From contig NC_054877.1 in assembly GCF_018320785.1 (NCBI RefSeq), forward strand, positions 7,673,030 through 7,737,029: a DNA stretch of 64,000 nt, read 5' to 3'. A program made the translations under genes and the position numbers. How positions within the stretch are numbered: position 1 is the first letter of the stretch; every line of letters starts with the position of its first letter. This document shows, piece after piece, positions 1-64,000 of this stretch. This DNA comes from Cheilinus undulatus. Its lineage: Eukaryota; Chordata; Actinopteri; Labriformes; Labridae. Below the pieces are notes generated by a model. That model saw only the letters and a program-made list of their open reading frames with translations. It was not told where the DNA came from and searched no databases.

Positions 1-394
1 GCTGCTGTCAAAGACCAAACTGAGGAGATTTTGTCCCCAATTTTATTTCACTTTTGTTAGTTTTGTGAGCACAGAATTAAGTTTCAGTTATTTTTTGTTT
101 TCAGTCAGCTTAGTTTTTATTTAGTTCCTGTTAAAATCATTTTTACATTTTATTTTTAGTTCCTTAGTTAGTTTTAGTTGGCTACATTAACCTTAATACA
201 TGCTAAAACATTCAAAATAAAATCAGATTAAACTTCCGCTTAGGTTCATGGTGATGGTTAAGGTAGCTGTTAGGATACCAGAATTTAAAGTAAAAACACT
301 GGCCTGAAAAATCTGATTGCAAAACCTTAAATAAAGCTGAAAATGTTCTGCTTACAGGAAAATTGTGTGTCCTCCATGAAAACACACTAATGCA

Positions 395-655
395 GCTAAC
401 ATAAGACTAAAGCTAACAAAGCTATGTTGTATCATGGCTACCTAACATAGCTAGAGCTAAAGCAAACAAAGCTTTGTTAGCTATGTTAGAATTTGCTGTT
501 TGCTAAATCAAGGCCTGTTTTAGAAATAGTTCTGTGAAAGTTGACTTGCTTTGCTCCACTTTTTTTTTAGCTTGAGCTATCGTAGAGACATAACTGTATA
601 GCTAGGGAAGCTAAATTGTAGCTTTAGCTAAAGCTAACAAAGCTAAAGCGAGCCA
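395..655. repeat. Degenerate AGCTAA/AACAAAGCT-rich patch
   Basis: Words such as AGCTAACAAAGCTA recur in direct and inverted orientation, with a palindromic centre (CAAAGCTTTG) near 470. It is simple-sequence-like and has no coding potential. Confidence 0.5.
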
Positions 656-1002
656 TTGTTCACTTAACTTCTTCTCAAACTGGTCTATACATGATTTAAT
701 CTCAGATTAGATGTTAGACCTTTTTCTGTTTTATTTATGCTCAGTCTGTAATGGTTGCAGTGTGGTTATTTCATGAATGTAACTAGGAAAATTTGTTTAT
801 GAATAAAGTTGAATCAAAAGAAAAAATCTTCTACAACGTTGTACCAGAAAATTACATCCCTTCTGTTCTGACAGGGATGTCTCACAGTAGGCAGTCTGCA
901 GCCAGACCTCTCAAATTTACCATAAATCCTGAATATAAATCACAATGATAAACAGTATAAGATTCACTCTGGAAGTCTCCAAGAGGGACGTAGAGTTTAA
1001 AC

Positions 1003-1030
1003 TTTTTCTTTTCTTTTCTTTTCTTTTCTT
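1003..1030 (+). repeat. (TTTTC)n microsatellite
   Basis: About five and a half uninterrupted copies of TTTTC lie inside the ccny intron. Confidence 0.9.
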
Positions 1031-1899
1031 GTGTTGCCAGCAGAAGTGGGTGTACTCTTAATTAATGCCCGTCATTTTTATGGACCCAGCCAGGATCCAA
1101 GGGATAATGGCCCGTGTTAATGCATATAATATACCTATTTAATATACCTAAAATCTGGCCTTTTGTACTTTACATTGGTACCCAGCTTCTGCTTGACTTC
1201 TGGATGATTATGACTTATGAGGGAGGAAAGCAAGCCAATAAAGAGGAGTGGGTCATTTCATCTCTAGATATCCAATAGAAAGGCAAAGCATGATCTGCCA
1301 TTGGATGGTCTTGATTTTTTGGTACTGTTAAAGTCTCCCAAAATTCTCAGTCTACAGTATTGTATACTGCTCAGTGTTTAAACACCACGTTATACAAGAA
1401 GGAGGTCAGACCAAACACTTGCCAGCATACACATGCAAGCGCCTATACAGGAGTTTCATTCAATCCTTTCATAATAAGCTCCAAATCTAAAAAGCACCAT
1501 GAGGACTTTTATCAGTTGCAGCTTTTAATTAAACTTCTAAACTTAAATCAGGGAACAGATTCAAATGAAGTTTTGTCCCTTTATTTTCCTCTTCTTCTCT
1601 GTGCAATAGTGCATATGCACTTTTTTTCTTTATTATTTGAAATAATAATCAAAAATAATTAAGTTATGTAAAGTATTGTTCTGTGTATAAACAGATAAAG
1701 ATCAACCATAAATATTCATTTTCGCATTGCACACCATTGACTAGGTCTCTCCAGCCATGACATCGCTCTCCTTAAAGATTATAAAAAGTAAATGACGTTA
1801 GATTCAATTTTCCTAAATGAAATCCAAAGAAAAAAAAAACATAAAAAGTTTTCCCTAATGTTGTGACATTTCTCATATAGCTGTTTTTTCTCATATAAG

Positions 1900-1957
1900 G
1901 GACACAGATGGAGGAATGCTGTTAGACATCTTTGATGAGAAGCTTCATCCTCTCTCA
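1900..1957 (+). CDS. ccny: ccny exon encoding the start of the cyclin box
   Basis: The acceptor is TATAAG at 1899 and the donor GTAAGG at 1958. It begins with the last base of a split codon and reads [19 protein letters not shown]. Confidence 0.88.
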
Positions 1958-4900
1958 GTAAGGCTTCATCAATCTGCCTTTTTTGCACTCTTTAGTTTAT
2001 GTTTTAAAATATTAAAATCTTTGTCCTTCCTCCAGAAATCAGAGGTGCCGCACGATTACGACCAACACGACCCGGAGCAGAAGCAGATCTATCGGTTTGT
2101 CAGGACGTTGTTCAGCGCCGCTCAGCTCACGTCTGAGTGTGCCATCGTCACACTGGTAAGATGCTTTATCCTCCTACACCCGGGGTTCATTATTATTAAT
2201 AACTGTAACTTCACATGCACACAGAGTTTCTGTTCAGGCCTCAGGGGGAAAATTAAACCCTGATGAGTTGAGACAGGCCAGGGATGTGTGCAAAATGCTG
2301 ATGAGACTGAACATCCAAAGTACCATGGAGTGAGTGTGCTGGTGTGCTGCAGAGATGGATGTAGGATGTCACACAGGGAAAACAGATAGTACAACACCTG
2401 ATATTGATGAATAAAGCACCAAAACTGGGCTATCTCTTGGGTCATAATTGTCATAAGACTAATTTGGTCGTTTTTATCATTTGAAGTCAAATTCCTTTAA
2501 TCTTGTTTATATTTCCAGTTTTCAGATATGCTCCTCTGATCTGTTTCGTTATGCAGGTGTACCTGGAGAGGCTCCTGACCTACGCAGAGATCGACATCTG
2601 TCCAGGTAACTGGAAACGGATTGTCCTAGGAGCAATCCTGTTGGCCTCAAAGGTCTGGGATGACCAGGCCGTGTGGAATGTCGACTACTGCCAGATCCTC
2701 AAGGACATCACTGTGGAGGACATGTGAGTTTATTTACTCAAGGATAAATACTTCATTTTAAGACCTTTGTTTCAATGGATATTCACACTAGGATAATGTT
2801 AAAGATAAGCTCTGAAGTGGAACAGAAAGGCTGATAAAGATGAGTCCTGGGAAATTTTTTGTAGATGCATTATGCTTTGGAGATGCTTCAGCAAGCAGCC
2901 AAGACAGTACTTAGAAAATAAAAAATGTCAATTCCACTCCATGCCTTTTGATCCATCATCATCCATCATTTCTTTTTGTAGGTTAGGGTTAGGGTTAGGG
3001 TTAGGGGTTAGGGCCACCAACCGTGCCAGTGTTTAGCTTAACAACCATCAAAAATGACAAATAAAAGAATCCATATTACCACATCAACATAAAGTATCTT
3101 ACAGCATGTTCATGCAGCTGCTGCTTTAAGTCTAATAACAACTAAAAACAAAAAAACTCTTTGGCATCAAAGTAGAAAACAGATTTGAAAAATGGAAGGT
3201 AAATAAGTGACTGCATAAATAGTCATCCCTTCAGGTCAGTATTTAGCTGAGTCCCCATTGGCTGTAATCACAGCACTGAGTCTGTGTGGATAGGTCTCAG
3301 TCAGGTTTGCACTTCTGGACCCTGCAGTTTTACTCCACTCTTCTTTGCAAAATTGATCAAGCTCAGGTTGCACAGGGATCAGGTTTGAACAGTCCTTTTC
3401 AAGTCCAGCCACAGATTCTCTATTGGATTGAGGTCTGAGCTTTGACTCTGCCACTCCAGAACTTTCCCCTTGTTGTCTTTAAAATGCTTCTGTGTAGCTG
3501 TCGCTGTATGCTTTGGGTCATTGTCTTGCTGGAGAATAAATCTCCTCTAAGCCGTACTTCTCTTGCAGAATGAATAAGACTGACCTCCAGGATTTTCCTA
3601 TATTTTGCCGCATTCATTTTACCCTCTACCTTTACAAGCCTTCCAGGGATGGTTGCTGAAAAGCATCTCCCACAGCATGATGCTGCCAACCCTGAGCTTC
3701 ACAGTGGGGATGGTGTGTTTGTGGTGATTTGCAGTGTTTTGTGTCTTGTCTGATGGCCAAAAAGCTCCATTTTGGTCTCACGAGACCAAAGAACTCTCTT
3801 CCACTTGACCATGGAGTCTCCAACGTGCCTTTTGGTGAACTCTAGTCCAGATTTAATCTGAGTTTTCTGCAACAGTGGCTTTCTCTTTGTCACTCTCTCA
3901 TAAAGCTTGCAGTATCTTTCATCTCAGCTGCTGAAGCTTATAACTCCTTCAGAGTAGTCATAGGTGTCTCCTTCTTGCACGCTCACTCAGTTTGTGAGGA
4001 CGACCTGATCTAGGCAGATTTACACATGTGACATATTCCTTCCATTTCTTGATGATGGATTTAACTGAACTCTGGGACATGTTTAGTGCCTTGGAGTATT
4101 TTTGTGTATCCATCCCCACTTAAACTTTTCAATAGCCTTTTTTTCTGAGTTGCTAGGAGTGTTCTTTTGTCTTCATGGTGTAATGGTAGCCAGGAAAACA
4201 GACTGGGCCTTCTGGACACAGGTGTCTTTATACTACAATCCATTTAGACACATTGGCTGCATTCAGGTGATCCTCATTCCACTAATTGTGAGACTATTAG
4301 CACTAATTGTTGAATTAGGTCAGTCACTCTAAAGGGGGTGAATATTTATGCAGTCACATTTATTAAATTGACATTACTTTGAATAAATCTGTTTTCACAT
4401 TAACATTAAAGATTTTTTTAATCATTTGTCAAAAATGCCAAATAATATGACCATGAATTATTTTTAAATCTGCAAAAGTTTAAAACATCCAAGGGGGTGA
4501 ATACTTTTCATAGGCACTGTACGTCTTTGAATGGAATCTTTAAAAAGAGATTACATTTTCAAGATGAACACCCATGTTTTTTCCTCTCTCACAGGAATGA
4601 GTTAGAGCGACAGTTCCTGGAGCTGCTGCAGTTCAACATCAACGTGCCGTCCAGCGTCTACGCCAAGTATTACTTTGACCTGCGGTCACTCTCAGAGTCC
4701 AACAACCTCAGCTTCCCTCTGGAGCCGCTGAGCAGAGAAAAGGCCCAAAGACTAGAGGTGGTTCAGCCAGCTATTCACACAATCCCCTCTTTGTTTCTGG
4801 GGTTCTTCTTGCCTCATTTCATCTTTAACTATTTGCCAAAATTCGTGAAGCATTTATGATTAGGGTTTCACAAAAATTACTTTGTTGAAATTTGAATGTT

Positions 4901-5400
4901 TTTTGATGGTTTGGAACAATCATGATGATAATAGGAATAATTTCAACTAATTTCCAACATACAATATATCAGGGATGTTGAAACTTCAAATAAAGACAGC
5001 AGACAAAATTAAAAATGACCTGATGAGTCAAATAGTTTTTGAGAGTCCCTCAACATCCTGCAACCACAAATATATAGCAACATAATTTAAAAATGCTGTA
5101 TCTACATAACTTTTCCTCAAAAAGTAGCTTTACCTGTCTATGCCAATAAAAATGTTAATATCTAAATTTTGCCTAAGTAATAATCATAATAATAATAACA
5201 AACTTTATTTGTATAAAATGTAAGTATGAGTTCCTTTGTCTTTGTGCCAGTGCAGTAAAACCCTTTCCCTGTCCTGTGTTCAGGCTATTTCCAGGCTGTG
5301 TGATGACAAGTACAAGGACGTCCGCAGAGCTGCGAGAAAACGCTCCGCAAGCACAGACAATCTATGTGGGATCAGATGGGTTCCTGCTATCCTTTCCTAA
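1900..5400 (+). CDS. ccny: Cyclin Y, C-terminal part (five coding exons; 5' half outside window)
   Basis: Exons are 1900-1957, 2036-2155, 2557-2723, 4595-4757 and 5284-5400, all with GT/AG borders and matching phases. They give 207 residues, corresponding to roughly residues 135-341 of the 341-residue human protein. The product carries the cyclin box: [14 protein letters not shown], then [38 protein letters not shown] and the near-invariant [19 protein letters not shown]. The tail has [10 protein letters not shown], a likely 14-3-3 contact site. In the family, cyclin Y is myristoylated and membrane-bound; it recruits CDK14/CDK16 and promotes LRP6 phosphorylation in Wnt signalling. gjd4 follows about 4 kb downstream, as on human 10p11, which favours ccny over the paralogue ccnyl1. 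The last residues ([11 protein letters not shown]) differ slightly from the mammalian ending. Confidence 0.95.
2036..2155 (+). CDS. ccny: ccny cyclin-box exon
   Basis: 120 nt, phase 0 at both ends, acceptor CTCCAG, donor GTAAGA. It reads [19 protein letters not shown] and on through ECAIVTL. Confidence 0.95.
2557..2723 (+). CDS. ccny: ccny cyclin-box exon
   Basis: Acceptor ATGCAG, donor GTGAGT. It encodes [20 protein letters not shown] through ITVEDM; the Met codon is split (AT/G) by the next intron. Confidence 0.95.
2982..3015 (+). repeat. Interstitial telomere-like (GGTTAG)n tract
   Basis: Four perfect TTAGGG units, then one with an extra G, inside a ccny intron about 150-200 bases left of a Tc1-like copy. 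Confidence 0.9.
3170..4521 (-). mobile_element. Degenerate Tc1-like transposon, copy A
   Basis: Reverse-strand transposase remnants include [20 protein letters not shown] and [16 protein letters not shown] (about 3699-3893), the typical Tc1 catalytic-core stretch. The right end carries a terminal repeat of the GTGAATACTTTTCATAGGCA type, ending at a TA (4520-4521). Frames are broken and the copy cannot be active. The left boundary is uncertain. It sits in the ccny intron between the last two cyclin-box exons and is closely related to copy B (10036-11187). Confidence 0.85.
4595..4757 (+). CDS. ccny: ccny exon, end of cyclin fold
   Basis: Acceptor CTCACAG. It encodes [20 protein letters not shown] through [11 protein letters not shown]. 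The donor is GTGGTT at 4758, weaker than consensus, but it restores phase exactly with the last exon. Confidence 0.93.
5284..5400 (+). CDS. ccny: ccny last coding exon
   Basis: Acceptor GTTCAG. It reads [20 protein letters not shown], then SASTDNL and the terminus, with TAA at 5398-5400. Confidence 0.93.
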
Positions 5401-5939
5401 CTAGACGCCATTAACTAAACCCTGGCGTCAGGATTCACATGCTGGTTTGATGTGAGAACTCCTACACACAAACTGTGATGGACCAAAACATTATGGTTCA
5501 AAACTTCAGGATGGATGAAACATAGAGGAACAGTGACGAAAAACTGGAACAAGACGTCTCTGGAGAGATCTTCTTGACTTGATGCCTTCACAGTGCCTCG
5601 ACTCTTCTAACAAAAGAGTTCCAGGTTGTTTTATCATCTTGAGAGAAGATTAACCTATGGACCAATGAAGACAGTCTTGGAAAATCCTGGAAACAGCCTT
5701 CAAATGTTGCCAGGACTTGGCTTTGTGAACTTGTCTAAATGTATCAGCACTGTTCTGACATGACCTGCCCTTAAGATGGCCTTCAACTTCACACTGAAGC
5801 TTATTATTATTTATTTCACTTTACATGTGAGCTTATGGACGGTTTCGACAGCTTGGACTCTTAGTATTTACAGAATTTCAAAAACGTAGCATAGCACTGG
5901 AATTTCTACTTATTTATTTCCTTTTACAGGTCTTAGAAT

Positions 5940-5945
5940 AATAAA
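5940..5945 (+). terminator. Candidate ccny polyadenylation signal
   Basis: AATAAA about 540 nt after the ccny stop, the first canonical hexamer I see downstream. Confidence 0.5.
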
Positions 5946-6276
5946 AGTATTAACACGTTTCCTCATTTTGGAAGTCTTTATATTCAGCGTTTACAGTAAT
6001 TCAAGTGTAACACTCAGGTTGATTATTAAATCTTTTGATTTGTTGTGATTTGTTTTTGATTGAACCCCTGGTTGACAGACAGTAGTAACACATTTTAGAT
6101 CACTTCCAGATTGCAGGAGCATGACTTTTTAAAAATATGGGAATAAATTTATGAGAATAACCAGTAAATCACTCCAGAGGCTTGTTATAGAGTGAGGCAA
6201 AAACTGTCTGCTGACATCTAGTGGATGTTTGAGAGTTTTAGAAACTCTCAGGCTGTGGTGTTTAGAATGCAACATA

Positions 6277-8850
6277 CAGTGCTGTGAAAAAGTATTTGTC
6301 CCCTTCCTAATTTCTTATTTTTTATTGCATATTTTTCACATTTAAATGTTCAAGGTCATCAAATTGTATTTTAATAATAGACAATAACCTGAGTAAATAC
6401 AAAATGTAGTTTTAAATAAGGAGTTCATTTATGAAGGAACAAAAAACAAAACAAAACATCCCAGTCTACCTGGCCCTATGTGAAAAAGCCATTGTCCCCC
6501 TTGTTAAATCAGTTTCCCCTGATTACTGCCAAACCTGTTAAATCCAGAAATCCTTTAAATAGAACCTGTCTGACAAAGTGAAGTAGCCTTATAGATCTCA
6601 AAAGCAACACATCATGCCATGAAATTTGAGAACGGAAGAGAAACAAAATCACGGACATCTGGAAAGGGTTACAAAGCCATTTCGGAGGGGTTCGGAGCTT
6701 CAGTGAACCAGGGTGAAAGCCATTATCCACAAATAGGGAAAACTTGGAATAGGGGGTGAACCTTCCTTGGAGTAGCCAGCCTACCAAAATGACTCCAAGA
6801 GCTTATTGATGATGTCAAAAAAGAACCCAGAACAACATCCAAAGGCCTGCAGGCCTCACTTGAATCAGTTAAGGTCAGTCCTCATGATTTAGCAACTTGG
6901 TTGGAATCAGATGAAAAAATCTGCCTGCCTTTGTGGCTGAAGAATTCAAACATCTACAGCCACAAACATATTTACCAGACTCTTTAATTGTAACAAGCAG
7001 CATTGTTTAATTCAGTGTTAATTTTGTCGACTAAAACTATGACTAAAAATCTTTGTTGACAGCCTTTTTTCCATGACAAAAACCAGACTAAGACGAACAA
7101 AAATAGATCTGTGATGACTAAAACTGACTAAAAGTAAGGTTAGTTTTTGTCAAGATGACTAAAACTGGCTAAAACATAATGTAGTTTTCGTCTGACAAAT
7201 CTGTGATATTTCTCCACTGTGGATAAATCTGTCAAAAAAATGCATCTGTAGCTATTCTGCCTCTCAGCTGTAAAAAGCAGGGACACCAGGTTTGGCAGGG
7301 TGCAGAGAGCACACTATAATGATTTGGTACCAGATTTAGGCAAGAAAATAAATGCTTGGACTAAACGTAAAGACTAAAATGTGAGGACTTCTTATGGACT
7401 AAAACTAGACTAAAATGTTTTGAGTTTTGTTGACTAAAACTAGACTAAAACTAAAAGGATAGAAATGACTAAAATGTGACTACAACTAACATGCGTTTCA
7501 TTTAAAGACCAAAACTCAGACTAAAATTCAAAATAGCTGCCAAAATTAACACTGGTTTAATGAGGTATAGCATTAAACTTAAGGCTTATAGTATTCAAGT
7601 TATGGACTATTTGATAAGAAAGAGTTTCACAAATTATCCAAACTGTCACTTCTCTTAAACTGCGTTTTTTAAATTTTTGCCAATTTGAACTGTGTGCAAA
7701 CATTTGCTGCACTTCTTCATGAGTACTGTAACTCCATATGCATTTTCCTGCATAAGTTTCAGATTCACTAGAATTTAATTTTTTTTGCACATTTTCTGTA
7801 GTCTTAAGGCAAAATTCAGCATTTGTCCAACTTTTTTGGACTTGCAACAAGCAAGACATTAGTTAAGACACACCTTTAGCAGACAGTTGCAGTAAATAAC
7901 TACTCTCATATAATACTGTAACCATTTGAGAGCAGCTCTGACACAGGGAGGAGATTGTTATTTTTTTGGTCGTCAGTGAGCATGTCTGTCTGCTCAGTTT
8001 TGTTCATGAACTCAGTAGGAATAAGCAGAAAGAAAGGGTTTAATTAATAACATTTCTGTAAGAAAATCACTCTTAGGTTTGGCGACTTTAATTTGTCTGC
8101 CCTAATGGCCGGTAAGTTGAGCTAGTGGTGGATGTTACTTTCCCACCCTATTCAACAATAAGAAAGAGACTGGGCAAGAATGGCATCCATGGGAGAGTTT
8201 GAAGGCCAAAACTACTGCTGACCACAAAGAACACAACAACTCATCTCACATTTGACAAAAACATACATCCTGATGATGCCCAAGACCTTTGGGAAAATGT
8301 TCTGTGGACTCATGGTACAAAAATCAAACTTTTTGGAAGGTGTGCATCTCGTTACATTTGGCGTAAAACTAACAGTATTTCATAATAGGAACAACAAACC
8401 AACAGCCAGACATGGTGGTGGTACTGTGATGGTCCGGGGCTGCTTTGCTGCTTCAGGACCTGGACGACTTGCTGTGATTGATGGAATCCCGACTTCTGCT
8501 CTCTCTAAAATCCTGAAGGAGAATTTCTGGCCAGCAGTTTGTGAACTCAAGCCTAAGAGTGCTTTGATTATGCAGGAGGGCGATAAACTGAACCCACCAG
8601 CAACTCCACCTCTGACTGGCTTAAAAAAACAAACAAAATGAAGGTTTTGGAGCGGCCATGTCAAAATCAGTACTTAAATCTGATTGGGATGCTGTTGCAT
8701 GACCTTAAACAGGCCATTCATGCTGGAAACACTCCAGTGTGGCTAAATTAAAACAATTCTGCAAAGAGGAGTGGGTCAAAATTCCTCCACAGTGATGTGG
8801 AAGACTCATCACCAGTTATCACAAATACTTGCTTGCAGTTGTTGCCTATA
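6277..8850 (+). mobile_element. Degenerate Tc1-like transposon, copy C, split by an insertion
   Basis: The left terminal repeat (CAGTGCTGTGAAAAAGTATT) begins at 6277 after a TA. The N-terminal transposase part runs to about 6895. The same element resumes near 8150 and reads on through HGGGTVMVRGCFAASGPGRL and the remainder of the catalytic domain. The right terminal repeat is missing, so the 3' end was lost near 8850. Stops and frameshifts make it inactive. The 1.25 kb between the halves is foreign to the family and contains the hAT-like element at 7013-7554. Confidence 0.85.
7013..7554. mobile_element. hAT-like non-autonomous element with ACTAAAAC subrepeats
   Basis: Ends are inverted repeats (CAGTGTTAATTTTG left; its complement CAAAATTAACACTG right). 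Flanks are GTTTAATT and GTTTAATG, a 7-of-8 match that fits an 8-bp target duplication. The inside is packed with GACTAAAAC-type direct repeats and has no coding capacity. Confidence 0.8.
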
Positions 8851-9118
8851 AAATCAGACTCCTCACCTACATCCACGCCCACTCCTTACATCACCCTTGT
8901 CCTTCAAAATCTACCAGCTCCCAATCCTAAACCACATTCAATGAAACATTCAGCTCCTTACATGCTGTTGTTGTAATTTTTCAGTTTATTATTGTCCATG
9001 CCAAGCTTGGCCATGAATGACTGACAGCTTCCAGTGAGGTTGACGGGTACCTCGACATCCTAACAATGCTTTGAAGGCAGCCTGGTAAGAATAGCTCCCT
9101 CCACAGGTCCTGTACACC

Positions 9119-9130
9119 GGGGGGGGGGGG
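9119..9130 (+). repeat. Poly-G run (12 G)
   Basis: Twelve consecutive G residues about 180 nt upstream of the gjd4 start; a possible G-rich structural element or slippage site. Confidence 0.8.
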
Positions 9131-9305
9131 CATAAGGAAACATCAGAGGTGACCGCTTTACTAGTGAGGGTCAGAGCTGTGGTTTTAGAAACCTGTTGGT
9201 GGGCAGCTCAGACACTTCTTAGTGACACAGATTCAGAGTAAAGAAGTTTGTCTTGTGAGTTTTGTGTTGTTTTCTTGATTAGTCAGAGGATTTTTCCCCA
9301 AAAAA

Positions 9306-9369
9306 ATGAGGATGATGGGAGCAACAGATCTACTTTTTATCACTGTCAGTCAAAATGTCTCCTTTGTGG
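9306..9369 (+). CDS. gjd4: gjd4 coding exon 1
   Basis: It encodes [20 protein letters not shown] then VG (Gly split). Donor GTAAGT at 9370. It is short and was found by matching the connexin N-terminal pattern DLL...NV.FVG upstream of the large exon. Which Met is used is open. Confidence 0.85.
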
Positions 9370-12300
9370 GTAAGTTTTTCATTTGTTGGTAGTGAATGTT
9401 TAAGTTAATTTTGTATCTTAACTTCTGGTTCCTGAAATTACTCTTAATTTGTTCTTATTCATGCTGCTTCAATGGTAAAGTTATTAAGAAACAGTATATT
9501 TTGATGGATTTTTGAGCTTTGTCATGAATAGTTCCCTTGTTATTGGTAGAGCTCCTGCTGTACTATCTAGAGCTTAGAAGCCTACAAGCAAGAGAGCAGG
9601 TGCAGCCATTACCAAAATAACGGCACAAAGATGAAAGATAATAGAGTTACAATTAAAGTTTACAACTATGGAAGCCCAGAGTGGACAAGGCTTGTTGTCA
9701 ATGTTTCTTTTGCAACTCTAGGGATCCAAGATAAAGGAATTCAAGATTTTAAGGAAAGGATGAAAAGATATTTGATCACAGGAAAACAGAGTACTTTAGG
9801 ATTTATCACATAAGTAAGTAACGTTACAAGTGCCACAGTCTTATTTTGGGGCAAATCCACTGAGAAAAACAAAAGTTTACACTTTATTTTGGCTGTGTAA
9901 TGATTTCCACAGAGTTCAGGAAAAGTCCTCCATGTGCAGCTGTGAGAAAGAAACAAAAAGAAAATTTTGCAAAAGAGAAACACCTCTTTAATGTTAAAGT
10001 CAAAACAGATTTCTACAAAATAATGTCCATAAAACAATCACAGCACTGAGTCTTTGTGGATAGGTCTCAATCAGGCTTGCACATCTGGACACTGCAATTT
10101 TTCTCCATTCTTCTTTGCAAAACTGCTCAAGCTCTGCCAGGTTGTACAGGGATCAGACATGAACAGGCCTTCTTAAAGTCTAGCCACAATTCACTATTGG
10201 ATTGAGGTCTGAGCTTTGGCTCTGCCACTACAGAACATTCAGCTTGTTGTCTTTAAAATATTTATGTAAAGCTTTAGTTGTATGCCATGAGTAATAATCT
10301 TGCTGGAAAATAAATCTTCTCCAAGCCGTGGTTCTCTTGCAGACTGAATAAAGTTGTCCTCCAGGATTTTCCTACATTTTGCCACATTTGTTTTACCCTC
10401 TACCTTTACAAGCCTTTAGGGGCTGGCTGTGAGAAGCATCCCCAATGCATGATATTGCCACCACTGTGCTTCACAGTAGGCATGGGGTGTTTGTGGTGAT
10501 GTGCAGTGTTTGGTGTCTTGTCTGATGGCCAACAAGCACCATTTTGGTCTCATGAGACCAAAGAACTCTCTTCCACTTGACCATGGAGTCTCCAACGTGC
10601 CTTTTGGTGAACTCTAGTCCAGATTTAATCTGAGTTTTCTTCAACAGTGGCTTTATCTTTGCCACTCTCCCAAGTTTTGACTGGTGAAGAACCGGGCCAA
10701 CAGTTGTTGTCTGCAGAGTCTCTTCCATCTCAGCTGCTGAAGCTTGGAACTCCGTCAGAGTAGTCATAGGTGTCTTGGTGGCGTCTCTCACTAGTCTCCT
10801 TCTTGCACGCTCACTCAGTTTGTGAGGACGACCTGATCTAGGCAGATTTACACATGTGACATATTCCTTCCATTTCATTATGATGGATTTCACTGGACTC
10901 TGGAGGATGGTCAGTGCCTTGTAAATTTTTTGTATCCATCCCCTAACTTATACTTTTCAATAACCTTTTCTCTAAGTTGTCTGGAGTGTTCTTTTGTCTT
11001 CATGGTGTAATGGTAGCCAGGAATACTAATTCACCAATGTCTTGACCTTCAAGATTAAAGAGTTTTTTTATGTAAAGTTGTTGTTTTTTTGCCAAAAAGC
11101 CATATTATATTGACCATGACTGATTTAAAAAAACAGTAAAAGGATAAAGCATCCAAAGAAGTACTACTTTGTGAAGGTACATTTTGTACGTTTTATAATA
11201 TGATGGTCGGGCTCACAGTCTACAGCTGTAGTTGTGAAGTAGTCCAATGCTGCTCTCCTCTGCTCACCTTTTAATAGGAAAGTATTCCCAATAAAACCAT
11301 CAGTCTACAGTATCACCAGTCTATGACTGTTTTTGCAAAGCAGAATTGTTATCTCATGAGAGAGAAAAGCAGCTAAAGAGTGGCACCACCAGCCTGGTCA
11401 GTATCAATGTGCATCTTAGCACATTTTAGCTGCAAAGCATCCATTTACAATAAAAATGAATTACTTTGCTTCAGGTTGTGAGCAGTGGGTGATGGTGGCT
11501 GACGCTGAAAAGCTAATGGATTAGTCAGTTTAACACTAGCACTTCCAGGGATCTCTACGTACCTAGAACAGCCAGCAGGTAGACTTAATTCTAGCCATGC
11601 ATTGTTTGGACCTACTACTGCTCTGTATTTAACATCTTTTTTATATCACAGGTAAAATCTGGTGGATGCTGATGCTGCTTTTACGTCTTATTGTCCTCCT
11701 CATGGCCGGTTTCACCCTCTACAGCGATGAACAGGAGCGTTTCATCTGTAACACCATCCAGCCGGGCTGCTCTAATGTATGTTTTGATGTTTTCGCTCCT
11801 GTGTCCATCTTCCGCCTCTGGCTCTTCCATCTCATCCTCCTCTGTCTTCCTCATGTGCTGTTTGTAACCTACATCATGCACAAAGTCATATCAGGATTTT
11901 ATCCCAGTTTTGGAGGTTTCTACTTCAACAGGAGCCGAGGAGGTTCACCCTTTGAGAACTCGAGCTCCTCCAGAGAACTGTCTTTGCACAAAGCTCCACT
12001 CCATGAAGTCCCACGTGAGTGGGGAGTACCACGGTTCTACTGTGCCTACCTCCTGGTTATTGTTGTACGGATCCTCCTGGAGGTGTTCTTCAGTGCGGGG
12101 CAGTTTTTTCTCTTCGGTTTGTCCATTCCCAAGAGCTTCCTCTGCTATGAAGCTCCCTGCACGTCTGGGGTTGAATGTTTCATCTCCAAACCGACAGAGA
12201 AGATGCTGATGCTCAACTTCATGCTGGGAGTTTCCTCCTTGTCTGTTCTGCTGAGTTTGTTTGATCTGATGAGCTCCATGAAGGCGATGGTGAGTTGGAG

Positions 12301-12769
12301 GAGGAAGAGGGAGATGCTGTTAGAGGAGATGAGTAAAGGTGAGCAAAGCAGCGTGTTTACAACAACCACGACTGAAGACAGTGATGTTCCTATAACCAGG
12401 AGAGTCAGCCTGAGTGGAAGCTCAAAGAACGGTGTGAAAGATGAGAAACATGCCGCTCCTGCTGGAGACCCTCTTCATGCAAAAGTCAACAATGGTGGAG
12501 CTTTAATAAAGCATGAAGACTCGGCACAGGAGCATCGGCCAGACAGCAGAGACGCTAGACCGGACATGTCTCCAGCACCTACTCATTTTGTCCCCCACAG
12601 CCATCTTAGACCTCCAATGTCCCCTCGCCCTGACAGGATCCCACCACCAAACTCCAGGGCTCCAACACCCATGGGTGTGAGAAAGCTTGGCCAGTTTCCT
12701 CCAGCTGCAGCGAGCTCAGGCCAACAGTCTGACAGCAGTGACTCTCAGGACAAAAGGGCATGGGTGTGA
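9306..12769 (+). CDS. gjd4: Connexin, gap junction protein delta 4-like
   Basis: Two coding exons, 9306-9369 and 11652-12769, join in phase through a split Gly codon and give 393 residues. The delta-group intron after FVG in the N-terminus is diagnostic. The protein has four hydrophobic spans. The first extracellular loop has three Cys in C-x6-C-x3-C ([12 protein letters not shown]) and the second has [13 protein letters not shown] Ser/Pro-rich cytoplasmic tail follows M4. Connexins form hexameric hemichannels that dock into gap junctions. It lies next to ccny as human GJD4 does. The N-terminus is unusual: ATG codons at 9306, 9312 and 9315, and two residues fewer than usual before the FVG block if the third is used. 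Confidence 0.93.
10036..11187 (-). mobile_element. Degenerate Tc1-like transposon, copy B
   Basis: A reverse-strand 140-codon open stretch (10471-10893) carries the paired-like DNA-binding part ([20 protein letters not shown]) and the start of the DDE domain ([15 protein letters not shown]). It is closely related to copy A. It fills about half of the gjd4 intron, has no intact transposase and has blurred ends. Confidence 0.85.
11652..12769 (+). CDS. gjd4: gjd4 coding exon 2
   Basis: Acceptor TCACAG at 11651. It carries [20 protein letters not shown] (M1), both extracellular loops, M2-M4 and the whole C-terminal tail. The stop is TGA at 12767-12769. Confidence 0.95.
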
Positions 12770-13335
12770 TTCACTGCAAGGCAGTTTGGACAAAGTCTGC
12801 TTTAAACCCACCTTTGAAAAGGTCCTGATATTTGCTTTGAGCTTTGGTTGTTCCTATTAACTCTCAATGGCTCCCTATAAATGCCAGTGAGCATGATTTA
12901 TATATTATCCAAGCTCATGAGCCGATCTGGACATATCAAGCGGTGAGATTTCACACTCAGAGCAGCTGTTATAGCCATCAAGCTTGTTGGAGCTGAGCTG
13001 ACGCGGCAAAAATACCGATGAAGTCCAACTGGGGCAAACGTGGTTAAAACACTGCAGCTCTCATGTCAGTGAGACAGAGATTTTAGTGATTTAAATCAGA
13101 GGCAACGCAAGATGACGTGTTACCAAGATTTCACCAAGAATCTTTGATTTCCAAGTATAATAAAGTTGTTTATTCTTAAAACCAATCAAACAATCTGTTT
13201 AATGTGGCCACATGATTAAAAGGGAGAAAAATGACTTTAGAACAGAAGCTAAGGGCTCTAAAATAAATGCTAAATGCATGCTACCTACGTAAAGCCTTCA
13301 GTGTTTGTTGATTATGTGTTGAACACTTGTATACC

Positions 13336-13341
13336 AATAAA
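13336..13341 (+). terminator. Candidate gjd4 polyadenylation signal
   Basis: AATAAA about 570 nt after the gjd4 stop; an ATAATAAAG-type site also occurs near 13158. Confidence 0.45.
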
Positions 13342-14117
13342 AACTGTCTGAACCATTATAAGAGGATGTATTTTGGTGGAGGAAAAGGGAGGAAAATAAA
13401 AATCAATTGAATTTGTACCTTTCAGGTGTTTATCATAAATCTGTGTGTTCTTAAGCTAGTCTCACAATAAATAAACACACCTAGAGGTAGATTAAAGTCC
13501 CTGTAAAGTGAAATCCTAACTTTGTGTCTGAACACACCAGATATGTTGGAATAAGGTTAATATACACATGTGAAAACACTGAGATCAATACGTGACAGAA
13601 TTTTTGATTTAGACCCTTAGAAAGTTGGCTGGTTTCGTTTGAGCACGGCAAATATAGGAGCCCATGACATCACCAGTCTTGATGGAGAATAACACCAGTA
13701 CAGTACAGTCTGTTCTTAACCTTCATTGAAGTAAACAGCTAGTTAAATGCTGTGCTTCTGCTCATTGTGAGATAAATTTCCCAACTCTATCAGGCTTGGT
13801 GGCCTACAGATCATTTAAAGTATCATAACAGAGATTTGTGCCAGAAAACAGTAAAATCAGCCTCCAACTTCAGTCTCTGCTCTGGCACAAAACCAGGCAG
13901 CTGAGATCTGATATGAGGCCTTAGAGAGGATCGTAGTTCTCAGGAGTGGGCGTGGCTTAAGGTCATTCACTGACACGCCCACACATTCTAGAGTAGATTT
14001 TACTGCCTCATTTTTCATTACTTTGGAGCTTGGTTTTACTTAGAGATGTTTGGTGGTTCATAACACAGTGGACTGTCATACAACAAACCCAAATACAGTT
14101 TTAAAATCTCTTTAAAG

Positions 14118-14419
14118 CAGTGGTTCTCAACTTGTGGGAAGGGACCCAAAAGTAGGTCCCGGAACCCTTTTCAGTGGGTAGCGAATGTGTTCCTGGAAAT
14201 AAAATCGCGTCAAAAATGTCAACAGAGCTTTTTCAAAACAAGCCTTTTTTTGCCTCTCATCTTTGAGATGAAATGCATGTTTTGCATTTTTGGGGTTCAA
14301 ACTGGAATATTTTTCATTAGATAAACCTGATTGGTCAAAAAAGATCAGAGATTTGAGTTGCAGTTTTTCACCGGGAAGTTGATGGTGGGTCGGCGGGCTC
14401 GAGCAGTTAAGAACAACTG
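14118..14419. mobile_element. hAT-type MITE with exact 8-bp target duplication
   Basis: The left end is CAGTGGTTCTCAACTT. The right end, read on the other strand, is CAGTTGTTCTTAACTGC. The 302-bp element is flanked on both sides by the identical octamer CTTTAAAG (14110-14117 and 14420-14427), the target-site length typical of hAT transposons. It has no transposase. Confidence 0.9.
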
Positions 14420-15379
14420 CTTTAAAGGGACGTTGATGCAATGAATATATGATAAAGGAAAATTTCTGTTGATTTAAATCTTTTTTAAAGACTTTTAAGA
14501 AAAAGGCAATGGATGGAAAAAAAACAAACAATTTTAACTACAATGAAAGATACAGGAAAACAATAATAAGTTGTGTTATTAATAAAGCAGCCATTTATTG
14601 CATCAATCACAATTAATTTAGGTCCACAATTAGTGCACTATTTCTTTTATCTTAATTAATAATGTGCTTTATTATCTCCCTCTTGCAGGACGATGTAAAA
14701 TAAGCCACCACTGTTCATTAATGTCAAATTTCCCTTTAGTGGACAAGTCAGAAGTCATCTGGACCTTGTTTTATCAACATTCAGCTTTTTTCTGTGTTCT
14801 TATTTCATATTTAATCCAAAGTAAGTTCCTTATTCTGCAGTTAAATTAATGTTAAAATCTTTTGTAAAAGCAGGTCTGTATCCAAACAAAACATTATGTC
14901 CCTACAATAAAACGCTAAAAATTTCAAAAAGACACAAAAATGGTTTTGAATGCAAAATAGAAGGATTTTAAACGTGATTCATCATGATTAACTACAGAAA
15001 TTCTGAGATTAATTGCAATTTAGAGATTGTAAATTTTTTACAGCCCAGTTTGCAATAACATTTGCAGATGTTCAATAAAAAAAAAGTGCAAGCTGTCACG
15101 TAAAATCATTTTATTTTAATTCAATTGTTTACTCCTATTACCATTTTTGATGATGCATTTGAAATACACAAAATACTGTATATATCTGCTTTATTGACAG
15201 CAGGAACTTTCCTCAGGAACTTAGGCTTACATTCCCTCTGGCCTCAGTCAGTTTTAGAGCTGAAGCCTTTCAGAGGAGAGACAAGACTTCTTCAACAACC
15301 TTAACATAATCCTATGCCTTGTTTGGATCAAGCTTTGGACAGGCATAATTACATGTAATAGATAATAGAGACAGTGTTT

Positions 15380-15500
15380 GGGGTAGCAGTTTAGCTCAAT
15401 GAGTAGAGTGGGCACCAATATACAGAGGCTATGGTCCTCAATGCACTGGCACAGCTGTTCTATCAGATAAAGACAAAATACCCAGGGTGACAAAACTGTG
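15380..15500 (+). mobile_element. tRNA-derived SINE fragment
   Basis: It begins with an A-box-like TAGCTCAATGAGTAGAGTGG, followed by the tRNA-like arm and an internal end resembling ATCAGATAAAGACAAAAT, related to the tail of the SINE at 61340. It is degenerate. Confidence 0.6.
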
Positions 15501-15920
15501 CACAATCAAGCCAAGCCAATCTGTAAAGACTGTGCTAGACCACTAGGAAGAATCTGACTAGCACAAATATACTTCTGGCATAAAAACAAGCATGCAAGTG
15601 AACATTCAAGCTGTTTTGATTTGCAGGTAAAAAGTTCTATAAGTTGAATACTTTAAAACAGATCATAACCCAGTCTCTGTATTTCATTCTTGGTGAAACT
15701 CCTGGTTTTAAGTGTCATCTTTCTCTCTGCATGTTTACTGAATAACATTTATATCTATTAAAGGACTTAAATGATGATAAAAGATAGACCCTGATCTGTT
15801 TCTGTGTCACAACATGAGTCACACTTAACATCGCACACGGGCTGACCTTGACGCAGCAGTCGTCGGAGCGCTCAGCTGTCGTCTCCATGACTGAGACTAA
15901 CCACAACAGACACACTGGCC

Positions 15921-15933
15921 TGACCTTTGACCT
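15921..15933 (-). promoter_or_regulatory. Perfect DR1 nuclear-receptor-like site
   Basis: TGACCTTTGACCT, the complement of AGGTCAAAGGTCA, is the DR1 consensus bound by HNF4, RXR/PPAR or COUP-TF. It lies in a unique GC-richer block. Confidence 0.45.
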
Positions 15934-16989
15934 CTCACATGACCACACAACAACCCAGCCGTGACCCCACCGAACCCACACCTGCTCAAATGACAGGAGA
16001 CCTTCATCCTTCTCAGCACCATCACTCAACATTAATGGAGGTACACAGAGAGATTTATGACCAGTATGTAGATTTGATAACTTTTTAGAACAATCATGCC
16101 CTCCAGCAGTGTTCAGTGGTGTTTTTGATGTGTTTAAATGTCTTTACACACGTTAAGATGTTGCCTGATCACTGCTGGGGCTACTTTGCTCATGTTTCAG
16201 GTGCATTATGGTTGAATTTATTTTTAAACACTTTTGCATCATGAGTGAAGTTATCCACTGAGTTAGTGACTTCCAGCCTGTAATATAGATCATATAAAGT
16301 AAAAGGTGATGTGAAGCATTTCATCAGAGGGTGTTTTCTAGCTCTGCATGTGTCTCTTTACTGCATCCTTGCAAGAGGTCATCCCATAAGCTTTTAACAC
16401 AAGGTGGTAATCATGAGTAAATAGCAAAAGTTTACTCCACTTTGTAAATAATCAGAACCAACAGTGCTGCAAATTAACACCCAAAGTGAAAGTAAGTAAC
16501 CTAACACTGTGTGAATGCACACTGTTATAAGTTGGAAAAATTCAATACTATGGGAGATGAAATAACGCTGGTGATTTTGCACTACTGAAAAGCTCATGAA
16601 CAGCAGCTATATGCAAGTCAGTTCACTGAAATTAGATTGCATGAACTGAATTTGAATGATGAGGACTTAATGCAGAAATAAAAAGAATTAAAATTCAGGA
16701 AGAATACATCCGTAAAGCAAAATCGATGTGTAAGGCAATGCTGTGTTTTGAGGTCAATGGTAATTGACGGTCCAAAGCTGAGGTCAGACTACACAGTCAT
16801 TTAATTCGTATGCAATGAAATCACGTCAGACCACACAGCAAAATTCTTAGCTAACAGACTGCAGCATCCTGGATGCATCCTTGATTAAGTCACACTGCAA
16901 TAACATTGGCCATTCCAGATATTCGTAGATTTTTGATGACGCAGTCAGGATGATATCTGGCAAAATTAGTACAGTCTGCATATTGATAA

Positions 16990-17895
16990 GCTTGCATGTT
17001 GTTAGGCTTTTAACTGGTTTTAACAGACAGCATCACATCACCCCTGTCCTCGCTTCCCTCCACTGGCTTCCTGCCACTTTTAGAATTGATTTTTAGATTT
17101 TATTGATCACTTTTAAGGCTCTTATGGGTTTAGCCCTAGGTTATGTCACTGAGATGCTGACCCCTTATGAGCCTTAACACAGCCGTAGATCCTCGGGCAG
17201 GGGGGGTTCCTGGTCGTTCCAAAGTCGAGACTCAAATCTAAAGGAGACGGGGCTTTTGCTGTCAGGGCCCCTCGACTTTGGAACAACCTGCCTGAGGAGA
17301 TAAGGCTTGCAGATTTAGTAATATCTTTTAAATCCCTCCTGAAAACTCACTTTTGCAGAATTGCTTTTATGTGAAGCTTCCTTTAACTTATTTTTATAAT
17401 TACTCTTTTATTCATTTTGCTGTTTTCACTCATTTTATCCATGACTTTTCCTTCCATGGCCGTCTTAATGTCCTCTGTTTTCAATTCATTACCTGATCCT
17501 TTCTTTATTTATCTGCTATTAATCTTATTATTTTCATTTTAATTGCTAATGATGTGATATCGTCTTCTTATCATATGTGTGTTTATGGTTTTACTTTCAT
17601 ATCATATCATACTATCTTTCCCTTTGATATTTTCATCTTTTACTATTTTAACTGCTTTCAAGATCCTCTGTGTCATTTCCATTCCTTTCAATAATCCTGA
17701 TTTCTGAGACATTTGTGTCTCAGTTTGTTTTGATTTTCTGTTTGATTATCAAGACTTTCCCTGTTTGGTTTATTACTAATTTGTTTATTTTGTGAATCCC
17801 TGAGTTCTTTCTATTGCTATGTCTGTTAAAGCACTTTGTAAACATCTGTTTTTAAAGGTGCAATATAAATAAAGTTATTATTATTGTTATTGATT
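16990..17895 (+). mobile_element. LINE 3' end (L2/CR1-like), decayed
   Basis: Translation gives broken pieces of the region after reverse transcriptase: ITPVLASLHWLPATFRIDF, then KSKGDGAFAVRAPRLWNNLP and a KSLLKTHF-type end. It finishes in an A/T-rich tail with TTATTATTATTG-like repeats. In-frame stops make it dead. The clade is not certain. Confidence 0.75.
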
Positions 17896-18981
17896 TGCCC
17901 TGAAAACAAACTATAATCCTCAGAATCAAACAAAACAAAATGCAAACATAAAAAAACCCCTCACAAAAATGCATGTAATCTTGTACTAATAGAACTTACA
18001 GTTTTATTTTAATTTTAATTCAAATTTGATCAATCATAGTTCATTTTGGAGTAGTCTTATGAGGTTTTGGTGTTCTGATTGCAAGTTTATTTTGAAGTTC
18101 AATGATGAAAAGTCAAATTGCATTAAAGAAATTCAAATCTTTAATGAAATTATTCAGCTGGCAAAATTCAAATTAAATTTAAATCAAGTGAATTTAATTT
18201 CTAGTTGCACACTTTCCTGCACATACATATATATTGTGGGAAAATACATTCTTCCTGTGTTGCACCCCATTAAAATCACAACGAGATGTGAGGTTTTACT
18301 GTTTGTTTTGGATTTAACTCTTTGAAACCCAGTGTATACTTGGAAAACACATTTTGCATTACCATATAAATGTGACTGTTTGAGCTATTGGAAAAAATAA
18401 AATGGTTCTGAAAGATTAGAAGCTGTGCTTATGATTTTGGTGATTTCACCTTTTCTCACTAAAACTCTACCATCAAATCCCCTTCTTTTGGTTTTCTTCA
18501 TTTGAAATTGTTCAAACACTCATAACACGCAGGAAATTGTAAATAACTGCAAGGTATTGGACATACGTACTCTGGAAAAATGGGCAAAGCACTCACTCAC
18601 AGGACATTTTCTGGACTTTTTATGGTTAAAATAAGAGCAAGAGTCCAGAGCGTCAGGTGTTAAACTATCTCAAAGGTAACCTTTACACAACAAAGTTCTC
18701 GGCTGAAGTAGTTGTTAAAATATTTAGAATTCACATTTCAACTTTAGCGGGTATTTACACCCTGACTTGGTCCAAACAATGAGAATGAATGCAGCAGCAC
18801 AGCCCCGTCGACATGCTACCTCCAGTGTGGCCCTGACCCCGACACATGCCTCCCACCGCCCCTCCATTCTTCTTCTGTGGTGGAATGTGAAGCAGCTAAG
18901 ACGTGCAGAAACATTAGCAGGGTGGTCAGTGTGTCGGTCAGGTGCTCAGCTAGAGAAAGGATCCTTTACTGTCACTGATGG

Positions 18982-18994
18982 AGGTCAAAGGTCG
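18982..18994 (+). promoter_or_regulatory. DR1-like site
   Basis: AGGTCAAAGGTCG differs from the DR1 consensus only in the last base. It lies inside the second GC-richer unique block (about 18740-19090). Confidence 0.4.
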
Positions 18995-20276
18995 GACAAG
19001 TAAACCTAGTGACCTTACATGAGCGCCAACCCACATCCTCAGAAAACCATCGACCGTGGAGTAACAGGACGCTCCTGTTGTTTCTGACCTTCTCACAACT
19101 CAGCAACTTAACACAAAACACTCAGAGAGACTACCTTGTCAGCTGTGTGTCCTTGGCCATAATCCCTGCCTCTGTGTCTGTGTGATCACATGCTGTAGTG
19201 ATTTCAGACATGGTCAAGACATGGTGATTGAAAATAGAGTCCCAGAAAAGGTCTTATTGTTGTAGGCTTGGTGTTGTGATCAAATAAAACTGTTCAGTCT
19301 GGTTATTTATTAGATTTAAAACTTTTTCTCTGAAGGGGGATTTCTTTGGTTTGTGCAAGAGAGGGCACTGCACATTAATCAAAAAGAGCACCGCCTTCTG
19401 GTCACTCAGAAGAACTGCAACAATGACCCAATGATGCTGATATTTGTCGTCACTGTGAGCATCACGTTGCTATTATTGGTTTTCCGGTAATACTAACACA
19501 GTGACATCTAGTGGAAAAGAAAACAGATCACCCTCCAGAATGCCTAACAAAGAAACAAACATCCAACATATGAGCAGAGGTGAAAACAACTGACACAGCT
19601 CAATAGGAGTGATGTAATTCATAGTGTACACTTCTGCTGCTTCTATTATTAAAGTCATTATAATCTTTTATCTTCCTATTATACAAAACACATTAAACAA
19701 CAGCTTAATTTAAGAATTGAGAACCAAAATGATCTTTCCATTTTTACAAAGAACTCATAACATAATTTTAAAATGAAAATTAAATAAATTCTCCCCAAAC
19801 TACAAAGACTATGCCTTTGTGCTCCAGAGCAGTGGAGTCTTAAATGAGTCATATAAGAGTACGTCATAATCTTGAAGACTTTATTATCGAAATTAATTCA
19901 CATTTTGAAAAGTTTTAACAAGATACTATTGTAGGTTTAATATTGTTCTCCAAAAGGGATGCATATCACTGGCATATTAATGGTATTGGTAAGTAAAAGC
20001 TTTTTTTTTTTTTTAATAAAATGTTGATACTGGGAAGTATGATAAATTCTGCCAATATGCACAGCCAAGAACTGGCTGCCCATACTGGGACAATGTACAA
20101 ATTTAAGCAGGAATTTATCCACTACTTTTTTTTAACACTTGAGGTGAAAATGTTTTTGTGTTATTTCAAGCACTATGTCAGTGATGAGCCTTTTTTCATT
20201 CAGGATAATTAATTTTAATTGTAAAGTACAAGTGGAATAAAAAAGGGTCACGTTTTTAATTTTTTGTATTATAAAC

Positions 20277-20635
20277 CAGGGGTTCCCAAACTTTTAAGCC
20301 TATGACCCCCAAAATAATGACATCAAAATTCGGGGACCCCCACCTTCCCTTGAGAGGGATAAAGTGCACGATGTTGCTCAAAGCACCATGTACGAAACTT
20401 GCATGTTAGGTAGTTTTTGTAACTTTTACTGACATTTAATTACAATTATCACTAGATATCTACGTGTTACATTAAATTGAACTCATTTCCACAATCTTTT
20501 ATTCACTAAATAATACAATTTATGACTTTGAATATTGTTCAATTTTTTGTTGTTTTTTTGGAAAGCATCCCAGGACCCCCTTCACTGTCTCATGACCCCC
20601 CTGGTGGTCCAAACCCCCACTTTTGGGGACCACTG
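20277..20635. mobile_element. hAT-type MITE, degenerate
   Basis: The left end is CAGGGGTTCCCAAACTTTT and the right end is its imperfect complement (AAAGTGGGGGTTTGGACC-like words ending CCACTG). Flanking octamers TTATAAAC and CTCTATAC match at 5 of 8 positions. Confidence 0.65.
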
Positions 20636-21460
20636 CTCTATACCCCTCCTGCCTTTCAGTGGGTTATTTACAGTTCTGAAAAAAGGCTAATGAATCCTAG
20701 TTTGACTGTAACTGTTAGAAAAATACAATTTTCATGTCATGGTCCTGTAATCCTACAAAATGAATTAAACTTTTTTATTATTATATTGAATGATTATGTT
20801 TGGAAAAAAATATAGATATAATTCTGTCTTACTTTATGCCTGTTTCTAAAAACATATATAATGACACCATAAGAGGAAAAGATGAATGCAAGGACAAGAG
20901 AGACTGAATGTTCTTTACCACAAAATAATTTTAAAAACACCTCTGTATATATCTGATTCTACTAAGGTGGGTTTAGAAATATTGGAATATGGATAGTTGG
21001 CAAAAAGCAAATCCCAACTGGCAACATTTTAGTTGTGCGATAATAATTTTCTACTTGATAAACCACATATCAATTGAACTGATATGTTGTGTTGTCATAA
21101 ATTGTTGATTAACCATAAAAAAACTTAATGGCAAATAAAAACTGTGGTTTATTTCTAGCTTATTATAACTTGCCCATAACTGCTTTACAGTTTGGTTTGA
21201 ATTTTCTCCAAATGAGACTGAATTAATGTTTTATTGTTAGATCTATTAAAGTAAAAGGCAGTCAACTTTACTCAGAAGTAAACTTTGGGAAGTTTTTTTT
21301 TCCCTATTTTTAATCTATTCCAATTTATCATGTGTTTCTGTCTTGTTCATTTGTTATTCTATTTATCGATCTGAATAGTAGGCTTATGAGTGCTGTACAT
21401 TATAATATTTTATAACATTAACAATATTTTTAAATAATAATAATAATATTAATATAATAA

Positions 21461-21464
<4 letters not shown>

Positions 21465-21524
<60 letters not shown>
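21465..21524. repeat. (TA)30 microsatellite
   Basis: Sixty uninterrupted bases of alternating TA within an AT-rich tract, about 0.7 kb upstream of the vcpip1 start. Confidence 0.97.
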
Positions 21525-21533
<9 letters not shown>

Positions 21534-21778
21534 TAATAATATAATAATTTTTTAATTTTATAACAATAAAATTTTAACAAATATAGTTTGTGCACGTCAA
21601 GTCTCCACAGGTAGTTATTCTTAATCTAAATGGATTTTAAAATTCATGGTTGTATTTAATCAAATACATATGCATATGACGAACGAACCGATTCTTAATG
21701 TTGAATCGAGTCAAATGATCCGGTTCACTAAAATGAATTGAGACGCCCATCTCCACAACAAAACGTCGCTGTGCCGTG

Positions 21779-21797
21779 TTGCATGCTGGTATATGTA
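21779..21797 (-). promoter_or_regulatory. ZNF143/STAF-like site (candidate)
   Basis: TTGCATGCTGGTATATGTA closely resembles the reverse of the SBS motif (ACTACA..TCCCAGCATGC). Such sites are common in housekeeping promoters. It lies about 390 nt upstream of the vcpip1 ATG. Confidence 0.4.
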
Positions 21798-21804
21798 TTC
21801 ACAC

Positions 21805-22003
21805 TTACGTCATCATTGCCGATTTTAATCATTTAACGAACTATGTTTTAAAACCTAAATAATTCTTCTGACGTTGTTACGTTATATTGAAAAACGTAAA
21901 AGCGAAAAAGTATAGGTTTTTGTTATCGTCTTTAAATGTCTGAAACGCAATGACACAGCACGACTACAAGTACCACATCCTTACGTCATTACGTAGTTAC
22001 GTG
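21805..22003 (+). promoter_or_regulatory. vcpip1 promoter region with CRE-like sites
   Basis: TTACGTCA occurs at 21805-21812 and at 21981-21988, followed by TTACGTAG-like and TTACGTG cores to 22003, a dense ATF/CREB-type cluster. ACTACAAGTACCACA at 21963 is a second weak SBS-like word. No TATA box is evident. Transcription probably begins between about 22005 and 22100. Confidence 0.5.
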
Positions 22004-22172
22004 TAGCAGCGGTCAGTCGCTAAAGAAAAAAACAGCCGCTTCCGTGTTGTTCTTGTGTTATTCTGGTTAATAACTGCCGTTAGCAGAGTGGGAGCTCGTC
22101 TGACAGCCTCAGCCGTGAGTTTATCATGATTCTGTAAAGCTGACTCGCACTTTTAGCCTTTTTTCAGCCAAA

Positions 22173-24816
22173 ATGTCGCTGCTACAGAGCTCAAAGAAGA
22201 AAGACAAGCGTATTTTGTCTGGTACCTGCCCAGACCCGAAATGTCAGGCGAGGCTCTTCTTCCCAGCTTACGGCTCCATTAGCATCGAGTGCACGGAATG
22301 TGGACAGCGACACGAACAGAAGAGCCTGTTAAATGTGGAGGAAGTGACTGACCCTGATGTTGTTCTCCATAACCTGCTTAGAAACGCCCTGCTCGGCGTC
22401 ACTGGGGCCCCGAAGAAAGGCACGGAGCTGGTGAAAGTGATGGGGCTGTCCAACTACCACTGCAAGCTGCTGTCTCCCGTTCTCACCCGGTATGGAATGG
22501 ATAAACAAACCGGGAAAGCCAAACTGCTGAGGGAGATGAACCAGGGGGAGATGTTTGACTGCTCCCTTTTAGGTGACAGGGCTTTCCTCATTGAGCCCGA
22601 CCATGTCTCCACTATGGGCTATGGTAAAGACAGATCTGGGAGCCTTATCTACCTCCATGACACTCTGGAGGAGGTAAAGAAAGCCAACAGCAACAGAGAA
22701 TGTCTCATCCCTGTGCATGTGGATGGAGACGGGCACTGCCTGGTCCACGCCGTGTCCAGAGCTCTGGTTGGTAGAGAACTGTTCTGGCATGCCCTGAGAG
22801 AAAACTTAAAGCAGAACTTCAAGCAGAACCTGGACAGCTACAAGGCACTGTTTCAGGATTTTATTGATTCAGCAGAGTGGGAGGACATCATTAACGAGTG
22901 CGACCCCCTTTTCATCCCACCAGAGGGCGTCCCGCTCGGACTTCGCAACATCCACATCTTTGGTTTAGCCAATGTCCTCCACAGACCCATTATCCTGCTG
23001 GACTCTCTGAGCGGGATGAGGAGCTCCGGGGATTACTCCGCCACCTTCCTGCCTGGGCTTGTAGCAGAGGAGCAGTGTAAAGGGAAGGACGGGAAGCTCA
23101 ACAAACCCATCTGTATCGCATGGAGCAGCTCAAGCAGGAACCATTACATCCCTCTGGTGGGGATCAAAAACAGCGTCCTGCCCAAACTGCCACCCCGCCT
23201 GCTCCCCAAGGCGTGGGGAGTCCCTCAGGAGCTCATTAAGAAGTACATCAAGCTTGAGTCTGATGGGAGCTGCGTGATCGGTGGAGACCGCAGCTTGCAG
23301 GACAAATACTTGATGCGGCTGGTCAACGCCATGGAGGAGGTGTTCATGGAGAAGCACAGCATCCACCCGTCTCTTGTGGCAGATGTGCATCAGTATGTTT
23401 ACAGACGCACAGGTGTCATCGGCATCCAGCCTGAAGAGGTTACCGAAGCGGCGAAGAAGTCTGTCATGGAGAACCGGCTGCACCGCTGCCTGATTTGTGG
23501 AGCCCTTTCCGAGCTCCACGTCCCGTCTGAGTGGCTGATTCCAGGCGGGAAGCTCTACAACCTGGCAAAGTCCACCCATGGCCAGCTGCGGCCTGATAAG
23601 AACTACAGCTTCCCCCTTAACAACGTCGTCTGCTCCTACGACCCTCACAGAGATGTCCTCATCCCTGATTATAAACTGAGCTCCCTTAACACCTGCAACT
23701 GGTGTCATGGCACCTCGGTGCGCCATATTCGTGGTAATGGGTCAGTGGTTTATCTAGATGGGGACAGAACCAACACCCGCTCCCAGGGAGGGAAGTGTGG
23801 ATGTGGTTTTAAACACTACTGGGAGGGGAAGGAGTATGATAATCTCCCCGAGGCCTTCCCAATCACACTAGAGTGGGGGGGCCGAGTAGTAAGAGAGACA
23901 GTGTACTGGTTCCAGTATGAAACTGACCTGGCTTTGAACAGCAATGTGTACGATGTGGCTATGAAGCTGGTCACCAAACACTTTCCTGGAGAGTTTGGCA
24001 GTGAGATCCTAGTGCAGAAAGTCGTCAACACCATCCTGCATCACACAGCTAAAAAGAACCCAGATGAGTACAACCCAGTGTCCATCGACGGTGCTCACGC
24101 CCAGCGTCTCACGGACACCACAGAGACCCCACAGGTGACAGACCCCCAGCCTCCCACTAAGATCATTCTGACGGGTCAGAAGGCAAAGACGCTCCACAAA
24201 GAGGAGCTTACAATGAGCCGAGCGGAGCGCAGCATCCAGCAGAGCATCAGTGAGCAGGCTTTGGTTTCCCAGAAAAGACGGACAGACAAACTGAAGCAGG
24301 AGCAGAAACCACACGCTCGAGCATCGTCTCCAAGCGGCTCTCCTGAAACCTCCTCCTCTTCTGCTCCAGCTACGCCCACCAAGTCCTCATCCCCATCATC
24401 TTCCAGTAAGGAGAAGAAGATCCGTGTGACCACCAATGACGGTAGGCAGGCCATGCTGACCCTGCAGGCCCACACCACCTTCTCAGAGCTGCAGAGGAGC
24501 ATCACCAACCAGTTCGGTGTACCACCAGAGCAGCAGTGCATCCGTTACGGCTTTCCACCTAAAGAACTGTCACCACCGAAAGACAGCGAGGAGAACGAGC
24601 CGGTGGCACTGCAGCACGGTGACAGGGTGACAGTGGAGATTCTGAGGGGCCCTGAGGATCACAAGAGCCCCGCCTCCTCCATACCACGGGCTTCAAGCTC
24701 GCACTCAGCGCTGCACTCAGTGAAGAGTGAGGACAGTGGAAGGATGAGCAGCCGGGAGCTTCAGGACAGCATCGACCTGGAGATGTCCTCCCTCTGTCTC
24801 CTCGCAACATTGATGG
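22173..24816 (+). CDS. vcpip1: vcpip1 coding exon 1 (OTU and UBX-like domains)
   Basis: One very large exon holds the catalytic and ubiquitin-like domains. The open frame runs on to 24857, but the GTAAGA donor at 24817 splits a Gly codon exactly in phase with the next exon, so residues after LLATLMG in that read-through are intronic. Confidence 0.95.
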
Positions 24817-27800
24817 GTAAGAAAGAAAAAAATCTAACATGCAGGTCAACTCCCTAATCCACATGAAACATTTTTTCTCCAAAACACAAAACTTACTTCT
24901 TAAAGATAAGTCAGACTTACCTTCTGTTGACATCCAGTCAACAAAAGGTAGCCAAAAGGTAAATTTAAATGAAACTGAATTAAATTTAAAAATAAACCTT
25001 TGTGTTTAAAATGTTTTCATTTATCTTTTTTAATCTAACACTGCAAGCAAACTTCTAAAATTGACTAAATACACCAGCATAATTTTGGTATTGATAGCTT
25101 TAAGCAATGTTCTGGAGCAAATGTGGGGCAGTGGATAAACAACTTCCATCCTAATGTGTCAGTGATTGCTGCTGAATGTTTCCTCTTATGCACCCGTCTT
25201 ATGAAATATATGTGCCAAATATTTTTCTGCGTGATGAATCACAAAATTCTTGACCTGTGACTTTGTCATGAGGAATGTGCAATATTATCAACTTGATAGC
25301 GGTATCAGCAGATGATAGAATAAAAGTTACATATTGGTATTGGCAGTTTTGACATTTTTGGAAATATTTACTGCTGATATATAAAAGGTAAATATGGGCA
25401 GAACAGAAGAATACCCAATGCTTCATCGTATAAGGTGGTGCATTATGTTTGTGAAGTTTTAAGCAGAACCAACAGAAGCTGAAGTTTGTTTTTAATTTTT
25501 ATCCTCATTTCTTAAACATCTAAAGTTTTGTTCCAAGGACTGAAGTTTAAGCTCTAAACCACAGCTAGGATGGCTGGGCGATACAGCCTTAAAATAAACT
25601 CTGATAGCTTTTGATATATTTTCTTTAAGGCCTTCAAAAAGACTAAACTAACAAAAAAAAGCAACTCAAAACAAGTGTTGCCTTATTTTATGAGCAGTAT
25701 TTAACAAAATGAATTCCACTTTTTGGGGATTAAGTGTACGCTGTAAATCTGTAACATTCAGATACCCTAGTGGAGATACATTCATACTTTTAAACTACTT
25801 AAAAAACTTAATTTACTTAATTTTACAGAACATTTCACATCACTTTACTTTTTTTTAGTATAACAAAGCTTATTTCCCTAAGATAATGAGGTAAAACTTT
25901 GAGAAAATACTAAATTCTCTGTTTTATTTAGGGAAAAATGAAGTAAATATAAAAATGTATGTATGCCCTTCTGTAAAGATGTGTTGTTAGATATAAATAT
26001 AGGTATATATTAATTACTTTAATTTTTATTTAGCCACGAGGTAAATCCCATTGAGATCAGAGTTATATTTGTAAGGGAGATGTTAACATGTTACCAACAA
26101 TAGTCAATCATCAAAACGGAGTCATCCAGAAAGAGTTTTCACTAAAGGTTTAAAAACCTTCAGAGCCACCAGGATTTTCAGTTTGAAATCAGTTTGCAGA
26201 TTGTTCTAAGCATAAGAGGCAGAAAACCTAAAAGCCTTTTTTTCCAACTCAGTTCAGACTTTAGAGACAACAAACTGTACAAAGTGAAACACAGGCTGTG
26301 CAAACCTTCAAGACCAAGAGAGAGGCAGTCTGAAATTTTTCCCAGAATGGCTTAATGAAGACATACCAATGTCCAAGACGAGGAGAAATTTAAAGAAGTC
26401 TAGTTGACTTTGAATATAATGAATTTAATGTTCATATGTAAACATTTTCCTCTCAGGGAACCACATCCTTGGACACCTGACGTGTCTTTAAACATGCACT
26501 ATGTAGTTTTAATTGCGTATTGACTGGCATTGTTGATGACTTGCAGCATTCAAAATTATGCAAATAGAGCAGCACTTAAGATGTTACTGCAACATACCAG
26601 GAGTTTAGAGGAAAACAGACAGACCACTAGTCGATGAATTGCAGAAGGTGAAATCCAGTGGATAACATAAAATTAGGGATGCACGGTATTGGATTTTTGC
26701 TGATGTCCAATATGCCGATAATGATATTTAAATATGCTTTTTGGACAAGAAATTTCAGTCCTTTTGGACACATTTTAAGGTTCAAGGATGACCAAGGAAA
26801 CAAACTTTAGTCTTTAAAAAACACTTTTAAAACTAACGTTTTAAGAATGATGATAAATAAAGAAAAAGACCTCAACTGACATAGGTCTGTTGGTTCAACC
26901 TAAAAATCCTCTAGTTTATTAGTATGTATGGACAAAATTTACAGTCGATATATCTCTGAAATACACGGGCAAAATATTGGATGTAAATATCAGCAGAAAT
27001 TTTGATATCTGCCGATACTGATGCCGATAATATCCTGCATCCCTAATTAAAATGCTTAAATGGCTTGCAGATGTGTTTTTTTGCGTGCTGAGGAAAGAAA
27101 GAAAAACCATGGTGGCGCACAAATGACCCGATCCAAGCTCATTCTGATGTAGCTTTTCAATCCAGCCTTTCCCGTACTAAACTGGGCAAATCCTGAAGAT
27201 AGTGTTGAAGTTCGAGAGAAAAATTAAAATTTTAATTTTTCAAAGTCTAGATTTTCTTTTTTAAATCTAGTTCTATCTATTTTAAAAATATCAACATACA
27301 CCAGCACTGTATTTCTTCTGTTGTTCTTCTGTAGTCTAGTTTGAGCATCATTTCTGTGTTAGGGTGGTGTTCATGTTTAAAGTGTTTCACCAGCTAGTAC
27401 AGTCCCAATATATGCATTTTAAATCTTACATGTAGCTCCTAGTAGGTGTGACATCCTCAGTAAAAGCCAGTTGTCATGGCAATGGTGTTTAAAAGGTAGG
27501 GTAACTTGAAGGATGAGGAGGAGCAGAGGGATTTAGTGACTGTTAACAGTGTGTTCAGTACCAAGATGTTACCAGTGTTTTTGTGCTGTGAGCAGGTGAT
27601 TGCTTACAATTTTGCTAAACATATTCCTTCCATATGCACCCAACTTAAGGTTAAAATGGCTTTTTCTAAAGCTTTGGTATTTTCAAACCGGATCAATCAT
27701 TAATTCAGCCCAGATTTTATTGTTTCAAAGCATGTGGTATTGAAGAATATCATACTATGGATTGGTTTAGCAGCTTTCAGCTGGTCCCTTATTTAGTGTT

Positions 27801-30800
27801 TCTCAAAAGCTGTTGTGAGGCACTCTGGTGTGCCTTGAGGCAGGACTAGGTGTGCCACTGGAATTTGTACAAACGCTATTATTAAAGTATGCAGAAACTA
27901 AAAGCACTATAAGATGTTTTAAAGTGAATGTTTTGTGGATCTGAATATGGTGTGCCTTAAGATTTTTGGTTTGACCTCAGGTGTTCATAGGGCAGAAAAG
28001 GTTGAAAACCTGTAAGGGTCACTGCAGACAGTAGGGGTGCTAAAATTGGTATACTTTGATAATCCTGATACCACATCTTTGAAAACAATATAGTCTGTTC
28101 TTTAAATGATCGGTTAGATTAGAAAGCATTGCAGCTTTAAGAAATATGATGTTATTTTTTAGACAAGTGTATGAGGGCATAATAGCTAAATCCATCAGAA
28201 ACTGAAGTATTGAAATGTTACTTATGTATTTGTACGATTATCATGTTTTGTAGAGTGTGCCCACAATTTTTGTTAATTTAAAACTAGAAATCAACTGATA
28301 CTGGGTGCCTAGAACTCATATTTTTTCATATTAAGCTTAACATTCTGGTATCATAATAACTCTAGCAGACAGCCGAGTAAAATCTGGAGGTATCACGGCT
28401 TCTGATCGAGCTCACAGGATGCAGACGACACTGTGTTTGTTTCTGATCAGCTGCTCTGAATGCTATCAGACTGTGTGTTCATGTGTGCGTGCGCTGACTC
28501 AGGCATTTCGGCCCTCCCCGTCTCACCTGCCAACAGGGTCAAAGATCGCGGCTGCGTTCAGATAAACAGCCGTCAGTAACCGTCTCTGGATGTTCAGGAA
28601 AGTTTCATCTGAGCTCTGAACGCTCTGCAGGCCTGGCGTTGTTTCTCATGTTAGCCAGAGCTGGAATATAATTTAATAACCCTCTAAAAGATCAGACTGT
28701 CTGTACAGCTTCAAAATGGAACATCCGCTCTGCAGTTAAGCTGTTGTAATACCAGAGTTCTACATGCAAAATGGTTCAAGTAACAATCTAACAATACTGT
28801 TTGATACCACAGTAGCAAAAGCAATCCTAGACAGCACAAGTTTTGAAATTTATTGTTTTTGTCTCTGAAAATTTGCAGGCAAATTCCAGTCCACTGACAG
28901 CATCTGGGTACTGAAACAGTGTCAAAAAACTCAGTTTTGTTTCTTGTAAATTTATGACTTTAGATGCTGAAGAAATCAGTCATTTTGGGACTGAAATGTT
29001 GCCAACTTATACTGTAATTTAGGAATTTCATCTCCTCTTCTCTCTTTCTGTCTGTACAAGATTTCAGCTCAAAGTTTGCATCTTTATGTGAAGCTTAAAT
29101 GAGACACTGCTGCTTTCTTTTACACTTTCAACAATTGTATTTTTTGGGTAAAAAACAAAAACAAAAAAGTGGAATACAATACAATGAAGCCTTAATAAAT
29201 TTAATTCAATTCAAACAATTTTATTTATCCCTCAAGGGACAATTGGTTTGGAGCAACTTGTACATAAAATAGAAAAAAACAGTGACAGAAAAGGCCAAAA
29301 TATTGAAAGCTAAAATACAAAACAAGACTTAAAAACTAAGGCTAGTAGAACTTAGGCTGATGAATTAATAAATAGACTAAAACAATAGCAGTTAGTCTAT
29401 TAAAAGAATAAAAAGGAGCTGTGAGGGTAAAAAGATTAAAGACTGTAAGAGATATAAAACATCAAACCTACTATTTTAAATCATGGTTAGTTTTACAAAC
29501 AGGTAAAACATGATGTCCTGATGGCAACAGAGAAATTCACTGAAAATAACATGATAAGTAACCTGACACGCCAGATGGATGTGTTTCACACATCCATGTT
29601 TCACACATCCATCTTGAAAACCTCTCATACACAGCATTTGGGAAAGGGCAGAGCCTCTGAAAAAAAAAACATGGAGCGTGATTGGATGAACGTTCTGTCT
29701 GTCACATCTTTACAGGCCAATCAGAGCAACAAAACGTGACATCGTAGCCGCTACCGAGGAGTGAACTCCATAGAGAACGGCATAACATGAAACATGGCCA
29801 CTTCAGACATGTCAGCACACGACTTTTTCATTTTTGAAAAGTCTTTTAAACGTTCTTTAAAAGTTCTTTTCATGAAGAAGTGTTGTCAAGTTCTGATAAA
29901 ACTGGTGCTTTAGCAGCATCCACACTAATGTCTGCTGATATAACTGCACCGGCCTCGACTTGTTGTTTGCATACGTCATGACACTGCCGCGCCTGAAAGT
30001 ACTGCCCCTCGACGCTGATTGGTCCTGTCACTTTCTAACCGGGCCCAAACGGTTCAGACAGGAGCTTTGCAAGATGGATTTGCCAGTGAGAAACACGGAA
30101 ACGGGCAATTCCATCAACTCTGCAAGGTTACATGATAAGAGGAAGCCAAAACACCCTCAGGCTTACAAAGGATCTGCTGGTTCCAAAAGGAAGAACCTTG
30201 GTGCTTTTGGATGTTGGCTTTTTGCAGATATTCAATAAGCTGATATTTGCAAGTTCATTTTAATGGATTCTGATATCAATATCAAAATATCAATGTAGTT
30301 CAGACCTAAAATTTAAGTCCTTTAACCACTTTAAAGCTTAAGGATTGAGGATAAACCAAAACGTATTAAAACCAACACTGCTGGTTCATACAGCCAAATA
30401 TACAGTTCATATAGTGCATTTGGAGGGTCTTTAAACCCCCTTCACTTTTTCAATTTTATTACTATGCAGCCTGTTGCTTCAGTAAAAAAAAATCCTTTTT
30501 TTATTCTCATAAAATTACACTCAGTACCCCATCATGCTAGAGTGAAAACAGAATTTTAAAAATGTTTGCAAATCAATTAAAAATAAAAGCTGAAATATTA
30601 CATTTATACAAGTATTCAGAGCCTTTACAAAAACACCTGAAATTTAGCTCAGGTTCCTCCCATTTCTCTTGGTCTTCGCTGAGAGGTTTCTACACCTTGT
30701 TTGGAGTCCACCTGTGGTAAATTAAACTGATTGGACATTATGTGGAAAGGCACACACCTTTCTATAGAAGGCCTCACAGCTGACAATGCTTATCAGAGCA

Positions 30801-33499
30801 AAACCCAGCCATGAGGTCAAAGGCACAGATCTGGGGAACGCTACAAAAACATGTCCCAAGTGCAAAGTGGCCTCCATAATTCCCAAATGAAAGAAGTTTG
30901 GCGCACCCATGACTTCCAAGAGCTGGTTGTCCATCCAAACTGAGCAATCGGGGAGGACGGCCTTAGTAAAATTCAACCATTGCCAGATGTAAGACACAAC
31001 CATTAACCATACCAGTTAGTCATAAAACTACTCTGTGGCTCAAACAGTGTCAGATCTTTGTTAAACCTGTCCTCATGTTTGGCTGCTCTTCTTGAGTCAA
31101 CTCCACTTAACAAGGGAAGAAAACAAGTCCAGTAAAATATGATGAAAGTTTAAAAAATAATCCTATATTAAGAAAATTTAAATTCCCTAGAAATGTAACC
31201 GTAAAATGCTGTTGTAGACAACATATATGAACCTCTCTGTGTGTTTTGTGTTGTCTGTTTCAGGTGAAGATGTCTGGTCATATGCCAAAAAGTTGCCGCA
31301 TTTATTCCAACAGGGAGGGGTCTTCTACAACATCGTCAAGAAAGACATGGGTATGTTTGTTTTCACTCTGCACACTGCTTACTTGCACTACAGAGTCACT
31401 GCACACAATCACTGCTTGTGTCTGCACAGTTGACTGCAAACAAAGATAAAAGTCCTGCCTTATTACACTGTAGGTTGTTTACAATCACGTGATCACAAAT
31501 GTCCGTTGGGGTCAGGAAGTCGGGGACAGCCATCGGGAATGAATGGGAAAAGAGGAAAGTTAACTTTACAGCTCTAAATGGAAATCTACACTGCACTTAT
31601 CATCAGAACATTCCAACATACATTGAAGATGATCCCTATACTTTATAAATCAATGATTTCTTTCCCTATAGTGTAACTGATTTATGTGGCGTGCAGGCAG
31701 TCAGTATCACAAATAGTCCTGCAGATCCCCTAGTGTTCAGCTTTGTCTAGACAGATGAAGAGAGACAAGAGTCTAGAGGAGTCTTACTGAGCTAAGAGGC
31801 TAACTGGTCTCCTTTTAACACATAAAAAAATCATAGTTTTATCACAAAAATGCTTTAATTGGTACTGTGACATACTATCCAATGAATAAACTTCTCAGGT
31901 TCTTAGCGATGTGCCATTGACCAATGGGCCTGTTCGACAAAACCATTCTTTTACGTTAGCCATGGTAGCTAGCTTCTGTTTGAGTGCCAACTTCCTTTCC
32001 TTTATCCTTTGTCATTGTGTAGTCCACAAGTGAAGGGCCAAACTGGTACCAAATGAGGAGCTTTTTGGTAACCAAACAACCAGCTCTTCTGAGCTGAGAC
32101 AAATGATCTGGACCTCTCAAAAGAGACAGATTTCCTGTCACAACAAACAGAACAGGCTGAAGAAACATGGATAAGATGAGGGCTTAATATGCTAAACTAT
32201 TTGAAAACCATCTCAAACTAAACCTGACTGCTTTGTGGAATTGGACCGTACACGGCTGCTATGTGATACCACTCGTACAGACTTTAGATGGAGGCTTAAT
32301 TTATTCTTGCCTGCTGCCATTTCACCATGAGATTCTGTAAAACTTTTTATTTTTGCCTTAGTACTTCACAATACGAATGTTGCTTAAGAATAAAGAATGT
32401 TTTTGCCCTTTGAATACTTGACATAGTCGTAAAGAGCTAAAAATATGGCCTTTTGGTAGCATTTCTTTGTGCAGATATCACGATTTGTCCCCCAAGGACA
32501 GTTCTCTGCTGCTGTGTGACGTCATCTGCAGAGAACTTAAAAGAGCGTGTTGTTTCTGGCTGTGGTCAGAAGATTTATGGGTTGCATTTTTCAAAACATC
32601 TATTCAAAGTTGAACATTACTGTTTAATTAAGACCCTAACTGGATCAAATATCAGTTAATTCATCCTACATGAGTCTTATTTCATCCTCTAATGTTTCTT
32701 CTCAGGCCTGATGGATGGGAAGCACTGCACGCTGCCTCACTTGACGGGGAAAACGTTTGTTTATAACGCTGCAGAGGAGCGTCTGGAGCTCTGTGTGGAC
32801 GCTGCAGGTCACTTCCCTGTTGGCCCTGATGTGGAGGAGCTTGTGAAGGAAGCTGTGGTTCAGCTGCGCTCAGAAGCAGCCTCCAGGGGCAGCAGAGAGG
32901 GCAGCCCCTCTCATGGCGTGCTGCGTCTGGGGAGTGGCGGTGTTGTTAGAAAGAAGGAGCAGCTGCAGAACGTCACTGCCTTCCAGGGTAAAGGTCACTC
33001 TCTGGGCAGTGCCGGTGGCTCATCCCCTCCAGAGCACCGGCCTATCACACGCCAGCACAGCAGCGGTGTGGACCTGAGTGCCAGCGTGTCCCGAGGTCCC
33101 CCTGATCTATCGGACATCCCTGAGGACACCACTCGGGAGCTGGTGCGCATGGCCCCGGGCTTCGTCACCATGAAGGACGGACGAGGTTTGGACCCAACTC
33201 TGATGGAGCAGCAGAGGAAGAAGTTGCAGGAGATGGTCTCCTCCATCCAAGCCTCCATGGAGCGTCATCTCAGAGAGCAGCAGAGCGCCACCGCCGCAGT
33301 GAGTGGGGCCAGCCAGGAGCGAACAGGTGGGACAAAGACGGGGACAAGCCAACCTACGTCTACAGCATCCCATGAACTTCCAGCTGCAGAAGGAGCAACA
33401 GGGGGAGGGAAGACAGACGGGAAGGAGGAGGAACCAGAGGAGATGGATAGCCAGGAAGCTGGGCAGAGCAACACCACCGAACCCATGGACCACTCCTGA
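22173..33499 (+). CDS. vcpip1: VCP (p97)-interacting OTU deubiquitinase VCPIP1/VCIP135
   Basis: Coding exons 22173-24816, 31264-31350 and 32706-33499 join in phase to give 1174 residues (human about 1222). The N-terminus has Cys pairs (CPDPKC, CTEC) resembling a small zinc-binding module. The OTU cysteine-protease domain carries Cys189 (DGDGHCLVHAVSR), with Asp186 and His324 (SSRNHYIPLVG) as likely partners. A UBX/ubiquitin-like fold spans about 747-825 (KKIRVTTNDGRQAMLTLQ onward). The tail ends TEPMDHS, as in mammals. In the family it binds p97/p47, removes ubiquitin from Golgi SNAREs and supports Golgi/ER reassembly after mitosis. The ATG is in a good context (GCCAAAATGT). Confidence 0.97.
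26674..27045. mobile_element. TIR element, TAGGGATGCA family
   Basis: The left end is TAGGGATGCACGGTATT and the right end is AATATCCTGCATCCCTA, near-perfect complements. Flanking octamers CATAAAAT and ATTAAAAT match 6 of 8, fitting a hAT-type duplication. The interior has no coding capacity. Related interiors occur at 34766-35134 and 30203-30400. Confidence 0.75.
27795..28010. mobile_element. Degenerate hAT-like repeat
   Basis: It starts TAGTGTTTCTCAAAAG and ends with AAGGTTGAAAACCTGTA, with internal GGTGTGCCTTGAGGCA words typical of short fish hAT derivatives. No clear target duplication. Confidence 0.45.
30203..30400. mobile_element. Fragment of the TAGGGATGCA repeat family
   Basis: It shares words such as TTTAAGTCCTTTAACCACTTTAA-like and AAGGATTGAGGATAAA segments with the copies at 26674 and 34766. 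No ends are visible. Confidence 0.4.
30415..31000 (+). mobile_element. Degenerate Tc1-like transposon, copy D (5' part)
   Basis: An eroded terminal repeat lies near 30415. The usual leader follows (TTGGACATTATGTGGAAAGG) and then broken transposase start pieces (MRSKAQIWG; LPRAG.PSKLSNRG). The remainder of the transposase and the right end are missing. Confidence 0.75.
31264..31350 (+). CDS. vcpip1: vcpip1 coding exon 2
   Basis: 87 nt, acceptor TTTCAG, donor GTATGT, phase 1 at both ends. It encodes GEDVWSYAKKLPHLFQQGGV, then FYNIVKKDMG, almost the same as the mammalian protein. Confidence 0.95.
31351..32705 (+). other. vcpip1 intron 2
   Basis: 1.36 kb with no coding signal. It contains one copy (about 32030-32135) of a dispersed repeat that recurs inverted at 39990-40100. 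Confidence 0.7.
32030..32135 (+). repeat. Dispersed repeat, copy 1
   Basis: Words such as GGTACCAAATGAGGAGC, GGTAACCAAACA and CAAATGATCTGGA recur in the same order on the opposite strand at 39990-40100. Confidence 0.55.
32706..33499 (+). CDS. vcpip1: vcpip1 last coding exon
   Basis: Acceptor CTCAG. It begins with the split Gly, then LMDGKHCTLPHLTGKTFVYN, and contains KKLQEMVSSIQASMERHLRE (a likely helix) and the conserved end EEMDSQEAGQSNTTEPMDHS. The stop is TGA at 33497-33499. Confidence 0.95.
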
Positions 33500-34765
33500 T
33501 CACTCCCACCCACCTGCTCTCGCCCCCGCCCCGCAGGCACCCCGGGGTCACAGCACCTCAGATGGGATCCTAAAGCTTCGGTTTTCATTGTGTTTCTTTG
33601 TCGTCATGCATGACTTCAGAGCGTCTGGGGAGCGTGGTCAGGGTCAGGTGATATATTGTGACATGTTCTCTGCGATACATCATCACACGTCATAGATTTA
33701 TACATGTATATGCTGCTTTCAGGCTTCTGACATGCATATATGTGGGTGCCATTTTGGAGGGGTATAACTGCAGCTGTTATTGACTTAAGTCTATGAAGAC
33801 TGAGGTCTATTGATGATATAAATTTTCATTAGTTGCTGGAATGTAAAGTAATTTTCAAGCTTTTTGTGACAAGGTGGGAAGAACTAACAGCAGACAGAGG
33901 GGAAAGAAAGAAGAAGGCCAAGGTGAGCAGACTGCTGGTGTACTCAGCTCTGCCCACCTCTGTTGCTTACTTGCTTTTCTGATATGAGGAGTCTTTCCTA
34001 TACAATCTGCACTTTGTAACATGTATTTGAATATCAGTATGCCACTGTTTAAGTTTCACGAATAAGTTTCACAGTGAGGGAGAAGCATTGCTAAAATCCT
34101 TTGCAAAATGGCAATGCCACTTTTTAACAGCCTTTCTCCCCTCATATGTGACATTCATCTATAGTGCTTAGATGCTGGTTTACTGTTTAGTAAATACCAG
34201 GACAGCCAGATATTTTTCAGGGCCAAAACAATGACGATTATTAATACTTCACTGGCCTGATCAATTATTTTTTTATTGGATTCAAATTTGACTGGCTGTT
34301 ATGCATGTGATGCCTAGCCAATCAGATGGTATTGTGGCTGGAAACATAGGTGAGACTTTGCGGAGTGAAAACAGTGCAAGGTGGAAAGACACACTTCACT
34401 GTGGAGCTAAAGTATTGCACTTTTGATTAATTTATTGCTGATGGATAAAAGAGAATGCCAATACAGATTATCATCAAAAAAGTGAATGTTCAGACCTCAT
34501 AAACTAACCCTGCAAAGCAGATGGATTTGCCAGAGTCCACATGTCTTACATCTCGCAGATCCATCTCCTAAAGCTACCATCTACATTATTTGTGCCAAAC
34601 CGAAAACAATTTTGAGCATTAGAAGAAAACGAGGCAGTAACTATGGGTGGAGTTCAGCTGCCCTGGAAGCTGTTAGCAATGGCTGCCACGGGTGTAGCAA
34701 TTAGCTCCGATGTAGCTGTAGTACAGCAGCAGTTTTATTAGAACGGCACCACATTTCTTTTCTAT

Positions 34766-35134
34766 GTATGCATGATATTGGATTTCTGCCATATTACAGA
34801 TTAGAACTGATATTGTTACCAGTATTAAATGTTGTTTAGATTTAGGACTTAAATTCTTAAAACACACAATGTAAATTTTGCGGATTAACAAATTTCATTC
34901 CCTGAAACATGCTTTAAAGTGCAAGGAATGATGATTAATAAAGAAGAAGACATCGGCTGAAGTAGGTCGTTGGTACAGCCTAAAACTCTACTAATTTGGA
35001 GTTATTTGTTAATGCTGCAAATATTTTAAGCTGATGTAGACCAGTTTTATGGCCAAAATATTGGTAATACTATTAGCAGAAATTTTCATAACTGCTGATA
35101 CTGATATCATACCAATAATATAATGCATCCCTTG
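34766..35134. mobile_element. Degenerate copy of the TAGGGATGCA repeat family
   Basis: ATGCATGATATTGGATTTCTG at the left, AATATAATGCATCCCTT at the right. The interior is similar to 26674-27045, for example the GATGATTAATAAAG / GATGATAAATAAAG segment. Confidence 0.6.
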
Positions 35135-37268
35135 AATTTTTTGCACTTAAAAGCTATACTTAAAAAACAAAGCATGTAGGATTCTGCCACCAGGGGGCTT
35201 ACAATCAAAAATATAACACAATATGACAAGTACAGACCAGTGCTGCTCATCTCTGCTGTTTACTTTTTTGTTCAATAAAAACTGCACCACATAAGATGGA
35301 TTTACTGAAAATAAAACCAACATTTTGTTTTAATTCATAAGTATCTCATAATGAGGGAGAAATACCCTTAAAAGTTGACTTCCATGTCCATGCTAGAAGC
35401 GATGCCAGAGCGCATGTGCATCCATGGATCTCCCTGATTTTCAGAAAAAATGTTTGTCTCTCAGTAAATACCACTTATGATTTGATGTTCCATTAGATAG
35501 AGTCCTCAATTCAAAACAAGAAGTATACAGCAGTGATGGGCAGTTCTTGTCTATACTTGTTATATGGTGTTATTGTTTGAATGAGAGCCCCCTAGTGGTG
35601 GAATTTTACATATTATGTGTTTTATTGCTGTAGGGCTTTTAAAAAATGCCCTAAATACCACAGTATTTTTTCCTTCATACCCTTTAGAATTTGTAGTCAA
35701 CTGGCAGTTGATGATCACTGTCATATACAGTGTATTTAAGACAATCCTTAATTCAATACTAACAGTAAGCAACAGAGGTGCGTGAAGCTGAGCTTTCTGG
35801 GATACAATACAGCACAGTATTTTCCCCTGACTTCACAGCATGGCGAAAGTTGGCCCTTTCACCTGCAATAGGAAGAAGCAACAGCCTTCATACATTTTAA
35901 ATAGCCTTTGCAATAACTCAGACCTTTGTTACAGTGCATTCTGCGGGGAATCACAGTAGTAAAACTTAAAATGAAGAACTTTACAATGAAGACTATTTAA
36001 TCCAGCATCTTGGATCATAAATACATGCCCGATGTTTGTGACAAAACATTTTATAAATAGATTTCCATTCAGCAACTCATGACTATTTCAACTGTGGATA
36101 TAAACCTCCTATCATTCATTTGAAGTCACTGCTATACCCCTCCAAGATTGGACCCATGTAGATATATCACTCCTGTGAACACTAGCAGCCCAGGTAGCAT
36201 CTGCATGTATTTATCTGTGATCACAGCTCTCAGCACTGAGGCGGCTGCCATGTGTGTTTTTAACTCTTTGCACTTTGGTACACACTGATCGCAGCTGTCC
36301 TCACACACTGTGTGAAATGTCACAATGCAGTAAAAAGTAAAAACACTACGTATCTTTGATTCCTGCTTTTTTGCCTTTAAGGATTAATTGTTATCCTCAC
36401 TGGATGATGTATCGTAAACGACTGTCCATAATATATCACAGCGTGGTGACAGGATTCTAAGTGTTTCTCTGACTCCCACCTGAAGACGTCTCTATAAACG
36501 CGCGATTGGGACGGGGAAACATCGCTCAGATTTATGTGTGAGACTCATTCCTGTAGATAGAAGAATCCTCTGAGTCTTAATCTGCCAACTGGAGGAGAGC
36601 TGCTGGTGCAATGGCAGCGTAAACATGCTTCCTTTAAAACGTGCACGCTGTGAGAAGTGCACCAGCCTCTGTATGCATCGACGCCTTCATCAACGCCCAG
36701 AAATCTGCTCGTCCACCTTCAGTCTGTCTGTCTGCTGAGCGCCGAGAGGACTCTGGATCTGTGTTTGCTCGACTGCCTCATTGGATAAGAAATTTGGTTT
36801 TTGAACTCATCAATTAAAGAGGACCTGTAATGATTTTGTTCTATAAAATTTGGTGTCATAGAGTATTTAGCTTTGGACTGACCTGTGCCCCCTTCAGGTT
36901 CAGGTTCCTGCAGAGTTTAATTTGGGTTTTAAGGTTTATATTTTCCAACTTCTAGTGCTGCATTCATAACAGAAGAGAAGTGAGTTTTACCCTCTTGTCT
37001 TGTGTGAATTTGTCCACAGGATCATTAGTGTTCTCTTTAGGGATGGTTTATGATTATTCAGTTTAAAAACTGAAGATTTATGTGATCTCAAAACTTCAAT
37101 TTGAAATATTTTTTGCCAATATTTCTTCAGTGCCTGTTTGTTTGGCTCTTTTACAGCCAGACTGGCTGTAGCATGTCTGAAAGCTGTTTGCTAACCGCCA
37201 AAGAAGAAAAAAGCAGTAAAATCTGGTGGCACCACAAGGTGCTGACAAACTAACTTTTCCTCTCTTAA

Positions 37269-38329
37269 AGGGATATTTTAATGGTTTTGAAGTTGGGTTG
37301 TATGAGGTACTTGGTAATAGTAGGGCCTCCAGCGATTTTAGTGAGTATTGCCCCTTCATATAGGACACCCTTGGGGAATCTAGGCTATAGAGCATTACAG
37401 ATGGGTGTAGCTGCTCTGTGTTCTTGGGCGAGTTTGGGTAAAAATGGGCCAAAAACAATGATTGCTCATTGTACAATATATGGAACATTTTTTAAGAGTG
37501 TTATTTTTCATCCAGAAAGCCTCTGTGTTTGGCACTATTTTGCAATGCGAGCTTCAGCTATGTGCTCTTCCACCTCAGTGCAACTGATCAGCTGTTTGTG
37601 GCAGAGAAAAAAAAACATTAAATTTAGCTCAAACTAGGTATCTCAACTCAGTTTTCCACTTCAACAGCATACAATGTTTTGATAAAGTAAAATTATTGCG
37701 TCATCTGTAGTTTGTCTAATTATCAGCCATTGGAGGAATAAAGCAACAATCATAAACACACCTGTATGACAAATTTCCATTCGGGTATGTGTTAACCATT
37801 TATCTTCAGAAAGTTAAAAAGTCATTATCACACTGGTGTTCAGTAAGGCAGGGAACTCTGGGCGGGGAATAATGCGGGCTGCAGGCATCTGTGAGGCTCT
37901 ATGAGAACAATAACTCCTGTGGACATGGGCTCACAGTTTTACACTTAGACCACCAGATGAGCTAACCACTCTCTACTAAAGTTTTTTCACCCTCTGTCTT
38001 TTCACTGAGGTTCCAACTGTAGAAGTTCCTCTGTGTCCTGGGCCATAAATGTATAGTCTCATAACCACAGTTAACGGCACGTCATCACAAATTAAAATTG
38101 TTCCTTTAAGTTTTGTTTTAGCTTAGTTTGTTCTGGTTTGGTCCATTTTTACATCAGCCTCACTAAAGTACAAGGAGCAGGTATACTCATCTGTGGTGCC
38201 ATGTAGGCTGGGTTCTTCAGGTATGACCTGTTTGAAGGGGCGACGCTCACTGTAATCACTGGAGGTTAATGCCACTACTATCGCCAGTTACCTCACACAT
38301 CCCAACTTCAAAAATTCTGAAATACCCCT
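37269..38329. mobile_element. Fold-back element with arms of about 185 bp and TTAA ends
   Basis: The left arm (37269-37450) and right arm (38140-38329) are inverted copies that align along their whole length. Shared words, with the right arm read in reverse, include GAAGTTGGG, TGAGGTA, CCTCCAG, GCCCCTTCA, ACAGATG and GTAAAAATGG. TTAA sits immediately outside both ends (37265-37268, 38330-38333), the target used by piggyBac/Kolobok-type transposons. There is no transposase between the arms, so it is non-autonomous. Confidence 0.8.
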
Positions 38330-39989
38330 TTAATATTAGAAACAATCTAGAGCCATCCTACTGAGCATTTTTATGTAAATGATTAGGGGTTGACTGATAT
38401 AGATTTTCTGTTGTAATTATGAGTAGTTCATGAGACTGAAAGTCTCTCCTGGTATTTGGAACGAATGTACATCTGTTTTGACAACCAAAATGCACTTAAT
38501 GAGACAAAGGTAAGACTGCATGATCAAACGGATAATTGATAAACCAAGTTGACCAGTCTAGCACTTACTCTTCACACAAAAAATTAATTAATTTGATTGG
38601 CAATGCGTAAAATAAAATGCCTAATACCACTCTGATAACTGGCCAAGCCAATAATCAGTTGACCCCTTTCAATGATCAGTCAAACAATCTCAGTATTGTC
38701 AAGAGAAATAGATTGTTTCTAAACTTAAAGCCAGCATAAAGCAATGCTAAACCTGTTAGCCCATTAATGGCAGTTTCCACTGTGTTAGCATCAAGCTAAC
38801 AAACACACATAAGTGTTGAAACTCTTGTTGTCACAGTACCAGGATTTTAAACTTACAATTCTACTGAAAATCAAATATCAAAATGTTTTTAATTCCACAG
38901 CAACAAAAACAGACGTTTTAGGCTCTCGATGTTGACCAAATTCTTTTTTTTCTGATCAAAAACTGCAGCAAACTCATGAAGCCTGTCTAAAATCTGCAGC
39001 GGCATTGATGGGATTTTAGTATCCATATGTTGCCAATGTTCTTGTGTGAGTTAGGCAGAGCTATCCATATAATTGGAGATTAGAGGGTTTGTTTTTTTTA
39101 ATGCCTTTCGTCATAAAAATCACCAAGACCTTAGTGTCAAACATTTGGACAACATGAAGCTCAGCTTCATGTAAAGACAGAAAACAGAAGGAACATAATC
39201 CAACTCAGTGATAAAACACTGCTCATTTATAAATATATATAAAGCAAAATGGTAGCTTTAAAATCCGCCTACTTGTATCAATCAAGGCACAGTTTTTAAA
39301 CTGTTCTTTAAGATGACGAGTCGGTTGACTCTTCTGTTGCCAACTAAATCTCTGATTCTTTCTGAATGTTTCGGTGCTGCAGGAGGAACTCAACAACAGG
39401 CCTTACAACCTTTTTTTAAATTTAATATGTTTATTTGTTTTACTTTAGTGTTATTTTTACCTTACAGTTAATTCGTTTTAGTTACAACGAGGGTGCGGGT
39501 GCTCAAAAGTCATTTGAGCTGATTAAAACGATTGATTATGTCAAATCTGTGGAACGAGTTTAAAAGAAGTAAGGATTCTTGATAAACTCTGGTAATCCAG
39601 TTTTGCCGTTAATCCTGGTCAAACCTCCAGTTTGTGTTGTTTGCAGTTGATTGAAGGATTGCGATAACTTTGATTAAAAAATCTGGATTATTCTGATTCC
39701 AGTCGATGGCTGATTCACTCTGGATTAAAAGGGGGAATAGATCTAAATGATCAGATAGTTTCTAAACAGTACCTTTTACTATCAAAATGGAACTTTATTG
39801 TGTTCCCCTTAGATATTTTCATTTACTTTTCTATCCATAGCAAGTTCTTTTTTTCCCGTGGTTAAGCATAGTTTTGTTACAGATGACCTCATGCAGCAGT
39901 GGAGAACTCCTGTTAAGGGGGTAAGAAGGGATTTCTGCAGAGAAATGCAACCATCAAGGACATATTTTTCAAGCAGTTTACAACTATGC

Positions 39990-40100
39990 CAATCCATCTC
40001 TTTTAAGAGATCCAGATCATTTGGCTAGCTCAGTAGAGCTTGGTGTTTGGTTTCCAAATGGCTCCTCATTTGGTACTTTTCTCTGGTTGAAACTCCACAG
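39990..40100 (-). repeat. Dispersed repeat, copy 2 (inverted)
   Basis: The complement carries GTACCAAATGAGGAGCC, GGAAACCAAACACC and CCAAATGATCTGGATCTC, as in the copy at 32030-32135. Confidence 0.55.
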
Positions 40101-40912
40101 TGAGAAGTCAGAGTTACAGTCAAGACAAAAACTTTATTCCCCTTAAACTTTAATTTTAAAAAAAATGGCATGTACTTGTTCATTTCTGTTTAACTTTATT
40201 TCCCAGAAACAGGAAGAAAAATCCTTGCTTGTCCTCTTTGAGCCTCCGTACATGACAGATTACTTCGTAAAAGCCGTGAGGCGAGGACCTCTGCTGCTCT
40301 CTAAAGTTAAAATGTAGAACCATTTAAAATTGTGGTAATCTGAATTAAATCATCATAAAAAGCCTATCTGGATTAAATTGATATAGTCTAGAGTTACCGG
40401 GACAAAAGAAAACTGGATTACCTAACCCTTCAAAGCAAATAAAGTCAAATTCTGACTCCTAAACATTTAATCCTGGTCATCTTTTGAACAACAAAGCCCT
40501 GGTTTTCACCTTAATAATTCTGATTCAACCTTTTTTTTCTCTTCTGGTTTAGTAGAAAATCAAATCTCAGCGTCAGAATGTAAATCTGAAGCTGTTTTTC
40601 ATCTTTTGAGGTTAAATTCATCATCAAGGTGCAACACATGAATGACTCAGCACTTTGATGGAATGTTAGCTTAGCATGCTGGTGTTAGCTTAAGCTGAGA
40701 AGAGCGCTCGGCGGCTCGGACCAATCAGAAGGAAGACGTATATCTCGGACGCGGCTGCTGTGACAGACTTGAAGTTTTTCTTTGTGACTGCTGTACTAAT
40801 GAATTGTAATCCAGCTGTATTATAGTAAATATTGTAGAATATTTGGACCTGTACAGAGACACAGATTGTTCACTTCCTGCCGTTTGTTTTGTTTACCTCT
40901 CTCTGGTTTGCT

Positions 40913-40918
40913 AATAAA
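40913..40918 (+). terminator. Candidate polyadenylation signal (vcpip1?)
   Basis: AATAAA after a GC-richer unique block; a second AATAAA lies at 40982-40987. The assignment to vcpip1 is by position only. Confidence 0.4.
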
Positions 40919-40935
40919 ATACTCGATGATACACG

Positions 40936-43850
40936 GCTTCGACATCGCTGTTTGCATGTGTGATGAATTTTCAACCCCGACAATAAAATCACTTCCTTCA
41001 CTTGTTTTTGTATTTTGTCATCACTGACGTGTTTTTATGTTTGTCTGTTGTAACGTGATAAAAATCATTGTATTTACGTACGTGATGTCTGTTTTCTAAC
41101 TGTTTGTGAATGTTTGATTTTTTTTAGCTCTGCAGAAAGATATTGGTTTTGTGATAACAGCTTTTTTTATTACAAGACTCAGCCATTTAAGAATTTAAAA
41201 ATGCACACTTTTGTTAAATTACACTCTAGAAAAAAATCCCTTAAAATCTCACATTGATATCTGAAATATATTGCATTAACTTCAATGGATGAAAATCCTT
41301 GCTTAGACAATTTTCAGGCCAATTTTGGGCTTGATATTCATCCAACAGCTTGCTACAGCCTATAGCCCTTCAGTGTGTTGTTTCAGTACAATCATCATTG
41401 TTCCTGATTTGGTTGGAGCCTCCCAGATCTCAAGTTGGGAATATCAAACATGTTTGATATGTTTTATTCTGAAATCTGGATCTGGTGCCTCTGTCAGAAT
41501 ATCCTAATGATCACTGACAGCAAGCACAGAGGTGTCACCAACCAGATGGTGTGTACTTTTACAGCCCACAAACTTGCTGGTGAACATTAAACACAACTGG
41601 CCAAGAGAAATATTGAAAAGAGGATCAGCTTATAGATTATATTAAATAATTATATAATTATAATTGCTCTTTACCCTCCTAAGTATGTTGTCTTATCCCT
41701 CATGTAAGTGTTAAACATGGAGGGTTTTGGGTGCTGGTAGAGGGGGTGCCTGTGTAACAGGGTTGCCAGGTCTGGGTGACAAATCTAGCCCAATGCTTGA
41801 TAAAAACTAGCCCAAAACCAAGCTCAATGCTGAAATTCAACATGAGCCAGTAAAACCTCCGCAACACCACATATATTGCTCATGTAATGTGTTGCCAGTG
41901 TGGCACAGTGATCTTTGGTTGTGTGCCATGTTCTATGTTTTCCTACTACTCTGCTGGTTGATTCAGTTGCATCTGAGGGTAAATAAAGTTGTTTATTCTG
42001 CTTTGAATATTAAATACATACACAAGACAGCAAAAATGGGTCTGCTCAACCTGCTGACAAACAAACTTACCTGCGGCAGTCCGTAAAAAGTAGCCCCTAT
42101 TCGGCAGGAAAACTGCAGACCTGGCAACCCTGTTGTGTAAAGAGGCTGAGGTCCTCAAGTGGGATCTATCCCTCGTCCCTACACAGCCTGATGCAGGCCA
42201 TCCCACAGTCTCTCTTCAGCTGTCCTTAATAAAAATGCAACAAACCACCAAAATAAACTTTAAAAATCCATGCCCTACAAAAATGGGGAAACTAAAACCC
42301 CAGTTCCAAAAAAGTTGGGGCACTGTGCACAGTGTAAACAAAATCAGAATGTAACTATTTGCATGTCTCATAAACAGCATATAGATGTTGAAACAAACAT
42401 TTTACAATTTCATACAATACATTCGCTAACTTTGACTTTGAAGGCAGGACTCTAGCTGCTCAACAGTCCTGGGTCTTCTATGCTGGATTTTTTTCTTTTC
42501 TGATGCTCCAAATGTTTCCTATGTGGGAAAGGCCTGGACTCTTACACTGTGAAGCCATGCTGTTGTGATGGATGTGGTGTGTAGTTTAGCTTTGTCATGC
42601 TGCAATATACAAGGCCTTCCTTGAAAGAGAGGCTGTCTGGATTGGGGCATATGTTGAGTTATTTGTACGCTTTTCAGCAGTAAGAGTGCCTTTCCAGATG
42701 TGTAAGCTGCCATAGGCACTAACTCAACCCTGTACCATTAGAGAGTCAGGCTTTTGAACTGTGCGCTAATAACAAGCTCTCCCTCTCCTCTTTAGTCCAA
42801 ACGACAGGGCATCTGTGGTTTTCCAAAAATAATTTAAAATTTTGATCAATCTGACCACAGAACAGTTTTCCATTTTGCCTCAGCCCACTTTAAATGAGCT
42901 TTTGGAGAAGATGGCGATATTTCTGGATACTGCTCACTTCTCCTTTGTATGATACAGTTTTGCATTTGTGGATGGCACGGCCAACTGTGTTGAGAGACAG
43001 TGATTTCTGGAAGTTTTTCTTAGCCCATGCAGTGATTTCTAGTACAGAATCAGATGTGTTTTTTTATGCAGCGCCATCTGAACGCCCAAAAATCATAAGA
43101 ATCCAATATTGATCCTTGGCTTTGTTATCTGTGCGCAGATATTTCTATGGATTCCCTGATTTCTTTATAATATTATGTACTGTAGATGTTAGTATTTCAA
43201 AGTCTTGACAATATTGTGGTGAGGAAATTGTTTTTTGAAAATTTTCCTGAATTTTCACAGATTGGTGAACTTCTGCACATTTTTATCTCTGAGAGGCTCA
43301 GCCATCTTACTTGCCTTTTCCCAATTAACCTAATTAGTTGCAAAATGCTCCTTCTGCTGTTTTTCTTTATTTTCATTGGGACCACTTACTTTTCTAGCCT
43401 TCTGTTGCCCTGTCCCTTGCATTCTGTTTTTATCTACATTTTACACACAGTCCCAGTTTTTTTTAATTGAGATTGTAAACCAGCTTACCTGATTTAATTT
43501 GATGTCTTAGTGTTTTTTGTATTTCACACTATCCATTCTTAAAATTCATAAAAATAAATGTAATATTTAAAATTCAATCTGATCTTCAGACTACTCCCTG
43601 GTTGTTTAATGTCTCAGTGGGGAATCTGGCAGGCTTTAAGACCCTGAGCAGAGAATAACAGAGTGGATCAGTCTGAGGCTGTAAATAGATCAGCTGTGTG
43701 TGGATCTCTGAGACCACATATTCAGACCAGGAGTAGAACCAGTGGAAGACCAGGAGGAAACCAGATCACTTGAACTCTTCAGTCCTTCTTCTGCAGGAAT
43801 ACAGAGGACACACCTGAAGATCACCTGTTCGTCCTCTCAGAGGAGGAGAG
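40936..43850. other. vcpip1-dusp28 intergenic region
   Basis: AT-rich DNA with one near full-length Tc1-like copy (42298-43474). No host gene is recognised. Confidence 0.7.
42298..43474 (-). mobile_element. Tc1-like transposon, copy E, with both ends
   Basis: The left end is CCCCAGTTCCAAAAAAGTTG and the right end its imperfect complement (CCAGTTTTTTTTAATTGAGA). The reverse strand encodes transposase pieces including GRPCILQHDKAKLHTTSITT (the catalytic QxDNAKPHTA-like block) near 42519-42719. Stops and frame breaks throughout. Confidence 0.8.
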
Positions 43851-43854
43851 GGAC

Positions 43855-43892
43855 AGAGAAAGAGAGAGAGAGAGAGAGAAGAAGAAGACATT
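43855..43892 (+). repeat. (AG)n / purine tract
   Basis: About ten uninterrupted AG units plus GAA repeats, immediately upstream of the dusp28 start codon and so probably in its 5' UTR. Confidence 0.9.
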
Positions 43893-43901
43893 GACAGCTG
43901 C

Positions 43902-43929
43902 ATGGGAGTCACGCCGTCCTTGTGTAAAG
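43902..43929 (+). CDS. dusp28: dusp28 coding exon 1 (inferred)
   Basis: ATG GGA GTC ... encodes MGVTPSLCK and ends at a GTGAGG donor, phase 1. It joins in frame to an acceptor CCAG at 44854. It is short, hence the modest confidence. Confidence 0.6.
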
Positions 43930-45769
43930 GTGAGGCATTCACTGACCGCTGTCTCTGTAGGATCACAGAGAGTTGTTTGTCTTTGATGCAGGAAGTCATT
44001 CTGTGTTACTGAGCTTCTGGTCTGTTTGATATTTCATCAGTCATTTGATTTATTTCACATATAGCATTTATGTCATTGTTTGTGTGCTAATTCTGTGAGG
44101 TGGGAATGATAAAAAAAAAAGATAGGACAATCCTCAGAAAAAATATATCTTGAAAATATATCATGTAAACTTAAAATGTGTCTGTGATTAATCATTTATA
44201 TTGACATTGCTTCTTAGAGGGAATATGTTTTTAATAGACATTAAGCTTAATTCTTTATTATTATATTATCTTTCCTGAGAACATAGGATTGCTATGTAAA
44301 AGAAAAGAAATCAAACAATATGATTAAAGGTGTAAATTGTGCATGACTTAAATGCTTAGACATTGAGTTTAACCAGATGGGGCCCCTTTAGGGAGGTTAC
44401 CTACTGTCATTGCACAATTTGTGGGATTAAAGATGTAATTGACAAGATTAAAGTGCATAGATGGTGAGTATAGTCAGATGGGGCCCCTTTAGGAAGGTTT
44501 TCTACTGTCATTGCAAAAATCCCACATTTTTAGCCACTTGAAAGAAAAACATTAATTTGTGGGATTGATGCTGCAACTCTATAAGATTGAAGGGGTAAAT
44601 TTAAGATCCTTTAGTCTTAAGTTTATAAGATTGGAGCATTTTTTAACAAGACTGATGTTATAAAATGAGATTGTCAATTAAGGATATAGATATTACTAAT
44701 GCACTACTAGCGTCACTTCATGGAATCAAGCTGGCATTGTTGTCTGAACTCATCTGTGTCAAAAGCTGCTAAAACATGTTGTCATATTTTTTCCATTATA
44801 TACAAATGAAATATGTAATTTTTACAGATTTATCTTTCTCTTAGTAGAATCCAGTTGCCCTTGAGAAGCGCCTGAGTAAGGAAGCCTGTAAGGGTCACAT
44901 CTCTAGGATGCTGCAGCTGTGTAAAGTCACCAAATGTCTCTTCATCAGTAACGCCCGCTCAGCCTGCAGCGACGAGCTCATCCAGCAGGAGGCGGTGACT
45001 CTCTGCATCAACGTGTCGAAGCAGCAGCCGTTCCCCTCTGCAGACGTTAAGAAGCTGCAGGTCCCCGTCTATGACGACCCCAACGAGGACCTGTACATGC
45101 ACTTTGACCGCTGCGCCGATGCCATCCACAAGGAGGCGAACCGAGGAGGACGCAGCGTCGTGTACTGTAAGAACGGACGGAGCCGCTCAGCCACCGTGTG
45201 CATCGCCTACCTGATGAAACACCGCAAACTGACACTGACAGAAGCGCTACAGGTCAGCTTCACCAGAAAAAAGAGCTAAATAGAAAGAATAAATGCATGT
45301 CAGCCCAAGCTATACGTTGATAATGTTGCTAATTGCTATAATCACTTCACAGACAAATTATTTTCGTCGAGCTCCCACTGTACCATGCTCTCTTGCACTT
45401 CTGCAACACTGTAATGCAGTGCAAATAAACAGATGTAGCTGCCAATAGTACACCATTGTAGGACCAGTATGAATGTCTTAAGATGTAATGATAGCAGAGC
45501 TTCATTACAGAACTGATGGGGAAATGAAACATGAATGTTTATCAGGCATTGTGTAAAAAGTAACAGCTATTTTAGTCCTTTAAAATGGACTTAACCTGAC
45601 TACTGGGTATGATCTTTACCAACACTTTTGACAACCTGACACCTGCTGCTGTGTTTGTCCTCAGAAGGTAAAGACAGCTCGTCACGTCATCGACCCAAAT
45701 CCTGGCTTCATGACACAGCTGCAGAAATACGAGCAAGAGCTGAAGAAGAGACGGGGAGAGGCAGACTGA
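43902..45769 (+). CDS. dusp28: Dual specificity phosphatase 28
   Basis: Exons 43902-43929, 44855-45252 and 45665-45769 give 176 residues, similar to the human protein. The phosphatase signature reads VVYCKNGRSRSA with nucleophile Cys114 and Arg120. The usual His before Cys is Tyr, as I recall for mammalian DUSP28, which fits a weak or atypical enzyme. Other matching blocks are VTLCINVSKQQPFPS, VPVYDDPNEDLYMHFDRC and DPNPGFMTQLQKYEQEL. The first exon (MGVTPSLCK) is inferred from phase; a shorter product starting at the Met at 44908 is possible. No neighbour suggests a shared function. Confidence 0.9.
44346..44516 (+). repeat. Tandem duplication, about 101-bp period, in dusp28 intron 1
   Basis: AGATGGGGCCCCTTTAGG begins at 44375 and again at 44476, followed both times by CTACTGTCATTGCA. 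The flanking TTAAA.TGC.TAGA words are also duplicated. Confidence 0.8.
44855..45252 (+). CDS. dusp28: dusp28 coding exon 2 (catalytic)
   Basis: It carries most of the phosphatase fold and the CKNGRSRS loop. Donor GTCAGC at 45253, phase 0. The 5' border at 44855 is chosen because it alone keeps phase with exon 1. Confidence 0.82.
45665..45769 (+). CDS. dusp28: dusp28 coding exon 3
   Basis: Acceptor CCTCAG. It encodes KVKTARHVIDPNPGFMTQLQ, then KYEQELKKRRGEAD and TGA. Confidence 0.92.
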   Translation, partial: KVKTARHVIDPNPGFMTQLQKYEQELKKRRGEAD

Positions 45770-48700
45770 CGTGTGCAGAGATGGATCATCTTCAACCAGA
45801 AAACCTCAGTAGAAGTGTTTGTGTGAAATCAGGTGAATGTCGTCCTCTACCTTTGCCTTCACACTCTCTGTTTTAACCTTTTTCTTGAGCCTTTTCTCAG
45901 ATTTAAGAATATTTCAGTCAGGGCTTTTGGCCAGGCAGCTTGATTAAATATCTCAGTCAGGTATCATATTTTCAGCACAGAGTTAAGGAAGTGCTTTACA
46001 TGCTTACAAGCTCAAAAGCAAGCAATAAAAAAATCGGGATGAAAAGCTGCACATAGAAACCAGCAGATTTGAAGATTTTAAAACAAAAAAAAATAATAAT
46101 AAAACAGAAATGTTGTAGCAGCTTTTTCACATAGAACCTTCGACAAGTGCGAATGCAAGTGAAAATAAAACAGATTAAATAAAAATATGCAGTAAGGAAT
46201 AAAGTCAAAAGCACAATTTAACCCTCATATGCTCTGAATATAAACAAATATTCATTTTATAGTATTTAATGTAACAAGGTTCATGTTATGACAACTAGTC
46301 ATGCAGTATTTTCATTCATAGTAGGGTGCCAAAACAGACAACAATCATGAATATGGTAAATCAAATCATGATTTGCTGAAGTAAGTCTGTAGCAAGAGGG
46401 GGGCCGAAGGGTTTTAAAGACCCCTGTGCCCCCTTTAAATAGGAATGGCCAATCATTCTAAAGTAATCCAACAGAATAAATGGTTCCCTATGGCTGTGGA
46501 CAGATGCTCCATTTTTAGTGCCCAAAGACGGCACAGAGGGAGATCACTTCATCGACCCTTCTTACCTTCATCATGTTCATAGTAAAGACAAAACACCACA
46601 GTGGCAGTGATATCATGACTTTAAACATCACTGTGAATCAGGCAATAGGAAGCACATTTCTTAACCACCTTTCTAAGGTCCTTACTCCTTTTTAACTAAG
46701 GGAATTTTCCAAATATCCGTCTGTGTTGATTCCCTTATTAAAGCACTGGCTGTACGAGGCTGTTAGGAATCTGCAGTCAGTTTTCAAATATGCAATCCCA
46801 TCCACAGAAAAACTAAACAAAATATATTGAAAAAAATAATTTTAATACATGAGGGGAGAAATTATAAAAAGGTCAAATTTTGTGGAAAAACAGAAACCCT
46901 CTTCCACCTGGATTGGTCAAACAAGTAATCTCAAAACTGTGATTTTTTCCCCCTTTTTCTACAACAGCTTTTAGGAAATATAACACATTTTATATCTTTA
47001 TTATATTGACTAAGATAGGGAAAGTTAGTTGATCTATTCTTGTTTATTTGTAAAATTCTATATTAGCTATCTTGCTGTTACATGCAGTCGCAGACCAGCA
47101 ACTCTTAATACAAACTAGTTTTATTTTTTCAGTTAATTCTAGTGTCTTAAATTAAGTGATCTATACGTGCTTTCTAGTTTTTTCTAGTATATTCATCTGA
47201 CTCAAATGTTGTATTGGTCACTGATTCCTCTTCTAATGGCATTGGTAGAACAGCAACTCTTGTTTTAAGATTAAATTTCTGCATTTGTCAATGTACATCA
47301 GAGATGCTACATGTGTTTATGATTAAAATAATCTAATTTAAATAGCTCCATCTTTGTAGGGATCCTTTTCTGTATTGTTGGCAGCTCAAACGATCCTGTG
47401 CCTGATATGATTTGTGATATCTTAGGAATTAATTTTAAATCATCTTTTCATTTCAGATTCTTGTATTTTAAATTTTTGGTAATATCTTACTTTCAATTTG
47501 TACAGCAAGTAAAGTTTGACAAGGAAAAATACAGTTTTAAACAAGTCTACAGTTACATTATTTTCTGCCTCCTGTCAGCCTAAATATTTTAAACAATTAT
47601 TTGAAATCATAAAATGTAATTTATTTTTTACATAGCCCATCTATGTTGAAGTTCAGCCTTCTACTTTGAACCTTTTTAAAAACAGTGGCGGTTGCAATTC
47701 ACAGTTCTACCTCAAGATGGCGACAGTACAACAGAAAATAATGCAGTATGGTGAACATGTAATGAATCAATGTGATGGTCATTCCTTCTGTAAGGTTTTT
47801 TTCTACACTCCACTCACAGCAAAATGTATAACTGTATTATATTTAAGCAGGTTTTTACTTTAAGTAGTACAGAAGAGAACTTGGGCCATTTAAGTTCTGA
47901 GTTATTCCCTTAAATTCTGACTATATTTGATATTATTTCTCACAAACAACAAGGTTATAAATCAGAAATAATGACTGGAAGAGATAAATAAGAAATTTTC
48001 AATGTTTCATATTCTTTTATTTTCATTTTAAAAAGTCCAAATATTCTGATTCCAGCTGGCCAAATTTCAGTAATTTCAGGATTCTCCCCTTCTCTCATAG
48101 TAAACTAAATATTGTTGTAAGCAGAACAAGACTTTTGAGTGGGAAAAAGTCTTCAAAATGTGCCAGTATTTAAAAGTTTAAGGCAACAGCAGTTAATTGA
48201 GAAAGCAAATCTAGTTGAAGGCCTAACATCTTCATGATGGAAGAAATCAGCAGTCAGTATCATCCTATGATTACAGATTAACCTTTGAAACCAAAACTCA
48301 GCAGATTTTTTATTAAGGAATAAGCACAAAACACGTCTGGTGTAAGCATGTTAAATTTTAAGGTACAAATCTGAAATCTGAAAGATTTTCAAATTGATCC
48401 AACATGGAGAAAGACGTCTATCCCCCCTCCACAGAGTGCAGCAGCTGTCTGCTTTCAGCACTGTGTAACCTCAGCAGCACAGCTTTACTGCACGATTTCA
48501 CACACCAGCCTTCAGCTAGACAGAAGCCAGGTAGACCGTCTTAGTTCTGTTTGATGCTACAGCTGTATTCAGTCATAACAGTTCAGATACTTTAGTAGTC
48601 TAGTTTTACACGTTGTTATAGTTAATATGTTGTATATACTGAAGACTCTCACAAGCCATTAAATGTCTTAAACTGTACATTTAATCCCAGAGCTCAGGTA

Positions 48701-51700
48701 AAAGCAGAAATAAACATTGTATTATAGTAGGGGAAGGGGAGCTGATTATCGAATAGCAGCTAGCAAGAAGCAATGCAAAAAAAAGAAGAAAAAAAACAGA
48801 AAAAATAGTTTAAATGGTTAAAATTACTAGCTAAAAGAAGGAAAAGAGTAAAATTGGGTATCTAAAAGCTATAGTGATCTAAGAGTGACAGAAAACTGTC
48901 AAATAGCACGCTTACAGAAAAAAAAACATTTGACAAATCACTGTCTTAAAATGGGAATACAGCTAATGGAGTGAACCTAAAGTAACAGAAAAGAATAGAT
49001 GCAGTACTATGCAGAACTTTGAGGCATGTTTGGGCCAAAAAACTGACTTTATATGTTACCAGTAGTATGTGAAAAAAAATCTGTTTAAAAATGAACAAAG
49101 TCCACACCTCTGGGCAGAGTAGGAAGTGAGTGAGCACAGTCTGGGCTACTGTCTGGGCAGGTAGTAGTGATGCCGCCAACGTCTCCAGGTGTGTTTACCA
49201 GGGGGTGAAAAGGCCTGGACAAAAGAGATGCAGTCCAGCGAGGGCCCTGTGAAAAGTTCCTAGTGCCCTACATGCCTTAAACTTGTGCACAACTGTAAAT
49301 CAAGAAAAACTGTCAAAGAAAAGCAAAGGAAAATAATTAAGAAGCTTGCAGGAAGAAAAGAAAGGGGGATTAAATTAAACAGCTGGCTATAAGTCATGGA
49401 AAAACAGTAATAAAAAGTTGTGGATAATTAGGTAAATAATAAATTAGTGCCTTCTAGTGCCTATTAAACGTGCTAGCTAAAAAAATAGGAGCAGTTTGCC
49501 AATTGAGTATCCTAAACAATGTATGGGAAAATATGCACTTTACTAAACCTAAAACTATTTGCAGTGTTTTATGGTATACACTAAGAATATATGGATGGAA
49601 ATTCCACTGTGAACTCATTAAATGTGGCTGTAGTTTCATGATAATGCTGCTGACAGTGTTTGCTGTAATTCTGTGAGTAACAATGGTTCAGTCGAAGTTT
49701 GTGAACTTTTCTCTGACTGGATGTTGATAGAAGAACACTACATGTTAGTAATGTGTGTGTGACTCTCAGGTCTTCATTTAGTGGTGCTGTCATTTAGAAA
49801 TAAATTGTAAATTCAACCTAAATGTAGGTATAGGCCACAGAGGCCCTAAATATGTGTGTGTAAATGGAGATGAAACTGTCGCTGTGCTAACTTCTGCTAG
49901 AGGTCTTGTAAAATGAAATAAAAAAATGTGTCAATGATTTGGAGCTTGGCTTTTCTGATGTTCCTCAATTAGTTGAAATCAAATTTGTTAATTGATGATT
50001 TCTTTGTTTTCATAACTAGTAAACAGGGTCACAAATTAAACTATAATAGTGATGTTCCCTTGCATTACTCCATTTAGGGCCCATGAGACAATACTATTGA
50101 AAATGCTTCATTTTAAGCTTCATAGAATGATTAACAAATGTCTTATACCAACATTGCAAGCTTTCTAAACTTTCCATGTGTAAAATGTGCACTACACAGA
50201 TTATTGCAGGGAGTTTGTTGACAGGCAGTGTTTATTAGTAGTGGAATCCAGTGAGTGATGTTCTCCTTTTTCAGTCTTAAACAGACTGTGTAATGTCAGA
50301 TACAAAAGTTCTTTAGGCTCAGCCCACTTTTATATGGAATTAAGCTCTTAATAGTGCTTTCTATACACCTAATCACAGGGTAGTTGTTGCTCAGTGGGCT
50401 TTAATCTCCAGCTGTGTTTGTCTAAGTGGCCTTCAGCCATTTTAAAACTTCATAGTCTGCATGTTGGTAAGATAAAAGCTAATATTTGTCTAATATTTAC
50501 ATGAAAATATTTCTGGAAGATTCCAGCAGCACAGATGCAGCCCAGAGGTGAAGTTCAATGACTAAATTAACAACTAACTGCAATGTTGAACATTTAACAC
50601 GGGGCTCTATGGGGATTTACTCACTTTTGGAGGCAGCTTGTACCAGGACTGCCCACAGAATTGTCTAGGAACCTAAAAACCCCAGAGAAAGGACCCTCCC
50701 CACTTTAAATTATTGATGACATCACGTGTGTTTGATGTGTGAAATTGGTGCTAAAGTCCTGGCTAACAGTTTTATCATTTTGGACCTGAAAAATGTCTCA
50801 AACTTTTATAGGGTTCTGAAGTTGGAAGTGATGATTTTTGCAACGTTTCAACAATTTTCCTACTTCTTTTTGCCCCTTTCTTGTTCATTTGAAATGTTTT
50901 TAATCCTTAAAGCCATCTTTAACCAACTTAGACTGCTTTCCACCCCTCCTAGCCACTTTTGACCAATTTTTGTTGTTTTTTGCACTCTAATGCATGTCCT
51001 TTGCCAATTTACACCACATTTTTTTGTCACTTTTTGCACATTTTTCTAATGTTTTGCCATTTTCCACCCATTGTTACCACTTCTTTAAGACACTTATTTC
51101 CCTTTTATGCCCATTTTTCTACAGTTTTGCCACTTTCTGCCAAATTTTGCTACTTCTTTTTGCCATTTCTGACCCATTTTGACTATTCTTTGCCCTTTGA
51201 TGCCACCCTCAACCAATGTTTGATGTTTTTCAGCCGTTTATCCACTTCCCCTGTTTTCTGCCACTACAATGTCAGTTTTTTCGCAACTTCACACTCATTT
51301 GTTGTCACTTTTCACACATTTTTTCATTGTATTGCCATTTTCAAACCGTTTTTGCCACTTCTTTAAGGCACATTTTCCCCTTTCTTCCTTTTTTTTGCCT
51401 ATTTTTTACTGTTTGTTACTTTCCACAAAATGTTGATTCTTTTTGCCATTTTGCCTGTTTTTTTCATGTTTTTTGCCATTTTTAATTCATTATGGTTTTA
51501 CTTTTCCCTTTTTACCACATTCAACAAATGTTTGATGTTTTTCCACAACTTTTAACTCACTTTTGCTGTAATTGGCCATCTAATTGCCAATCTTTTGACA
51601 CTTTACACCCAGTTTAGTCACTTCTTACCCCATTATCCACTGTTTTGCCACTTCACAAACATTTTTGGTACTACTTTTTGCCATTTCTAACCCTTTTTGA

Positions 51701-52551
51701 CTGTTTCCTACAACTTTTAATCTGTTTGTGGTGTTTTTCAACCCCTTTTAATCATTTTTTGCTGATTTTTGCACGCTTTATTGCCACTCTTTTCCACTTT
51801 ATGCCTGTTTTAGTTGCCTATAAACAATTTCTGCCACTTTTCACTGCTTCTTCTTGCCAGCTTGAACACAGTTTGCCTTTTTTTGGCTGTTTTTGCCACT
51901 TCCCAAATCATTTAGTTCACTGTGCCCATCCACATTGTTAACTTAACCAGTAACAAGCTTATTTTGTTTAGAAAAAAGGGGTTTACATTCTACAAGGCTA
52001 TGTTTGACCACAGCATTGATAAATCAAATTCATGTGTCTTGGCTTTCATAAGATTGGTATTATTCCGATTAAAGATAAGATATCTTTATCACGGCTAACT
52101 TTATAGTGGACTGTAATTTTGTTGACCTCCCTTTGGGGTTTTCCACTGCGAGTTTTGGCGGCGCCAAGCCAAACCAAGCTGTGCTGATTTGCTTTTCTAT
52201 CACCAGTTTGGCCGCGCCACGCTCAAAGCAGAGAGAGAATATGAAACAACTGCTTGCAGCACTGTCGGTCTACAGTTTGATTTTTGCTTTAACACGATGT
52301 AAAGTCAATCAGATCAGACAGAGTAAAGAGATTGAGGAGGGCTCAAAACAGCTAGGCCCCAGAAAGCTCTCTCTTTTATCACCCCTTGGTGGTGACTTAA
52401 AGAACTGCAGTTTTTAAAATCTTTACATTGATGAACTCATCTTTGCTGGCTTAGTTTTCTATCTGCTGTTGTCCTTGTTAACTGAACATTGCTGAGCTGA
52501 CAACACTGGAGGACAAACAAGGAAACCAAAGGTCAATTAGAGCAGGATGAG
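45770..52551. other. dusp28-proc intergenic region (convergent 3' ends)
   Basis: The two genes face each other, so this holds both 3' ends. AATAAA occurs near 46164 and 46198 for dusp28. The rest is AT-rich with no recognisable gene; its main structure is the degenerate array at 50840-51925. A hairpin-prone GC patch at 52135-52220 (GGCGGCGCCAAGCC ... GGCCGCGCCACGC) looks like a repeat end. Confidence 0.65.
50840..51925 (+). repeat. Degenerate pyrimidine-rich higher-order array
   Basis: About 1.1 kb built from short variants of TTTTGCCACTT / TTTTGCCATTTT. Larger units also repeat: AACCAATGTTTGATGTTTTT at 51211 recurs at 51523 and, weakly, at 50961. CCACTTCTTTAAG.CAC recurs about 275 bp apart. 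Long open frames here (for example 50959-51366) are by-products of few purines, not genes. Confidence 0.75.
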
Positions 52552-52557
52552 TTTATT
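52552..52557 (-). terminator. proc polyadenylation signal
   Basis: TTTATT on the + strand is AATAAA on the coding strand, about 90 nt after the proc stop codon. Confidence 0.7.
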
Positions 52558-52643
52558 TATAAAGTGTTAGATTTTCAATGTAGTGAGGATGAGAATGTGA
52601 GTCCACTTTCGCAGATTGAGGTGGTTCAGAAACTCAAAGGTTG

Positions 52644-53212
52644 TCAGGCGTAATGACCTCTGTCCCAGTCGTCTTTCACTTGTTGGATCCAGTCGTTATA
52701 GTTGGACACTTTGGTGTAGATACCCAGCTTGTCTCTCTGGCCACAGCCCTCACCCCAGGACACCAGGCCGACCAGGAACCACGTGTCCCGGTACAGAGTG
52801 ACCATGGGACCACCGCTGTCGCCCTCACAGGCATCCTGCCTATCTCCCAGCCTCCCAGCACAGAGCATGTTGTTTGTGATGTTGTTGGTCATGTGTTGGA
52901 TGCAGACATCATGGTCCACCAGAGGGATTTTGATGATGTTGAGTGCAGAGGTGAACCTGCTGCTGTTCAGCTCTTCTTTGCCCCATCCCGACACCACGGT
53001 GATAGTGCTGTTGAGATGCAGCACTCGCTCTGCCATGGCGCGTCCTGGCAGACAAACGGGGAGGATGTACCGGGAGAAGGGGGCAGGGGTCTCAAGGCGC
53101 ATCAGTGCAATGTCGTTGTCCTGTGTCCTGCTGTCGTACTTTGGATGTCTGAAAGAGCGGAGGACCCTCAGAGTAACCTCAGTGCCTTCATCTCTGAGAC
53201 GGTCGTATTCAC
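52644..53212 (-). CDS. proc: proc exon 8 (Asp and Ser of the triad)
   Basis: Acceptor CCTTAG. It encodes [36 protein letters not shown] (Cys for the interchain bond), SGWG and GDSGGP, ending DRGHYA with TGA at 52646-52644. Confidence 0.96.
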
Positions 53213-56200
53213 CTAAGGAGACGTAGCACAGAAATGAACATCAGCAAAGTTCTAGTCACCAACTTTACTGTTTCCTGTATCTCAGCCGTTTGTCGGTCAG
53301 TACTGGCTCGGACGATAGAGACATTATCACACATTCACAGTGATATAAACTATTATCAACTTTCAGTGGAGTATAATTGAGTAAATCAAAGCTTTTCCCG
53401 AAAAAAGTAACAAATGACTTATGATTACGTGTTTTTTTTGGAGGCACCACCCCATCACTTTCACAGTTTGCAGAGCGGACACTCACCCAGCCGTACTGTG
53501 AATATCAGGCTGCTCTCAAGGCAGTGAGCGGCGGTCAGAACCCAACTCTCATCGATCAGGACGCCTCCACAGTGCAAACGCCGGTTAGCATTCCGTATCA
53601 AAACCTGCAAACGAAAATCCAAGAAAATCTGGCTGTAGATCTCAGATGCTCCACTTGCAAACCACTACTGTCAGAGCATGAATACATGCTAAAACTGTCA
53701 AAAAAATAGCACTAGTTAAAACTGTTTAACATTAGAATATATACAGGACTGCATGTACAAAATGACTCACTGGCATCCAATAATCCCTGGTTAAAATGAC
53801 GGTATTTAAACTTCTCAGGAGTTTAACTTTAGATGCTATCCCTGTGCAACCAAATCAGTTAAGGAAGATATTTTCTCAACAACCTGCTCTTTATTATGCT
53901 TTTACTTTGTTATTTGCACTGTCTTAACCACAAGAACTTAACTTCCTGTTTGAATAAGGAACCTGCTCTATTGAAAGCTGCATAATTGGCTCAATCGTGG
54001 GCAAACAAGAACTTGCTACAGATTGAAAAGTCAATAAAAGTAGCAAAAAAAGATGGTAAAAGTCTGAATTAATATCTTCTTTTTATTTTTTCTTACTATA
54101 AGAAGGCTTTTGAATAGATGGCTGTTGCTGTAACATGAGTCAGTTGAGTTTAGGTAAATTTATTTGCTCTATACACTGTTGAGTTACCTGCCATGGATTC
54201 TCCCCCTTCTTCCCCACTTCCCCCGCCACCATCCAGGGAAGCAAGCCATCCATTGGTTTGGTGTATGATGACCGACCAATCAACAGCTGACCACAGGATC
54301 TCTGACCTGCAGAGATAGAGACAGGGAGCAAAAGATAGGTGGTACTGTACGTACTTAGGTTTGAATTTACGTCTTTTGACATCACAGCTTTTCTATAATC
54401 TTTCTATTCTGTAATTTCTCACCATCGGGCACACACTTCCTGGAGTTATCATGCAGCGTGTATCCGCTCACACAGCTGCAGCTCCTCGACAGCCCGTCAC
54501 TGCTTTCAGAACAATCGTGGTCACAGCCGCCGTTATCCTCGGTGCAGTTAGTAGCTGTTACAGCTGAACCACAACAGAGCACAGAGATTTCAACAACAGC
54601 TCATTTTTAACCTCCTAAGACTCTGCATGTACAGTGCTTAACAAATTTACTAGACCACCTGCCATATTTGTCTGAGAGACCATCCAGCATCATGAAGTGC
54701 TTTAATGCGGACTCTTTCATTTTCAGTAAACTCTCCACGTTTTACTATTTTGAACAGGAATGAGGAATTTCAAACTGAATTCACCCAAATTTGAGCCGAG
54801 TCACTGGGCTTCTCTGAGAAGTCAGAAATTAATCAATCATAACATTCAACCACTAAAACTCATTTTCTGTTCAGGAATAAGAGTAATTAACTATAATTTG
54901 ACATTTTAATCAAGAAATAATAATGTGCTTTACTATTTTTTCTTTTTTTTTGTGTAAATCAGTAAATTTCAAAATTCATAATAGTTATATTTTATCATTA
55001 AAAATATCATTTGGGTTAAAGAGCTTCTACATATTGGTGTATTAACCATTGCAGAAACATAAAAAATGATTTTGGTAATTACCAATGCTGTTAATTTAGG
55101 GCAGCTGTGGCATAAACCTTACTTTGGTTAGGGTTAGGGTGGTCTAATAAATTTGTTAAGCACTGTACATACAAGGACATTACAGTTTGGCTTCCCTTCC
55201 TCAGAGTTGACGCTGAAGTAATTTGCTTGAAATGGTGGGAGAATTCACTCTATATTTCAGGAATTCTTGTGGACACTTAAGGGAATTAGTTTGGAGATTT
55301 TGGGAAATTTACTTAGAAATTTTCAAGTATTTTCCTTGACATGTCGGGGACATGGTTCTATATGTTGAAGTTTCACTGAAAATTTTGGGGGAAATATGCT
55401 TTGAATGTTTTATGGCATTTATGTGGAAATTTGGGAAATCTACCTGGATATTTTTGGAAATTTGTTTGGAAATTTTCAAGCATTTCATGGAAATTCATGT
55501 GTAATTTTTGGGGATGTAACTGGAATTTTTTGGAGCAATTTGCTTTGAGATTTTGAGGAATTTTCAAGAAAATTTGGGAAATTTCTTGTTATTTTTTTAG
55601 GAATGAGATTTGGAATGGTGGGCGGGTTCCTTTTAGATGTTGGATATTTTATGGCCATTTCAGGGATTTTCATTTTTTATTGATTTTTGAGGTGGTGTTT
55701 TTGCAAATTCTTTGGAATGTTTTCAGAAATTTTAGGGTGAATATGCTTTGAAATTTTAGGGCATTTGCTTCAAAAATTTCAGGCATTCATCTGGAATTTT
55801 TGGTTATTGTTAATGGAATGCTGAGGCTTTATATGACAAATCAGAAACAGTTGGGTAATATTTAAAGAAATCTGAATTTACTTTTAATGGGTAGTTTTCA
55901 CAGATTAAAAAAAAAAGCCCATTTTAGGTCATTTCTGTTGATTTTGGAAAGAAAAAATACAAGAAATTTTGTCATATAATGGAAACTTTGTTTATCCTTG
56001 TGGTCCATCATGAAAATAACAAGAAAAGTGATTCCAGTGTTGTAGTTCTTGAGTCCAAGACTCAGACTCCAGTCTACCTTAAGTCCTTATCTGGAGGACT
56101 GAATAAACTGTTTATTCCTGGTTGCTCTGAATGTGAGAGGAAAACCTCTAATCATGTATGATGTTTCTTCCGTCTGACTCACGTTCTCTGCAGTATTTTC

Positions 56201-59200
56201 CCTCATACCCGGGTCTACAGTTGCAGGCGTATCCTTGGTACAAATCCACACAGTCGCCATGAACACACATGTTGTTACTACACTGGTTCCCATCTGAAAT
56301 AACATGAGGTTATCGCGAGGAAACTCAAGATTCTCATATCAGTTCATATCTGTGCATATCAGTTACATACCTGAGTACACGGTCCAAAACTCCAGCTGAA
56401 AAGACAACAATAAAATCAGTAAAGATGCTACTTTAATGTATCTGGTTTAACATTTCTTTAAGGTTATTTTCTTCATTTTATATTTTTATATATTTAAGTT
56501 TTATTGTGTTTTTTATTGGGTTTTCAGAGAGATACAATGTTTACATTGCTTGCACTCATAAGGGATTTTGAGTTTTAATGTGTTTTTGCTGACTTTAAAT
56601 TTCCTACTAAATGCTCTGTCTTAAACTCTGTGAAGCACTTTGAATTGCTCTCAGTATAAATAGTGCTCCTCAAACAAACATGTCTGACAGAAGCAAAAAA
56701 ATCAGACAAGACAACAGTAGAAAAGTAACTTTTGAGTTCTCTGAGGTAAAACTACCTCATCATGACAATCTCTAAACAAAAAAACATTTCTATGATACTC
56801 AGCCTTTCAGAAACCAGTCCTTCTTTACTCACACTTAGAGCCAGATCCACAAAAAATTGTGCAACTTTTGCATCCACTAAATCTGTGCAAGTGAGAGAAA
56901 TGTTGGTGTGCAAGTCACAGTGCATGTGCAAAGGCTGAATCAGTGTAAACTACTCGGCGAAGCAGACATCATCTGTGTGTATCTGTCAGATTTGCATGCA
57001 TGTAAATGAAGAAATGTTTGAAAATCCCCCAACCCGAGCACAAAACTGTTCTGTTCCTACACAAACAAGTGGTCACATGCTGGCTTGTGATTAAAGCGGA
57101 TCCTTTTGGTGCAATTCTTAGTGGTTCAGTCTCAGAGGATTTTGTTTAATTAAACACTCACAGCTGCTGTTTTAGTTCAGTCTGCTTCTTAAATCCTGTT
57201 GACCTCAATCACAGGTCTTCAGTAAGGAGGAGGCAATGTCACCAGATAAACAGATCAAGTGGTTCAAATATCCATTGTAGAGATATATTTCCTTAATGTT
57301 ATAATTATTGATTTTAACTCTGTAAAGCACTTTGAATTGCTGTACATTCATCTTGGAAAGCTGTTTGTCACATTCATGATGAACCAATCAGAGCAACAAG
57401 ACAAAATGATGTTTTACATATGTGCTTCTCTTGAGCTGAACAGTTACCGCTGCTGTAGATTGTTAATAGTGCAGCTTCACTGTGAATAAAATTGATGCAA
57501 AGGCCAGTAGAGAGAAGTGCAAAAATGTCTACTCTTCCGAGACAGGCTTTTAGTGTGGCTCTATACTCTTGTTTAAAAAGAAATGTGGCCCAGTTTTGAT
57601 TAAACTGCCGCTTTCCTGCTGCTACATCCGAGCTAATAGTTACTACGGCAGCAGCCATTGGTTACTCCTGCAAACTCCAACCGTAGTGATCACAAAGCCA
57701 TGCTGAAGCAGACCGGGTGAAGAGCAAAAACACCTTTCCCTTAATGAAAAGCTTTTAGTGTGTTGTTTTAATTTATTTCATGCAGAAATGTGGTCCAGTC
57801 CTGGTAAAACTGACGCTATGCTAGAGCTGTATCCGTGCTAACCGCCACACTAGAGGCAGCCATTGCAAACAGCTTTCAGTACAACTAAACCCCACCCATA
57901 GCTACCGCCTCGTCCTTTTCAAATGATGCTAATTGGTCCGAACAGAGTTTGGTCCTGCGCAGTCCGTGTTGATTGGACCTTTTCGAGGTTAGAGGCCATG
58001 GGTTCTGAGGTTAGACCAGTTGAGAGCCACGACTCTAAAGCTGAAACACAAACACAGAAAAAGGACTTGTTCTCACTGTGGCCTCTCTGGATAGGAAAAT
58101 CTCCCAGGCTTCTTCAAAATCACAGACTTCCTCCACACATTCTCGCTCCAGAGACCCCGGCTTCAGCTCCTCGAAGAAAGAGTTCGCCCGGCGAGAACGG
58201 AGCAGCATGTGAGCCTTCGGAGGGTCAGAGAACACTGAGCAAACACAAAACATGAAGATGATTTTAGCATTAATCTATGTAGTTAATGTTATTGTAAGAC
58301 CTTTTAAATCTTCTGTTCAGTTAGGTCATTTTATTTGCTATTATATCTGATTGTGCAACAGCATATAATGGCCACAGTAGGTCTAAAAATAAATTATTAC
58401 AAAGCCAGGGATGGGGGTGACACTCAAAAATGGTGGAAAAAATGAACAATATCAGTTTTTGGCTTTCATATTATAGCTGCAAAATATCTTAATTTCTTAA
58501 AATTTAGACTACTAGTACTGAACCTTGGAGGTTAGATTTTCTGTTTGACCTGACCGAGGTTCCCCAAAGCCAAAAGCTGGGTTGAGCCAGAATTTCTGGC
58601 CCTTCCCTTGGACCCACTTTGGGTTGGAAAATAAGGGGGTCAAAGGCATCTTGTAATACATAGCAGCATTACTACATCCTACCCTAAATTTTTCAGATTT
58701 AGTCTTTTTTTCTTGTAATAACATCCATCTCTGATTCAGTTCTTGATTTTCATGGACAGGATCTCGAGGTGCAGCAAGGGACAGGAGGGTTTTCGGTTGG
58801 GTGATCTCAAAATTCCGTTTCTGCTTTTTGGAGATGATGTTGCTCTGTTGGCCTCTTCAGCCGGGGACCTCCAGCAGGCACTGAGATGGTTTGTGGCAGA
58901 GTCCAAAGCGGTCGGGATGAGGGTCAGCACCTCCAAGTCCGACACCATGGTTTTCTGCCAGAAAATGATGGGTTGCTCCCTCTGGGTGGGGAGAGTGCCT
59001 TTGCCCCAAGTGGAGGAGTTCAAGTACCTTGGGGCCCTGTTGACAAGTGAGGTTAGAAGAGACCATGAGATTGACAGGCAGATCATTGCAGCATCTGCGG
59101 TATTGCAGACGTTGTACCATACTGTTGTGGTGAAGAGTAGGCTGAGCCGGAAGGCAAGACTCTAAATTTACTGGTCAATCTTCGTTCCAACCCTCACATT

Positions 59201-60033
59201 GACCCAGAGATAGGGTGTAGAGCTTGGACATCTGGAAGGATCTTGAAGTAGAGCTGCTACTTCTTCACGTTGGAAGAAGCCATTTGAGGTGGTTTGGGCA
59301 TCTGATTAGGATGCCTCCTGGTTGCCTCCCTGTGGAGGTCTTCCGGGCTCTTCAAACTGGAAGGAGACACTGGGGTAGACCCAGAACTCACTGGAGGGAT
59401 TATATATCTCATCTGGCCTGGGAATGCCTCTGAATCCCCCAGGAGGAGCTGGGAAATGTTGCTGGGGAGAGGGATGTCTGGGTTGACTTGCTTAGCCTGC
59501 TGCCACTGTAACCCGACCCCGGATAAGCAGAAGAAAATGGATGGATGGAACTTCAGGACAACTTTCCCTCAGTGCAGACCCACTGCACAACTTACAACTA
59601 GAGATGCACTGCCCAGCTCCAGTAGTCATGTTCCAAGAATTATGAACTCTTTTCAATACAAACTACACTCCAATCATAAACATTATATCAGTTTTTTGTG
59701 GAATACATTTTCTTGATATACTGAGAGAGAAAAGCTGTTAAAAAGTGGTGCCCAGCCTGCTCCGCTGTGTGAGCACACAGTGATACAGTGCATAAAGGAA
59801 GACAGAGATGGAGCTAGGCCAGCAATAATGCACAGGTGGAGGAGTAACAAATATTTCTGCTCTAATGACTAAGAAGTGTTGTCGTTTGTCAAAAGACCCG
59901 CCCCTAAAATATGTCGTTTGATTTGAGCTCCATGACTGTCTAGCTAATCTACTCATGACTCACCCGTTCGACAGAGAACGGATGCTGACCACAGAGAACT
60001 GATGACGGACAGGTAGAGGAGGAGGCGTGGCAT
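52644..60033 (-). CDS. proc: Vitamin-K-dependent protein C-like serine protease, altered activation site
   Basis: Eight exons in phase give 436 residues (human 461): signal/propeptide 1-39 ending RSRR; Gla domain from Ala40 with the standard nine Glu; EGF1 (about 89-120) with the beta-hydroxylation pattern [15 protein letters not shown]2 (about 128-167); linker Cys173; protease domain with His235 (TAAHC), Asp281 (NDIAL) and Ser380 (GDSGGP); Asp374 for Arg/Lys specificity. [17 protein letters not shown] with [14 protein letters not shown] distinguishes protein C from factors VII, IX and X. In the family, liver secretes it; thrombin-thrombomodulin cuts after Arg, and the active form inactivates factors Va and VIIIa. 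Here the expected site reads LLPW/MVAGE, with Trp193 where Arg is expected. It could be a duplicated, divergent teleost copy. Confidence 0.93.
53487..53604 (-). CDS. proc: proc exon 7 (catalytic His)
   Basis: Acceptor TTGCAG, donor GTGAGT. It encodes [20 protein letters not shown], then [19 protein letters not shown]. Confidence 0.95.
54188..54306 (-). CDS. proc: proc exon 6 (activation region)
   Basis: Acceptor CTGCAG, donor GTAACT. It encodes [20 protein letters not shown], then [19 protein letters not shown]. The codon before MVAG is TGG (54235-54233). The only nearby basic residue is the Lys of TKP, which is followed by Pro and is a poor trypsin-type site. Confidence 0.94.
54423..54563 (-). 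CDS. proc: proc exon 5 (EGF2)
   Basis: It encodes [20 protein letters not shown], then [20 protein letters not shown]. Two in-phase acceptors lie 9 nt apart (TTCAG before 54563 and AACAG before 54554), so the start is uncertain by three residues. Confidence 0.88.
54632..55165. mobile_element. Tc1/mariner-type MITE in proc intron 4
   Basis: Its 28-bp terminal inverted repeats, both starting CAGTGCTTAACAAATTTA, differ at only one position. They are flanked by TA on both sides (54630-54631, 55166-55167). The 534-bp interior has no transposase. A short (GGTTAG)n run lies just inside the right repeat. Confidence 0.92.
55225..55810. repeat. Degenerate GGAAATTT/TTTTGG array in proc intron 4
   Basis: About 0.6 kb of variants of GGGAAATTT.CTTGGAAATTTT repeated with drift. 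On the proc transcript strand it is very C- and A/T-rich and G-poor. Open frames rich in Asn-Phe-Lys-Pro on the minus strand are by-products. Confidence 0.75.
56183..56293 (-). CDS. proc: proc exon 4 (EGF1)
   Basis: Acceptor TTTCAG, donor GTGAGT. It encodes [20 protein letters not shown], then [17 protein letters not shown], with six Cys. Confidence 0.95.
56371..56395 (-). CDS. proc: proc exon 3 (25-nt micro-exon)
   Basis: Acceptor TTTCAG, donor GTATGT. It encodes LEFWTVYS plus one base. The size of exactly 25 nt and the FW motif match the aromatic-stack exon of Gla-containing clotting factors. Confidence 0.93.
57545..57860. repeat. Tandem duplication, about 200-bp period, in proc intron 2
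   Basis: GCTTTTAGTGTG ... AAATGTGG.CCAGT...AAACTG.CGCT ... GCAGCCATTG occurs twice (from about 57547 and 57750) with moderate divergence. Confidence 0.6.
58077..58234 (-). CDS. proc: proc exon 2 (propeptide end and Gla domain)
   Basis: Acceptor GCTCAG, donor GTGAGA. It encodes [20 protein letters not shown], then [24 protein letters not shown] precedes mature Ala, and Glu falls at all nine usual Gla positions (6, 7, 14, 16, 19, 20, 25, 26, 29). Confidence 0.96.
58740..59560 (+). mobile_element. Non-LTR retrotransposon 3' fragment (reverse transcriptase)
   Basis: It encodes [20 protein letters not shown] (the YADD-type catalytic box reads FGDD), then [20 protein letters not shown]. After a stop it continues with [20 protein letters not shown] and [19 protein letters not shown]. 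The tail is AAAATGGATGGATGGA. Truncated at 5' and broken by stops, it lies opposite in strand to proc, between proc coding exons 1 and 2. Confidence 0.85.
59964..60033 (-). CDS. proc: proc exon 1 (signal peptide)
   Basis: ATG at 60033-60031; [20 protein letters not shown] then CRT plus one base, a convincing signal sequence. Donor GTGAGT; joins in phase to Val-Phe of exon 2. Confidence 0.88.
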
Positions 60034-60198
60034 GACCTCAGTCAAACCTGCAGCCAATCAAAAACAAGCAAATCAGGTCAGTGTGTTTATATTCACCCTG
60101 TAATGCCAGTATTTATACTGAAATCCATATTGAAATATAGTTTGAGCTATAACTTACCAAGTTAAAGCAGGCCGAAATGATGAACTGTGGCAGTGCTG
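60034..60198 (-). promoter_or_regulatory. Probable proc 5' UTR exon pair
   Basis: An acceptor-like tract ending CTGCAG (AG ends at 60048) precedes the ATG by 14 nt. A perfect donor GTAAGT (60157-60152) lies upstream. Inference: a non-coding first exon ending at 60158 is spliced to 60047. The transcription start is not located. Confidence 0.45.
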
Positions 60199-61339
60199 AA
60201 GACAAAACACAAAAACAACCACGTCTCATGAATCTGTTCAGATTTGGAATGATCTCTCAGCAGCTGCAGCAGTATTGATCTTTTTCAGCTGACACCACAG
60301 AAGCCTCTAAACACACACAACACCACAGACGATCCCCATTTGAACCCACTTGAATTTGAACCCCCACCCCGTCAATGACTGATGCAGCACGGCCAGGAAC
60401 ATGGTTGACATCACGTCCTAAATGGCCATATCATGATGGATGAAGTGGATTCCTGAGATGAGAAATAAGAATTTTTTACTTACGCGTGAAGAAACGAAGT
60501 CACGGACGCAGACGGTTCGCTCTGATTCTACTGTGTTAATGACTAACCGACTGTGTTTACAAAGAGTCCACAGTCTGCAGCTCAACACCGTCTGCCAACA
60601 CTGTCCACATGCACACCAAACTCCCCTTTAACCCCCACCCACTCACCTACACAACATATCACAGCCACGTTTCCCAGAAGTCCAACACTTTCGGAGCTAT
60701 TCCCCTCACATGATGAACCGTTTTCGCTTTAACAGTTGACTCATGAGCTCAGTAGGAAAATAGAGTTTGAGTTTACCAAAAATATGACAAAGTTCTTTAA
60801 AATTTGCTCATCATCCATGTAAGTGAAAGGTTTGATGACAGTCCAGCTGTCCTGTAAGAGAAGCCAAAATATTCAGAGCTCTTTGTAATGACTGGCTGCT
60901 GTTATTTAGGCTCTTTTGACATTATATTAAAAAGGACGGCGCTTTTCTAGCTCCTTTCTACGGAAGAGGATCAAGGCCAGAGATGAAGGAAAAAATAATG
61001 CTGTGCCCTTCTAGAAAATAAGAATTTGATCTTGAAACCCTATTTTAACTGTATTTTCCAAACTTTTACTTTATACTTGATATTTCTACATTTTTCTTGT
61101 CATTTCAACTTTAATTTCTAAGTGCACACCATTATTTTTCCCTCAAGTCTGGTCCTAATTCTCTTCTGTACCTTTCACTTTATAAAATGATCCCCATGAT
61201 GGGCTCTGACATATTGCAACGGTGGCGTATGGAAATATCCAGTATGTAAGATACGCCATTAAAACCTTCATTTTAAGAGCTGGCTACATCCTCTGCACAG
61301 GTGTGACCAATAAATAAGTAAAAAATGTTGAGAATGGGG

Positions 61340-61500
61340 CACAGATGGCCTAGAAGTGAGGTCATGCCCTTTGGCTGGGTTCAAGTCAGGCATGTAGCCT
61401 CTTCCTGTATTCAGTTCCCTGTTATCTCATCCCTATTTCTAAGTCTAATCACTTTTCTATCAGCAATAAAGGCATAAAAAGTTCCCAAATTTTTCAAAAA
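61340..61500 (+). mobile_element. tRNA-derived SINE
   Basis: An A-box-like segment (GGCCTAGAAGTGAGG), a B box (GGTTCAAGTC at about 61379) and a 3' end with AATAAAGGCATAAAAAG followed by an A-rich tail. Confidence 0.75.
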
Positions 61501-61729
61501 AAGAAAGTGCTGAAACATGCGCTGTAATGACCACAAACGCAGTCAGCACTATAAACCACTGCCACAATTCAAAATGCCTCCATTCAAAGCAAGACAAGAT
61601 GCGTTTTGACACAGACCTGGATTGTGGTGCTACTTGCTACCATCTTTTCTCTCTCATTAGATCATAATTATGCATTCAAACACAACAGTGGTATACCGTT
61701 CACTACAACCCTTGTTTTAGCATTTATAG

Positions 61730-62950
61730 GCTGACCCTAGGCCTAACTACTTTACCAGCAGGTAACAGGAAGCTCCTAATGTTAAACAGAGATTGTTCAA
61801 AAGTCAGGCATGCACAGTCTCCATTTGCAAAAATTTGTGATAGTAAATGTGTCATTCTGAAGAGCTCAGTGACTTCAAGCGTGGTACTGTGATGGATTGC
61901 ACCTTTTCGATAAGATGGTTTGTGGAATTTCATCCATGCTGGATATTCCCCAGTCAGCTGTAAGTGATTTATTTGTAAGTGGAAGCGTTAAGGAACAACA
62001 GCAACACAGCCACAAAGCAAAAGACCATGTAAAATCTGACTTACTGTATGTCAATGACTGCTAAGATGCACAGAGAATAAAAGTCTCCAAAGCTCTGCTG
62101 ATTCCATAGTTGAAGACTTCTGAACGTCCACTGGCATGAATGTAAGCACAAAAACGGTGCAGGGGAAGCTTTGAGAGTGGGTTTCCACGGCCGAGCAGCT
62201 GCATGCAAGCCTCACGTCACCAAGTCCAATGCCAAGCGTCGGATAGAGTGATGTAAAGCACACCGACACTGGACTGTGGAGCATGAGGGACATACTCTGT
62301 GGAGTGATGAATCACACTTCTCTGCCTGCAGTCAGATGGGTGAGTCTGGGTTTGGTGGATGCTGGGAGAACGTTACCTGCCTGGCTGCATTGTGCCAACT
62401 GTGAAGTTTGGTGGAGGAGGGATAATAGTATGGGGCTGATTTTCAGGGTTTGGGCTAAGCCCCTTATCTCCAGTGAAGGCCAGTCTTAATGCTTCAACAT
62501 ACTGAAAAATGTTGGACAATGCTATACTTCCAACTGTGTGGAAACAGTTTTAGGAAGGCCCTTTTCAACTCCAACATGACTGTGCTCCAGTGCACAAAGT
62601 GAGGTCTATAAAGACATGGTCTGATGAGTCTGGTGTGGAAGAACTTGACTGGCCCACACAGAGACCTGACCTCAGTCAAACTGAGGACGTCTGAGATGAG
62701 ACTGTGAGCCAGACCTTCATATCCAACATCAGTGCCTGACCTCATAAATGCTCTATAAAATGAATGGGCACAAGTTCCCACAGAAACACTCCAACATCTT
62801 GTGGAAAGCGCTCCAAGCAGAGAGGAGCCTGTTATAGCGGCAAAAGAGAGGTCACCTCCTTCTTAAAATACATGTATTTGAATATAATGTCATTACAGTT
62901 CCTGTTGATGTAATGGTCAAGTAGCCAAATACTTTTGTCCATATATGGTA
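61730..62950 (+). mobile_element. Degenerate Tc1-like transposon, copy F
   Basis: It runs in order through recognisable stretches of this Tc1 family: ELSDFKRGTVMD-like, then the GRAAACKPHVTKSNAKRRIE-like core, the HDCAPVHK catalytic block (near 62575) and the C-terminal part. The right end is AAATACTTTTGTCCATATAT. Many frameshifts; the left terminal repeat is not found. Confidence 0.8.
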
Positions 62951-63950
62951 TTTCCTCCTTCACCCTGAGACATGGTGTTCACACTGACTGGACAGGAATG
63001 GTGTCCAAATAAGTCTTATCATGTTGTGCTGTCTCCAGAGTGGAGTCATGATAAGTGACTTCCTTTGAAGACTTAAAGGGGCTTCTGGGACCATGTTCTG
63101 TATTATTTTTCAACTAGATTACATAATACACATGTGCACATGCAAACAAAGAGTTTAGAGAATGAGGCATCAAATAGCTGTGAGACGTAAGACGATAGAA
63201 AGATATGAGGAGGCCAATGAGATGGACGGAAAATTCCTCAAAGGACAAAATATCCTGCTGCTTTTGTCACAAAGGGTACACTTTCTCAGATTTCATTGAA
63301 CTGAGACTGATTTCCTAACAACTTCCCAAACCAAAAGCAAACTTCAACTGACTGAAAGTAACTCTCAGACTCTTAAAGTGATCGTTCGCACTTTTGGAAT
63401 CCTGAAAAGACGGTTTGTTAAACAAATCTAACAATGAAATGTTTCTACATGCAGTTTTACAAAAGCACAGTCAGTGATGTGAATCTTTCAACTAAGGTTA
63501 GATCATATTCAATCAGCAGACAGTATCATGAACATATGAAGGTTTCTACAGCATGCATATAGTTTAAACTTGAACAAATATTAGTGACTTTTGTGGTTTA
63601 AGTCTTGCTGTAACCGATTCTTTTTCTGAATCCTGAAGTATGTTGTCTCAATACGATCATTTTACAGCTCTTAATAAAACAGCCTCCTACTATCTCAGAC
63701 TGTAAATATCAACCATGTTTAATATTCAGAAAATGGATTAAAAATGGAATAATAGACGTTCAGTGTCGGGGTTATTGGTGTGGATTTAATCCTTAAATAA
63801 AAATTAAGAATGAAAGCATACTATACAAACAAGGTAAGATTTTTAACATAAGTGCCAAAGCAAGGTTTTACTTTGAAAGCATAAGAAGGAAGTGTAAGGA
63901 ATCATGCCATGTTTGTCTTGCCTGTGACATATTCTGCTTATGTGGACATA

Positions 63951-64000
63951 CAATATATTGCCAAAAGTATTCACTCACCATTCCAAATAATTGAAATCAG
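63951..64000 (+). mobile_element. Left end of another Tc1-like transposon, cut by the window edge
   Basis: ATATTGCCAAAAGTATTCAC followed by TCACC is a typical Tc1-family terminal repeat, and the following bases match the usual subterminal sequence. The remainder lies outside. Confidence 0.75.

Follow-up and report, generated by a model that had tools for sequence, protein, structure and literature searches.

A tryptophan in place of arginine at the activation site of an otherwise intact protein C gene in the fish Cheilinus undulatus

How would a protein C be switched on if the residue at which it is normally cut were no longer an arginine? Thanks to the arginine at P1, thrombin can restrain its own formation by way of protein C, and in zymogens of the chymotrypsin fold the new N-terminus must arise exactly at the activation site in order to pair with Asp194. 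We encountered this question in a 64,000-nucleotide stretch of contig NC_054877.1 of Cheilinus undulatus, referred to here as the window, for which a sequence-only reading had proposed a protein C gene with Trp at P1.

Reading of the spliced sequence gave a complete protein C gene on the minus strand, from 60033 to 52644, with 8 coding exons and 7 introns. The coding sequence of 1311 bases encodes 436 residues and a stop codon, and all 7 introns have GT and AG ends. Coding exon 1 was located by scanning the region upstream of the Gla exon for an ATG, a hydrophobic core and an in-phase GT donor. The features of the gene are as follows.

59964..60033, minus strand: coding exon 1, signal peptide; the sole candidate passing the scan, which splices into one open frame
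58077..58234, minus strand: coding exon 2, propeptide with its RSRR end and Gla domain; Pfam Gla 64.4 bits, nine Glu at Gla positions
56371..56395, minus strand: coding exon 3, 25-base connector (LEFWTVYS) with AG/GT borders
56183..56293, minus strand: coding exon 4, EGF-like 1 with the beta-hydroxy-Asp motif, from sequence reading
54423..54563, minus strand: coding exon 5, EGF-like 2, from sequence reading
54188..54306, minus strand: coding exon 6, linker and activation site; acceptor CTGCAG, donor GTAACT
54233..54235, minus strand: P1 codon TGG (Trp193), within coding exon 6; Arg in five of the five paralogues read in the same genome
53487..53604, minus strand: coding exon 7, catalytic His235, from sequence reading
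52644..53212, minus strand: coding exon 8, with Asp281, Asp374, Asp379, Ser380 and the stop codon; best PDB match the protein C heavy chain, 202.9 bits

Residue positions are sequence counts to which 24 was added to cover the signal-peptide exon with its junction codon, and Asp374 was counted from the sequence. The frame had been described as intact, and we found no frameshift, internal stop, lost splice site or lost intron in it. With eight coding exons, seven introns bounded by GT and AG, and an open frame, a processed or decayed pseudogene was ruled out. The intron that separates coding exons 1 and 2 contains, on the opposite strand, a reverse-transcriptase fragment (RVT_1, 32.0 bits; 58722-59162, plus strand), and degenerate TTTTGCCACTTTT-type repeats were seen by eye over about 1 kb downstream of the gene (about 50900-51900, plus strand). 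Elsewhere, the window holds a Tc1-like transposase fragment (10474-10947, minus strand; HTH_Tnp_Tc3_2, 45.0 bits) and, on the plus strand, a connexin exon that we take to be gjd4-like (11633-12766; 198.9 bits), a long open exon coding for a VCPIP1-like deubiquitinase (22119-24854; VCIP135_N 281.9 bits, OTU 45.9 bits) and a dual-specificity phosphatase exon, presumably DUSP28-like (44848-45276; 79.5 bits).

The domain order signal-propeptide-Gla-EGF-EGF-trypsin is present (Pfam Trypsin 211.5 bits), with both EGF modules near the Pfam cut-offs: EGF at 21.6 bits (cut-off 21.5), and the second EGF as FXa_inhibition at 32.8 bits, just below 33.4. Compared with PDB chains, the protease domain scored 270.7 bits with protein C, followed by factor Xa (1kig, 214.3), FIXa (190.4), thrombin (184.7) and FVII (177.7); for the last exon alone the protein C score of 202.9 bits stood against 157.2 in the same comparison. 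The fish and human proteins (PROC) share the Gla-EGF-EGF-trypsin order, 124 of 229 aligned protease-domain residues and stretches of 16 and 15 residues, while identity was 97/230 with FX and 92/228 with FIX. At the 120 positions that set the protein C chain apart from both FX and FIX, the fish residue is that of protein C at 40, of FX at 21 and of FIX at 21, the FX and FIX chains from PDB being taken as human in these residue comparisons. The light chain alone differs in scoring slightly better with FVII (124.4 bits) and FX (123.4) than with protein C (117.5). Judged by its protease domain and domain order, the gene is of the protein C lineage, and the identity given to it by the sequence-only reading is thus supported. 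Searches for protein relatives in viral and genome contig collections gave 1 and 26 pattern matches, none of them confirmed. The last-exon DNA had two weak Rhizobium matches among plasmids, covering 17% of the query, which we regarded as uninformative.

The spliced protein confirms that P1 is tryptophan rather than arginine: the codon TGG (complement of 54235-54233) encodes Trp193, the residue that immediately precedes the new N-terminus expected in LLPW/MVAG, where the slash marks the activation site. Human protein C, which is activated by thrombin-thrombomodulin, has Arg at P1 and Leu at P1', a dibasic light/heavy chain processing site and an acidic activation peptide. The fish site differs in its Trp at P1 and Met194 at P1', and neither the dibasic processing site nor the acidic activation peptide of a thrombin-activated protein C is present. 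Its linker before Trp193 is 21 residues long, with one Arg, one Lys, one acidic residue and no dibasic pair; the basic residue nearest to Trp193 is the Lys, eight residues upstream, and two dibasic pairs lie close by, RK163 within EGF2 and KK201 downstream of the site. At P1' the five paralogues read in the same genome have Val, Ile, Leu, Ile and Ile, so the Met of the fish protein C means that the change at the site goes beyond a single base. Because the N-terminus must form exactly there, trypsin-like enzymes, thrombin included, should not activate the zymogen at Trp193 and would not be expected to make the correct N-terminus from LLPW/MVAG. Pro suits the P2 position for thrombin, and Pro at P2 followed by Trp at P1 resembles a site of the chymotrypsin or chymase type. 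We also considered an alternative activation exon within the window, and a scan of both strands for a single activation-site pattern matched the known site only.

The catalytic parts of the protein are retained. The earlier reading had listed His235, Asp281, Asp374 and Ser380 as kept, and we find each at the position given (chymotrypsin His57, Asp102, Asp189 and Ser195), together with Asp379 (Asp194). It had also listed all Gla positions as kept, and this holds for nine of nine Glu, with the positions assigned by the numbering that we take from human protein C. The propeptide ends in a basic site (RSRR before ANSFF), EGF1 has a beta-hydroxylation motif, and there are 15 cysteines in the light part and 7 in the heavy part. 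At 62 of the 66 protease-domain positions that are identical in the PDB chains of protein C, FX and FIX the residue is retained; of the four exceptions, the one at residue 326 adjoins an alignment gap. By its residues, the protein is therefore predicted to be an S1A protease with a catalytically competent set, and by its nine Glu and basic propeptide end a vitamin-K-dependent Gla protein. Measured against its best PDB match, the last exon scores 202.9 bits (protein C), compared with 186.6 for a FIX-like exon (FIX) and 190.3 for a FVII-like exon (FVII) of the same genome, where the FIX and FVII top matches may be variant chains (other entries: 182.9 for 1rfn, FIXa; 176.6 for 1cvw, FVIIa). This comparison is a relative control that would miss a recent change. 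On these scores the catalytic exon appears at least as conserved as the FIX-like and FVII-like exons, with no sign of long-term relaxation.

Five vitamin-K-dependent protease genes were recognized among the Trypsin matches in the genome: three on contig C24, with three Gla exons, one on C12 and one on C10. Arg is at P1 in all five activation sites. FX was not identified among these five paralogues, and prothrombin lies outside the set read. The third C24 gene (about 748.5-752.5 kb), for which factor VIIi-like is presumably the right name, keeps its Arg (VQTR/LVGTNHCPRGECPWQ) and has RGDDGSP in place of GDSGGP, so that the catalytic Ser is apparently Asp. It and the fish protein C are alike in being vitamin-K-dependent proteases of one genome, each altered at a catalytic step, and differ in which step that is: the C24 gene keeps the activation Arg and has a changed Ser, and protein C shows the reverse. 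An intron of the C24 gene (about 748.8-750.0 kb) contains a minisatellite-like array in which RESLDICPVSSDPLRLTLPIEG-type translations repeat at intervals of mostly 183 bases per frame in three frames, and the array unit is therefore about 61 bases.

A second, normal protein C gene could do the anticoagulant work and leave the present copy free to drift. Zebrafish has two proc genes, which speaks for such an arrangement, and a search of this genome for a second proc copy with Arg had been proposed in the sequence-only reading; the searches made found none. A 376-base query covering EGF2 and the activation exon, run against the 1,173,462,691-base genome in 46 contigs, matched itself alone. A trypsin-family search of the genome gave at least 173 matches (150 of 486 candidates scored), with the window's own exon sixth among the matches listed; the other seven of the best 8 are only 28-42% identical to the protein C last exon, and two of those seven have FIX and FVII, respectively, as best PDB match. 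A tandem second copy was found neither in the rest of the window (tblastn) nor past its upper edge, where the next 29,971 bases hold no protein C exon. These searches turned up no protein C gene in the genome besides this one. A divergent second copy is unlikely from these sequence matches, and we consider it highly improbable that another gene has taken over the anticoagulant role.

The substitution has a counterpart in people. Human residue 169 is, we assume, the P1 residue of the activation site. The sequence-only reading had linked the Arg-to-Trp change there to human protein C deficiency, and the literature agrees: R169W is R211W, c.631C>T, a deficiency variant termed type I in one report (PMC5056495) and also described in another (PMC8520241). 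According to the first, R211W was present in 6 of 2953 Korean controls and 14 of 500 VTE patients, with genotyping where anticoagulant activity was low (PMC5056495). The second describes a homozygous newborn with activity below 10%, antigen at 20% and purpura fulminans (PMC8520241). The low antigen in this case indicates that something besides failed activation contributes to the human defect. Human and fish share the same C-to-T substitution; in humans it is a rare disease variant of type I, with low antigen and low activity in the homozygote, whereas the fish Trp is the reference state of one genome assembly.

These observations bear on a strong rival to an evolved change, namely an event at the level of the individual. 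The sequenced fish may carry a rare loss-of-activation allele, or the consensus a base error, while the normal protein C of the species has Arg (CGG) and is activated by thrombin. That TGG is one CpG transition from CGG, as the sequence-only reading had pointed out, is supported and agrees with this account, as do the Pro at P2, the intact remainder of the gene and the low frequency at which the same variant occurs in humans (PMC5056495; homozygous newborn, PMC8520241). The Met at P1', the lack of a dibasic pair and the lack of an acidic activation peptide argue against it, since with these the site has diverged beyond one base from the human features. Two weaker points can be added. The neighbouring long exons are open from stop to stop (connexin, 378 codons; VCPIP1-like, 912 codons), which disfavours indel errors and not base errors, and the 376-base query found no second haplotype copy of the stretch in the assembly, where a collapsed assembly would show none anyway. 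We regard an allele or error as a serious possibility, though on balance a doubtful one.

A fixed loss of activation would have a different outcome. The protein might then circulate as a permanent zymogen in a non-proteolytic role, its Gla and EGF domains binding membranes or partners, or competing with other vitamin-K-dependent factors. The expectation that no trypsin-like enzyme forms the N-terminus is in keeping with such a role, and so is the C24 paralogue with its changed catalytic Ser, from which it follows that non-enzymatic members probably exist. The retained active site, S1 Asp and Asp194 partner speak against it, as does a catalytic exon as conserved as the FVII-like and FIX-like genes, unlike that of an old decoy. 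A permanent zymogen therefore seems to us unlikely.

We tentatively place first, at somewhat below even chances, the reading that the Trp is a real, established change and that the zymogen is activated by a chymotrypsin-like protease. It is put first because the site is altered at more than one place while the catalytic machinery has been kept. Trp193 would be fixed in the fish, and we infer from the one assembly that it may extend beyond the sequenced genome to the species or clade. A protease that cuts after aromatic residues, of the chymase or chymotrypsin type, would cleave LLPW/MVAG and free Met194, which could serve as a working N-terminus and pair with Asp379 (chymotrypsin Asp194). A long-dead activation site beside a fully kept active site would be hard to explain without another activator. 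Activation at an aromatic site, which the sequence-only reading had not considered, accounts for the retained active site better than a decoy of long standing would.

Precedents for such a site come from other systems. In insects, serine proteases whose P1 residue is Phe, Tyr or Leu are reported as substrates for chymotrypsin-like enzymes, and Trp is not among the residues named there (PMC10036332). They are alike in having an activation site that lacks Arg or Lys and different in being arthropod enzymes that are not vitamin-K-dependent. Genes related to chymase are present in bony fish, and the chymase of the opossum has a preference for Trp at P1 (PMC4646688). For zebrafish, a further study reports no detected anticoagulant activity of TM-b in an assay with human protein C and states that a protein C had yet to be identified in this species (PMC6709559); this result is compatible with activation by an enzyme other than thrombin and is no evidence for it. 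Among the papers listed in searches of the open-licence literature, judged by title and opening of the abstract, we found none on the activation residue of a fish protein C, and the activation-site sequence string had no match in that literature.

In favour of an evolved aromatic site we count, as sequence features, the intact gene with canonical splice sites, its triad, Asp189, Asp194, Gla-position Glu and 15 + 7 cysteines, and the reverse pattern in the C24 paralogue; by analogy, the insect proteases, the fish chymase-related genes and the opossum preference may be added. Against it we count that a single CpG transition is a common point change which recurs in people, that a P2 Pro suited to thrombin would be expected if P1 had been Arg until recently, that the opossum preference is no evidence for a fish enzyme, that the Trp comes from one assembly, in which fixation, an allele and a base error would look alike, and that protein C is not the best-scoring match of the light chain taken by itself.

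Either protein C is switched on by another route in this fish, or activation of the sequenced copy is impossible. The Trp observation itself is strengthened by the sequence comparisons in the same genome, where no rescuing copy was found and all five paralogues read have Arg. Given a single apparent protein C gene whose active site is intact and whose P1 is not Arg, the thrombin feedback loop would not be universal in vertebrates, or else the fish gene would be the natural equivalent of a deficiency variant that is severe in humans. More specifically, and with rather less confidence than for an evolved change as such, we suggest that this protein C may stand outside thrombin control, with LLPW/MVAG as an aromatic site for a chymase-like or chymotrypsin-like activator, perhaps from granulocytes or mast cells. 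If this unlikely proposal were true, anticoagulation in this fish would be tied to inflammation and not to thrombin feedback.
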